Below are positions 1 to 64,000 of a stretch of DNA of 64,000 bases, one piece after another (position 1 is the first letter of the stretch; every line of letters starts with the position of its first letter). The notes beneath the pieces are model-generated. The model did no database searches, was not told the DNA's origin, and saw only the letters and a list, made by a program, of their open reading frames with translations. The position numbers were made by a program, and so were the translations under genes. Origin of the DNA: Alteromonas macleodii (GTDB taxonomy: Bacteria > Pseudomonadota > Gammaproteobacteria > Enterobacterales > Alteromonadaceae); assembly GCF_903772925.1 (NCBI RefSeq), contig NZ_LR812090.1, positions 624,629 through 688,628 on the forward strand, in the 5' to 3' direction.

Positions 1-747
1 ATCTTCTAGACCTTCGCTCTTCTCAATTGCTTCGCAACGACTCTCATCGTAAATGGCAAAAGGAAGATTTACGCGGCGCAGCATTTCAACTAGCCATTGG
101 TGCATGAGCGAGTCTGGAACCAAGATAAGCACGCGCTCGGCACGACCAGTTTTAAGCTGCTGGTGAATAATTAGCGCTGCTTCAATAGTTTTACCAAGCC
201 CTACTTCATCAGCAAGCAATACGCGAGGCGCGTGTCTTCCGCCTACCTCTGACGCTATGTGTAGCTGGTGCGGGATAAGCGATATACGGGCACCGGCAAG
301 GCCGATAGTATTTGAACGCAAATATTCGTATTGATGATCTAGGGCGCGTTCACGTAAGTCGAACCATTTCGGATTGTCTAGTTGCTGACTAAACAGGCGC
401 TTTTCAGGTTGGTTTAAGCGAATGTGGCTGTCTAGCATGGTTTCAGGTAAGCGCACTTGGGCTTTAGTATCTTCACGAAGCCCGTGATAAATAAATAAAC
501 CTTGGCTCTCTTCTTTTTCAGTAATGGTCATTTCCCAGCCATCTTGGCTTTTGACCGTTTCGCCAATTTCGAATATTAGTCGCGTAAGCGGCGCGTCTTG
601 CTTTGTGTATTTTCGCGCTTCGCCTGTTGCCGGATACAACACTTCAACTGAACGGAAATCGTTACCGATAACTACGCCCAGCCCCAGCTCTATTTCGGTG
701 TTGCTTAACCAACGCTGACCAACTAAAAATTGACTATCTGAACTCAT
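1..747 (-). CDS. rapA: RNA polymerase-associated helicase RapA, N-terminal 249 residues (C-terminus outside window)
   Basis: RapA (HepA) is a Swi2/Snf2-type ATPase that binds RNA polymerase and helps recycle it after transcription. The visible 249 residues start MSSDSQFLVGQRWLSNTE, a typical RapA start. They contain the N-terminal Tudor-like region and then the first helicase motif, with DEVGLGKT at residues 180-187. The family is about 960-970 residues, so only the first quarter lies here. The frame is open to the window edge. The start at 747 is the first ATG of the conserved reading frame. Identification is firm; the truncation comes from the window boundary and does not indicate a broken gene. 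Confidence 0.93.
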   Translation of the reverse strand, partial: MSSDSQFLVGQRWLSNTEIELGLGVVIGNDFRSVEVLYPATGEARKYTKQDAPLTRLIFEIGETVKSQDGWEMTITEKEESQGLFIYHGLREDTKAQVRLPETMLDSHIRLNQPEKRLFSQQLDNPKWFDLRERALDHQYEYLRSNTIGLAGARISLIPHQLHIASEVGGRHAPRVLLADEVGLGKTIEAALIIHQQLKTGRAERVLILVPDSLMHQWLVEMLRRVNLPFAIYDESRCEAIEKSEGLED

Positions 748-1144
748 AAATCACCAACCTGTTTTTCGGGGGCGGTATTGTACGCATTGCGTTGTGATAA
801 GTCATTAATACTAGACTATTGGTTGTCGTTTTTACTATATGAGCGCAGAGAGAGAACTAACGACGTGCATGAACATAATCATATGGTCTTTAAACGGCAC
901 TCCTGCCGTATGTAAGGCACCACTACTAAGCCACAACTACCTTGTTGCCCCTCTAAGACGCGGAACAAATGACTTAACACACGATGCCGACTGAAGAAGA
1001 AAACCGCGTCAACATGTTCAGCAGACTTGCTTTGTCATAGGGATGGCGTAAAACTGTCGTATCACTGACCATGGATATTTCTTACTGTTAACGAGGTCAC
1101 GTTTCTAACGTATGTGAAGCGCAGTTAACAGGAGGAAGCGCGAG
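748..1144. other. Intergenic region between rapA and the HTH/DUF4019 gene
   Basis: This 397-bp stretch lies between two divergent genes and must hold both promoters. I found no coding frame, RNA gene or convincing repeat in it. A clear ribosome-binding site (ggagg at 1131-1135) belongs to the gene starting at 1145. Confidence 0.5.
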
Positions 1145-1936
1145 ATGGATATGAAAGTAGACAGTCAAAAGCTTATACAACTACGCAATGCTAAGGCATG
1201 GAGTCAGCAGCATCTGGCCGATGTGTCTGGGTTGAGTTTACGCACTATTCAGCGAATTGAGAAAACCCAATCTGCATCCCATGATTCGATAGGAGCACTT
1301 GCATCAGTGTTCGAAACGACGCCAGATGCCCTCTTTATGGATGAACCCGATGCCGCCGCAAGTCACGCTCAAGTGCAGCAAGCCTCGCAAACTTCTATTG
1401 CGAGGGAAAATCGAGCAGCACATCATACAGTACCGCATCAGGTTTACCGTCCAACAATGTTAAACCACAAAAATGTTCTTTGGGTTACGTTAGCACTCGC
1501 TATTAGTTTGTTTGTAGCTATTTACTATGCGCAAACGGTCAATGCAAATAACGGTAGTAACCAAGTAATCGAAGCTGGCAAACCAGTGAATGTAAGTAGC
1601 GAAGCCCTTGAAAACGCAACAGACTGGTTGCGCTTGATTGATAGCGGTGAATATGAACAAAGCTGGCAAGAAAGTGCGGCTATATTCAGAAGTAATATTT
1701 CCCAAGCAAAATGGGCTGAAGCACTTCAGCTTGTTAGAAAGCCTCTAGGCGATCTAAAAAATCGAGAGTTTGCTTTAGCTCAAGCGCCTTCTTCACTGCC
1801 AGGATTGCCAAAAGGCAATTACCTAATCTTATCATTCAGCACCCAGTTCACTGAAAGTACCTCTATGAATGTAGAAACACTCTCTATGGTAGAGGTAAAT
1901 GGTGAATATAAAGCAATAGGGTACTTCATCAAGTAG
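1145..1936 (+). CDS. Membrane-anchored XRE-family regulator with C-terminal DUF4019-like domain
   Basis: The 263-residue protein has an XRE-type helix-turn-helix at about residues 8-64 (core LADVSGLSLRTIQRIEK). A low-complexity linker follows, then one hydrophobic membrane segment at about 111-129. A C-terminal domain at about 155-263 resembles DUF4019 (WLRLIDSGEYEQSWQESAA). With the HTH N-terminal, this suggests an inner-membrane DNA-binding protein whose DUF4019 domain is periplasmic and may sense something there. ggagg lies 9 nt before the ATG. It converges on the peptidase-like gene, with 9 bp between the stops. Domain boundaries are seen; a one-component transmembrane regulator is inference, and the signal is unknown. 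Confidence 0.75.
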   Translation: MDMKVDSQKLIQLRNAKAWSQQHLADVSGLSLRTIQRIEKTQSASHDSIGALASVFETTPDALFMDEPDAAASHAQVQQASQTSIARENRAAHHTVPHQVYRPTMLNHKNVLWVTLALAISLFVAIYYAQTVNANNGSNQVIEAGKPVNVSSEALENATDWLRLIDSGEYEQSWQESAAIFRSNISQAKWAEALQLVRKPLGDLKNREFALAQAPSSLPGLPKGNYLILSFSTQFTESTSMNVETLSMVEVNGEYKAIGYFIK

Positions 1937-1945
1937 ACCCTTTTA

Positions 1946-3313
1946 TCACTCACCCATGCGATACAGGGTCTGTAAGCCCAGTATCGCCTTTTTATCGTTG
2001 TCGCTAGTTGCATTGTTAATAGCGTCAATAAGTTCAGGTGCGTTATAAGGCTCAAGTAATGCTAAGAAGGTCGCTGTGCCAGGCGGCATGCCTCTACTCA
2101 CTGCTTTTTGAAGTCGTTTCCATACGGTGAACAGCGACTCCTCACCCAATGTTTTTTGCTGCACCACGCTATCGATGGCGCGGTGCATTACCATTCCGCA
2201 CGAGTAATAAAGGTTGAAGTGTCCATTCTTGTAAGCGTCGGCAAGTGTGCTTTGCGTTAAACCTTGCGTGCAGCTTTCAAACGCGTGGGTTATACGCCTT
2301 TTTACATAGCTATTGGCATCTTCATAAAGGTATTTCATAGCTAGTGCCGCAAAGTAGTCGGCGCTACCTTCATGTAACCATGATTGTTCGTCATTCTCTG
2401 AAACACCGGCGGTATTACCTGGCTGATATAAATGTGCTGCTTCGTGGGCAAAGAACCACAACGTCTTATTGGCAAAGTCGCTATTCTCAGCGCGTTTGTC
2501 CAAATCATTTCTGTTCCAGTGCATAAAGATTTGATTTGGCAGCGTGCCGCCTTGTGAGGAATGACCATCAACCATGGCGTAAGAAGCAAATAGCATAGGT
2601 TTCTCGGTGGAAAGTGGGTTAAGAGAGTGTGAGAAATAAGCCATGATATTGGGCATGTCGTACTCAAGCTTAGCTTGTATGCTCTCAGGTAGGGCTGGGT
2701 CAATAAGTGCAACAGCGCTGTCTGTGATAATAGGTTGTTGCTTACCTACATAAACCTGTCTGCCATTATTTTTATCTACCCATGAGGCGCTGCCACTAAC
2801 TACTCTTCCGTTTAAAACGATGTGTTCGCCACTTGGCACTTTAAGGGTGATAGGCCATTCATTATGTTCATCTTCACAAGTATTAGCACAAGCAAACAGA
2901 CGACCAGAATGAAAAGCATTGCCACCGTTCGAAAAGGGCGAAAACGGCGCATAGTCTTTGCCCAAGTGTTTGTAAGTGGGGGTGAGTACAAAAGAAACCT
3001 TAGAAATAGGCTTTCCCGTTTTAGATCGCACAATTTCTTGTTGTGAAATGGTGTCGTAGGCAATCTCAATGTCACTACTTTTTGGTAGCCAGCGAGTGGT
3101 TCTAGAAGCGTCAGGATTTCGGACAAATACTAGCTGTTGTGAAGGCTTATCAAGGGTATAACCTAGCTCCCAGGTAGCACCGCTCTCTGTCTGAGTTTTT
3201 TCAATTACGGTGTCGACCTGACTAGCGAGACTTACGCCATTCGTAAAGTTAGTGATTACCAACACTAAAAGGATGAGAAAGGGATGAGCTATAGTTCGTA
3301 AGGAGGGCATCAA
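1946..3313 (-). CDS. Secreted gluzincin-type metallopeptidase-like protein
   Basis: The 455-residue protein starts with a plausible signal peptide (hydrophobic residues 11-22, cleavage near 30). It has an HEAAH zinc motif at 290-294 and a downstream glutamate in WLHEGSADY (Glu315), about 20 residues later. This HExxH...E spacing is that of gluzincins such as the M1 and M61 families. The N-terminal half, residues 35-210, is probably beta-rich with a cysteine pair (ACANTC). It is therefore likely an exported zinc peptidase or peptidase-like protein. The substrate cannot be told from the sequence. It stands alone, divergent from the double solute-binding protein gene and convergent with the HTH gene. 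Confidence 0.65.
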   Translation of the reverse strand: MMPSLRTIAHPFLILLVLVITNFTNGVSLASQVDTVIEKTQTESGATWELGYTLDKPSQQLVFVRNPDASRTTRWLPKSSDIEIAYDTISQQEIVRSKTGKPISKVSFVLTPTYKHLGKDYAPFSPFSNGGNAFHSGRLFACANTCEDEHNEWPITLKVPSGEHIVLNGRVVSGSASWVDKNNGRQVYVGKQQPIITDSAVALIDPALPESIQAKLEYDMPNIMAYFSHSLNPLSTEKPMLFASYAMVDGHSSQGGTLPNQIFMHWNRNDLDKRAENSDFANKTLWFFAHEAAHLYQPGNTAGVSENDEQSWLHEGSADYFAALAMKYLYEDANSYVKRRITHAFESCTQGLTQSTLADAYKNGHFNLYYSCGMVMHRAIDSVVQQKTLGEESLFTVWKRLQKAVSRGMPPGTATFLALLEPYNAPELIDAINNATSDNDKKAILGLQTLYRMGE

Positions 3314-3510
3314 AACTAAAAGGTCCTTTTTAAGTGTAGTGATAATGGCTTTCTTTAGCGTATTACGAATGTAGCCAATATCAGTATTTGCGTGTATTTC
3401 CCGTAAACGGCGTTAAAATAATGTTAATGAGGATTGGCTAATTTAATGTTAGTTTATTTAGTGATAGTAACGCACTTTTTGTTTTTTTCTGCTATTTAAA
3501 CTTACATCTA

Positions 3511-5607
3511 ATGAATACTGGAAACTATATAATGCCAAATTTAGCGGGTGATGTTGTTTACCCTCTTACCCGTACGTCGATACCTAAAAAGGCGATAGGG
3601 TTATACTTGCTATGTTTGGTTTTTCTACTTGGCACCAATTTTACCTATGCACGCCCTATTGCGCTCGCAACATCAGAGGTAAGCCCCTTTAGCGACAGTC
3701 AAGACGTGTCGAAAGGGTACGTGAATGAAATAGTGGTAAAGGCTTTTGAAGAGTTGGGCGAGCCGCTTAATGTAGAGCGTTACCCTCATGCCCGAGCTTT
3801 AATGTTGGCGAAAACGGGCGCCTTAGACGGTGTATTTCCTGTTCATGACTACGAACGTGTTAATGATGCATTTCTTCTATCTGATGCTATCCCAGCGGGA
3901 TCGAGTGGATTCCTAATTAGGACGAAAGACTTTAAGGGTAGCAGTAAAATACCTAATCTAATTGAATGGCTCAAACGACAAAACTTGCGAGGAATTGGGT
4001 ACCTCAGAGGCACAGTAGCGCCGAAATTTTTATCAAATGAAGCGTTTTTCAATATGTACCCAGGAAAGTCTACGGTTAATCTATTAGATTTACTTGGAAG
4101 AGAGAGAATTGATGTTTTATTTATTGATAAGTATAGCGCCAAGGAAGCATTAGTTAACGAGCGACCTAGCCTCATAGGTGAGTTTATATTTATCCCTGGG
4201 GAGGAAGTGCAAAGCTCCTTTCATCTAGCGCTTTCAAAACAAAACCCTAAGTCTTCCAAGCTTATTGAGAAGTTCAACCTAGCGTTACAGAAACAAAAAC
4301 AGAATGGGCTTTTGGCGCGCACACTCGAAAAGTATGGTGTATATAACACTTCACAAAACGAAGATGCATTAATTGTTGGCGCGCCAGATATTAATGCTGT
4401 TTTTAATGCAAAAGCATACCTGGATAAATACGGCTCCCCTCTATCACAGACAAATATTCAATGGCGAATAATGGATGAAACCGTTTTACGCCGCCGATTG
4501 CTCGGTAATTTTTCAGTTAATGAAAATAGCTTTGATTTGGTACTAATTGGTAATTACGGGCTTCCCATTTGGGCGAAGCGAGATATTCTCGTTCCTTTTA
4601 ACACGCATCCTGACGATTATGACATTAATGACGTCATTCCTGCTGCTCTTCATGCAAACACCGTTGAAGGAAAACTTTACGGGTTACCGTTTGTCGCTGA
4701 AACAACACTGACTTTCTACCGAAAGGACCTGCTAGATAAGTTTAATTTAAGCCTTCCCCCAGTGCTTACATATACCGACGTTAAGGCGCTAGCTCAACAA
4801 GTACATATGCCCGAAAAAGAAATTTACGGCGTAGGGCTTAGAACGCGCGTGGGGTGGGGACAGAATATGGCATTAGTGAGTACCATGGCCAATACCTATG
4901 GGGCATCGTGGTTAGATGAAAAAATGCGACCTACCCTAGACAGCGCAGCGTGGCTTAATGCCGTGAATATGTATGCTGACCTTGCAAAGAACGTTGGCCC
5001 CCCAAGAAATGAAGATATGGGGTGGCAAGAGAACCAAAAACTCTTTGCTCAAGGCAAATTAGCGTTTTTCATTGATGCCTCTTCTTTAGGCGGCGCGCTA
5101 TTTGATAAAAACTTCTCTAAGGTTACTCAATTCACTGGCGTTACTTATGCGCCACTCGGAAAGCAACAGAAAGGAGCGCAGTGGTTTTGGTCATGGAATT
5201 TTGCCATTCCAACACAATCGCGCTATGTGAAGGAGTCCCAGCGACTTGCGCATTTTTTAACATCAAAAACCTTTATTGATGACCTCAAGAAAGTTAGCGG
5301 TGAATACGCGGCCCCTTCAGGTACTAGGCACTCTACGTATTCGAATGCCTATCAGCAAGCTGTGCTTTATGCAGCTTTTGAACACCAAGCATTGAAGTTA
5401 CTTTCAAGCGATGACTTGAGTAATTCTATGATAGGCAGTCAGTTTATTCCTATCCCAGAGTTTACTGCTATTGGCTACGCAGTAGGGGCACAAATAAATG
5501 ACGTGGTTACCGGTAAAAAAAGCGTGAAGGCGGCATTAGAAAGCGCCCAAAACCAAACAGAGATAATTTTAGAGCGCGCTGGGTACTTCACGAACAAAGG
5601 AAACTAG
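3511..5607 (+). CDS. Exported protein with two fused solute-binding modules (SBP_bac_3-like plus SBP_bac_1-like)
   Basis: The 698-residue protein has an N-terminal hydrophobic export signal at about 27-46, with likely cleavage after TYA47. Residues 50-285 look like a family-3 amino-acid-type binding module (YPHARALMLAKTGALDGVFPV region). Residues 295-690 look like a family-1 sugar-type extracellular binding protein (AKRDILVPF, EGKLYGLPFVAETTLTFYRKD, ENQKLFAQGKLAFFID). Typical binding proteins have only one such unit of 250-450 residues. No permease or ATPase gene flanks it. It may be a sensor or scavenger rather than an ABC component. Met8 at 3532 is an alternative start; neither start has a strong Shine-Dalgarno. 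Confidence 0.7.
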   Translation: MNTGNYIMPNLAGDVVYPLTRTSIPKKAIGLYLLCLVFLLGTNFTYARPIALATSEVSPFSDSQDVSKGYVNEIVVKAFEELGEPLNVERYPHARALMLAKTGALDGVFPVHDYERVNDAFLLSDAIPAGSSGFLIRTKDFKGSSKIPNLIEWLKRQNLRGIGYLRGTVAPKFLSNEAFFNMYPGKSTVNLLDLLGRERIDVLFIDKYSAKEALVNERPSLIGEFIFIPGEEVQSSFHLALSKQNPKSSKLIEKFNLALQKQKQNGLLARTLEKYGVYNTSQNEDALIVGAPDINAVFNAKAYLDKYGSPLSQTNIQWRIMDETVLRRRLLGNFSVNENSFDLVLIGNYGLPIWAKRDILVPFNTHPDDYDINDVIPAALHANTVEGKLYGLPFVAETTLTFYRKDLLDKFNLSLPPVLTYTDVKALAQQVHMPEKEIYGVGLRTRVGWGQNMALVSTMANTYGASWLDEKMRPTLDSAAWLNAVNMYADLAKNVGPPRNEDMGWQENQKLFAQGKLAFFIDASSLGGALFDKNFSKVTQFTGVTYAPLGKQQKGAQWFWSWNFAIPTQSRYVKESQRLAHFLTSKTFIDDLKKVSGEYAAPSGTRHSTYSNAYQQAVLYAAFEHQALKLLSSDDLSNSMIGSQFIPIPEFTAIGYAVGAQINDVVTGKKSVKAALESAQNQTEIILERAGYFTNKGN

Positions 5608-5915
5608 CTTGTTTAGCATTGCGTATATGAAAAAAGGCTAAGACGATTGTGCTTTACATTTGTTCTAAATGAAAATAAAAAAAGAAAAAACAGTGCTAAA
5701 TCTTAAAAACTGGATTATGGTGGAATTAAGGGTTCGCTAATTCAACTGACGAACCTTTGAGGCAGAAAGTGTAGTACTGCTTCTCAGTCGACGCGAGTAG
5801 GGGAAGAAGTCCTGTTTCGAGCGGCATTCTCCTACAACCGTAACTGTAGCTTGTTAGTGCGCGGGTTCATAAACGAACTATACGCCTAACCTGGCTTTAT
5901 TTACCGGAGTGAAGG
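5608..5915. other. Intergenic region with an inverted repeat
   Basis: This 308-bp region precedes the PhoH-family gene. It contains a hairpin-capable inverted repeat (AAGGGTTCG at about 5727-5735 against CGAACCTTT at about 5750-5758) with no following T-run. I saw no coding frame or tRNA fold. The rest is unexplained leader and promoter DNA for the gene at 5916. Confidence 0.4.
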
Positions 5916-7313
5916 ATGCCAAAAAAAAATTCTACCGATACTAAGATTTACGTCCTCGATACCAATATTCTGCTGCACGAACCTCACGCTTTTCTCTCCT
6001 TTAAAGAACATGATGTTGTTATTCCAATGACCGTATTGGAAGAACTCGACTACATAAAAGACAGTAAGAAAGACGTGGCGCGCGACGCACGGGTATCCAT
6101 TCGGGCGATGGAGGACTTACTCCACGACGCAACGCCAGAAGATATGCTTGCAGGTGTATCGATGGAAGGACTTGGCGCGGGGCAAACTGCGCCTACAGGT
6201 AGCCTATCTATCTTTGCTGATCTCAATATGGTCGAAGCCCAGCAAGTTTTTACCAGCAACGAGAACGACAACCGTATTATCAACGTTGCGCTGCACTTGC
6301 AAAAGACCTTTGCGCCGCAAAAAGTGGTGTTGGTAACCAAAGACTTAAACATGCGCCTTAAGGCAAAAGGGGCCGGCCTTGCTCATGTTGAGGACTATCG
6401 AACCGACCAGCTTATTACCGATATCAAATATTTATCTCGCGGGTTCCATACCTTTGAGGGAAATTTCTGGGACAGCGTAAAAAGTGTGGATAGCCGCAGT
6501 GAGGGCCGTGACACCATTCACACCATACCAAAATCCATGCTTCCAGAGGCGTATATCAACGAGTTTTTGCTTGATGAAACGAAACAATTCGCAGGCTTGG
6601 TAGAAGAGATTACTGAAGATCACCTAGAGGTACTGGACTTAGGCTACGAACGCTTAATGGGTCGCCACGCCTGGGGTATTACACCTAAAAATATTGGCCA
6701 GGCCATGGCGCTTCACGCCTTGCTAGACCCGCATATTGATATGGTTATTCTCACAGGCCCTGCAGGCAGCGGTAAAACGTTACTTGCGCTAGCGGCTGCC
6801 CTTGAAATGGTGGTAGAACGCAACATGTATGACAAAATCATTGTTACGCGAAGTACGCCAGAAATTGCTGAGTCTATTGGCTTCTTACCGGGTACTGAAG
6901 AAGAAAAAATGCTGCCTTGGTTGGCGGCGATTACTGACTCGCTTGAAGTGCTTCACAAGCATGATGAAAACACCAAAGGCTCGATGAATTACATCATGGA
7001 AAAGGCCAATATCCAGTATAAGTCGGTAAACTTTATGCGGGGGCGAAGCATTCAAAACGCGATCGTAATCTTGGATGAATCGCAGAACTTAACCGCGTCA
7101 CAGCTTAAAACTATTATCACCCGTTGTGGTGAAGGAACTAAGCTCATTGTAGGTGGTAACCTGGCGCAAATAGACAGTAACTACTTAAGTGCTGTGACTT
7201 CGGGCCTGACCTATCTAGTTGAGAAATTTAAAGACTTCTCGGGCAGTGCCACCATTAATCTAGATGGCGTTGTAAGAAGTCGTCTTGCGAGTTTTGCTGA
7301 AGAAAACTTGTAA
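5916..7313 (+). CDS. PIN-domain PhoH-family ATPase
   Basis: The 465-residue protein combines an N-terminal PIN nuclease domain with a C-terminal PhoH-type P-loop ATPase. The PIN part spans about 10-165, with acidic residues in YVLDTN at Asp15, LEELD at Asp45, NDNR and TKDLN. In the ATPase, Walker A GPAGSGKT is at 281-288 and Walker B VILDESQ at 384-390. PIN-PhoH proteins are RNA helicase/ribonuclease candidates linked to RNA turnover. That role is from family knowledge, not shown here. The start ATG has ggagtgaagg just upstream. The gene is monocistronic and ends in a bidirectional terminator. Confidence 0.88.
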   Translation: MPKKNSTDTKIYVLDTNILLHEPHAFLSFKEHDVVIPMTVLEELDYIKDSKKDVARDARVSIRAMEDLLHDATPEDMLAGVSMEGLGAGQTAPTGSLSIFADLNMVEAQQVFTSNENDNRIINVALHLQKTFAPQKVVLVTKDLNMRLKAKGAGLAHVEDYRTDQLITDIKYLSRGFHTFEGNFWDSVKSVDSRSEGRDTIHTIPKSMLPEAYINEFLLDETKQFAGLVEEITEDHLEVLDLGYERLMGRHAWGITPKNIGQAMALHALLDPHIDMVILTGPAGSGKTLLALAAALEMVVERNMYDKIIVTRSTPEIAESIGFLPGTEEEKMLPWLAAITDSLEVLHKHDENTKGSMNYIMEKANIQYKSVNFMRGRSIQNAIVILDESQNLTASQLKTIITRCGEGTKLIVGGNLAQIDSNYLSAVTSGLTYLVEKFKDFSGSATINLDGVVRSRLASFAEENL

Positions 7314-7341
7314 AGCTCCCTCCTTATCGAGCATTTTAACT

Positions 7342-7375
7342 AAAGCGCCTTTATCGCAAAGGCGCTTTTTGTTTT
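7342..7375. terminator. Bidirectional intrinsic terminator
   Basis: An 11-bp perfect stem AAAGCGCCTTT / AAAGGCGCTTT (7342-7352 and 7358-7368) closes a 5-nt loop and is followed by a T-rich run. It sits between the converging PhoH-family and transglutaminase-like genes and can serve both. Confidence 0.85.
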
Positions 7376-8431
7376 TTACTCTACTACTTCCACTTGATAG
7401 CGCCCTGTCACAATGTGGCGTTCAGTATCTTCAGATACTTGTCCAAACGGAATGAGTGCGGGACCAGTTGGGTCATAGAGCACGTAGGTGTCGCCCTCGT
7501 ACTCTATGGTTCTATCATCGACCATTGGCGTCAACGCAATGCCAAGCAAAGCATGATTCGGCAAAAATACCATAATCATCTTTGTCGACGGCAAAAATGC
7601 GCGCACCATTGATGACGCTAGTACCGCTTTACTATCGCAATCACCTAAATTTTGCATGATTACGCTGACAGGCGGCGCATAGCCAGAACCGTTGCTTGCA
7701 ACTCTATCTTCCAAAGTGTCGTACGGGATACTTTGAAGCCAGCTAAGAATCAATGAAAAATAGGCTCTGGAATCTGACTCTGAAGCCACTTTTTCATAAA
7801 ACGCTTGTGATGCTGCTATCAATGGTTTTACCGATTCGGCAACATATCGCACGTGATCCGGTTTTATAGCTTTTTGATTAAACAGGGTAGTGAAGCGAGT
7901 AAAGTAATGATCTTGTAAGTACCTATCGTACTCTTGCTGCTGAATAGCTTTTAAATTATTGAGTATTTCTTCAACTTGCGCTTCGTCTGAGCCTGTAACC
8001 TGAATATCAATAGACTCTCGTTTGGGCGTTATCTTCACACGCGCAACTTTAGGGTCTATTTTTCTTGCTTCTTTGGTTAAAGCAACGACAATGTATCGTT
8101 GTGCTATTTTCGGCTTGTAGTTAGCTTGCTGAGAGGGGGCTTCTTTCATTGCACTTTTAGATAACTCAAAAGAAATCGATTGTCGCGTGTTATCGTTATC
8201 TAGCCATTCGTAGCTAAAATTTACCCCAGTATCCGTGTTAACTTTGCTGTATTTGAGTTGTTCGCCGTGTGCAGCAGTCACTAAACAGAAGCTAGAAAAC
8301 AGCATAAGCATGCTGGCTGGTTTGAATGTGCTAAACGCGTGAAATTGAGACACGAATACATATCTTTTCAACGCATTTCTAATTACTGTCTGTGCACTGC
8401 ACTTCACACTGTTTACCACATCATATCCCAC
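7376..8431 (-). CDS. Exported transglutaminase-like (papain-fold) protein
   Basis: The reading frame gives 351 residues, with a hydrophobic export segment at about 41-55 (SSFCLVTAAHG). The C-terminal half carries the three blocks of a transglutaminase-like triad: Cys in NLGDCDSKAV, His in LPNHALLGI and Asp in VLYDPTGP. The middle region is helical and charged. The start is uncertain: 8431 is a GTG without a clear Shine-Dalgarno, and Met41 (8311) would place the signal segment at the N-terminus. Function is unknown; related folds act as proteases, amidases or cross-linkers. It converges on the PhoH gene. Confidence 0.65.
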   Translation of the reverse strand: MGYDVVNSVKCSAQTVIRNALKRYVFVSQFHAFSTFKPASMLMLFSSFCLVTAAHGEQLKYSKVNTDTGVNFSYEWLDNDNTRQSISFELSKSAMKEAPSQQANYKPKIAQRYIVVALTKEARKIDPKVARVKITPKRESIDIQVTGSDEAQVEEILNNLKAIQQQEYDRYLQDHYFTRFTTLFNQKAIKPDHVRYVAESVKPLIAASQAFYEKVASESDSRAYFSLILSWLQSIPYDTLEDRVASNGSGYAPPVSVIMQNLGDCDSKAVLASSMVRAFLPSTKMIMVFLPNHALLGIALTPMVDDRTIEYEGDTYVLYDPTGPALIPFGQVSEDTERHIVTGRYQVEVVE

Positions 8432-8540
8432 ATATTCATTACATTACTGAGTATGCGCGCCTATGTGTAAAAAACAAGTTTATGCTGAATTCGGTCGGAG
8501 TATGTTGAGAAGCGCAGTCATGAACAGTCGCGCGATAAAT

Positions 8541-8562
8541 AAAAAGGCGACATATGTCGCCT
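8541..8562 (-). terminator. cysG intrinsic terminator overlapping its stop codon
   Basis: AGGCGACATATGTCGCCT (8545-8562) is a perfect 18-bp palindrome followed on the minus strand by TTTTTATTTAT. The cysG stop codon overlaps the 5' arm. Confidence 0.8.
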
Positions 8563-9946
8563 ATTCTTGAAACCAGTTTAATTCATCGTGAAGGCTTACT
8601 ACGCTACCCACAATAATCAGTGTGGGCGGCTGAAGCTGAGCTTTTTCCTGCTTAGCCACAATGTCTTCTAGCTTACCGGTTAACACCTGCTGCTTTTCAG
8701 TAGTGGCCGACTGAACCAGTGCTATTGGCGTTGAGGCATCAAGCCCATGTTCAATCATTTTTTCACAAATGATAGGCAAACCTGTTAGCCCCATATAAAA
8801 CACAGCAGTTTGATTCTTTTGTGCAAGGGCAGGCCAGTTGAGCTCAATACTGCCGTTTTTTAAATGGCCTGTAGCAAACACCACAGATTGTGCGTGATCT
8901 CTATGGGTAAGCGGAATACCCGCATAGCTTGACGCACCGCTCGCTGCGGTAATGCCGGGAACTACCTGAAAGTCGATGCCGTGCTGAATAAGTGTTTGAA
9001 TTTCTTCTCCACCGCGCCCGAATATGAAGGGGTCGCCGCCTTTTAAACGCACCACACGATTACCTTTTTTGGCTTCATCAACCATTAATTGGTTAATATC
9101 GTCCTGAGGAAGCGTGTGATTGCTTTTAGCCTTGCCCACATAGATTTTCTCAGCATCGCGACGCACAAGCTCAAGAATTTCTGGTGAAACTAAGCGGTCG
9201 TAAACAACAACGTCAGCTTTTTGCATTAAACGAAGAGCACGAAAGGTAAGTAAGTCTGGATCGCCAGGACCAGCCCCCACCAGATATACTTGGCCTTCTA
9301 CTTTTTTGTCTTCGGCGGCGGCTTGTAGTGCCAATTCAAACGCCTCATCAGCTTTTTTGTCTTGGCCTTTTTCTACCATTTCAGCAATATCGCCATCGAG
9401 TACATCTTCCCAGAAGTAACGTCTAGCGGTAACACCGTTTAGGGTTTGTTTTACTTTATCGCGGAATTTTTCAGAAAACGCACCCAGTCGACTTAAGTTA
9501 GCGGGTAATACCGTTTCTAACTTTTGACGCAAATAACGAAGCAGTACAGGCGCTACGCCACCACTACTCATCGCAATGACAATAGGAGAACGGTCAACAA
9601 TAGAAGGAGTAATAAATTGGCAAAGCGGTGTGTTGTCCACCACGTTAACTAATACTTTATTAGCGCGAGCTAAGTCGTGAATATGCTGGTTAACATCGCC
9701 CTTGTCGGTGGCAATAAACACCATGTCTTTATGGGTAAGGTCGCTATTTTCAAACTCACGTTCAATCAGCGTGACTTTCTCATTTAACGCTAGTTGCTTA
9801 ACCGTGTCACAAACCCAAGGCGCCACTACTGTAATGGTTGCAGGCGTCTTCATAATAAGCTCTAGCTTACGGGCTGCCACTTCACCGGCCCCAACAATAA
9901 GGACATTGAGTTTTCTAGCGTCTAGGAATAGCGGAAAGTAATCCAT
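8561..9946 (-). CDS. cysG: Siroheme synthase CysG
   Basis: This trifunctional enzyme makes siroheme from uroporphyrinogen III: SAM-dependent bismethylation, NAD-dependent precorrin-2 oxidation and ferrochelation. From Met at 9946 it has 461 residues, close to the E. coli length. The N-terminal dehydrogenase/ferrochelatase part shows the NAD motif LIVGAGEVAARK. The C-terminal methyltransferase shows VYLVGAGPGDPDLLT and VVRLKGGDPFIFGRGGEE. The open frame extends 18 residues upstream to a TTG at 10000, but MDYFPLFLDARK is the canonical N-terminus, so I chose 9946. A second methyltransferase, CobA, sits in the nitrate operon at 48.3 kb; CysG probably serves sulfite reductase and basal needs. Confidence 0.95.
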   Translation of the reverse strand: MDYFPLFLDARKLNVLIVGAGEVAARKLELIMKTPATITVVAPWVCDTVKQLALNEKVTLIEREFENSDLTHKDMVFIATDKGDVNQHIHDLARANKVLVNVVDNTPLCQFITPSIVDRSPIVIAMSSGGVAPVLLRYLRQKLETVLPANLSRLGAFSEKFRDKVKQTLNGVTARRYFWEDVLDGDIAEMVEKGQDKKADEAFELALQAAAEDKKVEGQVYLVGAGPGDPDLLTFRALRLMQKADVVVYDRLVSPEILELVRRDAEKIYVGKAKSNHTLPQDDINQLMVDEAKKGNRVVRLKGGDPFIFGRGGEEIQTLIQHGIDFQVVPGITAASGASSYAGIPLTHRDHAQSVVFATGHLKNGSIELNWPALAQKNQTAVFYMGLTGLPIICEKMIEHGLDASTPIALVQSATTEKQQVLTGKLEDIVAKQEKAQLQPPTLIIVGSVVSLHDELNWFQE

Positions 9947-10075
9947 AAAGGTTTTCTTAGCTTTAAATACAAAAAAAGAACTGACACTATTTTGCGCCAA
10001 TTCTTTTTAATTAGAAAACAACGAAAACAGCCTTCATATTGCAATTAGTTATATAAAGGCTGAATGTGTTGCTAT

Positions 10076-11857
10076 TTAGTTCTTACGCTTACGGTTTTCG
10101 CGGTCTCCGCGATTGCCTCGGTCTTCACGGTTGCCGCGAGTTGCTCTGTCGCCACGATTACCACGACCCTCACGCTTAGCTGGTGGCGTATCAGACCATT
10201 CGCGAATATTTAAACGCTGTCCAGCAACACGTGTGCCTTGAAGCGTATCGCGGGTTTCCTTAGGCATGCCGTCAGGAAGGTCTACCGTGCTGAAGTTGTC
10301 ATAAATTTCGATAGCGCCAATGTGCTTCGAGTTTATGTTTGCTTCGTTCGCAATAGCGCCAACGATGTTGCCAGGCTTCGCGCCGTGAACATGACCTACC
10401 TCAATACGGAAACGCTGCATGCCTTCTTCTGGCTTGCGGTTACCACGTGGTACTCTTGGCTTTCTTTCGCGACCATCGCGAGAGTTTCTATCACGGTTAT
10501 CTCGCGGAGGCTTGCTATTAATGTCTGGTCGATCTGACTCTTTAAGAATTAACGGCTCGTCGCCTTGCGCAATTTTAAGTAGCGCAGCCATGATGGTTTC
10601 AGGCGATGCTTCGTTTTCTTCTTTAATCATCTCAACAATAGGCATTAATGATTCAATGCTATCGTCTTGAGTAGCTTCGGCAACCGACTGTTTAAAACGG
10701 CTTAAGCGTGTCTCATTGATTTCGCTGATTGAAGGAATAGGCATCGCTTCAATAGGCTGCTTAGTGGTTTTCTCGATAGAGTACAACAAGCGTTTTTCAC
10801 GGTGAGAGATAAATAGAATTGCATCACCTTGACGACCAGCACGACCGGTACGACCAATACGGTGTACGTAAGACTCACTGTCATACGGAATATCGTAGTT
10901 GATAACGTGACTTACACGCTCAACGTCAAGACCACGGGCTACTACGTCAGTAGCTACAAGAATGTCGATTTTACCCTGCTTTAGCTTTTCAACAGTGCGC
11001 TCACGGGCTGCCTGAGGAATATCACCGTTTAGTGGCTCAACATCGTAACCACGCGCGGATAGTTTATCTGCTAATTCAACAGTAGCGGTTTTCGTGCGTA
11101 CAAAAATGATCATACCGTCGAACACTTCCACTTCCATGATGCGGGTTAGCGCTTCAAGTTTGTGGTGCGGTGCGATTTGGCAGTAACGCTGACGAATCGT
11201 ACTTGCTGTGCTTACCTTTGAGGCAATTTTAACGTGCTTAGGGTCTTTTAAGTAACGCTGAGTAATTTTCTTAATTGGACCAGGCATAGTTGCCGAGAAC
11301 AGCGCAGTTTGGCGCTCTTCTGGTGCGTGGCTAAGAATAAGTTCAACGTCATCAATAAAGCCCATACGAAGCATTTCGTCAGCTTCGTCTAGCACTAAGA
11401 ACTTAAGTTCACTTAAGTCTAGTGTCTTGCGCTTTATATGGTCGATGATACGGCCTGGTGTACCCACAACCACTTGAACGCCGCGCTTAAGCTGTCGAAT
11501 TTGGTTGTCGTACGACTGACCGCCGTATACTGGAAGTACTTTAATTTTTTGACTAAAGCTCGCATAAACCTGAAACGCCTCTGCAACCTGAATAGCTAGT
11601 TCACGGGTTGGGGCTAATACCAGTAATTGCGGCTTACGTTGCTCAGGATCGATATTTGCCAACATAGGCAGGGCAAACGCAGCGGTTTTTCCTGTCCCTG
11701 TCTGTGCCTGACCGAGTAAATCGTGTCCTTCAAGAATAAGAGGAATACTCTCAGCCTGAATAGGAGACGGTTTCTCGTAGCCAACTTTTTCAAGGGCTTG
11801 TAAGATTGGTTCTGGTAAATTGAGGTCTTTAAATGTCATGTCGACAGTTGTTGTCAT
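10076..11857 (-). CDS. deaD: DEAD-box RNA helicase DeaD (CsdA)
   Basis: The 593-residue protein has all DEAD-box motifs: Q-motif region KPSPIQAESIP, Walker A AQTGTGKT, LVLDEADEM, SATMP, ATDVVARGLDV and HRIGRTGRAGR. A DbpA-type RNA-binding domain follows (RFRIEVGHVHGAKPGNIVGA) and then a basic Arg-Gly-Asn-rich tail typical of DeaD. It unwinds structured RNA in ribosome assembly and mRNA decay, especially in the cold. It is transcribed away from the prsT-like gene. Length and domain order match the family, so identification is confident. Confidence 0.95.
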   Translation of the reverse strand: MTTTVDMTFKDLNLPEPILQALEKVGYEKPSPIQAESIPLILEGHDLLGQAQTGTGKTAAFALPMLANIDPEQRKPQLLVLAPTRELAIQVAEAFQVYASFSQKIKVLPVYGGQSYDNQIRQLKRGVQVVVGTPGRIIDHIKRKTLDLSELKFLVLDEADEMLRMGFIDDVELILSHAPEERQTALFSATMPGPIKKITQRYLKDPKHVKIASKVSTASTIRQRYCQIAPHHKLEALTRIMEVEVFDGMIIFVRTKTATVELADKLSARGYDVEPLNGDIPQAARERTVEKLKQGKIDILVATDVVARGLDVERVSHVINYDIPYDSESYVHRIGRTGRAGRQGDAILFISHREKRLLYSIEKTTKQPIEAMPIPSISEINETRLSRFKQSVAEATQDDSIESLMPIVEMIKEENEASPETIMAALLKIAQGDEPLILKESDRPDINSKPPRDNRDRNSRDGRERKPRVPRGNRKPEEGMQRFRIEVGHVHGAKPGNIVGAIANEANINSKHIGAIEIYDNFSTVDLPDGMPKETRDTLQGTRVAGQRLNIREWSDTPPAKREGRGNRGDRATRGNREDRGNRGDRENRKRKN

Positions 11858-12162
11858 TAAGGGTCCTGGTGCATTAAGTAAGGAGGGTGCGGCATACGAC
11901 TAAACCGTACTTTTTCGGTTTATTATCGCAAGACGCTATACAGCGTTGAACTGGCCTGTCCGGCGAGTTAATGAAGCGTATTCTTAGCGTATTTCGCGAT
12001 ATGCTTGCCAGCAGTGTTGCAAAAAACAGTATTATATTCGAATAATGGACAGGTTGCCACGAAATTGCACAAATTCGATGAAATAATAAGCAGTTTAGTC
12101 AGTGCTTTTGACATAGAGCTGGAATGTGACGACAAAAATCTGAGGAAGGGCAAGGAATTACA
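11858..12162. other. Divergent promoter region, deaD / prsT-like gene
   Basis: This 305-bp region between divergent genes must contain the deaD leader and the promoter of the TPR lipoprotein gene. Short inverted repeats are visible (CGCTATACAGCG near 11933-11944 and an AT-rich near-palindrome around TTCGAA at about 12036). I could not assign any to a known regulator. Confidence 0.4.
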
Positions 12163-14937
12163 ATGACAAAGCATAGAACTAATAAATTAATTAAACGCAC
12201 CACGTTAGCAGTTATGTTAACCAGTGCACTTTTGTCAGGGTGTAGCGAGAAGTCGATGGAAAGCCATTTGGCTGATGCGAGAAACTATGCCTCTCAACAG
12301 CAGCTTGATGCCGCCATCGTTGAATACAAAAACGCTATTCAAAAGGGGCCTAATGCGGCAGAACCTCGCTTTGAGCTCGGAAAACTGTACCTACAACAAA
12401 ATAATTATGCGGCAGCAGAAAAAGAACTTAACAAGGCAATGGACTTAGGCCACCCCGTAAGCCAAGTTATTCCATTGTTATCAGTTGCCTACCAGCAGTC
12501 AGGAGCAGAAAATGCCCTTGCTGAAGTAGATTATCGCGCAGAAGGAATGACCGCGGTTGAATCCGCAGAAGTGGGCTTTTATAAGCTTCAAGCACTTATG
12601 CAGCTTGGTAAAAACGAAGAGGCGCAAGCGCTTCTAGCCGAGCTTTCTACCCTAGATACCAGTTCGGTTTACAAGGGCCTTATTGATAGTTACGCTTTTG
12701 TGCTAGAAAACGATATGGAAGGCGCATTAGCCGCAACAGAAGCCTTGCGTGAGCAAGCGCCGACCAACAAAGACGTATTGCAACAGCTTGCCAAAATTTA
12801 CCTGCAAAATGGCGAACCCGAAAAAGCCGCAGAGGTGTATGGCGTTTACGTTAGTCAGTTTCCAGATGACGTTACCAGTAAATTTGCGTATGCCGCGCTT
12901 CTTATTGAAATAAGAGATCTGGATAAAGCTCAGCCTATTGTGGATGATTTGTTGGTGCTAAACGAAAACCATCCGCTGCTAAATACCTTTAAAGGCATTA
13001 TTGAGTCGGCAAACGAGAATTACGCGAAAGCCCTTGAACACTTGGAAATTGCCGTTCAAAACGGTAGGAGTGATCAGGTTGTGCGTTTGGTTGCGGGTTT
13101 TAGTGCGTATCAAATTCAAGATTTCGAGGCGGCCCAGCGCCACTTAACCATGGTGGCGTCTAGCTTGCCTGATAATCACCCAGGCCTTCGAATGCTGGCA
13201 GACAGCATGCTCCAACTCGGTGAAAACGATGAGGCCCTTGAGGTTCTGGCTAGAGTTGAAGGTGAACAAGGTGTTGATGCTGCCCTGTTTTCGAAAGCCA
13301 GTTATCAATTGCTTAGAGAAGGCAACGTTGTTGGCGCTCAGCAGATGATAGAAAAATCAGAAGGGGTTAGTACCACAGCCGAAGACTTATCACGTTTAGG
13401 TGTTTTACAGCTTTCATTAAACGACATTGATGGGTTAGTAAACCTTGAGCAGGCGGTTGAGCAAGCGCCTGAGTCTGTCACCTCACAAGCAACCTTACTG
13501 CGCGCCTATATAGCGACTAACCAGCTTGAAAAGGCGAAAAGTGCGGCCAAAGAGTGGCACGAAGCGTCGCCACAGACTGCGGCTCCCTTGATCTATTTAG
13601 GAAACATTGCAACGGCAGAAGGGGCTTATCAAGACGCGGCGCAGTACCTAGATAAAGCAAGCGAGCTCAACGACGCCGGTAATGAGGTTACGTACTCCAG
13701 AGCTAAATTGCTGGTTGCCGAGGGCAAGAAAGAAAATGCAGTTGCGTTTATCCGCGCTTTTATCGACGAGAACCCTGCTGACGTCCAAGCTTTGGCGCTG
13801 TGGTTCGCGCTCGCAATGGAAAGCGGCAATGCAGACGCCGTTGTTAAGCATGCACAAACGCAGTTTAATGCTAATGAAGGCGATATTAATCTAAGACTTT
13901 TACTCGCGAGAATGTACTCGCTTAATAACCAATTAGATAAAACTGTTTCGCTGTTGAGAGCTGTTGAAGGTGATGAGTCATCACCTCAGACTTTCTGGAA
14001 TTTAAAAGGCCAGGCACTTATTGCCACTAATAACGTAAAAGAAGCCACGACCTTCTTTGACCGCTGGTTATCAATTTACCCACAAGATAAAAATGCGGTA
14101 TTGGGCAAGCTGCTTATCGTAGACTCTCAAAAGCAATTCAAGCAAGGGTTAGCGCTAACAAACAAGGTGTTATCTAAGCGCCCAGACGCTCAACTAACGC
14201 TCTTGAAAGCGTATTTTCATAGCCGTCTTGGTCAATCTAAACCGGCATGGGAAATTATCAATAATGTCTCTGACGAGGTTAAGGCATTGCCGTTCGTAAG
14301 AGGCATTATTGCGCGTTTACATCTTATAGATAAAGCGCCAGAGCAGGCCGTAGATCACGCCAAAGCCGCTTATGATGCTACTTCAAACTCAGACAATGCT
14401 TTGCTGCTTGTTGCAGCCCTTGAGATGTCAGGTAAAAAAGAGCAAGCGTTTAGCTTTTTGCAAAAGCATGTAAATGCGCACAATAACGACGTACAAAGTG
14501 CAATGTTGTTAGCTGAGCGCCAAATAGGTAATGATAGAGCCGCAGCTATAGATACCTATGAACTTATACTTACAAAAACGCCTGACAATTTTGTGGTGCT
14601 TAACAACTTGGCGTATTTAGCGTTTGAAGAAAAAAACCTTCAGCGAGCAGAAGAGCTAGCGAAAAAAGCGGTATCGCTGCAAAGTGAAAATGCTGATGCT
14701 GTGGACACATTAGCGCAGATTTATATCGCTAAAGGTGAGAAAGAAGAAGCGCTAACCTTGTATGAGCAAATATCAACAGGGCCCATTGCTAGCGATGAAG
14801 TGTATTTAAATCACGTCGCCTTATTGCTTAAGCTCGATAAAAAAGAGTTAGCAAAACGACGCTTAGCAAGTAGGGAGTTTACCTCTGAAGCCGCGAAGCA
14901 AAGAGTAGAAAGCCTTAAGCAGCAATACGGCGTGTAA
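12163..14937 (+). CDS. prsT: PrsT-like TPR-repeat lipoprotein
   Basis: The 924-residue protein has a lipoprotein signal peptide with lipobox LLSGC (Cys27). Its body is built almost entirely of tetratricopeptide-type helical repeats (AEPRFELGKLYLQQNNYAAA is a clear unit). Length, lipobox and start (SHLADARNYASQQQLDAA) match the PrsT family, which normally accompanies the PEP-CTERM/exosortase A exopolysaccharide system. No exosortase, PEP-CTERM protein or polysaccharide gene is nearby, so here it is an orphan copy. It is likely a periplasm-facing scaffold on a membrane. It is monocistronic and followed by a strong hairpin. Confidence 0.8.
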   Translation: MTKHRTNKLIKRTTLAVMLTSALLSGCSEKSMESHLADARNYASQQQLDAAIVEYKNAIQKGPNAAEPRFELGKLYLQQNNYAAAEKELNKAMDLGHPVSQVIPLLSVAYQQSGAENALAEVDYRAEGMTAVESAEVGFYKLQALMQLGKNEEAQALLAELSTLDTSSVYKGLIDSYAFVLENDMEGALAATEALREQAPTNKDVLQQLAKIYLQNGEPEKAAEVYGVYVSQFPDDVTSKFAYAALLIEIRDLDKAQPIVDDLLVLNENHPLLNTFKGIIESANENYAKALEHLEIAVQNGRSDQVVRLVAGFSAYQIQDFEAAQRHLTMVASSLPDNHPGLRMLADSMLQLGENDEALEVLARVEGEQGVDAALFSKASYQLLREGNVVGAQQMIEKSEGVSTTAEDLSRLGVLQLSLNDIDGLVNLEQAVEQAPESVTSQATLLRAYIATNQLEKAKSAAKEWHEASPQTAAPLIYLGNIATAEGAYQDAAQYLDKASELNDAGNEVTYSRAKLLVAEGKKENAVAFIRAFIDENPADVQALALWFALAMESGNADAVVKHAQTQFNANEGDINLRLLLARMYSLNNQLDKTVSLLRAVEGDESSPQTFWNLKGQALIATNNVKEATTFFDRWLSIYPQDKNAVLGKLLIVDSQKQFKQGLALTNKVLSKRPDAQLTLLKAYFHSRLGQSKPAWEIINNVSDEVKALPFVRGIIARLHLIDKAPEQAVDHAKAAYDATSNSDNALLLVAALEMSGKKEQAFSFLQKHVNAHNNDVQSAMLLAERQIGNDRAAAIDTYELILTKTPDNFVVLNNLAYLAFEEKNLQRAEELAKKAVSLQSENADAVDTLAQIYIAKGEKEEALTLYEQISTGPIASDEVYLNHVALLLKLDKKELAKRRLASREFTSEAAKQRVESLKQQYGV

Positions 14938-15009
14938 GGCGCTTTGATAAAGGTTTTAGCTATTTAACTGACTTTGTTAGTTTTCTTTAGTAGCAAAAAC
15001 TGAAATGAA

Positions 15010-15034
15010 AGAAGGCCACTTATCGTGGCCTTCT
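15010..15034. terminator. Hairpin terminator after the prsT-like gene
   Basis: AGAAGGCCAC / GTGGCCTTCT is a 10-bp perfect stem with a TTATC loop. CTTTAT follows on the plus side and TTTCATTTCA on the minus side. It lies between convergent genes and may act in both directions. Confidence 0.7.
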
Positions 15035-15105
15035 CTTTATGGTTGCCTGCCTGTCTGCTTGGGAAGCTTCTGATTAACTACCTGTGTCTAGACAGCCTCA
15101 GGCAC

Positions 15106-15942
15106 TCATTCTCTGCTATTTTGTGACGCGACCTGCGCTTTTAGATCCCGTAACTCTTTGAGCACGTCATGCAGCGTAGGCTCGATATTGCCTTGTGCGA
15201 TTTGCTCTTCAAGTAAGGCGGCTTCTTTTTCTGCTCTTGCCTTTTCGTTTTCTCTTTCCATCACATTTACCACAATGCCGATAACCATGTTGAGGAAAGC
15301 GAATGCGGTAAAGAATATAAAGGTTAAGTAGAAAATCCAACTTAGTGAGTACACTTCTTGAGTTTCGTACATCACATCTGTCCAATCTTCGAAGGTCATG
15401 ATCCTAAAGAGTGTCAGCATAGAGATGGTGATATCGCCCCACAACACAGGGTTAATATTTTCAAACAATGTGCTGCCTACCGCTGCGTATATATAGAAGA
15501 TGATAAACATCAGCAGCATGACATAGCCTAGCTGAGGCAAAGCTTTCACTAGAGAAACAAGGAGTATTCTAAGCTCTGGGATGATTGAAATCATACGAAG
15601 CACGCGGAAGACCCGCACTAAACGCGCAATCAGCGCAAGCTCAGTGTCGTCTGCCGGGATTAGACTGATAACTACAATGAGGGTGTCAAACCAGTTCCAG
15701 AAGCTTTTGAAAAAGTAACGCTTTTGCTTCTCCGCTAGAAAGCGAATTGTGATTTCAGTTAGAAAAAAAGCGCTAATAAACCAGTCTAAAAACAAAGTAA
15801 TAGATGACATGCCAGTGGGTAGTTCATAGGTCTTCGCACCGACTAATAACGCCGATATCACGATGACGCTGATAACAAAGGCTTCAAACCATTTGTTTGC
15901 TCTTATGCGCTCAAATTTATTTTGTAGTTCAGAGGCTTGCAT
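15106..15942 (-). CDS. Voltage-gated-type cation channel (single 6-TM subunit)
   Basis: The 278-residue protein has six membrane segments and matches the bacterial NaChBac/NavAb 'ion transporter' family. S4 carries arginines every third residue (Arg107, 110, 113, 116 in ARLVRVFRVLRM). The pore filter is TFEDWTD (183-189), followed by S6 FLNMVIGIVVNVMERE and a charged C-terminal coiled coil. It would form homotetramers in the inner membrane. The filter is more acidic than the TLESW of sodium channels: Asp after Glu and Asp two after Trp. That resembles calcium-selective filters. Ion selectivity is inference. The gene stands alone, convergent with the prsT-like gene. Confidence 0.88.
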   Translation of the reverse strand: MQASELQNKFERIRANKWFEAFVISVIVISALLVGAKTYELPTGMSSITLFLDWFISAFFLTEITIRFLAEKQKRYFFKSFWNWFDTLIVVISLIPADDTELALIARLVRVFRVLRMISIIPELRILLVSLVKALPQLGYVMLLMFIIFYIYAAVGSTLFENINPVLWGDITISMLTLFRIMTFEDWTDVMYETQEVYSLSWIFYLTFIFFTAFAFLNMVIGIVVNVMERENEKARAEKEAALLEEQIAQGNIEPTLHDVLKELRDLKAQVASQNSRE

Positions 15943-16130
15943 TTTTATTTATCACTCAAGAAAAAAACAATAAACCAAGAGGCTTGTCGTAAGCTTACTT
16001 GGCGTTATACTAAAGTTGTTGTTCGCACACTTTATGCGCCAAAATGTAGGGGCAAAAAGGCGACTTTAAAGCCTTAAACCCGGCAAAAATAACATCACTA
16101 AAAATAGAGACAAATTCAAAGGGCATAATC

Positions 16131-16283
16131 ATGGATGATGAGTTACAGCTGTTGCAAGAGAAATTACGCGTCGTTTCAATGCGTTTATCTAATTTTGTAA
16201 TGACTAAGCAAAATGCCGAAGCCTTATGTGCTGACTACCGGCAGCTGCTAGGTGCTTTACAAAAGTTTTCTTGCGGCAAATAA
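16131..16283 (+). CDS. Small hypothetical protein (50 residues)
   Basis: An ATG-initiated frame of 50 codons encodes a mostly helical, charged peptide starting MDDELQLLQEKLRVVSMRLS and ending FSCGK. It lies alone in the gap between the channel gene and tolC. No strong Shine-Dalgarno is visible. The amphipathic heptad-like leucine spacing suggests a short coiled coil. I do not recognise it. It is a reasonable small-gene candidate but may be chance. Confidence 0.4.
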   Translation: MDDELQLLQEKLRVVSMRLSNFVMTKQNAEALCADYRQLLGALQKFSCGK

Positions 16284-16330
16284 GCACGCTTTTACACCAC
16301 AACATATAGTGTATAAACGCTAAACATGTA

Positions 16331-16360
16331 CAAAAAAGGGCAGCCAGTAGCTACCCTCTT
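16331..16360 (-). terminator. tolC terminator
   Basis: On the minus strand GGGTAGC-TACTG-GCTGCCC forms a stem with one mismatch and is followed by TTTTTTG, downstream of the tolC stop. Confidence 0.7.
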
Positions 16361-16400
16361 TACGTCGTATTCAAACGCTTATCTAGCGATATAAAACAAC

Positions 16401-17798
16401 CTATTTGTTGCTATTGCTCTCGACTGGCTTAAGACCGCGGTTGATCATAGCCACATCTTCGCCTGTAAGGGTTCCCGCCGCTTGCTTAAGTGTAATAACA
16501 GACTGAATGAAGTCATAGCGCGCACCAGCAAGATTACGACGCGCATCAAACAGGTTACGTGTGCTATCAAGCACATCAACAATAGTACGCGTACCTACAT
16601 CAAATCCAGCTTCTGTTGCTTTAAGCGCGCTATCCGCCGACACAACTGACTGTTCAAGTGCGCGAATAGTTGAGATAGACGCTTTTACATTGTTAAACGA
16701 GCTACGAACCGACTGTACGGTTTGACGATACGTTTGTTCTGCAGCTTGGCTCGCAGCAACGTAGTTGTACTTCGCTTGCGATGTTTGCGCGCTTACGCTG
16801 CCACCTTGGTAAATAGGCACGTTCAGTGAGATACCAATTGATTGGCTATCTAGATAAGGCGTTTCATAACCAAATGGAGTCGTTGAGCCATCGTCGTTAA
16901 GAATTTCAGCGTCTACATCGTCTTTAGAGCGGCCATAGCTGCCAGACAGCGACAAGGTTGGTAAATGACCCGAACGTGCAATTGCAATGTCTTCTTTCGC
17001 CACGTCCATAGCTAAACGGTCTACCAGCAATGCTAAGTTTTTGTCTTGAGCGGTTTCTAGCCAGCTATCTACGGTTTCAGGCACCGGCATTGTGGCCGAG
17101 AAATTATCTTTATTTAATCCGTAAAGACGGTCGTGATATTTACCTGTAATCACGCGCAGCGCTTCAAGAGCAAATTCAAGTTCATTTTTAGCCTGAATCT
17201 CCTGAGCGACTGTGCTGTCGTAGTTTGCTTGCGCTTCATGCACGTCAGTAATCGCAGTAAGACCAACTTCAAAACGTTGACGGGTTTGTTCAAGTTGACG
17301 TTCAATCGCACGTTTTTCTGAACCTACAAACTCTACGTTGTCACGGGCGCGCAGCACGTCAAAGTAAGCCGTAACCGTACGTACAATAAGGTCTTGCATG
17401 CTTGCCGCAAGTTGTGCATCGCTTTGTTCAGCAATTTTTTCAGCGCGGTCTAAGCCCAACCAATTAGCGTGGTCGTACAACGACATTGAAAGTGTTAACC
17501 CGTAGTCGATGGTGTCTACTTCTGTATCTGTGGTAAATACCTGAAGGCCGTTGTCACCAGCAGCTTGTTGAAAGCGTTCAGAATCTGACATGGTGTAGCC
17601 CACAGAGCCAGAGATTTGCGGTAGTAGACTTGCACGACTAATACTGATTCCTTCAAACGCAGCATCACGTTGCGCTTTCGCTTGGTTTACCAATGGATCG
17701 TTCGCCAGTGCTTGTTGATATACCTGCATTAGGTCATCGGCTAGTGCACCAGTTGTCATCGAAACACCGATAACCAGCGACAGAAGTGTTCGTTTCAT
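16401..17798 (-). CDS. tolC: Outer-membrane efflux channel TolC
   Basis: The 465-residue protein has a signal peptide ending ...MTTGALA (about residue 20). It shows the duplicated long-helix/beta-barrel architecture of TolC: a DLMQVYQQALANDPLVNQAKAQ-type start (residues 22 on) and a second-half repeat with GYETPYLDSQSIGISLNVPIY. TolC trimers form the outer-membrane exit duct for tripartite efflux pumps and type I secretion. It lies directly upstream of, and divergent from, nudF-yqiB-cpdA-yqiA-parE, the same order as in Enterobacterales, which supports orthology. A terminator follows. Confidence 0.95.
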   Translation of the reverse strand: MKRTLLSLVIGVSMTTGALADDLMQVYQQALANDPLVNQAKAQRDAAFEGISISRASLLPQISGSVGYTMSDSERFQQAAGDNGLQVFTTDTEVDTIDYGLTLSMSLYDHANWLGLDRAEKIAEQSDAQLAASMQDLIVRTVTAYFDVLRARDNVEFVGSEKRAIERQLEQTRQRFEVGLTAITDVHEAQANYDSTVAQEIQAKNELEFALEALRVITGKYHDRLYGLNKDNFSATMPVPETVDSWLETAQDKNLALLVDRLAMDVAKEDIAIARSGHLPTLSLSGSYGRSKDDVDAEILNDDGSTTPFGYETPYLDSQSIGISLNVPIYQGGSVSAQTSQAKYNYVAASQAAEQTYRQTVQSVRSSFNNVKASISTIRALEQSVVSADSALKATEAGFDVGTRTIVDVLDSTRNLFDARRNLAGARYDFIQSVITLKQAAGTLTGEDVAMINRGLKPVESNSNK

Positions 17799-18073
17799 GC
17801 TTACGTCTTCCTGTTGTGTTCAAGTTGCGTCGTCATTTATTCGTTAAGACGACTTATTAAAACCAAGTGTATGAAAATTCAACCACAAACCGAAAGTCCA
17901 AACTCGTAACAGTATTCGTTTAACTGTAACAGAATATGTGATCTACCCACGCAATTTTTATAGTAATAGACGACTTGTAATATGAGTTTTCTGTTATTCG
18001 TACACACTCAACATCGCATTTTACATGCGTATACATGGTTGATGTGTAAATGTACTATGTATGATAAATCTAT

Positions 18074-18721
18074 TTGAACCATAAGTGTCAGCAAATGAGC
18101 AAAGAATTCCTTTCATTTACCTCAAATGACGTCGAAATCACCGACATTAAGCCAGTGTATCGTGGTTTCTTTACCATGAATCAGTATCAATTTAAGCACA
18201 AGTGTTTCAATGGAGAATGGAGCGACACAGTGACTCGCGAAATTTTTGAACGCGGTCATGCGGTGGGCGTTTTGCCCTACGATCCTATTCTTCAAGAATT
18301 CGTGCTAATTGAGCAGGTTAGAATTGGGGCGTTAGCCACATCTTCAAGCCCTTGGTTAATAGAAATTATCGCAGGCATGATAGATAAGGGTGAAACACCA
18401 GAAAATGTGTGCCATAGAGAGTCGATGGAAGAGGCGGGAATAGAGTTACAAAACTTGACCAAGGCCCTAAGCTATTTATCGAGCCCAGGCGGTACTACTG
18501 AAAGATTACATATATTTATAGCAAAGACTGATGCAAGCTTGGCAAAGGGGATTCACGGGCTTGAAAGCGAGTCTGAGGATATCAAAGTGCATCGCGTAAA
18601 AGAGAATACCGCCCTTGAATGGCTAGAAAATGGCCATATAGACAACGCCGCAGCAGTAATTGCGCTACAATGGTTTTTTATGCATAAAACACAACTTCTG
18701 GAGCAGTGGCAGACATCGTGA
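18074..18721 (+). CDS. nudF: ADP-ribose pyrophosphatase (Nudix) NudF
   Basis: The 215-residue Nudix hydrolase cleaves ADP-ribose to AMP and ribose 5-phosphate. The Nudix box is intact: GMIDKGETPENVCHRESMEEAGI region, with REsMEEaG as metal ligands. YRGFFTMNQYQFKHKCFNGE and IFERGHAVGVLPYDP match E. coli NudF. The ATG at 18095 (MSKEFLSF, residue 8) is also possible and fits the family N-terminus better; I keep the longer frame because neither has a decisive ribosome-binding site. It overlaps the start of yqiB by 16 nt and is first in a five-gene series ending in parE. Confidence 0.93.
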   Translation: MNHKCQQMSKEFLSFTSNDVEITDIKPVYRGFFTMNQYQFKHKCFNGEWSDTVTREIFERGHAVGVLPYDPILQEFVLIEQVRIGALATSSSPWLIEIIAGMIDKGETPENVCHRESMEEAGIELQNLTKALSYLSSPGGTTERLHIFIAKTDASLAKGIHGLESESEDIKVHRVKENTALEWLENGHIDNAAAVIALQWFFMHKTQLLEQWQTS

Positions 18722-19158
18722 CACAACGCAATCAACGAAAATACATCCCTCATCTTCCGTCAATGCAGGCGCTTTGCGAACTGAACTATTCTTACGTTCT
18801 TAGAATGCTACCTGACTGCGATACGGAAGACTTGAGTTATGAATTTTCCGTTGGCGTGGGGTTGTCTTATGAGATTAGGATAGTGGACTCTGCTCGCTAT
18901 ACCAGCACGCTAAGCATCAAGCAAACTACCAAAGATATGCCGTCGTACCTAACGCCAACTATGACGGTTCGCCTATATCATGATGCGCGCATGGCTGAAG
19001 TGATAAACAGTCAAAATACCGGGGCCCTTGAGCCTTCTTACGAATACCCTAATTTGAAGATGCGCCAGCGCAACGAAAAGCATATGGTAAATATCTTTTT
19101 AGCTGAGTGGCTAAACTTTTGCCTGCAACATTCAACAAACGTTACCTCAGAAGCGTGA
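18706..19158 (+). CDS. yqiB: DUF1249 protein YqiB
   Basis: The 150-residue cytosolic protein is recognised by YIPHLPSMQALCELNY and SYEIRIVDSARYTSTLSIKQ and by its place between nudF and cpdA, as in E. coli. Function is unknown. Its start overlaps the nudF end by 16 nt and its stop overlaps the likely cpdA GTG start as GTGA, which suggests translational coupling. Confidence 0.88.
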   Translation: MADIVTQRNQRKYIPHLPSMQALCELNYSYVLRMLPDCDTEDLSYEFSVGVGLSYEIRIVDSARYTSTLSIKQTTKDMPSYLTPTMTVRLYHDARMAEVINSQNTGALEPSYEYPNLKMRQRNEKHMVNIFLAEWLNFCLQHSTNVTSEA

Positions 19159-19976
19159 TATCACTAATACAGATAAGTGATTGCCACTTATTTAAGGACA
19201 AAGACAAAACCGGTCACGCGGGTATAGCGCCTTATCACTCACTAATTCGGGTACTTAGCGCTGTTCGGCAGGTCCTTGCAGATATTGCTGATTCAAAAAA
19301 GCAAAGCGCTAATAAAGAAACTATTGGACAAGAGCCGAAAGTGATAGTGCTGGTTACTGGAGACATCAGCGGCGATAACTCCCCCGAAAGCTATCAGCAC
19401 TTTACCGCATTAATGGAGCAATATATCGAGCCAGAAAATATAGACTGGTTTGTTCTTGCTGGAAATCATGACAACAATCCGCATTTCGAAAGCTATCTCG
19501 GTAGTCGTCACTTGCAGAGCACCAACCCGATAAGCTCTTCGAACTGGCAAATACACGGTATGGATACCCGCGCTTCAGGCAATATGCACACGGCTGCGGG
19601 AGAGGTAAGAGGCAGCGATTTAATTGCATTAAAGCAATCGCTAGATGCATCATCGAACGTTAACCATCTTGTTGCGCTCCATCACCATGTATTGCCTTCG
19701 AAAAGCTGGATGGATAAACATTTTTTGGCTAATGCGCAGCATTTTGAGTTGCTTATCAATGAATATCCGCAAATAAAGGCGTTAATTCACGGTCATATTC
19801 ATTCGCCATTGCGCCAAGAAATAGGAACGAATAGCACACCTTCTTACGGAAGCCCGTCTACCTGCTGGCAGTGGCAAATGCGCGCTGAATTCGGTGTAAG
19901 CGAAGCGGCACCTGGGTACCAGGTAATTAATTTAATGGATGATGGAACGGTAGACGTTAGGGTTACCGAGGTCTAG
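19107..19976 (+). CDS. cpdA: 3',5'-cyclic-AMP phosphodiesterase CpdA
   Basis: This metallophosphoesterase hydrolyses cAMP. Visible metal-ligand motifs are DCH, GDISGD, GNHD, HHH and GHIH, in the class III phosphodiesterase order. The frame from ATG 19107 gives 289 residues but overlaps yqiB by 52 nt. A GTG at 19155 (VISLIQISDCHLF) overlaps the yqiB stop as GTGA and may be the true start, giving 273 residues. The gene lies in the conserved nudF-yqiB-cpdA-yqiA-parE order. Function is confident, start is not. Confidence 0.9.
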   Translation: MAKLLPATFNKRYLRSVISLIQISDCHLFKDKDKTGHAGIAPYHSLIRVLSAVRQVLADIADSKKQSANKETIGQEPKVIVLVTGDISGDNSPESYQHFTALMEQYIEPENIDWFVLAGNHDNNPHFESYLGSRHLQSTNPISSSNWQIHGMDTRASGNMHTAAGEVRGSDLIALKQSLDASSNVNHLVALHHHVLPSKSWMDKHFLANAQHFELLINEYPQIKALIHGHIHSPLRQEIGTNSTPSYGSPSTCWQWQMRAEFGVSEAAPGYQVINLMDDGTVDVRVTEV

Positions 19977-20022
19977 GTCTAAAATAGTCCAAAGTACAGA
20001 GAACAACACAGTAGAGAACAGT

Positions 20023-20604
20023 ATGCAGCACATCTTATATCTTCATGGCTTTTTGAGTTCGCCGAAGTCGATAAAGGCCCAAGCCACTAAACAATATTTT
20101 GAGCAGCATCACTCAAACGTCACTTTACATATTCCTGAACTGTCTAATTTTCCTAGTAAAGTTGAAAGTCAGCTGCTTGAGCTTATTGATAGCACCCCAG
20201 CACTGCTCGAAAACGGGCTTAAACTGATTGGTAGCTCAATGGGCGGCTATCTCTCTACATTTTTACTAGAGAAGTTCGGCGGCAAAGCCGTATTAATAAA
20301 TCCAGCGGTACGCCCCTATGAACTGCTGCAAAACTTCATAGGCACTCATGAGAACCCATACAGCAGAGAAAAGTTTGAGATAGTAGAAAGCGATATGGGG
20401 GTTATAAAAGCCTTGGAGGCTGCTTCAATTAAACAGCCAGCTAGTTACAAAGTGCTGCTTCAAACGGAAGATGAAACTCTAGACTACCGCTTGGCTGCAG
20501 AGAAGTACCAGCAAAGTCACTTACTTATTGAAGAAGGCGGCGATCACAGCTTTGTTGGTTACGAAAACCACTTACCTGCTATCGCAGAGTTTTTGCTAAA
20601 ATAA
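20023..20604 (+). CDS. yqiA: Alpha/beta-hydrolase esterase YqiA
   Basis: The 193-residue protein has an N-terminal YLHGFLSSPKS oxyanion-region motif. The nucleophile elbow is GSSMGG (Ser72), with the acid in DETLDY and the catalytic His in GGDHSFVGYE. E. coli YqiA is a small esterase active on short acyl-CoA and p-nitrophenyl esters (family knowledge); the physiological substrate is unclear. It is placed just upstream of parE, as in enterics. Confidence 0.9.
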   Translation: MQHILYLHGFLSSPKSIKAQATKQYFEQHHSNVTLHIPELSNFPSKVESQLLELIDSTPALLENGLKLIGSSMGGYLSTFLLEKFGGKAVLINPAVRPYELLQNFIGTHENPYSREKFEIVESDMGVIKALEAASIKQPASYKVLLQTEDETLDYRLAAEKYQQSHLLIEEGGDHSFVGYENHLPAIAEFLLK

Positions 20605-20708
20605 GCGCATTGCCAGTCTTTACTAGCCCTGCTAACATCAAATATACGCAGTGCAGTGCTGTAATTACTCACAGTAGTGTGTGCTTTCTTTCCTTATCGC
20701 TGGCTTAA

Positions 20709-22619
<1,911 letters not shown>

Positions 22620-22701
22620 CGCTAGTAAGAGCTTACGCACAGAATTAACGTTGATGCTTTAAAAGCTGGTCAAAAAGCAAAACGTCACAAAAAGTGAATA
22701 G

Positions 22702-22746
22702 AAAACGCCGAGATACTATCCTGAAACATGGAGTTCTCGGCGTTTT
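22702..22746. terminator. Bidirectional hairpin after parE
   Basis: AAAACGCCGAGA (22702-22713) pairs perfectly with TCTCGGCGTTTT (22735-22746). It overlaps the 3' end of the convergent membrane-protein gene (stop at 22716), so one structure probably serves both genes. Confidence 0.75.
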
Positions 22747-23390
22747 AGTTTGTGCATCTGCAACAAAATACTGCCACGCATTATAACACTGGTGCCGTTT
22801 AAGATGAGTAGCGGCCAGCTTTGGCTTAACGGCATTGTTAAGCCAAACATTAAAGTGCTAACGTCTTTAATCAAGATGTTTCGAAATAACGCAAAGGACA
22901 GCGAGCCTACTTTTTGTCTACGCTGCAACACAAGCCACTGATGCAGCGAACCTTGAAATAATATGACGGTGACAACCAGCATCAACGTGTTTGCGCCAAG
23001 TTGCGCAAGCGTTGGGAAAGGGCGAAAAGCGATGGAAAGGGTACCGCCAACAAGCGCAAGCAGAGCAATAGCGGCAACGTAGCCTGAAATTGTAGTTCGC
23101 CTGTGTTGCCAAATTTTCCAAATTATTATGAGCGTAAGAATGAGCGCGCCAAAACGCGTCCAAACCAAGTAATGGTTAAAAGGCTCTACCGAAATGCCAA
23201 ATAGGAAAATAGAGAAAAACGCAAAATAGCTAGAGCCAAACTGGTTTAGCGACAAGCTGTGGTTCGCATCGCTTTTCTCGCTTGCAACGGACACTTGATG
23301 GTGCGTCATAGCTTTAATTTGTGACCATAAACCTAACCAAGTCAGTAAAAAAAGCGCGGCACTAGCAAAGCCTAATATGTGGTAAAGCAC
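22716..23390 (-). CDS. Hypothetical multi-pass membrane protein, possibly PQ-loop-like
   Basis: The 224-residue protein has about seven hydrophobic segments, starting LGFASAALFLLTWLGLWSQI. Two internally similar halves are suggested by SLNQFGSSYFAFFSIFLFGI and SLSFALFRNILIKDVSTLMF, which recall the SxxxxxxxxxxxxxxxYG pattern of PQ-loop/SWEET-type proteins. That assignment is weak. No neighbouring gene hints at a substrate. The C-terminus is basic (KLKRRELHVSG). It converges on parE, sharing a terminator hairpin that overlaps its end. Confidence 0.55.
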   Translation of the reverse strand: MLYHILGFASAALFLLTWLGLWSQIKAMTHHQVSVASEKSDANHSLSLNQFGSSYFAFFSIFLFGISVEPFNHYLVWTRFGALILTLIIIWKIWQHRRTTISGYVAAIALLALVGGTLSIAFRPFPTLAQLGANTLMLVVTVILFQGSLHQWLVLQRRQKVGSLSFALFRNILIKDVSTLMFGLTMPLSQSWPLLILNGTSVIMRGSILLQMHKLKRRELHVSG

Positions 23391-23604
23391 GCAGTCAGCT
23401 CCACGTTAACAATGTTTAAACTGGTGAGAGGCTTCCAGTGTACCACGTAGCAGCCCGCCTATGCTTTACAGGAGTAAGCTGGGCGCGAAGAAATATTGGA
23501 TAAAGTCGGGATCTTAAAGTGGAAGGATATCGGTTTTTCGGTGCCGATAGCGTTCTATGTACTTTCAACACCGAAATGTAGTTTTAATAGCAAGGAGGTT
23601 TATT

Positions 23605-24309
23605 TTGGCATTGCATTCAGTTTCTTCATCTAAACGCCAGTTAGCGGTGAGCGATAACACCACAACGCTATTATTTGACCACGATGGCACCCTGATTGAC
23701 TCAGAAACCGTACATTTTGACCTTTGGAAAGACATTTTATTGAAATATGATGTTGAGCTCAGCAAGGATTTTTATTGCGAAGTGATGGCGGGTATACCGG
23801 TCAAACAAAATGCAGTGGACTTAGTTGAGCATTTTAATATTGATATTGAACCGCATTTGCTAGCTCAGCAGAAACACAAAAGCGTGAGTGACTACCTCGA
23901 TAAACAAGCTTTTCCTTTGATGCCATTTGCTAGGGAGACCATTACACAATGTGCAGACATGGGGTTTATTATTGGCATTGTGACGGGGGGAAGTAAAAAG
24001 GCTGTAGAAAAAACCTTATCTCAATATGAGTTGAGTGATTATATTTCCTGTGTGGTGGCCGTAGAGGACGTAGAAAACAGTAAGCCCGCCCCAGATTGTT
24101 ATGCCTTAGCAATGGATAAGCTAGGTAAGTCGCCTAGCGAGTGTGTAGCCATTGAAGACACGCAAACCGGCATGACAGCAGCACTGGAAGCAAAGTTGGC
24201 TTGTATTGTAATACCTACAGATTTATCGCAGCATCACGATTTGTCCCGTGCTACTGTGCGTTACGATAGCTTGAAAGCGTGGAGCGATAGCGAGCTCAAG
24301 ACACGTTGA
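23605..24309 (+). CDS. HAD-superfamily phosphatase, beta-phosphoglucomutase-like subfamily
   Basis: The 234-residue protein is recognised by motif I FDHDGTLID (nucleophile Asp25, acid Asp27), motif II IVTGGSKKAVEKTL, and motifs III-IV KPAPDCYALAMDKLG and AIEDTQTGMTAAL. The helical cap between motifs I and II fits subclass I sugar-phosphate phosphatases. I chose the TTG at 23605 because aaggagg lies exactly upstream. The frame runs 48 nt further up to an ATG at 23557 with no such site. The substrate is unknown. It is monocistronic. Confidence 0.82.
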   Translation: MALHSVSSSKRQLAVSDNTTTLLFDHDGTLIDSETVHFDLWKDILLKYDVELSKDFYCEVMAGIPVKQNAVDLVEHFNIDIEPHLLAQQKHKSVSDYLDKQAFPLMPFARETITQCADMGFIIGIVTGGSKKAVEKTLSQYELSDYISCVVAVEDVENSKPAPDCYALAMDKLGKSPSECVAIEDTQTGMTAALEAKLACIVIPTDLSQHHDLSRATVRYDSLKAWSDSELKTR

Positions 24310-24497
24310 TTAATAAAGATACGTTAATTAAAAAGGTTATATACGACAACTTGTCATTCCACTTGTCACTGGTGGCGCGAAAATAGATAACGTAGTATAA
24401 CCAGCACCTTAGCGCCTATTGTGTTTTGTTTCACAACAACGCATTTGGGCGCTAATTTCTTTTGATTAGTTGTAATTACAGGTAAAGCTGATTTCTT

Positions 24498-25793
24498 ATG
24501 ATTTTGCGTAGCCTCAAATGGCTTTTAATAACTATCGCCATCATCCTTGTTCTGCTTGTAGTAGGCGTGGCTACGGTTACCGTTATGGCTGTACAAAAAG
24601 CGCCCTTGGTGGCATCGACTGCGCCGACGCAGCTCGATGGTGCTGACAGTGTTAACGAACTGCTCGGCCAGCTAAAACAGGCATTTTCACGCCGAGAAGA
24701 AGGTCATCAGGTAACGCTTACCGAAACGCAAGTCGAAAGCTTGGTGGGCGTGTTACAGCGGGCCTTACCTGAGTTTAAAGGCGTAGTAAACATCACCCCA
24801 TTGGGAGGCACTGTAAATGTTACTTACGCCATTGATAATACGGGCTATTACATTAATGCCTCGGCATTAGTATTACCCGGCGATAGCTTGCGTATAGAGC
24901 AAGTTCAAGTAGGCGACTTAACCATTCCAGGCCGTTTTTTACTCGGCTTTTTAGAACGCACAGTGAACTCTTATACCCAATCGGAAATAGCTACTATTGC
25001 GCTGTCTCGGGTAGAGCGAGTAACAATGGGGCGCGGTGAACTAACCCTTGATGTTGGGCGCTTAGATGAGCTGCTAAGTGAGTTAAACGTTGTGACATCA
25101 AATATGTCGGTCAGCGAACAGACTGAGCTTCAGCAGCTTTCCGCTTACTACCTACGCTACTTGTCTGGAAGAGAAATAGCTTTATCAAATAAACCGGTTT
25201 CTCTTATCGAATACTTGCGTGAAGGAATGGCTAGAGCGCGAGAACAAAGTCAAACGTCGCAAGATGCCGTACTTCACAACAATGCTGTAATTCTCGCGCT
25301 AGCGGTTTACGTGGGCCATCATCGTGTGGGTGCACTGGTAGGCGATATCCAGCCAGATCCCGATAGGGCGTTAAAGCCGCGCAGGGGCGCGGTACTTCAT
25401 AATCGCAATGACTTGGCTCGTCACTTTATTATCTCTGCGGCATTAGAGCTAATGGCCGAACAAGGTATGTCCCTAGCAATTGGCGAGTTTAAAGAGTTAA
25501 TGGACCGAGGCAACGGTGGCTCGGGCTATAGCTTTGTAGATTTAGCGGCAGATATGTCAGGTACTGAGTTTGCGAAGGTTGCTACAAATCCAAACACCGC
25601 AATGGAAGTACAAAACGCGATGGCGCGCATTCAAAGTGAATTGGAAATAATCCCGCCTATTGAAGGTCTGCCTGAAGGCTTGAGTAAGCAAGCCTTTACT
25701 GAACAATATCAGCGCGTGGACAGTGAACCCTATTTAAAAGAAGTAAAAGAAATTAAGCGTAGAATCAGCTTGCTGCCGCTTTACCAAAAATAA
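24498..25793 (+). CDS. Membrane-anchored conserved protein of unknown function
   Basis: The 431-residue protein has one N-terminal membrane anchor (about residues 5-31), with the rest probably periplasmic. I do not recognise the family. A conserved-looking block near residues 310-350 reads HFIISAALELMAEQG, GEFKELMDRGNGGSGYSF and VDLAADMSGTEFA, which looks like an active or binding site. Short YVGHHRVGALVG precedes it. The N-terminal half has a beta-rich stretch (GTVNVTYAIDNTGYYINASA). It ends at a good terminator and has no operon partner. Confidence 0.6.
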   Translation: MILRSLKWLLITIAIILVLLVVGVATVTVMAVQKAPLVASTAPTQLDGADSVNELLGQLKQAFSRREEGHQVTLTETQVESLVGVLQRALPEFKGVVNITPLGGTVNVTYAIDNTGYYINASALVLPGDSLRIEQVQVGDLTIPGRFLLGFLERTVNSYTQSEIATIALSRVERVTMGRGELTLDVGRLDELLSELNVVTSNMSVSEQTELQQLSAYYLRYLSGREIALSNKPVSLIEYLREGMARAREQSQTSQDAVLHNNAVILALAVYVGHHRVGALVGDIQPDPDRALKPRRGAVLHNRNDLARHFIISAALELMAEQGMSLAIGEFKELMDRGNGGSGYSFVDLAADMSGTEFAKVATNPNTAMEVQNAMARIQSELEIIPPIEGLPEGLSKQAFTEQYQRVDSEPYLKEVKEIKRRISLLPLYQK

Positions 25794-25840
25794 GCGCTAA
25801 GGCGTGAGAGAGTGCGCCGAAAGTGAGAAGCTAATATAAA

Positions 25841-25871
25841 AAAGCCCGCTGTTAAAGCGGGCTTTGTTTTA
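25841..25871. terminator. Bidirectional terminator
   Basis: AAAGCCCGCT / AGCGGGCTTT stem (25841-25850 and 25856-25865) followed by GTTTT. It separates the convergent 431- and 112-residue protein genes. Confidence 0.8.
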
Positions 25872-25889
25872 CTCACTTGCAGTTCTACA

Positions 25890-26228
25890 CTACTTTTTAG
25901 CAAGAGACTGCTGAAACTGTGCAATGGTTACAAGAGCCAACTCTATTTTTTTAACCAAAGGCGCAAGTGCCTGCTTAGCGGCATCATCATCCAGTTCCTT
26001 TAGTGACTGCCAGTCGTTCGCTATCTCTTGTACATAGGGGCCAAAGCGCTTGGCTGATGTGGTAAAACCGCTATCGTCAGCGAATACGGCTGCAAACTTA
26101 CCTTTTTGATCGCGCTGTAAGTTATCTAAAACTTGGTCGGCATCAACGGCTTTGCGGTGCAGCGTTTGAAGTGTTTCTTGAAGTTGTTGATGGACAGCTT
26201 GCATCTCTTGGCTCTGTTGCATAGTCAC
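25890..26228 (-). CDS. Small helical hypothetical protein (112 residues)
   Basis: The 112-residue protein is rich in Gln, Lys and Asp and predicted almost wholly helical, for example QQLQETLQTLHRKAVDADQV at the N-terminus and ALVTIAQFQQSLAKK at the C-terminus. There is no signal peptide. I do not recognise the family and draw no function. A 10-bp inverted repeat lies in its leader at 26249-26277. Confidence 0.6.
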   Translation of the reverse strand: MTMQQSQEMQAVHQQLQETLQTLHRKAVDADQVLDNLQRDQKGKFAAVFADDSGFTTSAKRFGPYVQEIANDWQSLKELDDDAAKQALAPLVKKIELALVTIAQFQQSLAKK

Positions 26229-26248
26229 GCCTTTTATTTCTAATGTGA

Positions 26249-26277
26249 TTAGGTGTGCTTACTACCTGCACACCTAA
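26249..26277 (-). promoter_or_regulatory. Inverted repeat in the leader of the 112-residue protein gene
   Basis: TTAGGTGTGC (26249-26258) and GCACACCTAA (26268-26277) form a perfect 10-bp stem with a 9-nt loop, about 20 bp upstream of the start at 26228. It could be an operator or an RNA hairpin. No T-run follows, so a terminator is unlikely. Confidence 0.4.
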
Positions 26278-26500
26278 GTTTATATGGTTTGCGTCGCAAT
26301 TATTTTTTGCCACGCCAAATGTATTACGGTAAATAATGGTTAAAGTTTCGCCTTTCAAGGCCGATAACTTAACGATGTTGTAAATTACAAAACCTACGGT
26401 TCACTAACGAACTCGCTGGTTACGTAATGCTCAACACATCGTAAGGGTGGGCAATTCTGCCCATTTTTTTACTTTGCTACAAGCAACAAAGGAAAATGGT

Positions 26501-26692
26501 ATGGATCTACAAGGTGCTAGTGCCTCTGGAGCGTCCGGTGCGTCACTTGAGTTGGCCTCTCTTAAGTTGGCAAAAAGCCAACAAGAGCAAGAGGGTAAAG
26601 CGTCGCTTCAGCTGCTGGAATCAGCCGCTGACGTACCAAAACCGTCATCTTCAAACCCTGCGTTAGGCGCCAACATCGATACCTACGCGTAA
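26501..26692 (+). CDS. YjfB-like putative motility small protein
   Basis: The 63-residue protein starts MDLQGASASG and has a helical Ala/Leu/Lys middle (SLELASLKLAKSQQEQEG). The C-terminus (SSSNPALGANIDTYA) fits the YjfB-type 'putative motility protein' pattern, which ends PxLGxxIDxxA. The ATG at 26501 has aaagga upstream; the frame extends 54 nt further but without such a site. No flagellar gene lies nearby. The family role is not established. Confidence 0.65.
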   Translation: MDLQGASASGASGASLELASLKLAKSQQEQEGKASLQLLESAADVPKPSSSNPALGANIDTYA

Positions 26693-26693
26693 G

Positions 26694-27719
26694 TTACGGA
26701 TGCAAATGTAAGTCGATAGGCGTTTTGCCGGGTTGACCGCCAATTTCTCTCACCAGTTTTGGCACTAAAAAGCCTGGCAAGCGCTTTATCGCTTCTTCCA
26801 TAATCAGGCGGCCTTCATTATCGCTAACATAAAAATGGCTTGCACCCTGCACCTTATCTAACACGTGTAAGTAGTAAGGCAGGACACCCGCTTCAAAAAG
26901 TGACTCGCTTAAGTTACTGATGGCCTCGCCAGAATCATTAATGCCTTTAAGTAATACCGACTGATTGAGCAAGGTGACGCCCTTGTCTCGCAATGTGCGC
27001 AGTCGACTTTTTAAGGGCTCAGAGACTTCATTCGCGTGGTTCGCGTGCAGCACCAGCACTTTTTGAAGAGGCAAGGCCGTAAACCATTCAATAAAGTCAT
27101 GGCTGATTCTTTCTGGCAATACCACAGGCAAGCGGCTATGTATGCGCAGGCGTTTAATGTGGGGAATGGCTGCAATTTCATTAGCTAGCCACGACAAATG
27201 ATCATCTTTCGCCATAAGAGGGTCGCCACCTGAAAAAATCACCTCGTTAATCTTGCTGTTACTGCGAAGGTATTCAAGTACATCAAGCCACTGATGTTTA
27301 CTTACCGAATTGTCGGCATACGGGAAGTGGCGACGAAAACAGTAACGGCAGTTTACTGCACAGCCAGTGCGTACCATCAACAGCACACGAGAATCGTATT
27401 TATGCAAAATACCCTTGCCTGCTGTGTCATGCTCATCTAACGGATCTTCGCTGTAGCCCGGTGAGGTGAGAAATTCGTCGCTAAGCGGCATAACCTGTAA
27501 AAACAGGGGGTCGTTGGGGTTTCCCTTTTCCATAAGGCTAACGAAATGCCGTGGAACACGCATGGGAAAAAGGCGGCGTGCTTTAATATGTTGAGCGTAT
27601 TTTTCTTCGTCTAAACCTAAGTGCTGCAACAGTTTTGCAGGATCGGTAAAACTACTCGCCAATTCTTTTTGCCAGTTATGCTCTACAGAAATCGGTTTTT
27701 TAGGTATTATTTGTTCCAC
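26694..27719 (-). CDS. epmB: EF-P--(R)-beta-lysine formation enzyme EpmB (radical SAM lysine 2,3-aminomutase)
   Basis: This 341-residue radical-SAM, PLP-dependent enzyme converts lysine to (R)-beta-lysine for attachment to elongation factor P. The iron-sulfur cluster motif is CAVNCRYC (Cys120, Cys124, Cys127) and the PLP lysine lies in GQPGKTPID (Lys332). The start is GTG at 27719. It is divergent from efp, 36 bp from the efp ATG, with epmA after efp. All three parts of the pathway are thus adjacent. Confidence 0.95.
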
Positions 27720-27755
27720 GAAACTTTTTGTACCTTATGTTTAGACAGAGGAATT

Positions 27756-28325
27756 ATGGCTAATTACAGCACTAACGAGTTCAAAGGCGGCCTGAAAATC
27801 ATGCTGGACGGCGAACCTTGCAACATTCTAGAAAACGAATACGTAAAGCCGGGTAAGGGCCAAGCGTTTAACCGCGTAAAAATCCGCAAGCTTATTTCAG
27901 GTAAAGTTTTAGAAAAAACTTTCCGCTCAGGTGAATCAGTAGAAGGCGCTGATGTAATGGATACAGAGCTTGCCTACTTGTACACCGACGGCGAATTCTA
28001 CCACTTTATGAACAACGATACATTCGAACAAATCGCTGCAGACGAAAAAGCGGTAGGCGAGAACCAAAAGTGGCTGGTAGAAAACGACGTTTGTACTATT
28101 ACACTGTGGAATGGCTCTCCTATTACGGTAACGCCACCTAACTTTGTTGAGCTAGAAATCACTGAAACGGATCCAGGTCTTAAAGGTGATACAGCGGGTA
28201 CAGGCGGAAAACCAGCGACACTTAGTACTGGTGCAGTTGTTCGCGTTCCTTTATTTGTACAAACAGGCGAAGTTATCCGTGTTGATACGCGCTCTGGCGA
28301 ATATGTGTCTCGTGCACAAAAATAA
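27756..28325 (+). CDS. efp: Elongation factor P
   Basis: The 189-residue EF-P relieves ribosome stalling at polyproline stretches. It has the three-beta-domain sequence with the modification loop [10 protein letters not shown], in which Lys34 is the beta-lysylated residue. The frame is open further upstream, but ATG 27756 with gagg before it gives the canonical [12 protein letters not shown] start. It is flanked by epmB (divergent) and epmA (downstream), matching the lysine at position 34. Confidence 0.98.
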
Positions 28326-28369
28326 TAGCGAAAACTAAAGCGCTATACGCGCATATTGTTTACGTATAA

Positions 28370-28397
28370 AAGCCGGTGCCTTGTGTACCGGTTTTTT
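28370..28397 (+). terminator. efp terminator
   Basis: AGCCGGT ... ACCGGTTTTTTG forms a GC-rich stem followed by a T-run, 45 bp after the efp stop and before epmA. Confidence 0.75.
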
Positions 28398-28427
28398 GTT
28401 TAAGCTTTACTATTTAGGTTTTAATAC

Positions 28428-29396
28428 ATGCAACTTTGGCAGCCGACTACCACACATGATGCGCGTGTAGCGCGTGCAGAATTACTCAGAACCATCCGAG
28501 AGTTTTTTTACGCAAGAAACGTGTTAGAGGTAGACACGCCTTTACTTTCAAATGGCACAGTTACTGACGAACACCTAGATGCGTTTGATACACAGTTTAA
28601 TTTTGCCTCATCTGGTAAGCCAAGTAAGTTGTATCTTCAAACCTCGCCAGAATATGCCATGAAGCGTTTACTGTGCGCTGATAGCGGCAGTATTTATCAA
28701 GTGTGTAAAGCATTTCGCCACGAAGGGGAAGGGCGCTGGCACAACCCAGAATTTACCATGCTAGAGTGGTATCGCTTAGGCTTTGATCACTTCGCTTTAA
28801 TGGACGAGGTTGACGCCTTATTGCAAGAAACCTTAAATACCGCTTCAGCCGATAAAATGACTTATCAGCAAGCTTTTCAACACTATCTAAATATTGACCC
28901 ACTAAGCGCTGATGATGAAATTTTGCTAAGCGCAATGCAGCAGCACCATATAGATATTCATGCGCCACAAAGCCTAAGCTATGACAGCAAATTACAACTG
29001 TTATTTAGCTATGTTATCGAGCCCAAGATCGGTATTGAACGGCCTTGTTTTGTCTACAACTTTCCGGCCTCTCAGGCTGCGCTTGCAAAGTTATGTTCTA
29101 CTGATGAGCGGGTTGCTGAACGCTTTGAGGTGTATTATCAAGGTGCTGAACTGGCCAACGGTTTTCATGAGCTAAGTGCGGCGAAAGAGCAAAGGCTTCG
29201 CTTTGAGACGGACAACGAAAAGCGCAAAGAAAACGGGTTACCTACAAAGCCCATTGATGAGAATTTTTTAAGTGCCCTTGATGCTGGGTTGCCTGCATGT
29301 GCAGGCGTAGCCTTAGGTGTCGACAGGTTACTGATGTTGAAAACAGGCGCGTCACATATTAAAGAAGTTATTAACTTTAATGTAAGCAGAGCTTAA
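28428..29396 (+). CDS. epmA: EF-P beta-lysyltransferase EpmA (GenX/PoxA)
   Basis: The 322-residue truncated class II lysyl-tRNA synthetase paralogue lacks the anticodon-binding domain. It transfers beta-lysine to Lys34 of EF-P. Class II motifs are visible: motif 2 FRHEGEGRWHNPEFTMLEWY and motif 3 GVALGVDRLLML. Length matches E. coli EpmA (325). It lies 102 bp after efp, beyond a terminator, so it may have its own promoter. Confidence 0.95.
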   Translation: MQLWQPTTTHDARVARAELLRTIREFFYARNVLEVDTPLLSNGTVTDEHLDAFDTQFNFASSGKPSKLYLQTSPEYAMKRLLCADSGSIYQVCKAFRHEGEGRWHNPEFTMLEWYRLGFDHFALMDEVDALLQETLNTASADKMTYQQAFQHYLNIDPLSADDEILLSAMQQHHIDIHAPQSLSYDSKLQLLFSYVIEPKIGIERPCFVYNFPASQAALAKLCSTDERVAERFEVYYQGAELANGFHELSAAKEQRLRFETDNEKRKENGLPTKPIDENFLSALDAGLPACAGVALGVDRLLMLKTGASHIKEVINFNVSRA

Positions 29397-29512
29397 ACAA
29401 CTTTTGCGTATGTGGGGGCGAAAAGTTAAATAGTCACAAAACATTAAATTACGTTAGAACAAAGGGAAGTTACGCTAGCCCGCGGTTGACATAAGCAGGT
29501 CAATGCTGAAAA

Positions 29513-29545
29513 ATGTTATAACATCACTAGATAATGTTATAACAT
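29513..29545 (+). promoter_or_regulatory. Twin 12-bp palindromes, probable operator
   Basis: ATGTTATAACAT occurs at 29513-29524 and again at 29534-29545, 21 bp centre to centre (two helical turns), just before the Shine-Dalgarno of the receptor gene at 29562. The half-site ATGTTATA resembles Zur boxes, but the E. coli type has a longer centre. A TTGACA is at 29486-29491. A metal-dependent repressor site is inferred. Confidence 0.6.
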
Positions 29546-29561
29546 CCTTGAAGGAAACCTC

Positions 29562-32036
29562 ATGAAAATGCGTTCGCTGCTAAGTTTGTCCATAGCAGGG
29601 CTTTTAAGTGCGCCTGTGTATGCCACTACAGTAACGGGAAAAGTAACCGATACTGCTGGCCAACCAGTTGCTGGTGCAGAAGTTAAAATTGAAGGTAGCC
29701 GTCGCGTGGCTTACACCGATGAAAACGGCGTTTACCGCTTCAACGACGTAAAACAGCCACATATACATTTACATGTTTACTCTTCAAATTATATCCACGG
29801 TGATAACGACTTAGGTGACGTAAACGCAGATCAAAACGTCGACTTTGTTTTACAGCCCGCATCTGTTGAAAATATTGTTGTAACTGCTAATGCGCTTCAA
29901 TCATCGGTACTTGAATCGGTTACACCTGTAACTGTCATCGGGGCTGATAAACTACGTAAAATTGAAGCGCCAACCCTAGGCGAGACCCTTAAAAACGCGC
30001 CGGGTGTACACAGCACGTATTTCGGTCCAGTATCAAGTAGCCCAGTTATTCGCGGCAACGATGGTCCTCGCGTAAAGATAGTTCAAAACGGCTTAGATGT
30101 TTCTGACGTATCGCGCGTTGGGCCAGACCATAACGTAGCGACTACGCTTTCAAGCGCAACCCAGGTAGAAGTACTTCGCGGCCCAGCAACACTTCAATAC
30201 GGCAGCGGTGCTATCGGTGGTGTGGTAAACGTAGTAGATAAACGCATTCCCCAGTACCAAATAGACGGCGTAGAAGGCGAAGCAGAAACTAGCTACAGCA
30301 CAGTTAACAATGGTTCGTACACTCGCGCTGATGTGACTGGCGGTAGTGGCAATATTGTGTGGCATGTAGACGGTTTCTATCGCGACACAGATAATGCTGA
30401 CATCCCAGGCTTCGCGTCTATCGAACCTGATGAAGATGAACCTTACGGTGAATTAGAAAGCAGCGCCATGGAGACTCGCAACGTGGTTGCAGGCCTATCT
30501 TATGTAGCAGAGGAAGGTTACTTCGGCTTCGCGGTTGAGCAGTTAGACAACGAGTATGGCGTACCGGGCCACAGTCATGAGCACGAAGAAGAACATGACG
30601 AAGATGAGCATGATGAGTTGGATGGTGACCACGACGAAGACGATCACGACCATGAAGAAGAAGGCGTGCTACTTGATGTAGATATGACTCGCTACCAAGC
30701 AGCCGGTGAATGGCATTCTCCTTTCGAGGGACTAACTAACCTTAAATTTGCCGCGGCTTATACCGATTATGAGCACGCAGAAATTGAAGACGGCGAGCCG
30801 GGTACTGTATTCACCAACGAATCAAGCGATATTCGCCTGTCTGCTTACCATGAAGAAGTAAACGGATGGCACGGCGTATTCGGGTTACAGTTTAACCATA
30901 GCGATTATAATGCTGTCGGCGAAGAAGCTTTCACGCCAGCCAATACCACGTCAAGCTATGCACTTTATGTAGTTGAGCAGAAAAAAGTAGGTGACGTTAC
31001 CTTTGAGTTGGGTGGCCGACTTGAACGCACAACCTTGGATGCTGAAGCAAGCGAAGTAGAGCTTGACGTTTTACATGAAGAAGAGGAGCACGAAGGCGAA
31101 GAGCACGATGAAGAGCATGAGGGTGAAGAGCACGAAGAGCACGCTGTTGCTTTCAACTTCCCTGACTATGACTTCACCAGCCTGTCGCTTTCAGCGGGCG
31201 CTAACTGGGAATACCAGGAAGGCCACTCAATTGCAGTGACTTTATCACGCAGCGAACGCGCGCCTAGCCAGCAAGAACTTTTCTCTGCAGGTCAGCACTT
31301 AGCAACTCAAAGCTACGAAGTGGGTCTGGTATTTGATATGGACGAAGAAGGCCATATTGAAGAAGACTTAAGAAGTGTTAACGAAGAAGTTAGCACCAAC
31401 TTAGATATTACTTTCCGTAAATTTACCGGAAGTTGGGGCTACAGCGCGTCGTTCTTTTACAATCAGGCGGATGACTATATATTCCAAACGAGCACGGGTT
31501 TAATTGCACTTAGTGAACATGAAGAACACGACGAGCATGAGGAAGAAGAGCTAGAAGGCGAACACGAAGAGCACAGCGATGAAGAAGGTTTGCCTATCTA
31601 CTACTTCCAACAAGCTGATGCTGACATCTGGGGCTTTGAAGCAGAAACTTACGTAGACTTAACAGACACACTACGCTTAACTGTATTTGGTGACTATATT
31701 CGCGCAGAAGTAGAAGATGACAACCTTCCACGCACGCCACCTATGCGTTTCGGTAGTGAATTAAGCTATGTGAACGATGGTTTAAGTGCTGACGTGGGCT
31801 TTACGTGGTACGACGACCAAGATGAAGTGGCGTCGTTTGAAACCTCAACCGATGGCTACACACTAGTTAATGCTAGCGTTCAATACGAATTTGGTTCGCA
31901 AGGTATCGACTGGGTGCTATTTGCTCGTGGTGAAAACCTGACTGATGAAGAAGCTCGTGTTCATACATCTTTCTTGAAAGACCAAGCACCGCTTCCAGGT
32001 AGAAACTTTACTATGGGTGTACGAGCGTTGTTTTAA
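29562..32036 (+). CDS. TonB-dependent receptor with histidine-rich loops, probable zinc uptake (ZnuD-like)
   Basis: The 824-residue outer-membrane receptor has a signal peptide (to about residue 21) and a carboxypeptidase-regulatory-like domain (22-105). A TonB plug starts near VTPVTVIGADKLRKIEAPTLG, and a beta-barrel ends VRALF. Three His/Glu/Asp-rich extracellular-loop stretches lie at about 337-367, 504-528 and 652-672 (pattern HEHEEEHDEDEHDE). Such loops are typical of ZnuD-type zinc receptors. Twin palindromes sit right before the start. A strong palindromic terminator follows. Zinc as ligand is inference from the loops and the operator. Confidence 0.85.
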   Translation: MKMRSLLSLSIAGLLSAPVYATTVTGKVTDTAGQPVAGAEVKIEGSRRVAYTDENGVYRFNDVKQPHIHLHVYSSNYIHGDNDLGDVNADQNVDFVLQPASVENIVVTANALQSSVLESVTPVTVIGADKLRKIEAPTLGETLKNAPGVHSTYFGPVSSSPVIRGNDGPRVKIVQNGLDVSDVSRVGPDHNVATTLSSATQVEVLRGPATLQYGSGAIGGVVNVVDKRIPQYQIDGVEGEAETSYSTVNNGSYTRADVTGGSGNIVWHVDGFYRDTDNADIPGFASIEPDEDEPYGELESSAMETRNVVAGLSYVAEEGYFGFAVEQLDNEYGVPGHSHEHEEEHDEDEHDELDGDHDEDDHDHEEEGVLLDVDMTRYQAAGEWHSPFEGLTNLKFAAAYTDYEHAEIEDGEPGTVFTNESSDIRLSAYHEEVNGWHGVFGLQFNHSDYNAVGEEAFTPANTTSSYALYVVEQKKVGDVTFELGGRLERTTLDAEASEVELDVLHEEEEHEGEEHDEEHEGEEHEEHAVAFNFPDYDFTSLSLSAGANWEYQEGHSIAVTLSRSERAPSQQELFSAGQHLATQSYEVGLVFDMDEEGHIEEDLRSVNEEVSTNLDITFRKFTGSWGYSASFFYNQADDYIFQTSTGLIALSEHEEHDEHEEEELEGEHEEHSDEEGLPIYYFQQADADIWGFEAETYVDLTDTLRLTVFGDYIRAEVEDDNLPRTPPMRFGSELSYVNDGLSADVGFTWYDDQDEVASFETSTDGYTLVNASVQYEFGSQGIDWVLFARGENLTDEEARVHTSFLKDQAPLPGRNFTMGVRALF

Positions 32037-32059
32037 TTAACAGTTTTACTGTAGTAAGC

Positions 32060-32089
32060 AAGGGCGGTGTAACGTGTTACACCGCCCTT
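32060..32089. terminator. Long hairpin after the histidine-rich receptor gene
   Basis: AAGGGCGGTGTAAC / GTTACACCGCCCTT is a perfect 14-bp stem with a 2-nt loop (a full palindrome). Only a weak T-run follows. Confidence 0.7.
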
Positions 32090-32225
32090 GTCATTTATGA
32101 AGTGTGAAAAAATATTTATGCAGTTTGAAAAAATGCGTAACGCAATTTTTTCTTAGGGCTATACAAAGTAAAGATAAACAGCCCTAAAATAGTGACGATA
32201 AAGCAGCTATGAAGTAGAGGTGCAA

Positions 32226-32849
32226 ATGGATGAGATAGCGAACTGGTTAAGTACGCAAACCGAAAAGCACATAGTTTTAGGTTACGGAAGCTTACTCAGC
32301 AAAGATAGTCGAGAGCGCTACTCGAACATTTTCACAAAAGGGATCCCTGTAACCGTATCAGGGTTCGAGCGAGCTTGGGTGACGCGCAGTATCCATGAAG
32401 AGCAAACCTATGTAGGCGCCGTAGCCAACGCTCATAGCCAGCTGAACGCTCAGCTTATCCCCACGCAAATTAACCCCGCATTACAGGAACGCGAGAAAGA
32501 CTATCGATTTGTACAAGTAAGTCCTAAAGCGCTTAGTTTTCAACTTCACCAGTGTGAAGCAAAAGACGCGTTAAATGAGCGATTGGCTCAGTTCACTTTC
32601 TGGATTTGTGAAACACTCGCCTGCGAGCCAGCAAGCGAAGCTTTTCCTGTTAGCCAAACCTATGTTGATACTTGTATGGCCGGTTGCTTAGAACACGGTG
32701 GCATTGAAGAAGCGGAGCGATTTGTAATGCACACGTCGCTATGGGAACACCCAAGAATAAACGATAGAGTACAACCTAAATACCCACGTGCCGCAAAAGT
32801 AAATAATGAAACTATTGAGCATATAGACAGAATTCTAGCGAAGCGCTAG
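32226..32849 (+). CDS. Gamma-glutamylcyclotransferase-like protein
   Basis: The 207-residue protein has the fold signature VLGYGSLLSKDSRERY near its N-terminus, as in GGCT/AIG2/ChaC-like proteins that cleave gamma-glutamyl bonds to give 5-oxoproline. The C-terminal block SQTYVDTCMAGCLEHGG is conserved-looking, but I cannot place the catalytic Glu with certainty. ATG 32226 has gtagagg 5 nt upstream; a GTG two codons earlier is less likely. It stands just before a GNAT gene. Substrate unknown. Confidence 0.65.
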   Translation: MDEIANWLSTQTEKHIVLGYGSLLSKDSRERYSNIFTKGIPVTVSGFERAWVTRSIHEEQTYVGAVANAHSQLNAQLIPTQINPALQEREKDYRFVQVSPKALSFQLHQCEAKDALNERLAQFTFWICETLACEPASEAFPVSQTYVDTCMAGCLEHGGIEEAERFVMHTSLWEHPRINDRVQPKYPRAAKVNNETIEHIDRILAKR

Positions 32850-32888
32850 TTTTAGCAGTAACAAACGCCCTTAGGCAGAGAGTTTAGT

Positions 32889-33407
32889 GTGAATACTGAA
32901 GTATCAATTTTAACCTCCGACAGAATTACTTTAAGACCGCTCACGTTTGATGATCAATACTGGGTATTAGCATTACAGCAAGACGAGCTGTGGCTTAAGT
33001 ACATTGGAAGTAAGAATGTAAATACATTAGATGACGCCTGCGACTACATTGGTAAAACCAATGCTCAACGAGAAGAGTGGGGTTACGGTTTACTTGCTGT
33101 TGAGTTAAATGACACTAAACAGCCGTTAGGAGTTTGTGGGTTATTTAATCGCTTTGCCTTTGAATGCCCAGACTTGGGTTTCGCCATGTTGCCTGAAGCA
33201 AGAGGAAGCGGCTTATGCCACGAGGCATGCAAGAAGGTTATAGCTTGGGCTACTGCTGAAGGGTATGGCTTTTTAACCGCTATGACGCACCCAGACAATA
33301 AGGCATCGCAAAAGCTATTGCAGCGACTAGGGTTTAAAAAGCAGGGTCTCTACTTCGATAAAACCTTTCCAAAACAGCATTTGTTTAGAGTTGAACTTCA
33401 GCCATAG
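32889..33407 (+). CDS. GNAT N-acetyltransferase, RimJ/RimL type
   Basis: The 172-residue acetyltransferase has the start ILTSDRITLRPLTFDD, beta-4 LGVCGLFNR, and the acetyl-CoA loop PEARGSGLCHEACKKVIAWA. MTHPDNKASQKLLQRLGFKK follows; this N..S...L.RLGF pattern is typical of RimL-like enzymes. The start is GTG 32889. The substrate (ribosomal protein, other N-terminus or small molecule) cannot be told. Confidence 0.8.
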   Translation: MNTEVSILTSDRITLRPLTFDDQYWVLALQQDELWLKYIGSKNVNTLDDACDYIGKTNAQREEWGYGLLAVELNDTKQPLGVCGLFNRFAFECPDLGFAMLPEARGSGLCHEACKKVIAWATAEGYGFLTAMTHPDNKASQKLLQRLGFKKQGLYFDKTFPKQHLFRVELQP

Positions 33408-33463
33408 ATGAGTCCGCTCTATGGCTGAATGTCTAACGCTTTTCGGCCTAAACCGCTACAACC

Positions 33464-34072
33464 TTACAACGGTGGTAAAACGGTCACCTTTTTAATAATG
33501 ATTGGCTCAATCGGGACGTTATTAGCGTTAAGGCGAAGGGAGTATTCAGTTTCTACTTCTGACATCGCATCAACAATATCTTCGCCTTCCACAATAACGC
33601 CAAACACTGCATAGCCCCAGTCTCTACCCGGGTTTAAGCTGCTGTTGTCATTCACATTAAAGAAAAACTGTCGGTTTGCCGTATGCGGGTCATTTTGTCT
33701 TGCCATTGCAATGGTGTGTAGGTCGTTGGTTAAACCGTTGCCTGACTCATTAAAAATATCGGGGAAGTTTGATTTGCCATTGAAGTCAGCAGTATAGCCT
33801 CCACCTTGCACAACAAAGCCGGGCACGATGCGATGGAATATCGTGTCTTCATAGGCTCGCTTGTCCACATAACGAAGAAAGTTATTTACCGTAATTGGCG
33901 CGCGTCTTCTGTCTAGTTCAACCACGATATCGCCCATGGTCGTTTCAATTTTTACTCGTGGGTAATAATTATCGGGCTGAACCTGAGACCCATCGTCTTT
34001 CTTGGCCATAACCGACGAACTGCTGCCAATCAGCATAATAGCGGTCATAAGTGATAAAAGTATTTTCTTCAT
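33464..34072 (-). CDS. Periplasmic cyclophilin-type peptidyl-prolyl isomerase
   Basis: The 202-residue protein has a signal peptide (cleavage after VMA23). A bacterial cyclophilin domain follows: IFHRIVPGFVVQGGGY carries the active Arg/Phe/Gln, then TIAMARQNDPHTANRQFFFN. It catalyses proline cis-trans isomerisation during folding in the periplasm. It is most like PpiA. A conserved short linker (KKDDGSQVQPDNYYPRVK) precedes the domain. It is followed upstream on the same strand by rlmG. Confidence 0.9.
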   Translation of the reverse strand: MKKILLSLMTAIMLIGSSSSVMAKKDDGSQVQPDNYYPRVKIETTMGDIVVELDRRRAPITVNNFLRYVDKRAYEDTIFHRIVPGFVVQGGGYTADFNGKSNFPDIFNESGNGLTNDLHTIAMARQNDPHTANRQFFFNVNDNSSLNPGRDWGYAVFGVIVEGEDIVDAMSEVETEYSLRLNANNVPIEPIIIKKVTVLPPL

Positions 34073-34118
34073 AAAAATGCCTTTAAATATATTCCTTAAT
34101 TTGAGCGCTTCTTTGCGC

Positions 34119-35351
34119 TTAGCGTTTTGCAGTGCCTAAGATAACGAACTTTTTATCACTCGCAAGTACCTTGGCGCCACCAAACAGCTTTTTAAGTTTA
34201 ATGTGGTAGTCGAGGTGTCGGTTGCCAACCACCACCAAGTGACCACTTTTAATAAGCAATTCACGAGAGTCAGTGAACATTTGCCATGCAATATGGTCTG
34301 TGATCGCGTTTTGCTGATGAAACGGAGGGTTACACAAAATCTTGGTAACAGCAGGTTTATTTTCGCGATTTAAGAGTGTTTCTAAGCAGTTACTTGCCAC
34401 AAACTCGCACTGGTTAATTTTATCCGAAAAGTTGTTTAACACGTTGAGTCGGGCACTTTCCAACGCCATGTAAGACTCGTCCACAAATATCACTTTGGCG
34501 TCAGGGGCGAGAGACAGCGCGTTTACACCCAGTACACCATTACCACAACCCAAATCTACCACAACGTCATTGGCACTCACCGTCATGTGCTCAAGCATAA
34601 TACGCGCGCCAATATCCAGCGACTGCCGAGCAAATGTGTTGGCAAGGTTATCGATAGTAAGCTCTGTGCCCATGGTGCTTTTACACTGCCAACGCGTAGG
34701 ATAGGGAGAGTCAGCGAGTTTCAGAGACTCACGAGGCGTTGCGAAAATAAGCCGAGATTTCTTTTTAGCAAGAGAGGTGGTGGTAGGGCCAATATATCGC
34801 TCAAACAAGTTAAGCACCGACTTTGTAATGGACTTCACTTTGCCCGTTGCTACGATGCGAGTATCAGGCGTAACATATTTCTGTAAATCGATAAGCTGTT
34901 GTTCTAGCAAAGCGAGGGCGCGAGGGACTTTTATGACGATAAGGCTAGGTGTCGTTTCTGGTTTAAACGTTAAGCTTTGCACACTGGTTAACGTTTGCAG
35001 CGGTGCGGTCGCTAGCTCACTTGTACTGTCATCTACTGACGCATTGAGTAACTGATTGGCTTTTAAGTTCTCGGACAGTGAACGCAATGAAATATAGGAA
35101 TCGGACACCCAGTAAGGCGCTAAATAGGAAAACCAGCAGCCTAAAGCACCAAAGTCATCATTGAAGATCATCATTGACCCATCATTCTCATCGCTGCCAA
35201 CTGAGAGTGATGTTTCACTTAATAAAGTTTCGATGTGCTCAATAACAAGTTCATCGGCGCTATCCCATGCTTGAAGGCTTACATGCTGGTGCTTTTCAGG
35301 GTAGCGAATCAGCGAGAACTGGCGGTCGGCAAATATAAATTCTGTATTCAT
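34119..35351 (-). CDS. rlmG: 23S rRNA (guanine1835-N2)-methyltransferase RlmG
   Basis: The 410-residue SAM-dependent methyltransferase has duplicated MTase domains, as in RlmG/RsmC. The C-terminal active domain shows VVDLGCGNGVLGVNAL (SAM site) and the catalytic LCNPPFHQ. The N-terminus (FSLIRYPEKH...LQAWDSADELVIEHI) fits RlmG better than RsmC. It modifies G1835 in the large ribosomal subunit (family knowledge). A promoter region lies in the gap upstream. Confidence 0.88.
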   Translation of the reverse strand: MNTEFIFADRQFSLIRYPEKHQHVSLQAWDSADELVIEHIETLLSETSLSVGSDENDGSMMIFNDDFGALGCWFSYLAPYWVSDSYISLRSLSENLKANQLLNASVDDSTSELATAPLQTLTSVQSLTFKPETTPSLIVIKVPRALALLEQQLIDLQKYVTPDTRIVATGKVKSITKSVLNLFERYIGPTTTSLAKKKSRLIFATPRESLKLADSPYPTRWQCKSTMGTELTIDNLANTFARQSLDIGARIMLEHMTVSANDVVVDLGCGNGVLGVNALSLAPDAKVIFVDESYMALESARLNVLNNFSDKINQCEFVASNCLETLLNRENKPAVTKILCNPPFHQQNAITDHIAWQMFTDSRELLIKSGHLVVVGNRHLDYHIKLKKLFGGAKVLASDKKFVILGTAKR

Positions 35352-35656
35352 TGGGGTCTGTTTTTAGAGAAGGCTCAAAGCATTATCTACTAGGGAATGC
35401 TCATTCAGTTTACGTGCTAATGTCTATCTTATCATATCAACCACTTGGCTCTAGCGAATAACCCGTTATTCTTCGGTATTGAATGCACCTTGTATGAAGC
35501 ACGATATTTAACGATGACAGAGCAATCCGCACTGGAAAAGCATGCGTACTCATTGAAAACAAGGTGTAATTACATGAGCTCCAAAGGGGCATTGGCACCG
35601 TCAACTGCTATGCAGATAGCGAGTATTAAATATCAAATGAATTATAGTTCTTACAC
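35352..35656. other. Intergenic region rlmG / alkB-like gene
   Basis: This 305-bp gap between divergent genes holds the promoters. A 90-codon frame at 35445-35717 overlaps the downstream gene and shows no family feature, so I do not call it. No repeat or RNA gene is seen. Confidence 0.4.
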
Positions 35657-36310
35657 ATGCAATTTTCCCTGTTCGACACGGCTGAAGACAAGCGTACGTC
35701 TTACAAGCTCCCGTTAGTTGAAGGTGATGTCACTTATTTTTCTAACGCGCTATCGCAGGCTACTGCAGATACCTTTTTTGCAAAACTGCAAGCAGAGCTA
35801 CCCTGGCGTCAGGATACGATTAGGCTATTTGGCAAGCCGGTAAAAATTCCTCGGCTTCAAAGCTGGCACGGCGATCCTGAATGTACTTACACCTATTCAA
35901 ATTTAACCATGTCACCGAACCCTTGGACGGAAAGCCTTGCAGACATTAAAGCGCGCTGTGAGCAACTGTGTGAAAAATCGTGCGCGTCACAGTACAAAGT
36001 AAGGTTCAACAGCGTGTTAGCCAACTGGTACCGCGATGGTCAAGACAGCATGAGCTTTCATTCCGATGATGAGCCCGAGTTAGGCATCAACCCCGTGATT
36101 GCATCAGTTACATTAGGCGAGGCAAGACCCTTTGTTTTTAAGCATAAAGAAACAAAGGAAAAGCATACGCAGCTACTTGAACACGGCAGCGTCTTGATTA
36201 TGGCAGGCGCGACACAAACCCATTATGTGCACGGTATTGCGAAGACGGCTAAGCCTATCGGTGGTAGAATTAATCTTACATTTCGACATCTTATTCAAAG
36301 AGCTAGGTAA
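35657..36310 (+). CDS. AlkB-like 2-oxoglutarate/Fe(II) dioxygenase
   Basis: The 217-residue protein has the AlkB-family core. Iron ligands are His135 and Asp137 (SFHSDDE) and His192 (YVHGI), with Arg204 and Arg210 (RINLTFR) for 2-oxoglutarate. PRLQSWHGDPECTYTYS and FNSVLANWYRDGQD are typical of the ALKBH2/3-type subgroup. It likely repairs alkylated bases in DNA or RNA by oxidative demethylation. It is followed 5 nt later by a bolA-like gene. Confidence 0.88.
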   Translation: MQFSLFDTAEDKRTSYKLPLVEGDVTYFSNALSQATADTFFAKLQAELPWRQDTIRLFGKPVKIPRLQSWHGDPECTYTYSNLTMSPNPWTESLADIKARCEQLCEKSCASQYKVRFNSVLANWYRDGQDSMSFHSDDEPELGINPVIASVTLGEARPFVFKHKETKEKHTQLLEHGSVLIMAGATQTHYVHGIAKTAKPIGGRINLTFRHLIQRAR

Positions 36311-36315
36311 GCCAA

Positions 36316-36636
36316 ATGCAAGTAAAAGCGTTTCTAGAAACTACGATCGAGTCTGCACTTAGTCCACATTATCTTGAGGTTGTAGATGAAAGCTTCATGC
36401 ACAATGTTCCAGACGGTGCGCAAAGTCACTTTAAAGTTACCGTTGTGAGCGACGCCTTTGAAGGTAAGCGTTTAATAGCAAGGCACAGAGAAATTAACGG
36501 GCTTGCGGCAGAAGCGCTGCAGGGACCTGTTCACGCTTTGGCGCTTCACACATATACACCTGCCGAGTGGGAAGCGCGAGGTGGAGAGTCGCAAGCATCG
36601 CCTAACTGTTTAGGCGGCAGCAAGCACGATAAGTAG
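36316..36636 (+). CDS. BolA-family protein
   Basis: The 106-residue protein has the BolA fold signature SHFKVTVVSDAFEGKRLIARHREI and VHALALHTYTPAEW. The conserved His in ALHTYTP is the usual ligand residue for Fe-S clusters shared with monothiol glutaredoxins. It begins 5 nt after the alkB-like stop. The Cys in the C-terminal tail (SPNCLGG) is extra. The family acts in Fe-S trafficking and morphology. Confidence 0.88.
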   Translation: MQVKAFLETTIESALSPHYLEVVDESFMHNVPDGAQSHFKVTVVSDAFEGKRLIARHREINGLAAEALQGPVHALALHTYTPAEWEARGGESQASPNCLGGSKHDK

Positions 36637-36668
36637 CTCCCTCAATCGTACTAAATGGAAGTAGAAAC

Positions 36669-37361
36669 ATGACAAGTAGTGAAAAGACAAAAAATGGCGC
36701 CATCGACGATTACCTAAGTATGATAAAAACACCCGCTATTCAGGTTTTACTACTTGGGACAGGCTTTTTGTTAATGATGCTGTTTGTCTACATGGGCGTT
36801 TTAACGTCATTTGATAATGCAGTGTTTAATACAATTAGCGCGCTAGGCAATGTGTCGGGGTGGAAGCGTGATGTGCTTAGAGATACCACTGCGCTAGGTA
36901 GCAATACGGTACTAATTTTTGTTGTGGCAGCCGTTGCTGGTGCTTTAGGTATGGCGGGAGAGAAGAAAAAGGCCGTTACCTTTATTATTGCTGTTGCGGC
37001 GGGAATTGCGATGACGTTTCTTCTTAAAGCTGGGATCGACAGACCGCGCCCATCGCTGAACATGCAACATGTTGATGTGTATACCCAAAGTTTTCCTTCG
37101 GCTCACGCCACGCTATCAACCTTGGTTTACTTTTATGTAGCTCATTTGCTCACACATTTAACGCAAAGTACGAAGGTACGAGTGTGGATATACCTTGCGA
37201 CTACTCTGCTGGTATTTTGCATTGGCCTTAGCCGTGTCCTACTGGGTGTGCACTGGCCTAGTGATATTATCGCAGGCTGGTTTGCTGGTGGAAGCATGGC
37301 TGCATTTTGCTTTTACGTGATTAAGTGGAAGCGAAAGCTGCGTATTAAAGACAAAGGTTAA
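36669..37361 (+). CDS. PAP2-family membrane phosphatase
   Basis: The 230-residue protein has about six membrane segments and the complete type 2 phosphatidic-acid phosphatase signature: KAGIDRPRP (120-128), PSAH (143-146) and SRVLLGVHWPSD (188-199). It likely dephosphorylates a lipid phosphate such as undecaprenyl pyrophosphate or phosphatidylglycerophosphate at the inner membrane. The substrate cannot be resolved. Only 2 nt separate it from the next gene, so the two are probably cotranscribed with the alkB/bolA-like pair. Confidence 0.88.
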   Translation: MTSSEKTKNGAIDDYLSMIKTPAIQVLLLGTGFLLMMLFVYMGVLTSFDNAVFNTISALGNVSGWKRDVLRDTTALGSNTVLIFVVAAVAGALGMAGEKKKAVTFIIAVAAGIAMTFLLKAGIDRPRPSLNMQHVDVYTQSFPSAHATLSTLVYFYVAHLLTHLTQSTKVRVWIYLATTLLVFCIGLSRVLLGVHWPSDIIAGWFAGGSMAAFCFYVIKWKRKLRIKDKG

Positions 37362-37363
37362 GC

Positions 37364-38017
37364 GTGCAAGAACTCAAACGGCTTGGTGATGTTATCAAGC
37401 GGGATCCTTTCAGAATGGATTGCCTTCATACCTTGCGGTCGCTTGATTTACCGCAAGGCTACATAGGTGCAGGGTTTGTACGAAATGCAATATGGGATGA
37501 GTTGCATGAAAGGGTTAAACCAACGCCGCTTAACGATATTGATGTTATTTTCTTTAGTGATGAAATCGCAGTGTCTCAGAATGTTGCAATAGCCCAGACT
37601 TCAACAGAACCAGTATTTCAACGACAAGAACACTCACTAATAACTGCGGCCACTAAATCAGAAATAAAAACCCAAGAAAAAGCCATTGAACACCAGCTAA
37701 CTAAAATAATGCCCCAAGCTAATTGGCAGGTGAAGAACCAGGCACGTATGTATTTGTCTCACGGGCACTCTCCCTATAAAAGCAGTCACGAAGCCATTTC
37801 ATATTGGCCAGAACGTGAGACATGCGTAGCGGTTCGCTTATTAGCGAATGATGATTTAGACGTACTTGCACCATTTGGCTTAGCAGCAAATTTTGCCGGC
37901 ACCATAAGTATTAACCCACAATATCCAAGACCTGATGTTTTTAGAAAGCGACTTGCATCTAAGAATTGGCTTGACGTGTGGCCTTTGCTGAAGCTGCGCG
38001 AACAAAGGTTAAAATAG
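37364..38017 (+). CDS. Nucleotidyltransferase-family protein (DUF925-like)
   Basis: The 217-residue protein starts at a GTG and shows GAGFVRNAIWDELH and LNDIDVIFF, the nucleotide-binding and acidic metal (DID) motif of the DUF925/NTP_transf_6 family. The C-terminal part (FGLAANFAGTISINPQYPRP, KNWLDVWPLL) also fits. The reaction is unknown. It is the last gene of the run beginning with the alkB-like gene, and converges on nasR with 6 bp between stops. Confidence 0.75.
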   Translation: MQELKRLGDVIKRDPFRMDCLHTLRSLDLPQGYIGAGFVRNAIWDELHERVKPTPLNDIDVIFFSDEIAVSQNVAIAQTSTEPVFQRQEHSLITAATKSEIKTQEKAIEHQLTKIMPQANWQVKNQARMYLSHGHSPYKSSHEAISYWPERETCVAVRLLANDDLDVLAPFGLAANFAGTISINPQYPRPDVFRKRLASKNWLDVWPLLKLREQRLK

Positions 38018-38023
38018 GTTTAG

Positions 38024-39364
38024 CTACTTTCTCAAAGAGTTGTTCGTAGTAATATCTACTATCTTAGTGGCAATAGCCGCTATGGTCGTATTTTCGCTCA
38101 TAGCTTGTTTTTGCAGTCGGCGATACGCATTGTTTTCGCTTAGTCCAAATTGTTCCATTACTACCAGCTTTGCTCGGCTTATCAGCTTCTGATCTTGAAT
38201 TGCACGTTTAGCTTCTTCAAGCTCTCGCCCCATGTCTTCTATATGCTGGGCTTGTGAACGCAGTAAGTCGTAAAAAGAGCGGTGGGCCGATAAGGTTTTA
38301 GTCTGCTCATCGAGTGACAGCGTTTTAATCTCGTCGTCTTTTGTATCTTCTGCTAAGCCGGGCATGCTGGGGTCAAACAGTAAGGTGAGCGGCGAGCCAT
38401 CATTGGCGTGCTCATCGTTAAAGCGTGTAAGCAGCTGTTGATGATTGGCCATTTCATTTTTTGCATTGGCTACTTTACTGTTAGCTTGCTGTGTTAAGGC
38501 TTCGGTCAGTGCTACCTCGATACCTTGCATTGCATCTATGCGACGAGTCGCTACATCGAACCAAACTTCTGATATTTCACCGGCAATCGGGCTGCCGTCT
38601 CCAAGCTGCGCGATCATATTTCTAAGCTGTCTAATATCTATTGCGGCAGGGCTTTTATTTAATGCTTCCAATGCCTCTTTATGCGGCTTACAGCTAAACT
38701 CACAGAATATATTGAAGTGGTGTTCTTGGGCTTGCTGAAGCGCAGCAAGCTTTTCACATAGACGCGCGTCGAAATGGGTTTCTGCAAAACCTATTGCTCC
38801 CCACGCACGTTCTTGCCCAGCATACTCTTTGGCCTGCATGAAGTTGAACAAGGCAACCAGCAAACGGGTAATGGTTGGGTCGCTTGCTATATCTGCAGCT
38901 TCAAAAATGACAGTAAGCAAACTTGCCACTAAGCGGCTGTAGGCTCGTGTTGATTCCAGTGGCGTTAGCTGTTGCTTACTGACTTGTTCTCTTAAGCGTG
39001 GCAAATAGTCTGTCGCCTGCATGGCTAAAGTAATACTGCTTAATAGGCGCGGGTTGCCTGAGGTGATCTCATCAGTTAAGTAAAGAGACTTCAAATGGCT
39101 TTTTAGCATTGACTCTGCTTGTTCACTAGCACTGACATACTGCATTCGCTCAACTTGGTAGCGCTCGGCTTTAGACGCAAGAAAGATATTGCTGGCTCCG
39201 CGCTCTTTTTGCAGTTCATGTATGAGCTCACGAACCGCAATAACAATACGACAGTTACTAGAAAGCTGTTCTAACACCGTGATTTCTGCATGTTTTGCGG
39301 CCAGCAAAAAACGTTTGGTCGCATCGCTACAAAGCGCAATGCTTTGTTCAGGTTCGTGCAGCAT
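38024..39364 (-). CDS. nasR: Nitrate/nitrite-responsive transcription antiterminator NasR (NIT-ANTAR)
   Basis: The 446-residue protein has an N-terminal NIT sensor, about residues 40-290. The helical signature VRELIHELQKERGASNIFLA carries the conserved arginine-rich nitrate site region. The C-terminal ANTAR RNA-binding domain, about 375-440, reads LISRAKLVVMEQFGLSENNA...RLQ. In Klebsiella oxytoca NasR binds the nasF leader on nitrate or nitrite and prevents termination. This gene lies 2.9 kb before nirB, and both nirB and nrtA leaders have terminator hairpins with a shared 13-nt motif. A role on those two leaders is a strong inference. Confidence 0.93.
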   Translation of the reverse strand: MLHEPEQSIALCSDATKRFLLAAKHAEITVLEQLSSNCRIVIAVRELIHELQKERGASNIFLASKAERYQVERMQYVSASEQAESMLKSHLKSLYLTDEITSGNPRLLSSITLAMQATDYLPRLREQVSKQQLTPLESTRAYSRLVASLLTVIFEAADIASDPTITRLLVALFNFMQAKEYAGQERAWGAIGFAETHFDARLCEKLAALQQAQEHHFNIFCEFSCKPHKEALEALNKSPAAIDIRQLRNMIAQLGDGSPIAGEISEVWFDVATRRIDAMQGIEVALTEALTQQANSKVANAKNEMANHQQLLTRFNDEHANDGSPLTLLFDPSMPGLAEDTKDDEIKTLSLDEQTKTLSAHRSFYDLLRSQAQHIEDMGRELEEAKRAIQDQKLISRAKLVVMEQFGLSENNAYRRLQKQAMSENTTIAAIATKIVDITTNNSLRK

Positions 39365-39670
39365 AAGAGGCCCTGCTAAATGTTGGTTTACGCAATTCGC
39401 TTTTTTATTGATAGTTTTTTGCGAAGTATTGCTTCAAAGCACACTAAATTAAGCAACACTTATGCCCTGTTTATAAGAATGTAGTTAGGCAAGGTCTTGT
39501 GCGGGGGCGTAATGTGCTGATTGCGCAACAGGCGTGACTTTTATAGATGTTAAGCAAAATTAATTGCTATTTGATGAGTTAAAAATGACGGGCACTTTAG
39601 GAGAGAGCGCAAGCGGTATTGCACTTTAGTGGTGCAATCCGCCTGTAGATACCTAGATTTAATTTCAAAG
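39365..39670. other. Intergenic region upstream of nasR
   Basis: This 306-bp gap precedes nasR and follows the 95-residue membrane-protein gene on the same strand. I see no coding frame, clear promoter match or repeat. Confidence 0.4.
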
Positions 39671-39958
39671 CTAGTTTCTTACTACGCGAAGAAACCAACC
39701 GACAAAGAGAGAAATCAAGAAGCCGAAGAAGGCAATCATCGTAGTAATGGTGAGCATTTGCCCTGAGAAGTCTGCACTTTCCCCAGTATGTTCGCTTACC
39801 AGCATTCCTGAAGCCTTGAAAATAAACAGCGCAGCGACAGAAAATAGTAAGATAACGGCGGTAGACATAATGGTGGCTTTCCAATAAGCCTTTGGCGACA
39901 TCCAATGAATAGCGCCTGCTACTAACACGCACAAAATGGTAAGAATATAAGGTACCAC
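39671..39958 (-). CDS. Small inner-membrane protein (95 residues)
   Basis: The protein has three hydrophobic segments (about 4-19, 29-47 and 70-90) with a short polar loop HTGESADFSG, and ends WFLRVVRN. The start is GTG 39958, supported by gaggag six nt upstream. I do not recognise a family. It sits between nasR and sulP but has no sequence link to nitrogen. A longer overlapping frame at 39597-39932 is the wrong frame. Confidence 0.6.
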   Translation of the reverse strand: MVPYILTILCVLVAGAIHWMSPKAYWKATIMSTAVILLFSVAALFIFKASGMLVSEHTGESADFSGQMLTITTMIAFFGFLISLFVGWFLRVVRN

Positions 39959-40391
39959 GTAAACTCCTCGTTAAATAAGACCTATGCCTTACATCATTGC
40001 CACATCATTAAGTGCAACTCAGCGCAAAGTAGCGGGCCAATTACACGAGCTAAAGCTACGAGCTAAGCGCACCGATGGGCTAGGTTATTAAAATACTGCA
40101 ATACGATGCCACGTAAGAGGCCTTTTGTCAGCAAAGGCCCTAAAAATTTAGCGCACCTGAAACTAAACCGAGAAGCCGCGTTAATAAGAAACTAAGTGGC
40201 TTTTGCTTTTGTTGTCTAGCCGCTGGACCCTCTGAACTGTGTTTATACGTCAGTAACAATCTATTAAAAGATTTTAAGCTACAATGGTGGTAGAATCGCC
40301 GAAAAATCATCCTGCCTACTTGGTGTACTGCTATCACGCGGTTTACGCCACGGTGGGTTGTTGTGTTTAACATCTTAGCTTCTGAGAGAAC
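39959..40391. other. Intergenic region upstream of the SulP gene
   Basis: This 433-bp gap lies between divergent genes. A GGCCTTT / AAAGGCC inverted repeat is visible at about 40113-40137 without a T-run. No gene or known regulatory box is recognised. Confidence 0.4.
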
Positions 40392-41957
40392 ATGTTCGAT
40401 TTAATTACCAGTAAAGACAGCAACGTTAAGAACGACGTGCTATCAGGTATTACAGTGGCACTTGCCCTGGTCCCTGAAGCCGTCGCATTTGCATTTGTAG
40501 CCGGCGTAGAACCAATGATTGGCCTATACGCGGCCTTTATGATGGGGTTGATTACCTCTGCTATTGGCGGTCGCCCTGGAATGATTTCTGGTGCTACCGG
40601 CGCCATGGCCGTTGTAATGGTGGCACTGGTTGCCCAGCACGGCGTTCAATATCTATTCGCCGCGGTTATTTTAGCCGGCTTACTGCAAATTATGTGCGGT
40701 ATATTCAAGCTCGGTAAGTTTATTCGTTTAGTGCCATATCCGGTAATGCTTGGCTTTGTAAACGGTCTTGCAATCGTTATTTTCTTAGCTCAGCTAGGCC
40801 AGTTTAAAGTTACTAACGCTGCTGGAGAATTGCAGTGGATGGAAGGTACGCTGTTATACTGGATGCTAGGGCTCGTGGCGTTAACCATGGCCATTATCTA
40901 TCTACTGCCTAAGCTAACCAAAGCTGTTCCTGCGTCGCTAGTAGCGATTGTTACGGTAACAGCATTAGTACACGGTCTTGACCTTGAAGCACGTACGGTA
41001 ATCGACTTTGTTCGTGACTTGCTACCGGCTGACCAGCGCGACACTGCAACGCTTGCTGGCGAGCTTCCTAGCTTTGCTATTCCTATGGTGCCGTTCACCT
41101 GGGAAACCTTCATGATAGTACTACCAACCTCAGTGATCCTTTGCTTGGTTGGTCTAATTGAATCGCTTCTTACCCTTTCATTAATTGATGAAATGACGGA
41201 TACCCGCGGACGTGGTAACAAAGAGTGCGTTGGCCAAGGCATTGCAAATACTGTTAACGGTTTCTTCGGTGGTATGGGCGGTTGCGCCATGATTGGTCAA
41301 AGTATGATTAATATTAACTCTGGTGGCCGTGGCCGCTTATCCGGTATTACTGCCGCACTTGTACTATTGGGCTTCATTCTATTTGCAGCACCGCTTATTG
41401 AAATGATCCCGCTTGCTGCTCTTGTTGGCGTTATGTTCGTGGTAGTTATCGCTACCTTCGAGTGGGCCTCATTCAGAATTATTCGCGGCGTAAACAAAGA
41501 AGATGCGTTCGTACTTTTCTTAGTAACAGGCGTTACCGTTATCGCTGACCTGGCTATTGCAGTTGTTGTGGGTGTTATTGTTTCCGCACTGGTGTTTGCA
41601 TGGAAACACGCTCGTCATATCGAAGCGAGATCTCATATCGATAACGACGGTTGGAAAGTCTATGAGCTAGACGGCCCGCTGTTCTTCGGTTCGGTATCGC
41701 ATTTCAAAGACCTGTTTGATATCGCCAACGACCCTAGCGATGTGGTTATCGACTTTAAAGACTCTCGTATCTGGGATTCATCAGGTATCGACGCGCTAGA
41801 TACCCTTGCAGATAAATACGAAGAGCAAGGTAAGAAGCTACACATTCGCCATATCAGTGATGAGTGTCGTTCACTGCTTCGCAAGGCCGACAAATTTGTT
41901 GAAATTAACGTAGTTGAAGACCCTCGCTACCGCGTAGCAACGGATAAACTGGCCTAA
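40392..41957 (+). CDS. SulP-family anion transporter with STAS domain
   Basis: The 521-residue protein has about 10-12 membrane segments, starting [22 protein letters not shown]. SulP core motifs are present ([38 protein letters not shown]). A C-terminal STAS domain at about 420-510 contains [20 protein letters not shown]. SulP proteins carry sulfate, bicarbonate and other anions, usually with sodium or protons. Placement just before the nitrate genes raises nitrate or bicarbonate as options, but the substrate is undetermined. It is well separated from nirB by a long leader. Confidence 0.88.
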
Positions 41958-41976
41958 TTTATTTGATAGCGCTTAA

Positions 41977-42014
41977 TGCACCAAGTAAACACAGATTTGC
42001 GTTTGTTTGGTGCA
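41977..42014 (+). promoter_or_regulatory. Inverted TGCACCAA / TTGGTGCA half-sites upstream of nirB
   Basis: TGCACCAA at 41977-41984 and TTGGTGCA at 42007-42014 form an inverted pair about 100 bp before the sigma-54-like element. GCACCA matches NtrC half-sites, but the half-sites are 22 nt apart rather than 3 nt in the canonical site. It could instead be a hairpin at the end of the SulP transcript. Confidence 0.35.
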
Positions 42015-42076
42015 GTTGTAAAGTCTGAATAATACCTATTTTTCAGTAAATCAAGTAAAAACAATAGATTACGGTT

Positions 42077-42093
42077 TTGGCACTGAACTTGGA
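42077..42093 (+). promoter_or_regulatory. Sigma-54-like -24/-12 element upstream of nirB
   Basis: TTGGCACTGAACTTGGA has the -24 TTGGCAC perfectly and a -12 TTGG in place of TTGC, with correct 12-nt G-to-G spacing. The missing C of the -12 GC weakens the call. Confidence 0.4.
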
Positions 42094-42177
42094 TAGCTAT
42101 ATCCGTAAAGTGTGTTTTGGTGATTTGTGTCAATCGCTGAAAATTGTGTGATTTATAACACTCCGTAAAATGTGTTA

Positions 42178-42252
42178 GCTAGTTACCTTGTCAGTACTAG
42201 CAAAATAGGCAACGAAGCCCGCATCAACGAAAGTTGAAGCGGGCTTTTTTTT
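42178..42252 (+). promoter_or_regulatory. nirB leader: candidate NasR antitermination element
   Basis: A stem GCTAGT / ACTAGC (42178-42183 and 42196-42201) is followed by GGC-AACGAA-GCC (42208-42219), a mini-hairpin with a hexanucleotide loop of A at position 1 and G at position 4, as in ANTAR targets. Its 3' arm is the 5' arm of the terminator. The 13-mer GGCAACGAAGCCC recurs exactly in the nrtA leader. Confidence 0.65.
42217..42252 (+). terminator. Intrinsic terminator in the nirB leader (attenuator)
   Basis: GCCCGC-A-TCAAC, a GAAA tetraloop, then GTTGA-A-GCGGGC (42217-42244), followed by eight T. It lies 22 nt before the nirB ATG, so readthrough must be regulated for expression. Confidence 0.9.
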
Positions 42253-42274
42253 GTCCCGAAAAAAGGGGAATACC

Positions 42275-44824
42275 ATGACTTCATTGGACTCAAAAACGCA
42301 AATTGTCGTCGTAGGCAACGGCATGGTGGGGCATCATTTTGTTGAGCAGCTACACCAAAGCGATGCCAATGTAGAAATAACCGTTTTATGCGGCGAGTCT
42401 CGCCTTGCGTACGACCGCGTTTATCTGTCATCTTTTTTTAGTGGCGCTAGTGCTGATGACCTAGCGCTTACCACACCCGCTCAATACGCTGAATGGGGCG
42501 TAAACGTAGTCACCAATGCCTTAGTGACCGATATTGACCGTGATAATAATAAAGTCACGACTTCAGAAGGGCAGGTGTTTAGCTACGATAAGCTTGTGCT
42601 AGCCACGGGCTCATACCCATTTGTGCCACCCATCCCTGGCAATGACCAAGAGCATTGCTTAGTGTACCGCACCATAGACGATCTACTCGCTATTGAAGCG
42701 TCAGCAGCGGTGAGCAAAGTAGGCGTTGTCGTTGGTGGTGGTCTTCTAGGTTTAGAAGCTGCGAATGCCTTAAAGCAAGCTGGGCTAGATACTCACGTGG
42801 TTGAATTCGCACCACAGCTTATGGCGGTGCAGCTAGACCAAGCCGGTGGTACCGTACTTAAAGACAAAATTGAAGATTTAGGCGTAACCGTTCATACCCA
42901 AAAAGCAACCCAAACTATCGAAGCTGGTGATACCTGTCGCTATAAAATGGTGTTTGCAGACGGCACTGCGTTAGAAACTGACATGATTTTATTCTCTGCC
43001 GGTATTCGACCTTCCGATCAGCTCGGCAGAAAATCAGCGCTAACTCTTGGTGAGCGCGGCGGTATTGTCATTGATAACCACTGCGTGACCTCTGACCCTA
43101 ATATTTACGCAGTGGGCGAATGTGCGCTGTGGGACAACAAAATTTTTGGCTTGGTTGCACCTGGTTATACCATGGCGCGCACGGCAGTAAGTCATATAAC
43201 AGGTGGCGATGCCGAGTTCGCTGGCGCAGATATGAGTACCAAACTGAAGCTAATGGGCGTAGAAGTGGGTTCTATTGGCGATGCGCATGAACGTACGGAA
43301 GGTGCCCTAAGTTACACCTACTTAAATCAGCCTGAAGGCGTGTATAAAAAGCTGGTGGTAGATAGCGAACAAAAGCTCGTGCTTGGTGCCGTACTCGTTG
43401 GCGATACCAGCGACTACGATACGCTTTTGCAATATGCGCTTAACAGCATCGAATTGCCTGAACACCCAGAGAGCCTAATTCTGCCATCATCCGATGCCGC
43501 ACCAGCATTAGGTGCCGATGCACTGCCAGACACTGCGTCTATATGCTCGTGCCTAAATGTAACGAAAGGCGACATTGTTTCAGCTATTGAAGGTGGCTGT
43601 TGCAGCGTTGGCGATGTAAAAGGTGAAACTAAAGCCAGTACTGGTTGTGGGGGCTGTGCTGCGTTGCTTAAAAATGTGGTAGATAGCGAGCTTGAAAAGC
43701 GCGGTGTTGAAGTATCAAAAGCGATTTGTGAGCACTTCAATTATACCCGACAAGAGCTGTTTCACATTGTTAAGGTTAACGGCATTCGCACCTTCGACGA
43801 GTTACTTGAACAGCATGGTGAAGGTTTAGGTTGTGAAATTTGTAAGCCTGCTGTGGGTTCTATTCTGGCATCAGTCTACAACGACTACATCCTAAAAGCT
43901 TCACACCTACCCCTGCAAGACACCAACGACATCTACCTTGGCAATATGCAAAAAGACGGTACCTATTCTGTAGTGCCTCGCGTTCCTGGCGGAGAAATTA
44001 CGCCCGAGAAGCTCATTTTGTTAGGAGAAGTGGCGAAAGAGTACAACCTTTACACCAAAATCACTGGTGGGCAGCGCATAGATTTATTTGGCGCACGCGT
44101 AGAGCACTTACCTGATATATGGGAAAAGCTAGTAGCCGGTGGGTTTGAAACCGGTCACGCGTATGCGAAAGCGCTGCGTACAGTGAAATCGTGCGTGGGA
44201 AGTACATGGTGTCGCTACGGTGTGCAGGACTCAGTAGGCACGGCTATTGATTTGGAAAACCGATACAAAGGCCTACGTGCACCGCACAAAATTAAATTTG
44301 CCGTATCGGGTTGTACCCGTGAGTGTGCAGAGGCTCAAAGCAAAGACATTGGTGTTATTGCTACTGAGCAAGGCTGGAACCTATATGTGTGCGGAAACGG
44401 CGGTATGAAACCGCGACATGCAGACCTATTTGCCACAGACCTAGATACGGAAACGCTAATCAAATACATCGACCGCGTGCTGATGTTTTATGTGAAAACG
44501 GCCGACCGCTTACAGCGTACATCGGTGTGGATGGACAACCTAGAAGGTGGGTTAGCTTATCTGCAAGATGTTGTGATTAACGATGCACTTGGCATTAATG
44601 AAGAGCTTGAAGCACAGATGGATGCTGTAGTCGACGCTTATCAATGTGAGTGGAAAACCACGATTGAAGATCCTGAATCTCGTAAGCGTTTCCGTCAATT
44701 TGTAAACAGTAGTGCCAGCGACACCAATATTCAGTTTGTTTCAGAGCGAGGGCAGGTTCGTCCAGCTACTGAAGCTGAAAAAGTAGCAGGGAAAGATCAG
44801 TTTATTCCCGTCTCTATGGTGTAG
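42275..44824 (+). CDS. nirB: NAD(P)H nitrite reductase large subunit NirB
   Basis: The 849-residue cytosolic enzyme reduces nitrite to ammonium with NirD. Order: FAD/NAD(P)H oxidoreductase (VVVGNGMVGHHFVEQL, about 9-25; GVVVGGGLLGLEAANAL), a BFD-like [2Fe-2S] segment (CSCLNVTKGDIVSAIEGG...STGCGGC), then sulfite/nitrite reductase-like domains. The siroheme/4Fe-4S cysteines lie in CVGSTWCRYG and SGCTRECAEAQ. ATG 42275 has aaaagggga upstream; the frame reaches a TTG inside the terminator T-run, which is not the start. First gene of nirB-nirD-nasA-cobA-ybiB. Confidence 0.97.
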   Translation: MTSLDSKTQIVVVGNGMVGHHFVEQLHQSDANVEITVLCGESRLAYDRVYLSSFFSGASADDLALTTPAQYAEWGVNVVTNALVTDIDRDNNKVTTSEGQVFSYDKLVLATGSYPFVPPIPGNDQEHCLVYRTIDDLLAIEASAAVSKVGVVVGGGLLGLEAANALKQAGLDTHVVEFAPQLMAVQLDQAGGTVLKDKIEDLGVTVHTQKATQTIEAGDTCRYKMVFADGTALETDMILFSAGIRPSDQLGRKSALTLGERGGIVIDNHCVTSDPNIYAVGECALWDNKIFGLVAPGYTMARTAVSHITGGDAEFAGADMSTKLKLMGVEVGSIGDAHERTEGALSYTYLNQPEGVYKKLVVDSEQKLVLGAVLVGDTSDYDTLLQYALNSIELPEHPESLILPSSDAAPALGADALPDTASICSCLNVTKGDIVSAIEGGCCSVGDVKGETKASTGCGGCAALLKNVVDSELEKRGVEVSKAICEHFNYTRQELFHIVKVNGIRTFDELLEQHGEGLGCEICKPAVGSILASVYNDYILKASHLPLQDTNDIYLGNMQKDGTYSVVPRVPGGEITPEKLILLGEVAKEYNLYTKITGGQRIDLFGARVEHLPDIWEKLVAGGFETGHAYAKALRTVKSCVGSTWCRYGVQDSVGTAIDLENRYKGLRAPHKIKFAVSGCTRECAEAQSKDIGVIATEQGWNLYVCGNGGMKPRHADLFATDLDTETLIKYIDRVLMFYVKTADRLQRTSVWMDNLEGGLAYLQDVVINDALGINEELEAQMDAVVDAYQCEWKTTIEDPESRKRFRQFVNSSASDTNIQFVSERGQVRPATEAEKVAGKDQFIPVSMV

Positions 44825-44881
44825 TCCATAGACTTAATGGTGTAGCCACTGGCTTATCAACCTTGTTAGGAGATACAAATT

Positions 44882-45250
44882 ATGACAGCTGCGCAAAACG
44901 TAATAGCGTCAGAACAGGCAGTGCAATGGCACCTTGTTTGTGAGACGAAGGACCTAGTGACAAACAGCGGCGTTTGCGCCCTTGTTGACTCACAGCAAGT
45001 GGCCATTTTCTGCTTGAAAATAAAGGGCGAAACTCAGGTTTTTGCCATTAGTAACTACGACCCTATTGGTAAAGCAAATGTGCTTTATCGCGGGCTTTTG
45101 GGGTCTATAGGCGGTGCGCCAGTTGTCGCTTCGCCGTTGTACAAAGAGCATTACTTTTTAGAAACAGGATTGTGTAAAGAACACGATGATGTATCCGTAA
45201 CGGCTTACCCTGTGAAGGTCGAGAGCGAGAAGGTTTTTGTAGGCGTTTGA
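44882..45250 (+). CDS. nirD: Nitrite reductase small subunit NirD
   Basis: The 122-residue Rieske-like subunit partners NirB. The fold pattern VALVDSQQVAIFCLKIKG, VFAISNYDPIGKA and YPVKVESEKVFVGV fits NirD. The Rieske cysteines and histidines are absent, as is usual for this family. A good Shine-Dalgarno (aggag) lies 9 nt before the ATG. It is 57 bp after nirB. Confidence 0.95.
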   Translation: MTAAQNVIASEQAVQWHLVCETKDLVTNSGVCALVDSQQVAIFCLKIKGETQVFAISNYDPIGKANVLYRGLLGSIGGAPVVASPLYKEHYFLETGLCKEHDDVSVTAYPVKVESEKVFVGV

Positions 45251-45338
45251 GCAAGCAGCCCCTATTTGAGTGCCTACATAAATAGAGCCTTCTTGCAAAA
45301 ACGCATTCAACTACTTCGATATCGAAAAAGGTAATGAA

Positions 45339-48248
45339 ATGAATATGGCTACACGACAACCCGACATGATGTCTGAACAATTAAGACAAACAACATGCCC
45401 ATACTGCGGCGTAGGGTGTGGTGTAGATATCAGTTGCAACGTAAGCAAGCGTGCCGTAACCCTGGACACTGTTAAAGGCACGCCAGAGCATCCCGCCAAT
45501 TATGGAAGATTGTGTGTTAAAGGAACAAACCTGCTTGAAACAAACGACCTAAATGGGCGTTTGCTTCACCCAACCATAGCAGGTCAATCGGTGGATTGGG
45601 ACACGGCCACCGATGTGATTGCGGATAAGATCACATCTACCATTGCGCAGTATGGCGCGGATGCCGTTGCTTTTTATGTATCAGGCCAGCTTCTTACTGA
45701 AGACTACTACATTGCCAATAAGCTTATGAAAGGTTATATCGGCAGTGCCAATATCGATACCAACTCTCGTCTTTGCATGTCATCAGCCGTAGCTGCTTAT
45801 AAGCGCGCCTTCGGTGAAGATGTGGTGCCTTGCGATTACACCGACTTAGAGTGTACAGATTTATTGGTAATTACGGGAAGTAATACGGCGTGGGCCCATC
45901 CAGTGCTTTTTCAACGTATTCAGCGGGCAAAGTTGAAGAACCCAAATATGAAGGTCATCGTTGTCGACCCGCGCAAAACTGAAACCTGTACGATAGCCGA
46001 TTTACATCTTCCTATAAAACCAGGTAGCGACGTGGCGCTGTTTAACGGCTTACTTAGCTATGCAGACGCACAAGGTAGAATAGATAGAACCACCGTCGAG
46101 AGCTATGCCGAGGGGCTTGATGAAGCGCTTGAAAGTGTAAATGGCTTAACGCTGGATGACGTGGCTAGCGTATGCGATATAGAAAAAAGCAACGTTAAGG
46201 CCTTTTTCGACGCATTCTGTGAAGCATCTAGTGCCATTACTTTTTATTCAATGGGCGTAAATCAGTCTTCCGCTGGCGTAGATAAAGCCCAAGCCATTAT
46301 TAACTGCCACCTGGCTACAGATTTAATTGCCAAAGACGGTTGTGGCCCATTTTCCATCACAGGTCAGCCCAATGCTATGGGGGGGCGTGAAGTTGGTGGT
46401 TTAGCTAACATGCTAGCTGCCCACATGGATTTAGAAAACCCTGAGCATATCAGCACTGTTAAAACCTATTGGAACGCCCCTGTTATGCCTAAAGGGCAGG
46501 GGCTTAAAGCGGTAGACCTATTTAATGCCATTGAAGAAGGAAAGGTAAAATTTGTTTGGATAATGGGGACTAACCCTGTTGTCAGTATGCCCAACCGAGG
46601 CCAAGTTGAGCGCGCACTTTCAAAGTGCGAGATGGTCGTAGTGTCTGATATTGTTGAATCGAATGATACGCTCAACTATGCTCACATTGCCCTTCCTGCC
46701 ACGGGGTGGTCGGAAAAAGACGGCACAGTGACGAATTCAGAGCGCCGTATATCACGTCAGCGGGGCATATTGCCCCCGCCAGGAAGTGCAAAACACGATT
46801 GGCAAATACTGTGCGACGTGGCGGCTAAAATGGGTTTTGGTGAGGCATTTAGCTTTACTCATCCGTCGCAAATATTCTGTGAATACGCTGGCTTAACTGG
46901 CTATCACAATAATGGCAAACGCCAGTTAGACTTATCGCCTTTGCAAAGTCTAAATGAAGCTCAGTACAACGCTCTATCACCTATCCAGTGGCCTTTTCAA
47001 AACACCGTTTTGAATATTCCCTCATCCGGTACCAAGCTTAACGAACACACTAAGCCCAACCTTATCAGTAAGCGTCCTTTTGAAGATAAGCAGTTTTCAA
47101 CGCCTAGCGGTAAGGCTAGACTCATTCCGGTAACCTATAAAGCCCCATTGCAGGTTACGTCAGATGCTTACCCTTTTGTCGTTAACAGCGGTCGAGCTCG
47201 AGATCAATGGCATACCATGACGCGCACGGGTAAAGCCGCAAAGTTACTTGCCCATATGCCGAGCGCCTCTGTCTACATAAACCCTAAAGACGCCGCTGAG
47301 TTAGGTGTTGCAAATAATGACCTCGTTTCTCTGACAAGTGCGGTGTGTCAAGACGCCCCAGTTATCTATCCGGTAAAAACAGATGCGGACATGCGCGAAA
47401 AAGAAGTGTTTATACCCATACACTGGTCGGCACAATGGGGGTCTCACAGTAAGCTAGGTGCACTTTACGCGAGCGCGGTAGATCCGATTTCAGGGCAGCC
47501 GGAATTAAAACATGCTGCAGTGGCTATTGCACCGGTACGTTACGCTACGTATGGAAAACTCTTTTTATCATCAAAACTACATTCGGCACACGACTCAAAA
47601 ACCAGCATTGATAACCCCAGTATTGATAATCCCAGCATTGATAAGCACGATACGCTAAAGAAAGTATGTGATTACTGGAATAAAACACCGCTTGAGGGAG
47701 AGGGCGCTACATCAAAAGGAAGTAGTTCTAAAGAAGCACTATCAGTATTAAACGTAGCTTCGAACAAAAGCCGTCGTGAATTTACTCAAAGCTTGATACC
47801 ACAGTTACCGGAAAACGCGGTGCTATTACAGTTCCACCATCACACTTTTTCAGTATGCCTTGCGCTTGTCGATGACCTACTGTGCTTCGCCGCATTTTTG
47901 GGTGATGAGCCAGAAAATACAGGTTCGGCTCAAGCGGAGGCACACACACAAAGCACTTGGTCAGTACCAAATGCATGGCTTGCCAGCCTATTAAATACGG
48001 CGATTTCCACTGAGTCACAACGCAATTTATTACGAGGCCAAGCGGATGAAGCATTTTTAAATGGCGATGTAGTTTGTAGCTGTTTTGAAGTGCGTGAAAA
48101 GACGATTACAGATGTCATCACCAAAGGCTGTTCATCGGTAACCGAACTTGGTAAGCAGTTAAAATGCGGCACGAACTGTGGTTCTTGCAAGCCCGCCTTG
48201 TCTGAGCTTATAGACAAGCACTTAGTTATAGAAACCCAATCTGTTTAG
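45339..48248 (+). CDS. nasA: Assimilatory nitrate reductase catalytic subunit NasA
   Basis: The 969-residue molybdenum enzyme reduces nitrate to nitrite in the cytoplasm. An N-terminal 4Fe-4S site reads CPYCGVGC...LCVKG (Cys20, 23, 27, 59). The molybdopterin domains follow (NSRLCMSSAVAAYKRAFGED; WIMGTNPVVSMPN; NSGRARDQWHTMTRTGKA). A C-terminal BFD-type [2Fe-2S] domain at about 908-960 has CSCFEV and CGTNCGSC. The linker near 755-770 has three tandem SIDNP-like units. No separate electron-transfer subunit (NasB/NasC type) is present, so the BFD tail may take electrons directly from a ferredoxin or flavoprotein. Confidence 0.95.
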   Translation: MNMATRQPDMMSEQLRQTTCPYCGVGCGVDISCNVSKRAVTLDTVKGTPEHPANYGRLCVKGTNLLETNDLNGRLLHPTIAGQSVDWDTATDVIADKITSTIAQYGADAVAFYVSGQLLTEDYYIANKLMKGYIGSANIDTNSRLCMSSAVAAYKRAFGEDVVPCDYTDLECTDLLVITGSNTAWAHPVLFQRIQRAKLKNPNMKVIVVDPRKTETCTIADLHLPIKPGSDVALFNGLLSYADAQGRIDRTTVESYAEGLDEALESVNGLTLDDVASVCDIEKSNVKAFFDAFCEASSAITFYSMGVNQSSAGVDKAQAIINCHLATDLIAKDGCGPFSITGQPNAMGGREVGGLANMLAAHMDLENPEHISTVKTYWNAPVMPKGQGLKAVDLFNAIEEGKVKFVWIMGTNPVVSMPNRGQVERALSKCEMVVVSDIVESNDTLNYAHIALPATGWSEKDGTVTNSERRISRQRGILPPPGSAKHDWQILCDVAAKMGFGEAFSFTHPSQIFCEYAGLTGYHNNGKRQLDLSPLQSLNEAQYNALSPIQWPFQNTVLNIPSSGTKLNEHTKPNLISKRPFEDKQFSTPSGKARLIPVTYKAPLQVTSDAYPFVVNSGRARDQWHTMTRTGKAAKLLAHMPSASVYINPKDAAELGVANNDLVSLTSAVCQDAPVIYPVKTDADMREKEVFIPIHWSAQWGSHSKLGALYASAVDPISGQPELKHAAVAIAPVRYATYGKLFLSSKLHSAHDSKTSIDNPSIDNPSIDKHDTLKKVCDYWNKTPLEGEGATSKGSSSKEALSVLNVASNKSRREFTQSLIPQLPENAVLLQFHHHTFSVCLALVDDLLCFAAFLGDEPENTGSAQAEAHTQSTWSVPNAWLASLLNTAISTESQRNLLRGQADEAFLNGDVVCSCFEVREKTITDVITKGCSSVTELGKQLKCGTNCGSCKPALSELIDKHLVIETQSV

Positions 48249-48260
48249 GAGCGTTAAATT

Positions 48261-49238
48261 ATGTCAATTGCATCTAGTTGGTCTTTACCGTTTTTGCGCA
48301 CCTTATTCAAACAGCAGAAACCTCTGTTTAATCTTTTTTATCGCGATGCAACTTCGAATAAGACTTCGACCACTCGTAAGCGTAATGACAATCTCAAATC
48401 TTTAGCTAAGTATACGTACCTGAACAAGTGGCTGAATACAACAAACCTTGGCGATGAGCGTCAGAAGCAGGGCCAAGTATTTATAGTAGGCGCAGGTCCT
48501 GGCGATGCAGAGCTACTTACCTTAAAAGCGCTTCGCCTTTTACAGCAAGCCGATGTGGTATTGTTTGATGCACTTGTAAGCGAAGATATTCTTTCGCTCA
48601 TTCCATCTAGTGTAGCGAAAGAGTATGTAGGAAAGCGCTGTAAGAAGCATAGTTTTACCCAAGACGCTATTTGCAAGCGGGTGGTTGAACTTGCCAGTTT
48701 GGGTCATACCGTGGTGCGACTGAAAGGTGGTGACCCAGCCTTGTTTGCGAGAACCTGTGAAGAAACCGATGCGCTAACAAAAGCTAACATTCCTTTTGCT
48801 ATTATCCCTGGTATTACAGCCGCCTCGGGTGTGTCTGCCTATACGGGTATCCCTCTAACCGACAGGCGCTGTGCCCAGTCGGTGAGTTTTATGACTGCAC
48901 ATTTTAAAGATGCAGAACAATGGCCTGAAATGGCGCCAATGGCGCAGAATGTATTAAAGCAAACCATGGTGGTTTATATGGGGCTAAGCCGCCTTGAGGG
49001 GCTTTGCAAAGGTTTGATGCAGCACAAGGTGCCATGTTCGTGGCCGGTAGCGGCAATTGAAAATGCTACATCACCTCAACAGCGCGTAATTACTGGCGAG
49101 CTTGCTAATATTTATGGCAAAGTAAAGGCGGCAAATTTAACTGGGCCCACGTTACTTATATTTGGAAAGGTGGTAGAGTCTCGACAACAGGTAAATACAC
49201 TTCTACTACATTCATCCGAGCATGCAGCAACCATTTAG
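48261..49238 (+). CDS. cobA: Uroporphyrinogen-III C-methyltransferase CobA
   Basis: The 325-residue SAM methyltransferase makes precorrin-2 for siroheme. VFIVGAGPGDAELLTLKALR begins the catalytic domain at about residue 72; VVRLKGGDPALFARTCEE and PGITAASGVSAYTGIPLT follow. The first 70 residues are a basic extension not seen in minimal SUMT enzymes and may be a targeting or partner region. It probably supplies siroheme to NirB, as the methyltransferase part duplicates CysG at 8.6 kb. It overlaps ybiB by 17 nt. Confidence 0.9.
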   Translation: MSIASSWSLPFLRTLFKQQKPLFNLFYRDATSNKTSTTRKRNDNLKSLAKYTYLNKWLNTTNLGDERQKQGQVFIVGAGPGDAELLTLKALRLLQQADVVLFDALVSEDILSLIPSSVAKEYVGKRCKKHSFTQDAICKRVVELASLGHTVVRLKGGDPALFARTCEETDALTKANIPFAIIPGITAASGVSAYTGIPLTDRRCAQSVSFMTAHFKDAEQWPEMAPMAQNVLKQTMVVYMGLSRLEGLCKGLMQHKVPCSWPVAAIENATSPQQRVITGELANIYGKVKAANLTGPTLLIFGKVVESRQQVNTLLLHSSEHAATI

Positions 49239-50208
49239 CGAATACATAAAAATTATTGGTAAGGGTCAAAAAGGGGGGCGTAGCCTTACCCGTGATGAAG
49301 CTTATCATGCCATGAAAATGGTATTGGCCAATGAAGTGACCGGCGATCAACGGGGCGCATTTCTTATGCTACTTCGCACCCGTGAAGAAACGCCAGAAGA
49401 AGTGATTGGTTTTGTCGATGCGTGCCGAGAACTGATTGAGCCAGAAGTCAAGACACTTACCCCAACGTTAGATATTGGGTGTTATGCAGGAAAACGTCGC
49501 CAGCTTCCTTGGTACTTACTGGCGGTAGCCGTACTGGCCAAAAACGGCTATTCCATTATGCTTCACGGTGCCCATGAGCCGGGTTCAGGGCGCCTTTATG
49601 CAAGCATAGCGCTACCCAAGTTAGGCCTTGTTGAGGTTACTAGTATTGCTGAGGCACACCAGCAGCTTGCTGATAAAGGCGTAACCTATCTCGACCTATC
49701 ATATTTACTGCCCGCGCTTGATACCATTATTAAGCTGCGCGACGTGTTTGGACTGCGCTCTTGCGCTAACACTCTAGCCAGGCTATTGAACCCCACCAGC
49801 GCAGAGTTTTGTGTGCAGGGGGTTTACCATATGCACCTTGATCATAAGCATTGTCGCGTTAATGAAAATTACCCGTCGATAAACGCCCTTTGTTTTCGCG
49901 GCGATGGTGGCGACCCCGAGGTTAACGGAGAGCGAGAAACCGAACTCTTCATTACCCGTAATGGTAAAACTGACGAAGTAATAATGCCGGTGGTTGCTGA
50001 CAAGTGGGCGCTTAAAGATAAAGATATGAACGTAGACGACATGCTTGATGTGTGGACAGGTAAAGCGAGTAGCCTTTACGGTGAACAGGCCATTTTAAGT
50101 ACGCTTAGCAGCTACTTAGTACTTCTTCATAATTGTGGTGTGGCGGATGCCTTATCTCAAGCTAGGGAGCTTTGGTCAAAAAGACAAAAAACGGCAATGC
50201 CATTCTAG
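49222..50208 (+). CDS. ybiB: YbiB-like protein (TrpD2-type phosphoribosyltransferase fold)
   Basis: The 328-residue protein is homologous in fold to anthranilate phosphoribosyltransferase: RDEAYHAMKMVLANEVTGDQRGAFLMLLR at the N-terminus, HGAHEPGSGRLYAS in place of the PRPP loop, and an RNPTSAEF-like ARLLNPTSAEFCVQGVYH. The YbiB/TrpD2 group binds nucleic acid and lacks TrpD activity (family knowledge). It often accompanies nitrate-assimilation genes. Its start lies within the 3' end of cobA, so translation is coupled. Role in nitrogen metabolism unknown. Confidence 0.85.
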   Translation: MQQPFSEYIKIIGKGQKGGRSLTRDEAYHAMKMVLANEVTGDQRGAFLMLLRTREETPEEVIGFVDACRELIEPEVKTLTPTLDIGCYAGKRRQLPWYLLAVAVLAKNGYSIMLHGAHEPGSGRLYASIALPKLGLVEVTSIAEAHQQLADKGVTYLDLSYLLPALDTIIKLRDVFGLRSCANTLARLLNPTSAEFCVQGVYHMHLDHKHCRVNENYPSINALCFRGDGGDPEVNGERETELFITRNGKTDEVIMPVVADKWALKDKDMNVDDMLDVWTGKASSLYGEQAILSTLSSYLVLLHNCGVADALSQARELWSKRQKTAMPF

Positions 50209-50341
50209 CTTTTCATGCGCGGCACAGCCCTTGTTTTTATCAAATTGCAGCTTAATATTTCTTGCTCGCAGCGTTTCTAGTAAGCGCTGAGAAAGCTTTA
50301 ACTAATATTACCATTTTGACCTTATTTTCGTTGTTTTCATG

Positions 50342-50607
50342 TAATACCAGTCCGTATAGATAATTACCCACTCAGCGAGATTTAAAATGTTCGTAATCGC
50401 GGCGTGTTACCGAAGGTATAGTGGCTCTACATCAAGGTGACACAACAAAGAGTACGGACGTTTTAAACTCACCCTTCGGGAAGGTCTGGCAAGCTTCCTA
50501 GCTTCATTCTGGGAATTTGAAAGGGAAACATTTCTGCATTCCCACGCTTCGCTAGGAAACTTGCCAGCGCCTTCTGAGTGGGCAATTATCTATGCGGATT
50601 GGTATAA
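50342..50607. mobile_element. MITE-like palindromic element (266 bp)
   Basis: The ends at 50342-50375 and 50574-50607 are 34-bp inverted repeats matching at 30 of 34 positions, with outermost motif ATACCA...TGGTAT. Inside, GGCAAGCTTCCTAGC (50488-50502) pairs with GCTAGGAAACTTGCC (50551-50565), and TGGGAAT with ATTCCCA, giving a long hairpin. No transposase or open frame is present. A clear target-site duplication is not visible. It fills the gap between ybiB and the chemoreceptor gene. Confidence 0.75.
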
Positions 50608-50773
50608 ACTTCAATTCCTCTGCTATCTTTAATCAAAACCGAAAAAATTAGCTTATCGTTTCAGACACTAACCGTAATTGAGAGTGACGTTGCACGTCTT
50701 ATCTGTAGTGTGCTGCCTCACCGAAGGCTTACAGGCTGAAGAATAAGCGCGCTTAGTTCATCAGGAGCAGAGG

Positions 50774-52090
50774 ATGTTTTTCAAAAATAAAGAGTTGATA
50801 GCTGAAAACTCACGTTTGCAAAAGGAAATTGAAGCATATCAGACAGTTCAGGAGGAGCTGCGCGAAGAAATGCTTTATATAGAGTTGAACCCTGACGGTA
50901 GGGTTAATGCTATTAATGACTTGTGTTCTCAAGCAACTGGCTACTCAATAGGTGAATTAGAGGGAAAGTCTCTTGAGAGTATGATGAGCCCAAATGCACT
51001 CAGAAAGCCTGCTGGTCAGGATATGCTCGGCGCCATTAAAACGCATCGCCATTGGCACGGAGCTGTTAGCTTTATGGATGCGAAAGGCCAAGAAATGTGG
51101 GTGCGAGGTATTGTACAGCCAGTTGATGATGCAAACGGTAATGTGAGATATATCGCCTTCTACATGGCCGAACAAACGCGAAATATCACTCTTAGCAACG
51201 AATTGCGCGATATGATTACTGCGCTTCACCGCTCTTCTGCTGTCATCGAGTTCAATCTAGATGGAACAATAATAACAGCGAATGACAACTTTCTTAAAGG
51301 TATGGGTTATACCCTAGAGCAAATAGAAGGTAAGCATCACAGAATTTTCTGCACCGAACAAGAGGCTAACTCAGAAGAATATAAACACTTCTGGCGGGAC
51401 TTATCTGAAGGGAAATTAGAGTCAGGTAGGTTTAAGCGAATAGACAGTAGAGGCAACGAAGTTTGGTTAGAGGCGTCGTATAACCCTATCAGAAATGAAG
51501 ACGGAAACCTTTATAAAGTCGTTAAGTTCGCCACTGTCATTACTGAGCAAATGCAGCGTGAATTTGCTATTTCTGAAGCGGCTAACGTCGCGTTTAACAT
51601 ATCGCAAGAAACGGGGGAGCAGGCCCGCAAAGGTAATGAAGTACTTAATGCTACAGTTAAAGCAATGAACGAGCTTACCACACAGATGGGGAATGCGAGC
51701 GAAGGCATCAAAGACCTCGATGAGCAATCTCAAAAAGTTGCTGATTTGGTTAAAAGTATTAGTGGAATTGCCGACCAAACCAATCTACTTGCGCTGAACG
51801 CCGCTATTGAAGCCGCTCGCGCAGGAGATCAGGGTAGAGGGTTTGCTGTAGTGGCCGATGAAGTAAGACAATTGGCTTCACGGACAAGTAGCGCTACGGA
51901 AGAGATAGTCAACGTTGTGGTAGAGAACAGAAAACTTACTGAAAATGCCGTTCAGCTTATTGAGGCTGGGCAGGAAAAAGCCCGCGACGCATTAGAATAT
52001 TCAACACAATCGGGTAACGCGATGGGTGAAATTCAAAGTGGAGCGAATGAGGTAGTGAGCGCTATCGGACAGTTCACAAAACGTCTATAG
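50774..52090 (+). CDS. Soluble PAS-PAS chemoreceptor (BdlA-like methyl-accepting protein)
   Basis: The 438-residue protein has no membrane segment. A short N-terminal coiled coil ([20 protein letters not shown]) is followed by two PAS domains with PAC motifs (about 30-145 and 150-260; [15 protein letters not shown] and [15 protein letters not shown]). The chemoreceptor signalling hairpin has [20 protein letters not shown]. The layout resembles P. aeruginosa BdlA/Aer-like energy sensors. The C-terminal bundle is short, ending GQFTKRL. Position between the nitrate reductase and nitrate transporter operons suggests nitrogen- or redox-related taxis, but that is a guess. Confidence 0.85.
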
Positions 52091-52147
52091 GGCATTGCGC
52101 CTACCAATCGTGTTGGGCGCATTTCCTCGTTTAAATTTATTCAATAG

Positions 52148-52201
52148 TGGTGCTTACTAGCTCGCACCACGGTTGAACACCTCCCCCGTTTTGGTGCACC
52201 A
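52148..52201 (+). promoter_or_regulatory. Cluster of GCACCA / TGGTGC half-sites upstream of nrtA
   Basis: TGGTGC (52148-52153), GCACCA (52164-52169) and the palindrome TGGTGCACCA (52192-52201) lie about 85-140 bp before the sigma-54-like -12 element. Half-sites match those seen upstream of nirB. They may bind NtrC, but the canonical spacing is absent. Confidence 0.35.
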
Positions 52202-52272
52202 AATCTTTCATTGTGTTGTAACTATACGCCCCTGTTTTAAATAATTTCCATAATAATCAGTATCTTGAATTT

Positions 52273-52290
52273 TTGGCACGTTGACTGCAA
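52273..52290 (+). promoter_or_regulatory. Sigma-54-like promoter upstream of nrtA
   Basis: TTGGCACGTTGACTGCAA matches the -24/-12 consensus (TTGGCACG-N4-TTGC) except one T to C, with GG and GC exactly 12 nt apart. A start near 52299 would give a leader of about 370 nt before nrtA. Confidence 0.6.
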
Positions 52291-52334
52291 ACCTTTACGT
52301 GCAAAATAACGGTGCCGTGTAAGGCAGCGAGTGC

Positions 52335-52359
52335 GACACGACTCATTAGGCGTCGTGTC
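52335..52359 (+). promoter_or_regulatory. Hairpin in the nrtA leader
   Basis: GACACGAC (52335-52342) and GTCGTGTC (52352-52359) form an 8-bp perfect stem with a 9-nt loop within the predicted leader. Role unknown. Confidence 0.35.
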
Positions 52360-52566
52360 ATGCGCAACATTTTCCATAGTGTGAATAAGAAAAATTATTA
52401 GGAATCAGTGGAGAGTAGTAAGGAAGCTCCAACTTCTCCTACATTTATGGCAAATGATAATAACAATAAAAAAGATGGTTTTATTAAGCTAAAGCTTTTA
52501 TATAACCTCCCTTTAAGATGAGGTGTGTGAGCGGGAATTCCTGACTTACCAATTACAACTTGATGC

Positions 52567-52653
52567 GTTAGTAATTACTCCGATGTTACTAACACGGCAA
52601 CGAAGCCCACCGTGCTAGACATGTAAATGTCTATAGCTGGTGGGTTTTTTTTT
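52567..52653 (+). promoter_or_regulatory. nrtA leader: candidate NasR antitermination element
   Basis: A perfect 8-bp stem GTTAGTAA / TTACTAAC (52567-52574 and 52586-52593) is followed 2 nt later by GGC-AACGAA-GCC (52596-52607), identical to the nirB leader. The mini-hairpin competes with the 5' arm of the terminator. Same order and spacing as in nirB. Confidence 0.65.
52606..52653 (+). terminator. Intrinsic terminator in the nrtA leader (attenuator)
   Basis: CCCACC pairs with GGTGGG and an inner AGACAT / ATGTCT stem closes a GTAA loop, with an AT bulge. Nine T follow. It ends 17 nt before the nrtA ATG. Confidence 0.88.
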
Positions 52654-52670
52654 GGCTACGAGGAACACGT

Positions 52671-54080
52671 ATGACTGGGTTAAAGACAACATCATTACTA
52701 AAACGCTTTAGAACGGTGGGCGCAAGCGTTTGTGCTGCACTTGTCGTCTCTGTAGCAACATTTTCAACATCTGTTTCAGCACAAGCGCCCGCAGTAGGAT
52801 GGCCAGAGAAAGAAGAGCTGAAATTTGGTTTTATTAAACTGACAGACATGGCGCCGCTTGCTGTGGCGTATGAAAAAGGCTTTTTCGAAGATGAAGGGCT
52901 TTATGTCACATTAGAAGCACAAGCTAACTGGAAAGTGCTGCTAGATCGGGTTATTGATGGTCAGCTAGATGGCGCTCACATGCTTGCAGGTCAACCGCTT
53001 GGCGCGACTATTGGTTTTGGTACGGAAGCTCATGTAGTTACTGCGTTTAGCATGGACCTAAACGGCAATGGTATTACTGTATCAAATGAGATTTGGGAGA
53101 AAATGAAGGCGCATATTTCACAGGAAAATGGCAAGCCTGTACACCCAATCAAAGCTGATTATCTCAAACCGGTTGTTGATGAGTACCGCAACGCCGGTAA
53201 ACCTTTCAACATGGGCATGGTATTTCCTGTATCTACCCACAACTACGAGCTGCGTTATTGGCTAGCAGCAGGTGGCATTCACCCAGGTTATTACGCCCCT
53301 CACAAAGGTGATACCGCAGGCCAAATAGATGCCCAAGCGCTATTGTCTGTAACGCCGCCACCACAAATGCCAGCGACAATGGAAGCGGGCACTATTTATG
53401 GCTACTGCGTAGGTGAGCCATGGAACCAGCAAGCGGTATTTAAAGGTATCGGTGTACCTGTAATTACCGATTATGAGATCTGGAAAAACAACCCTGAAAA
53501 AGTGTTTGGCGTAAGCCAAGGTTGGGCTGACAAGTATCCAAATACTCACATACGCGTGGTGAAAGCATTAATTCGTGCAGCAATGTGGTTGGATGAAAAC
53601 GACAATGCTAACCGTCCTGAAGCAGTAAAGATTCTTGCTAAAAGCAACTACGTTGGCGCAGACGAAGACGTGCTGGCTAACAGCATGACGGGCACCTTCG
53701 AATACGAAAAAGGCGACAAGCGTGACGTGCCAGACTTCAATGTGTTCTTCCGCTACAACGCTACTTACCCGTACTACAGTGATGCAATTTGGTATCTCAC
53801 ACAAATGCGCCGCTGGGGGCAAATTTCAGAAGCTAAGTCTGACGATTGGTACAAAGAAACGGCCAAAAAAGTCTACAAGCCAGAAGTTTATGCCCAAGCT
53901 GCTAAAGCACTTATCGCTGAGGGTAAAGCAAAGGCATCTGATTTCCCTGAGTTTGGAACGGAAACAGGTTATAAGCCGCCTCAGAGCGAGTTTATTGATG
54001 GCGTAACGTTTGATGGAAGCAAGCCTAACGCTTACTTAGAGCAATTTGATATTGGTCTTAAAGGCGACACTGTTCTGTAA
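52671..54080 (+). CDS. nrtA: Nitrate ABC transporter substrate-binding protein NrtA
   Basis: The 469-residue protein has an export signal (basic residues to 12, hydrophobic core 17-36, cleavage after VSAQA). The CmpA/NrtA-type body reads [40 protein letters not shown] and [12 protein letters not shown]. It binds nitrate, possibly also nitrite, in the periplasm and delivers it to NrtB. The leader carries a sigma-54-like promoter and an attenuator. First gene of nrtABC. Confidence 0.93.
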
Positions 54081-54166
54081 GTGTCTCGTAAAGTTGCCCC
54101 GTCGACCCTCAGGTGAGACGGGGCATTCAAAGCGCAATAGCGCACATTAAATATCAGGAGCAAGCA

Positions 54167-55162
54167 ATGAGCAAGATGACAACCATTCTTCGCCTTCCAT
54201 CATCGCCGTCAAACGCGAACTCTTTATTGAGTCGTTTATATCAATCCACACCTGCGTTGTTGCTGCCTGTAATCGGCTTGCTGATGTTTCTGGCTATTTG
54301 GAATGGCGTTGCAAAAAGTATCGATACATCGTTAGGCCAATTTCCAGGCCCTGTACAAGTTTTTGAACAAGCGGGTGCTTTAATAGACGAGCATGTCGCC
54401 CAGCGTGAAAAGGCAGACGCGTTTTATCAACGCCAAGAAGAACGAAATGCAGCTCGTGTGGCGCAAGACCCTACTTATGAGCCAAAGGTACGAGACTTTA
54501 CCGGTGCACCTACTTTCTTCGATCAAATTTGGACCAGTCTTTACACGGTTATGGTTGGATTCTTTATTGCATCAGTAGTCGCAGTCCCATTAGGAATTTT
54601 GTGTGGTTTAAGTAAATCAGCCTACACGGCTATAAACCCGCTTATTCAATTATTCAAACCCGTTTCGCCACTAGCATGGTTACCACTAGTTACTATGGTA
54701 GTAAGTGCGCTTTATGTTAGCGAAGACCCAGCGTTTTCAAAGTCGTTTGTTACTTCTGCCTTCACGGTCTCGCTTTGCTGCCTATGGCCAACCCTTATTA
54801 ACACTGCGGTAGGGGTGTCAAACATTGAAAAAGATCTTATCAACGTGAGCAAAGTGCTGCGTCTTACGCCTTTTGCTCACCTTACGAAAATAGTACTGCC
54901 ATCTTCAATTCCAATGATTTTCACTGGGCTTCGATTATCGCTTGGTATTGGTTGGATGGTACTCATAGCAGCAGAGATGCTTGCCCAAAACCCAGGGTTA
55001 GGAAAGTTTGTCTGGGATGAGTTTCAAAACGGTAGCTCAGAATCCTTAGCCCGAATCATGGTGGCAGTATTAACTATCGGTGTAATCGGCTTCGTACTGG
55101 ACCGTTTAATGTTATCAATTCAGCGCGCAGTAAGCTGGGATAAGTCGAGCGTATTACGCTAA
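54167..55162 (+). CDS. nrtB: Nitrate ABC transporter permease NrtB
   Basis: The 331-residue inner-membrane permease has an N-terminal TM (LLLPVIGLLMFLAIWNGVAK). A charged periplasmic stretch follows (REKADAFYQRQEERNAARVA), then five or so TMs. The ATPase-contact loop is LRLTPFAHLTKIVLPSSIP (EAA-like). ATG 54167 has caggag upstream; the frame is open 54 nt further, without a site. It is coupled with nrtA and nrtC. Confidence 0.93.
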   Translation: MSKMTTILRLPSSPSNANSLLSRLYQSTPALLLPVIGLLMFLAIWNGVAKSIDTSLGQFPGPVQVFEQAGALIDEHVAQREKADAFYQRQEERNAARVAQDPTYEPKVRDFTGAPTFFDQIWTSLYTVMVGFFIASVVAVPLGILCGLSKSAYTAINPLIQLFKPVSPLAWLPLVTMVVSALYVSEDPAFSKSFVTSAFTVSLCCLWPTLINTAVGVSNIEKDLINVSKVLRLTPFAHLTKIVLPSSIPMIFTGLRLSLGIGWMVLIAAEMLAQNPGLGKFVWDEFQNGSSESLARIMVAVLTIGVIGFVLDRLMLSIQRAVSWDKSSVLR

Positions 55163-55178
55163 TTTTGAGGAGAAATTT

Positions 55179-56054
55179 ATGCAGACTAGACACTTAGAGT
55201 TAGAGCAGGTAGGTATCGACTTCCCAACACCCAAAGGGCCATTTACTGCGCTTCAAGATGTAAATCTTAAAATTAGCAAAGGTGAATTTGTTTCATTGAT
55301 TGGCCACTCTGGTTGCGGAAAGTCGACAGTACTAAATATTATTGCGGGTTTACACCAAGCGACTTCAGGAGGCGTGATATTAGATGGCGCTGAAGTGAAG
55401 CAGCCTGGACCTGAGCGCGCCGTAGTATTTCAAAACCATTCGCTATTACCCTGGCTTACTGTTTATAAAAATGTTGAGCTGGCCGTTAAATCGACCATGC
55501 GAGGTAAGAGTAAAGGCGAGATGCGCGAATGGATCATGCACAACTTAGAGCTTGTACACATGACTCACGCACTCGACAAATTGCCAAGTGAGATCTCAGG
55601 GGGTATGAAACAACGAGTAGGTATCGCTCGTGCATTGGCAATGGAACCTAAAGTGCTATTGATGGACGAACCGTTCGGTGCGCTTGACGCATTAACTCGC
55701 GCACACCTTCAAGACTCTTTAATGGAAATACATGCTGACTTGGGTAACACCGTCATCATGATTACTCATGACGTGGATGAGGCCGTGTTGCTATCTGATC
55801 GCATCGTAATGATGAACAATGGGCCCGCCGCCACCATTGGTGAAATTCTAGATATTGAGTTGCCTCGCCCGCGTGACCGATTAGCACTTGCCGACAACAA
55901 ACAATATAACCACTACCGACATGAGGTATTAACCTTCCTTTACGACAAGCAGAAAAAGGTTGAAACCGTTACTTCACGTACTAACAACGGAACATCAAAA
56001 CCCAGCGGGGTGACATCTGAAAAAAAAGACACTAAAAACTCAGATGCTGCCTAG
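55179..56054 (+). CDS. nrtC: Nitrate ABC transporter ATP-binding protein NrtC
   Basis: The 291-residue ATPase has Walker A GHSGCGKST (42-50), signature SGGMKQR (140-146), Walker B LLMDEP (160-165) and the switch His in MITHDVDEA. It corresponds to the NrtD-type ATPase without the solute-binding C-terminal fusion of cyanobacterial NrtC. The C-terminal tail is Lys/Ser/Thr-rich. It starts 16 nt after nrtB. Confidence 0.93.
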   Translation: MQTRHLELEQVGIDFPTPKGPFTALQDVNLKISKGEFVSLIGHSGCGKSTVLNIIAGLHQATSGGVILDGAEVKQPGPERAVVFQNHSLLPWLTVYKNVELAVKSTMRGKSKGEMREWIMHNLELVHMTHALDKLPSEISGGMKQRVGIARALAMEPKVLLMDEPFGALDALTRAHLQDSLMEIHADLGNTVIMITHDVDEAVLLSDRIVMMNNGPAATIGEILDIELPRPRDRLALADNKQYNHYRHEVLTFLYDKQKKVETVTSRTNNGTSKPSGVTSEKKDTKNSDAA

Positions 56055-56073
56055 CACTATCGGCATCTGATAA

Positions 56074-56093
56074 GGGCGGTAGTTGTACCGCCC
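56074..56093 (+). terminator. Hairpin between nrtC and the porin gene
   Basis: GGGCGGTA / TACCGCCC stem with GTTG loop. No T-run follows, so it may reduce rather than end transcription, or stabilise the mRNA end. Confidence 0.5.
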
Positions 56094-56191
56094 ACAACGT
56101 ATAACTTTCACTTTTCAACCGGCATTTTTATGCTGGCCGGGTAAGTGTTGACTAATAAAAAACAAAACCGAAAAACCGATAGGGAACACGC

Positions 56192-57412
56192 ATGAACACG
56201 TTTCAAAAACTAAGCATTAATATGTTAGCTGCCTCTGTTATGGCAGTACTCGGTGGCAGTGCGATGGCTGCTGATATTCACACTGCACTAAGTGACTCAA
56301 AGGCATGGGCTGACCTTAATTTGCGTTATGAGGCCGTAGATCAAGACAACGCGCTAGAAGATGCAAGCGCGTTGACCTTACGTACACGTTTAGGCTTTAG
56401 CTCAGGAAGTGTTAATGGTTTCTCATTTACCGCCGAGGTTGAAGACAGCCGCATTGTAATGGGGCAAGATGAGTTTACCGTAGGGCCTACTGGCTTCAAT
56501 GTGGGTGAATACTCTGTTATCGCTGACCCAGAAACGACCGAAGTTGACCAAGCCTTTATTCAATACAAAACAGATGGCTTTACAGCCAAAGTTGGGCGCC
56601 AAGTTATTACGCTAGACGACCACAGATTTGTTGGTCACGTTGGTTGGAGACAGGACCGCCAGACCTTTGATGCCGTAAGCGCAAAGTATGCGGCAACTGA
56701 CAATCTAGAGCTTTTCTACAGCTATTTATATAAGCGTAACCGCATTTTCGCCGAAGCTGCTGATTTAGATTCAAAAGATCATATCCTTCACGCTACTTAT
56801 AAGTCGAAAATCGGTAAGTTTGTGGCCTACGCGTATTTATTAGAAGTAGATAATGATACAGACAATGCTCTGGATACGTATGGTGTAAGCTATGATGGAA
56901 AGATGAAAGGTGACAGCGTAAATTGGGCTTATGGCGCTGAGTTTGCTACGCAATCGAGCGAAGCTGGCGCAGGAGAAACAGCCACTGATTTCGATGCGTC
57001 TTACCTAAATGCTTATCTAGCCGCAACCTTCTCTGGTGTAACGGCTAAAGTCGATTATGAAGTACTAGGTTCAGATGATGGACTGTATGGATTTGCAACA
57101 CCTCTTGCTACCCTACACAAGTTCAACGGTTGGACCGATCAGTTTTTGGGTACGCCAGCACAAGGCTTACAAGACCTTAAATTTTCACTTTCTGGTGGCC
57201 TAGCCGGTGGTAAGTGGCTTTTGGCTTATCATGACTTCAGCGCTGACGACAGCAGCAATGGCGTTGATGATTTAGGTAGCGAATTCAATGTTCAATACAC
57301 CAAGAAGTTTGCTGGTAAGTATAATTTCGGCATCAAGTACGGTACTTACGACGCGGGCGATATAAAAGTAGATGCTAACCGCTTTTGGATGTGGGTTGGT
57401 ACACGTTTTTAA
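56192..57412 (+). CDS. Outer-membrane porin, alginate-export-like
   Basis: The 406-residue protein has a signal peptide (cleavage after AMAA, about 27) and a beta-barrel ending RFWMWVGTRF, with the C-terminal Phe typical of outer-membrane proteins. Motifs LNLRYEAVDQDNALEDASAL, LTLRTRLGF and GRQVITLDDHRFVGHVGWRQ match the alginate-export/OprD-like porin group. Placed after nrtABC, it probably lets nitrate or nitrite cross the outer membrane; that substrate is inference from position. gggaac lies before the ATG. Confidence 0.8.
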   Translation: MNTFQKLSINMLAASVMAVLGGSAMAADIHTALSDSKAWADLNLRYEAVDQDNALEDASALTLRTRLGFSSGSVNGFSFTAEVEDSRIVMGQDEFTVGPTGFNVGEYSVIADPETTEVDQAFIQYKTDGFTAKVGRQVITLDDHRFVGHVGWRQDRQTFDAVSAKYAATDNLELFYSYLYKRNRIFAEAADLDSKDHILHATYKSKIGKFVAYAYLLEVDNDTDNALDTYGVSYDGKMKGDSVNWAYGAEFATQSSEAGAGETATDFDASYLNAYLAATFSGVTAKVDYEVLGSDDGLYGFATPLATLHKFNGWTDQFLGTPAQGLQDLKFSLSGGLAGGKWLLAYHDFSADDSSNGVDDLGSEFNVQYTKKFAGKYNFGIKYGTYDAGDIKVDANRFWMWVGTRF

Positions 57413-57483
57413 TCGCCGCGCGAATCAACTTGCAGACGCTAGCATCGCGTTACAGCTTCACCAAACTTTGATTGGCTAAGTCG

Positions 57484-58074
57484 TTACTGACTTAGCCAGC
57501 CTTTTTCAACGGCTATATCTAGCTGCTGCATAACATAGTTCCACAATGCTGGCGCACACGATTTTAAATGTGCATTTCGCGCCTCAATTTTCTCCCTTGC
57601 AATGCCGTGACGCTTCCAGCTTCCTCCATTGTCTTTCATATTTTGAAATACAGGAAGTACTCGGTCCATGGCTTTAGCAAACTCTGCATCAGCGGTTTCT
57701 GCAGCTTCAAACTCAAGCCATAAATTGAGCAGTTCGCTATCAAGTGGGCTTGGCAATAAGCCAAAAATGCGCTTAGCGGCCGCAAGTTCCTTTTCAGCTT
57801 GTGCGTCATGGTCGGCTTGCTGGTTAAACGCAAACATATCGCCAGCGTCAATTTCTACGATATCGTGTATAAGGATCATGCGAATAACTCGTGTGATATC
57901 AATTGGCTTGGCTGCATATTCACTTAACATGTTTGCCATTAATGCGACGTGCCAGCTGTGCTCTGCTGAGTTTTCTTGGCGATAGTTATCACTTGGAAGC
58001 GTAATCTGACGCTTAACCGTTTTGAGTTGATCAAGTTCACAAATGAATTCGGCAAAGTCACTTACTGCATGCAT
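57484..58074 (-). CDS. yfbR: HD-domain 5'-nucleotidase YfbR
   Basis: The 196-residue HD-domain hydrolase has metal ligands in AEHSWHVALMA and ILIHDIVEIDAGD and an Asp in the AMDRVLPV segment. E. coli YfbR dephosphorylates deoxyribonucleoside 5'-monophosphates. I chose ATG 58074 (MHAVSDFAEF), preceded by taggag; the frame is open 42 nt further without a site. It follows the dsbA terminator. Confidence 0.88.
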   Translation of the reverse strand: MHAVSDFAEFICELDQLKTVKRQITLPSDNYRQENSAEHSWHVALMANMLSEYAAKPIDITRVIRMILIHDIVEIDAGDMFAFNQQADHDAQAEKELAAAKRIFGLLPSPLDSELLNLWLEFEAAETADAEFAKAMDRVLPVFQNMKDNGGSWKRHGIAREKIEARNAHLKSCAPALWNYVMQQLDIAVEKGWLSQ

Positions 58075-58094
58075 TTGGGGGCTCCTAGGCGTAA

Positions 58095-58118
58095 AAATGG
58101 GCGCAAGAGCGCCCATTT
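58095..58118 (-). terminator. dsbA terminator
   Basis: AAATGGGCGC / GCGCCCATTT is a 10-bp perfect stem with a 4-nt loop, followed on the minus strand by ATTTTTAC. Confidence 0.8.
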
Positions 58119-58152
58119 CGTAATTAAAGATGTAATTGGTTGTTAAACTAAA

Positions 58153-58785
58153 TTACTTCTGTTCTGACAACCACACAATCAGATCAGCGATGTCATCGTA
58201 TGACATATCAGCGGTAAACGTTGGCTGATATTTACCGTTAATAATAAAGCTAGGAACACCTGTTAGGTGCTCACGGTACTCATCAATTTGCTGTTGGTTT
58301 TTGCGCACCATGCTATTAACGCCGAAGCTCTTAGCCATTTTATCAAATTCTGCACCGTCAACGCCGTTAACCACGAAGATATTGCGAAGGTCTTTCAGCC
58401 CTGTAATAGACGCGCGCTGCTTATGAATATAGTTAAAGATAGCACCGTTCATTGCATCTTCTTGCTTCATTGCACGTGCAATAAGCATGGCTTTAGTAGC
58501 ATCGTCTTGAACTTCTGGGCCGGTAAAGCGCATAAAGTTTACGTGTACTTTATTGAACTTAGTGCCGTCGCTTTTCTTTTCTTTAATTTGTGCAACGATT
58601 GGCTCAAATTGGAAGCAGTGCGGGCACCAAAATGAGAAGTACTCAGTAATTACTGGTTTATCTGTGGCTTCTTTATCAAGCACTTTATAGTGCGTGCCTT
58701 CTTTCCATTTAGACGCTGGCTCTTGAGCGCAAGCTGTTAATGGCAAAAGCATTGCCATGACAAACATTACTGCAAACTTTTTCAT
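58153..58785 (-). CDS. dsbA: Thiol:disulfide interchange protein DsbA, possible lipoprotein
   Basis: The 210-residue oxidoreductase has active site FWCPHCFQF (CPHC) and cis-proline in TGVPSFIING. It oxidises cysteines in exported proteins and is recycled by DsbB. The signal peptide ends LPLTACA: LTAC with Cys19 resembles a lipobox, so it may be a membrane-anchored lipoprotein rather than soluble like E. coli DsbA. Identity is firm; lipidation is inference. Confidence 0.93.
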   Translation of the reverse strand: MKKFAVMFVMAMLLPLTACAQEPASKWKEGTHYKVLDKEATDKPVITEYFSFWCPHCFQFEPIVAQIKEKKSDGTKFNKVHVNFMRFTGPEVQDDATKAMLIARAMKQEDAMNGAIFNYIHKQRASITGLKDLRNIFVVNGVDGAEFDKMAKSFGVNSMVRKNQQQIDEYREHLTGVPSFIINGKYQPTFTADMSYDDIADLIVWLSEQK

Positions 58786-59249
58786 GGATTATGATCCTGT
58801 ATTAAAAAACAATCTTTCGAGGTTGAGATTATCACAGCCTTATTCGCTTAACTAGGACCTGTTTTACTTCAAAGTCTTAGTACGCGATAAGCTCACTAAA
58901 AAACGGGGTTCAACGACAAGGTTTACGTTTTATCGCGAAAAAACATTGTTCTTACATAGAAAGCAAAAAATAGCATGATAACTCTGTCTTCCATAAGGCG
59001 AACGACTGATACAGGATAAATGCTCAACCATGAACAGAATATGAATTTTACGAAGTGTGAATGTAAGTGAGAGCGTAGCAGGGGGTAGGTCAGTGCTTTG
59101 GACCATACCAGAAATAATACTGAAAAGTACCGCTGTAAATAAACCAAGTTTATGAAAGCATAAGATAAGGGTTACAAATAAATGTAACCCTTCAATTTGT
59201 TGAATATAGACCAACCTTTATGTAAAGAGGTAAGTCTTACTTATGTTAG
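58786..59249. other. Intergenic region between dsbA and btuB
   Basis: This 464-bp gap holds the dsbA promoter side and the btuB 3' hairpin. Frames at 58923-59147 and 58930-59214 overlap each other on the minus strand and show no family feature. No other element recognised. Confidence 0.4.
59167..59192 (-). terminator. btuB 3' hairpin
   Basis: AAGGGTTACA / TGTAACCCTT is a 10-bp perfect stem with a 6-nt loop downstream of the btuB stop. T-run is weak on the minus strand (CTTATCTTATG). Confidence 0.6.
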
Positions 59250-61172
59250 CTACATGGTGTAGTTAACAGAAAGTAGCGCACGGCGCTCTTGCCCTGCGTA
59301 GCCTACAATGTCTTCATAGTCGGTATCGAATGCATTGTCGACTTTCAACGATACCTGCCACTGACTATCAATTTGATAACCTACGTTAACGGTTGCAAGG
59401 GTATAAACTGAAAGCGCTAATGTTTGAGATGGCTCAGGGAATGGTGGGAAGAACGTATCGTAACGGCTTCCGGTGTAGGCCAGCTTGGTGTAAAAGCTGA
59501 ACTTTTCTGTACCAAAGTCAGTGGTATAAGTTATCGAGCCTTGATGGCGAGCGCGACGTAACTCGGTGCTTGTGATACCACTGTCAGTTTGTTTAGCGTC
59601 TAAATAGCTGTAGGCGGCGGTAAGGTCCCCATAGCCACTGTCCCAATTTAGCTCTACATCAATCCCTTCTCGTGAACTTTCTCCGTCGATATTATCAGCA
59701 CTGGACGCACCCAAGTCAGGTACAAATACAAAGCCGTTAATTTCGTCTTCAAGATCGGTGGTATAGGTACTGATTTGACCAGAAAGCGATTGCCAGTTGG
59801 CTTTAACACCTACTTCCCACTCTTCACTGGTTTCAGGCTCTAGGTTAGGGTTTCCGATGAAACTTGCTGGGAAATAACCAAAGCGTTCAGTAAATGTTGG
59901 TGTTTTTACGGCTCTACCATAGCTTGTGAAAACAGCGTAGTGGTCGTTAAGTTGCCATCTCAAACCGCCGCGATAACTTACGGCATTGTCGAACTCACTA
60001 TTATTGTCGAACCTTGCGCTTAATGTTGCCGTTAACGATTCAGTTAACTCGCTGTTTGCTTCTGCAAATACGCTGTAGGTGTTGTCATGTTGTTTTTGAT
60101 TAGGATCGCCAAATCCAATAGGGCCGCGCTGGTCAAAAAGACGCTGCAGATATTCAATACCACCTGCAAAATCCCAATTGTCGAGGGTGTAAAAACTGGT
60201 CCAGTTTAACTCAATACGCTCGCCAGTGGTGCCGCCTGTATCCGTACCCGATTCAGTATTATCGTTTTCATCTTTGCGATAGTGTGCACTTAATGCCGAG
60301 CGGTAGCCTGTGTTTTCAGGGGCAAATTCCCATCTTAATTTCGCACTAACTTGTGTGCCATCTGTTACGTTATCTGTATCGGCGGGAAGACCGGTTATTA
60401 CAAAGTCAGTACCGTCATAATCATTTTCATATTGAACAGTACGTAAATTCGCGATGAAGGTGTGCTCGGTAGTGGCGGCATAATTAAGGTTTATGCCGGC
60501 AGTCATATTGTCATATCCATCATCTTCGTTACCAACGCGAGATACGTTATCGCCGTCAGTTCGAATATAGCTCGCGTAGGCAGACACACCCACGTTATCG
60601 CTTTGTGAGCGCGCATTCATGCTACCCTGAAGGGTGCCTTGAGTGCCTACGCCAGCAGAAAAATCTACGTGAGAAACATTGTCGGAAAACTGGCCAGATT
60701 TAGTGGTAATGCTTAGTACACCACCAATTGCGCCGCTACCCCACCTCGCACTTTGCGGGCCGCGAAGTAGCTCAATGCGCACTACGTTGGCGCTAGTTAG
60801 GTGAGCAAGGTCAACAAGGCTCCCTTGGCCTATATCATTGGCAACAACACCATCAATTAAAACGAGTAGATGGTTAGTTTCACCGCCGCGCACGCGCAGT
60901 TCGGTTAAACCACCAGGGCTACCTGACTGAGACAAGCTAACGCCGGGTAGGCCGCGAATGAGATCGGTAAGTTGAAGTGCGCCCGAAGCTTTAATATCAC
61001 TTTCAGTGAGTACCGATACTGAACCAGGAAGCTTGGTCAATGAAATAGGCAAACGCGTGCCTGTAACCGTTAAGGTTTCGATATCTTGATCTGAAGTTTG
61101 AGCAAAGGCAGGTGTGCTTAAGCACGAAATAACTGCAGCGCTAAGGGCTGCTTTAGTAAAATGTGTACGCAT
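59250..61172 (-). CDS. btuB: Vitamin B12 TonB-dependent receptor BtuB
   Basis: This is an outer-membrane receptor of about 640 residues for cobalamin. A signal peptide (cleavage after AFA) is followed by a TonB box in DIETLTVTGTR. The plug has LPGVSLSQSGSPGGLTELRVRG and VLIDGVVANDIGQG, and a beta-barrel ends LLSVNYTM. A cobalamin riboswitch precedes it, which confirms the ligand class. ATG 61172 (MRTHFTKAAL) starts the signal peptide; the frame also runs to GTG 61202, and neither has a clear Shine-Dalgarno. Confidence 0.92.
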   Translation of the reverse strand: MRTHFTKAALSAAVISCLSTPAFAQTSDQDIETLTVTGTRLPISLTKLPGSVSVLTESDIKASGALQLTDLIRGLPGVSLSQSGSPGGLTELRVRGGETNHLLVLIDGVVANDIGQGSLVDLAHLTSANVVRIELLRGPQSARWGSGAIGGVLSITTKSGQFSDNVSHVDFSAGVGTQGTLQGSMNARSQSDNVGVSAYASYIRTDGDNVSRVGNEDDGYDNMTAGINLNYAATTEHTFIANLRTVQYENDYDGTDFVITGLPADTDNVTDGTQVSAKLRWEFAPENTGYRSALSAHYRKDENDNTESGTDTGGTTGERIELNWTSFYTLDNWDFAGGIEYLQRLFDQRGPIGFGDPNQKQHDNTYSVFAEANSELTESLTATLSARFDNNSEFDNAVSYRGGLRWQLNDHYAVFTSYGRAVKTPTFTERFGYFPASFIGNPNLEPETSEEWEVGVKANWQSLSGQISTYTTDLEDEINGFVFVPDLGASSADNIDGESSREGIDVELNWDSGYGDLTAAYSYLDAKQTDSGITSTELRRARHQGSITYTTDFGTEKFSFYTKLAYTGSRYDTFFPPFPEPSQTLALSVYTLATVNVGYQIDSQWQVSLKVDNAFDTDYEDIVGYAGQERRALLSVNYTM

Positions 61173-61274
61173 GGTTTTTATGTTGTCTTTGATGCGCTCC
61201 ACCCGAGCACATGATTAGGGAAAGTGCACGTTCTTGCTTAATTATGGATGTGAGCAAGCATACGACACCATGAA

Positions 61275-61475
61275 GTACAGGCCGGTATCCGGGCTTACTC
61301 ACCAATACCGATAAAGTAATGGCTCTTTTGCCTTCCCATCTAGTGGCGTCTAAATGCGCTGTAGCGCGTTAACGTATAAAAGACAGTGGCGAATGAAAAG
61401 AAAACGACAATGCGTTGAGTTTACCGTTGCGGGGGCAGCATCAGATTTTCACTGATTTCCCGTTTAACTCTTGTC
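61275..61475 (-). promoter_or_regulatory. Cobalamin (AdoCbl) riboswitch upstream of btuB
   Basis: On the minus strand the conserved core GATGCTGCCCCCGCAACGG is followed about 130 nt later by the B12 box AAGCCCGGATACCGGCCTG (61278-61296). GGTGAA-type and GAAGGC segments lie between. It lies directly before btuB and should repress it when cobalamin is abundant. Confidence 0.93.
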
Positions 61476-61519
61476 ACTTAGGTTGTTTTAAAGCGCGACA
61501 AAAGCACCTACACAGCGCG

Positions 61520-61525
61520 ATTATA
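61520..61525 (-). promoter_or_regulatory. Candidate -10 box for btuB
   Basis: TATAAT on the minus strand, about 45 nt before the riboswitch. A TTCGCT 18 nt upstream is only a weak -35. Confidence 0.45.
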
Positions 61526-61644
61526 TAGAACTTAAAAAGTGATAGCGAATACGGTTTCTTATACCTTACGCTTTTTCGTAACCCGCATACGGTTATTGAA
61601 CTAGGGTCATCGAAAAAGCGTTTTTCAGCAGTAAGGCAGAAGGC

Positions 61645-62628
61645 TCAGTACCCCAATTTTAGCGGAGGCTCCTGTAGTGCGGATAGCTGCTCTTTAAGGG
61701 CAAGTATTTGGCCTTCCCAATATTTGTCTTCAGCAAACCAAGGGAACGCACGAGGGAACGCGGGGTCTTCCCAGCGACGAGAAAGCCAAGCCATGTAATG
61801 CACCATGCGCATTGCCCGAAGAGGTTCGATAAGGGGAAGTTGTGCTGAATCAAACGAGTGAAATTCCTCGTAAGCTTCAACTAAGGTATCAAGCTGTAAC
61901 AGTTGTTGCTGACGGTCGCCGCTTAACATCATCCATAAGTCTTGGATCGCAGGCCCCATGCGGCAATCGTCTAAATCAACGAAGGTTGGGCCATCGCGCC
62001 ATAGTATATTGCCTGGGTGGCAGTCGCCGTGAAGACGAATGCTTGATGTTGGCTTGTAAACTTTTTTAGTTGCCTCTATTACAGGCTCGAGTATGGCGAA
62101 GAACGCCGTTTTTAAATGCTCAGGTAGCAGCGTACTTTGCAATAGAACCTGCTTGGGCTCATTCAGGTAGCTTTCAATATTAATTGAAGGGCGATGAGTA
62201 AACCCTTTAGCTGAGGCAACGCGGTGGATACGACCAATGAAACGCCCCATCCATTCGAGCTGGTCAAGGTTGTCATTCTCGAATTGTCTGCCGCCTACTG
62301 AAGGAAATAGCGCAAATCGATAGTCAGTTTCTGCCTCTGTGTGATGATGCAGCGTGTTACCGTTTAAAACGATAGGTGCAGCCAATGGAATTTCGTTATC
62401 CATAAGTTCAGCGGCAAACTCGTGCTCTTCAAGAATTTGCGCGTCTGTCCATCGACCTGGGCGATAGAATTTTGCCACATAGCGCTGACCATCTTCAGCC
62501 AAAAATTGATAAACGCGGTTTTCATAGCTGTTAAGCGCTAGTAGGCCGCTTTGAAGAAAAATGCCCTGGCTTTCCAGGGCATCTAATATGGTGTCTGGGC
62601 TAAGCCCAGAGAAAGAAAAATCTGTCAT
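61645..62628 (-). CDS. srkA: Stress-response kinase SrkA (YihE)
   Basis: The 327-residue Ser/Thr protein kinase of the RdoA family has N-terminal VYQFLAEDGQRYVAKFYRPGRW (ATP/Lys region) and catalytic HGDCHPGNILW near residue 200. FVDLDDCR carries the metal Asp, as in choline-kinase-like folds. E. coli YihE counters programmed death under stress (family knowledge). In E. coli it is upstream of dsbA; here it follows ccoG, overlapping by 4 nt (ATGA). Confidence 0.93.
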   Translation of the reverse strand: MTDFSFSGLSPDTILDALESQGIFLQSGLLALNSYENRVYQFLAEDGQRYVAKFYRPGRWTDAQILEEHEFAAELMDNEIPLAAPIVLNGNTLHHHTEAETDYRFALFPSVGGRQFENDNLDQLEWMGRFIGRIHRVASAKGFTHRPSINIESYLNEPKQVLLQSTLLPEHLKTAFFAILEPVIEATKKVYKPTSSIRLHGDCHPGNILWRDGPTFVDLDDCRMGPAIQDLWMMLSGDRQQQLLQLDTLVEAYEEFHSFDSAQLPLIEPLRAMRMVHYMAWLSRRWEDPAFPRAFPWFAEDKYWEGQILALKEQLSALQEPPLKLGY

Positions 62629-64000
62629 CGATAAAGGAATTTAGTTGGTTCATCAACAGTAACCGTTTCCCCATCAATTGTGGTGGTTACACTGATAAAA
62701 ATATCGGTAACCGTATCTTCCAGATTATAAGCGTCCGTTGCAACTGAAATCGGTGTACTGTAAACCGCACCACCTTTAACTGTCACTTCTTGCTCGCCTA
62801 TGTATTCATAGTCAGGAAGACCTTTTACAGCAATGGTATACTTTTGCTCTTGCTGGGTTTTGTTGAGCACTTTAATGGTATATACGTTTTCAATAAGCCC
62901 TTCATTGGTCTCGCGGTACAATGAGTTTCTATCGCGGATGATGTCGACTTCGGTTGGACTGCGCATCCAAATATTGGCAAACAACAAACCCGTCATAACC
63001 AAAAGAACGACAAAGTAGCCAATTAGCTTAGGACGAAAAACGTGAGTCTTGCCGCCCGCGAGCTCTTCTTCTGAGGTAAAGCTTATCAAGCCTTTTGGAT
63101 AGCCCATTTTATCCATAACGCCGTTACAGGCATCAACACAGGCACCGCAGTTGATGCATTCGTATTGAAGGCCGTTGCGAATATCAATTCCAGTTGGGCA
63201 GACTTGAACACACAAATTACAGTCGATGCAGTCACCTAAGCCTTTTTCCTGTACCTGTTCGTGACTGAGCTTTCGAGGGCGTGGGCCGCGTTGTTCGCCA
63301 CGTTTTGCATCGTAAGATACGGTGAAAGTATCTTTGTCGAACATGGCAGATTGGAATCGTGCATAAGGACAAATGTGCGTGCACATAATTTCACGCATAT
63401 AGCCTGCATTTCCGTAAGTACAAACTGCAAAAAAGATAACCGAGAAACCCGCCCAGAAGCTGGTGTCAAATGTCACGAAGTCAACAAACAGGGCATCGAT
63501 GGGGGTGAAGTAGCCAACAAAGGTTAGCGCAGTTAATAGTGCTACCAAAACCCAAGCAGTATGCTTTGCCGTTTTACGCAAAAATTTGTCAGTATCCATT
63601 TTGCGCGCATCAAGGGCTATACGCTTGTTTCGTGGGCCTTCGAACTTTTCTTCAAACCAAGTGTATATATATACCCATGTAGTTTGTGGGCACATAAAGC
63701 CACACCACACTCTGCCAGCGAAGGTAGTGACAAAAAACAAAGCGAAAGCGGAAACAATAAATATATAAGCCAGTAAGGTAAGGTCTTGAGGCCACAAAGT
63801 AAGAGAGAAAATAGTAAAACGTTGTTCGCCAATATCAAGTAATACTGCCTGATGGCCGTTGTACTGAATCCACGGAATAATGGCAAAAAGAGCTAAAAAG
63901 AAAAGACCAAAGAAACGCCTAAACGTTTCCAAAGGGCCCTTTACGGCGCGCACATAAATACGGCTACGGGAATCGTGTCGTTTACCCTCTGTGGCTCCTT
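62625..64000 (-). CDS. ccoG: Cytochrome cbb3 oxidase accessory protein CcoG (5' end outside window)
   Basis: The polytopic ferredoxin-like protein is needed for cbb3 oxidase maturation. Two 4Fe-4S motifs are in DCIDCNLCVQVCP and CINCGACVDAC. Several TMs are present (FFGLFFLALFAIIPWIQYNG), and VWCGFMCPQTTWVYI is typical. The frame continues in sense to the window edge beyond the GTG at 63953 (reading GKRHDSRSRIYVRAVKGPLE), so the true start lies outside. The C-terminal beta domain is complete. Confidence 0.95.
   Translation of the reverse strand, partial: GATEGKRHDSRSRIYVRAVKGPLETFRRFFGLFFLALFAIIPWIQYNGHQAVLLDIGEQRFTIFSLTLWPQDLTLLAYIFIVSAFALFFVTTFAGRVWCGFMCPQTTWVYIYTWFEEKFEGPRNKRIALDARKMDTDKFLRKTAKHTAWVLVALLTALTFVGYFTPIDALFVDFVTFDTSFWAGFSVIFFAVCTYGNAGYMREIMCTHICPYARFQSAMFDKDTFTVSYDAKRGEQRGPRPRKLSHEQVQEKGLGDCIDCNLCVQVCPTGIDIRNGLQYECINCGACVDACNGVMDKMGYPKGLISFTSEEELAGGKTHVFRPKLIGYFVVLLVMTGLLFANIWMRSPTEVDIIRDRNSLYRETNEGLIENVYTIKVLNKTQQEQKYTIAVKGLPDYEYIGEQEVTVKGGAVYSTPISVATDAYNLEDTVTDIFISVTTTIDGETVTVDEPTKFLYR

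Follow-up and report, generated by a model that had tools for sequence, protein, structure and literature searches.

Single-hexaloop leaders ahead of nirB and nrtA in Alteromonas macleodii as probable targets of the ANTAR antiterminator NasR

According to the current model, antitermination by ANTAR proteins requires two hexaloops in the leader RNA, and the crystal structure of EutV reportedly shows contact with one hexaloop at a time. Two-hairpin ANTAR targets (Ramesh 2012) consist of hairpins P1 and P2, closely and fixedly spaced, whose hexaloops carry A1 and G4, with a C:G closing pair in SELEX. EutV antitermination requires both hexaloops (PMC8934654) in close spacing (PMC8934654, PMC3369931). 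Klebsiella NasR has an affinity of about 12 µM for P2 alone versus 1 µM for P1P2, and it loses antitermination upon the R340A substitution (PMC7496416). A 64,000-nt stretch of the A. macleodii genome (the window) encodes NasR together with two nitrate assimilation units, and raises the question of whether their leaders are worked by this protein through a single hexaloop.

The nasR gene (38024..39364, minus strand) encodes a 446-aa protein with NIT (170.3 bits) and ANTAR (58 bits) domains, both above the Pfam cut-off and in one chain; it is the single ANTAR protein of the 4.67 Mb genome. Based on open reading frames and Pfam, nirB (42275..44824, plus strand) opens a nirB-nirD-nasA-cobA-trpD-like unit extending to 50208, and nrtA (52671..54080, plus strand), coding for an NMT1_2 binding protein, opens nrtABC, extending to 56054. 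The initial annotation had placed NasR 3 kb upstream, which is correct for the nirB leader (2.8 kb), the nrtA leader being 13 kb away. Ahead of nirB, 131 nt before P2, lies a sigma-54-like element, TTGGCAC-N5-TTGGA (42077..42093, plus strand); it reads GG-N10-GG, so that its -12 part is off consensus. A similar element (at most two mismatches) is found 83-113 nt before P2 in 20 of 60 related sites.

Both leaders carry exact copies of GGCAACGAAGCCC on the plus strand, at 42208-42220 (nirB) and 52596-52608 (nrtA). Its first 12 bases, GGCAACGAAGCC, occur exactly twice in the 4,665,060-base genome, in these two leaders, and 23 times with one mismatch; with two mismatches allowed, the window alone contains three occurrences, a number attained in 8 of 100 shuffles and therefore without significance. 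The motif forms the hairpin GGC-AACGAA-GCC (42208..42219 and 52596..52607; -2.8 kcal/mol), which has the properties of P2 in two-hairpin ANTAR targets, namely, a C:G-closed hexaloop with A1 and G4 on at least three base pairs, overlapping the 5' arm of an intrinsic terminator. The terminators, each with a T run, span 42216..42252 (-20.6 kcal/mol) and 52603..52653 (-23.5 kcal/mol) on the plus strand and end 22 and 17 nt before the ATG codons of nirB and nrtA, respectively. The identical motif, the ANTAR-type A1/G4 loop and the strong terminators 17-22 nt before the first ATG had all been described in the initial annotation and are borne out here. None of 200 shuffles of each whole leader folds as well (z = -5.06 and -4.75). 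The only Rfam match in the window at gathering cut-offs is a cobalamin riboswitch; none is ANTAR-like.

Conservation of the motif within the genus, on which the initial annotation had made its proposal depend, is borne out. The nasR and nirB genes are present in the same 47 of 59 Alteromonas genomes, and all 47 nirB genes, identified by protein search, are preceded by a P2-type leader: a relaxed P2-terminator pattern lies within 120 nt upstream of 46 of them, and the remaining one (G251) has P2 with the loop AACGAC. The relaxed pattern gave 103 matches, several of them away from nitrate genes. When stretches were fetched by the position of nasR rather than by the motif, a P2-type hairpin followed by a T run was found at 57 of 58 nirB, nrtA and transporter genes, with A at loop position 1 and G at position 4 in 57/57 cases each, while the other positions vary. 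Across all loci, a set partly fetched by the motif, the hairpin is present at 125 of 128 genes, always with A1 and G4. Since these two positions never vary, P2 is, judged from its sequence, a genuine ANTAR hexaloop. Relatives have further leaders of this type in front of cyanase genes and of genes for formate/nitrite and NarK-like transporters; some of these leaders are roughly 1 Mb distant from nasR. The proposal that one antiterminator serves both reduction and transport units thus extends to more than two units, although it is not new as a kind, several units under one antiterminator having been described (PMC3369931). Because the presence of nasR and nirB is fully linked in the genus, co-occurrence cannot distinguish control by NasR from inheritance of the cluster, and we rejected it as proof of such control. 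In the family set, five of the 17 stretches contributed no leader; nasR was the sole reference gene in them, the 15 others searched for being absent.

Does a second hexaloop exist upstream? Hairpins are indeed present on the plus strand at 42178..42201 (nirB; folding and loop comparison) and 52567..52593 (nrtA; pairing of the stem maintained across 10 relatives, one pair being compensatory). The region that begins immediately ahead of the hairpin and runs through P2 is clearly structured in the nrtA leader (z = -2.73; 1 of 200 shuffles as good) and not in the nirB leader (z = -0.96; 38 of 200). In neither window leader is there an upstream hexaloop with A1 and G4. To define the leader set, 150 hexaloop-terminator candidates were reduced to 127 (109 from the genus, four from G052 and G243, 14 from outside) by dropping those with no nitrate gene within 400 nt or no C:G or U:G closing pair. 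A C:G-closed A1/G4 hexaloop within 120 nt upstream was found in 3 of the 109 genus leaders, which is the chance level (3.6 in shuffles), and in none of the four G052 and G243 leaders, whereas the same test recovered P1 in all eight leaders of an enterobacterial family serving as positive control (0.6 in shuffles). The test requires a C:G closing pair and three unbroken pairs, so it may miss a few degenerate P1s; outside the genus it missed a P1 loop visible by eye (L178), and another (L204) was likewise seen only by eye. Other genera of the family have a canonical P1 loop in 3 of 21 leaders, all three within a stretch that folds otherwise, and P1 is missing in 12 of 16 leaders of other groups, the other four having a canonical-looking one.

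These data bear on two alternatives. The locus might be a canonical two-hairpin switch with a degenerate yet functional P1 as its upstream hairpin, as could be argued from the significant hairpin just upstream of P2 in 39 of 42 nrtA leaders (z below -1.5), from the nrtA stem, which is paired throughout 11 sequences (72/72 cells; L056 was excluded from this comparison) and whose covariation score is attained in 4 of 500 shuffles, and from the three canonical loops in the genus. However, those loops are at chance level, the upstream loops range from 3 to 14 nt with no common sequence and several lack any G, only one of eight pairs changes on both sides, which is not above shuffles, and nirB leaders (14 of 37), like transporter leaders (5 of 24), are often without a significant hairpin. 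We consider this explanation improbable. By sequence comparison, the upstream element is a free-sequence linker hairpin, often absent from the leaders of relatives, and not the slightly imperfect P1 suggested initially. Still less credible, to the point of being very improbable, is that the attenuators have nothing to do with NasR and respond to something else, such as a leader peptide, Rho or Nus factors: strong terminators in AT-rich leaders would fit general attenuation as well, but the A1/G4 hexaloop is invariant while its surroundings vary, exact copies of the 12-mer are confined to the two leaders, and within the genus the leaders are absent where nasR is absent (with one match in G260).

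If P1 is missing, NasR might read a linear second element in its place. We tentatively consider that this element is ACAAY(NNR), located about 14 unpaired nt before P2 and replacing the P1 hexaloop, in which case the variable hairpin would merely bridge the gap between ACAAY and P2. The nrtA leader has such an element, ACAACTTG (52555..52562, plus strand; identified by sequence comparison). The nirB leader of the window has no ACAAY; AAAATGTG (42167..42174, plus strand), noticed by eye 17 nt from P2 with the hairpin skipped, is a weak candidate for a degenerate form. Among 60 non-redundant leaders, including those of G052 and G243, ACAAY occurs in 41 versus 14.5 expected (maximum in 60 shuffles, 22) and ACAAYTT in 15 versus 1.9 expected, with lower counts for the other strand (RTTGT, 18/60) and for intervals farther upstream (8/59 and 6/59). 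With the hairpin skipped, 34 of the 41 lie 12-18 nt from P2 (13.1, sd 2.8, for random positions), and the median distances in transporter, nirB and nrtA leaders change from 15, 31 and 42 nt to 15, 14 and 14 nt. In Microbulbifer and Marinobacterium, fetched afterwards, ACAAY lies 15-16 nt before P2 in five of seven leaders divergent from nasR, and this like distance raises the likelihood of the linear element. Yet these five are the only ones with ACAAY near P2 among 16 leaders of the later-fetched groups; ACAAY is absent from 19 of the 60 leaders, the window nirB leader among them, and other genera of the family have it in 8 of 21 leaders, five of these, all nirB, at 11-18 nt (transporter leaders, 0/8). 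Moreover, both the motif and the distance were discovered on the set first tested, in which relatedness was only thinned. Other A/C-rich pentamers also cluster at 12-18 nt (CAAAY, 11/13; CAYAA, 17/24), so part of the signal may reflect an A-rich unpaired linker, and ACAAY could be bound by another factor. A shared loop among the hairpins upstream of ACAAY was looked for and not found. There is little information at positions -16 to -1, and a boxA-like interpretation of the region was therefore abandoned.

NasR of A. macleodii matches PDB 4akk (E = 1.5e-36) and retains the contact sites K341, K347, E358, aromatic 362 (Tyr) and M370 (Klebsiella numbering), corresponding to K143, K149, E160, Y164 and M172 of EutV. 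The near-universal R340 is not found in this protein, nor is R366, their sites (R142 and R168 in EutV) being occupied by Gln392 and Gln418. Among NasR sequences of the Alteromonas family and G243, the R340 site is changed in 53/53 and the R366 site in 51/53 rows; the 34 genus rows, in which the window NasR is counted twice, represent 33 of the 47 nasR-bearing genomes of the genus, and three class rows without a usable ANTAR alignment (L178, L179, L181) were excluded. All nine Microbulbifer NasR have Arg at the R340 site and Gln at the R366 site, and both arginines are kept in Marinobacterium and three Thiomicrospira rows. Coupling of P1 loss to the R340 change was rejected: Microbulbifer keeps the R340-site arginine, yet five of its six leaders lack a canonical P1, as do all five Marinobacterium and Thiomicrospira leaders (two of L268, and L274, L275 and L277). 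That the autoinhibitory partners of R340 and R366 change in step is half supported by sequence: only a minority of family members have an acidic residue at the D201 site, but E191 is poorly conserved elsewhere too. Considering P2-alone binding and the R340A loss in Klebsiella, a single-hexaloop target read by an R340-less NasR would be weak unless compensated.

Taken together, both leaders are probably switches at which NasR, acting in trans through one hexaloop, brings about antitermination in response to nitrate. Without nitrate, the terminator would form and transcription would halt ahead of nirB and nrtA; with nitrate, NasR would bind the A1/G4 hexaloop of P2, which occupies the 5' arm of the terminator, allowing RNA polymerase to proceed into nirBD-nasA and nrtABC. 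Sequence, folding, conservation and distribution of the leaders, as well as the absence of a canonical P1, are computational observations; we infer that NasR binds P2, that nitrate is the trigger and that one hexaloop suffices. The initial suggestion of NasR control thus stands insofar as the leaders are conserved in the genus and resemble ANTAR/NasR targets, in a genome with a sole ANTAR protein, the dependence on NasR itself being deduced. As in Klebsiella oxytoca NasR-nasF, a NIT-ANTAR regulator is combined with an A1/G4 P2 overlapping the terminator 5' arm ahead of nitrate assimilation genes. Alteromonas differs in having two leaders, with further kinds in relatives, a free-sequence linker hairpin instead of canonical P1, Gln at the two arginine sites, and P2 of the form GGC-AACGAA-GCC rather than GGAY-AAAGGC-GTCC, the latter persisting before the transporter gene in relatives. 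Enterococcus faecalis EutV (eutP, eutG, eutS, eutA) likewise has mutually exclusive P2 and terminator and several leaders per ANTAR protein, but its leaders are dual-hexaloop. In the NasS-NasT systems of Paracoccus (PMC3795266) and, reportedly, Bradyrhizobium (PMC6759348), an ANTAR protein also acts on the leader RNA of nitrate genes, but sensing is by a separate protein, whereas the single Alteromonas ANTAR protein has its own NIT domain.

More speculatively, and with some doubt, the NasR switch may have been rebuilt in Alteromonas and other gammaproteobacteria, with one hexaloop and a single-stranded ACAAY kept in constant reach of P2 by a free-sequence hairpin, and may serve several operons as one regulon; in the Alteromonas family the ANTAR domain also does without the arginine essential in Klebsiella NasR. 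In contrast to the two-hexaloop model, leaders found in nature retain, throughout an entire regulon, a single strictly conserved hexaloop, its partner having been lost. In one family, the regulator does without the arginine whose change to alanine abolishes antitermination by Klebsiella NasR. Purified protein and short RNAs would allow direct tests of the need for P1, the role of R340 and the replacement of P1 by a linear element, and covariance searches built on two hexaloops would overlook such regulons.

The initial annotation read two attenuators, ahead of nirB (ATG at 42275) and nrtA (ATG at 52671), as a pair probably under the control of NasR, and the sequence features on which this reading was built hold. 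The 13-nt motif GGCAACGAAGCCC said to be shared by the two leaders is indeed exact at 42208-42220 and 52596-52608, and the terminators described as strong fold at −20.6 (nirB) and −23.5 kcal/mol (nrtA). In the genome, a single contig of 4,665,060 bases, the 12-mer GGCAACGAAGCC is matched exactly twice, in these two leaders, and 23 times with one mismatch. Each complete leader folds better than 200/200 shuffles. The hairpin overlapping the terminator 5′ arm, P2, is weak when folded alone (−2.8 kcal/mol), as expected of an antiterminator that has to be held by protein. Hexaloops with A1 and G4 and a 3′ arm overlapping a terminator number 11 in a scan of the window, and only these two directly precede nitrate genes. 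A sigma-54-like element lies ahead of the nirB P2 at 42077-42093; such elements (at most two mismatches) are found 83-113 nt ahead of P2 in 20/60 related sites.

Downstream of the first leader lie nirB, nirD, nasA, cobA and a glycosyltransferase-3-like gene, and the second is followed by genes for an NMT1-type binding protein, a permease and an ATPase. The nrtA leader is separated from the nirB unit by a PAS-type chemotaxis-receptor-like gene (50774-52090), found in the same place in two relatives (L118, L123). Further along, a Cobalamin riboswitch (61263-61526, minus strand, 93.1 bits) precedes an ORF (59250-61202, minus strand) assigned by eye as TonB-receptor-like. The nasR gene occupies 38024-39364 on the minus strand and encodes NIT and ANTAR domains, both above cut-off. 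The whole genome has no other ANTAR match, so NasR is the regulator of these leaders if they are ANTAR targets.

The strict pattern of P2 plus terminator is present in 45 of the 59 Alteromonas genomes, with two copies in 21 of these; across the order it was matched in 7/247 genomes, six of them from the genus and one from family f6. A relaxed pattern gave 103 matches in 48/59 genomes of the genus, versus 4 for the reversed pattern. Both nasR and nirB are present in the same 47 of the 59 genomes, and the relaxed pattern lies at most 120 nt upstream of 46 of the 47 nirB genes; the remaining one has a P2 with the loop AACGAC. The 48th genome with a relaxed match (G260) has neither nasR nor nirB. 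Because nasR and nirB always occur together, this distribution supports NasR as the reader of these leaders, though it cannot prove it. In five leader-carrying genomes (G251, G286, G793, G883 and G860) the nasR match shows one in-frame stop each, and at L042 and G263 a porin-like gene comes after a strict leader, in the place expected for nrtA.

P2 was assessed by locating genes through protein similarity and reading the upstream hairpin with neither A1 nor G4 required. Within stretches fetched by nasR position, a P2-type hairpin precedes 57/58 nirB, nrtA and transporter genes, with A at loop position 1 and G at position 4 in 57/57. When all loci are pooled, some of them having been retrieved with the motif, it precedes 125/128 genes, A1 and G4 being present in all; loop positions 3, 5 and 6 vary, position 2 differs in three, and the terminator stems below P2 are strongly diverged among relatives. 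Such conservation argues that P2 is a real ANTAR hexaloop.

The two-hairpin model, as set out in the accessible parts of PMC3369936, PMC3369931, PMC7496416 and PMC8934654, also requires an upstream hairpin, P1, with an A1/G4 hexaloop. We searched for a C:G-closed A1/G4 hexaloop on at least 3 bp, at most 120 nt upstream of P2. The control was family f18, presumably enterobacterial because, of its eight NasR, both of the two compared with Klebsiella NasR match it (PDB 4akk; E = 2.6e−143 and 2.2e−69); canonical P1 was recovered in 8/8 of its leaders (shuffle mean 0.6). It was also found in 3/5 class-level nrtA-type leaders and in the single class-level nirB leader; one of the two that failed (L178), and L204 outside these five, have a loop visible by eye on a shorter stem. 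Among Alteromonas leaders the count was 3/109 (chance expectation 3.6), which indicates that P1 is missing there. Canonical P1 occurs in 0/4 leaders of G052 and G243 and in 3/21 leaders from the family's other genera, all three being transporter leaders with the loop AGAGGT for which folding yields a different hairpin. Among 16 leaders next to nasR in Microbulbifer, Marinobacterium, Thiomicrospira and others, four have it. Marinobacterium litorale (L268) has a leader on either side of nasR, both lacking canonical P1. As for the upstream stem-loop, noted at the outset as an imperfect fit to the model, it is a genuine hairpin that does not correspond to P1. Its stem is paired in 72/72 cells in the nrtA group closest to the window, where both partners of one pair have changed, but across relatives its loops range from 3 to 14 nt with no shared sequence. 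It is significant (z < −1.5) ahead of nrtA in 39/42 leaders, of nirB in 14/37 and of transporter genes in 5/24.

Contact residues of EutV named in the accessible text of PMC8934654 map gap-free onto NasR of the window, 11/11 matching the EutV chain at one offset. The sites of Lys143, Lys149, Glu160, Tyr164 and Met172 (EutV numbering) are kept, and Gln392 and Gln418 occupy those of EutV Arg142 and Arg168, equivalent to Klebsiella R340 and R366. Across rows of the family plus G243, Gln, His or Leu occupies the R340 site in 53/53 and Gln the R366 site in 51/53; outside rows have Arg at these sites in 16/16 and 15/16, respectively. R340 of Klebsiella is described in the available portion of PMC7496416 as near-universal and essential, R340A abolishing antitermination. 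A coupling between the R340 change and P1 loss is contradicted by P1-less leaders of Microbulbifer, Marinobacterium and Thiomicrospira with Arg at this site. Microbulbifer NasR has Arg at R340 and Gln at R366 in 9/9 each, and P1 is absent from 5/6 leaders; in Marinobacterium and three Thiomicrospira rows neither arginine is changed, and P1 is absent from 5/5 leaders. Thiomicrospira microaerophila (L278) combines Gln at R366 with a canonical loop. The R340 change thus genuinely characterizes the Alteromonas family, but leaders can lack P1 without it.

Among 60 thinned leaders, ACAAY occurs ahead of P2 in 41 versus 14.5 expected, and ACAAYTT in 15 versus 1.9; strand and position controls gave lower counts. 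Counting only the unpaired linker, ACAAY lies 12-18 nt from P2 in 34/41 (expected 13.1, sd 2.8), so that the hairpin resembles an insert within a linker whose reach stays the same. We report ACAAY as a conserved linear element. The bolder reading, that it takes part in NasR recruitment, gained slightly, from unlikely to doubtful, with loci retrieved once the motif had been defined: in Microbulbifer and Marinobacterium, 5/7 leaders that diverge from nasR carry it 15-16 nt ahead of P2. However, it is absent from 19/60 thinned leaders, the window nirB leader has only AAAATGTG, 5/21 leaders from the family's other genera have it at 11-18 nt, and certain other A/C-rich pentamers cluster at the same distance.

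In relatives, the same leader type precedes genes for a formate/nitrite transporter, a NarK-like MFS transporter and cyanase. The formate/nitrite transporter gene is followed by one for a PP2C-kinase protein. At five loci (L126, 1852-4983; L119, L120, L122, L124) the transporter with its own P2-type leader, then a PP2C phosphatase-kinase fusion, adjoin nasR, and in two cases cyanase also follows. Beside family NasR homologues at five other loci (L229, L231, L233, L234 and L235), all nitrate genes searched for were absent from the 20 kb fetched. The strict transporter-leader pattern occurs in 21/59 genomes of the genus, that of the window not among them, and its P2 has the form seen in enterobacterial leaders. 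Its distance from nasR is about 1 Mb in three genomes (G267:C1:2479801, G288:C1:3091208 and G298:C1:1834496), where NasR would have to act in trans.

ANTAR regulons in which several leaders serve nitrogen genes are already known as a kind (accessible text of PMC3369931), and a structural paper, in its accessible part, narrowed the minimum needed for binding to one hexaloop, both being kept for antitermination (PMC8934654). Among the matches listed, titles and abstract openings gave no paper on these leaders or on one-hexaloop NasR targets; subscription papers fell mostly outside this search, and the tables of a 2012 supplement may list some leaders. The term 'nasR' is absent from PMC12388587, on nitrate genes in Alteromonas. 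While ANTAR leaders as a kind are known, the one-hexaloop NasR-type leaders of Alteromonas appear to be new.
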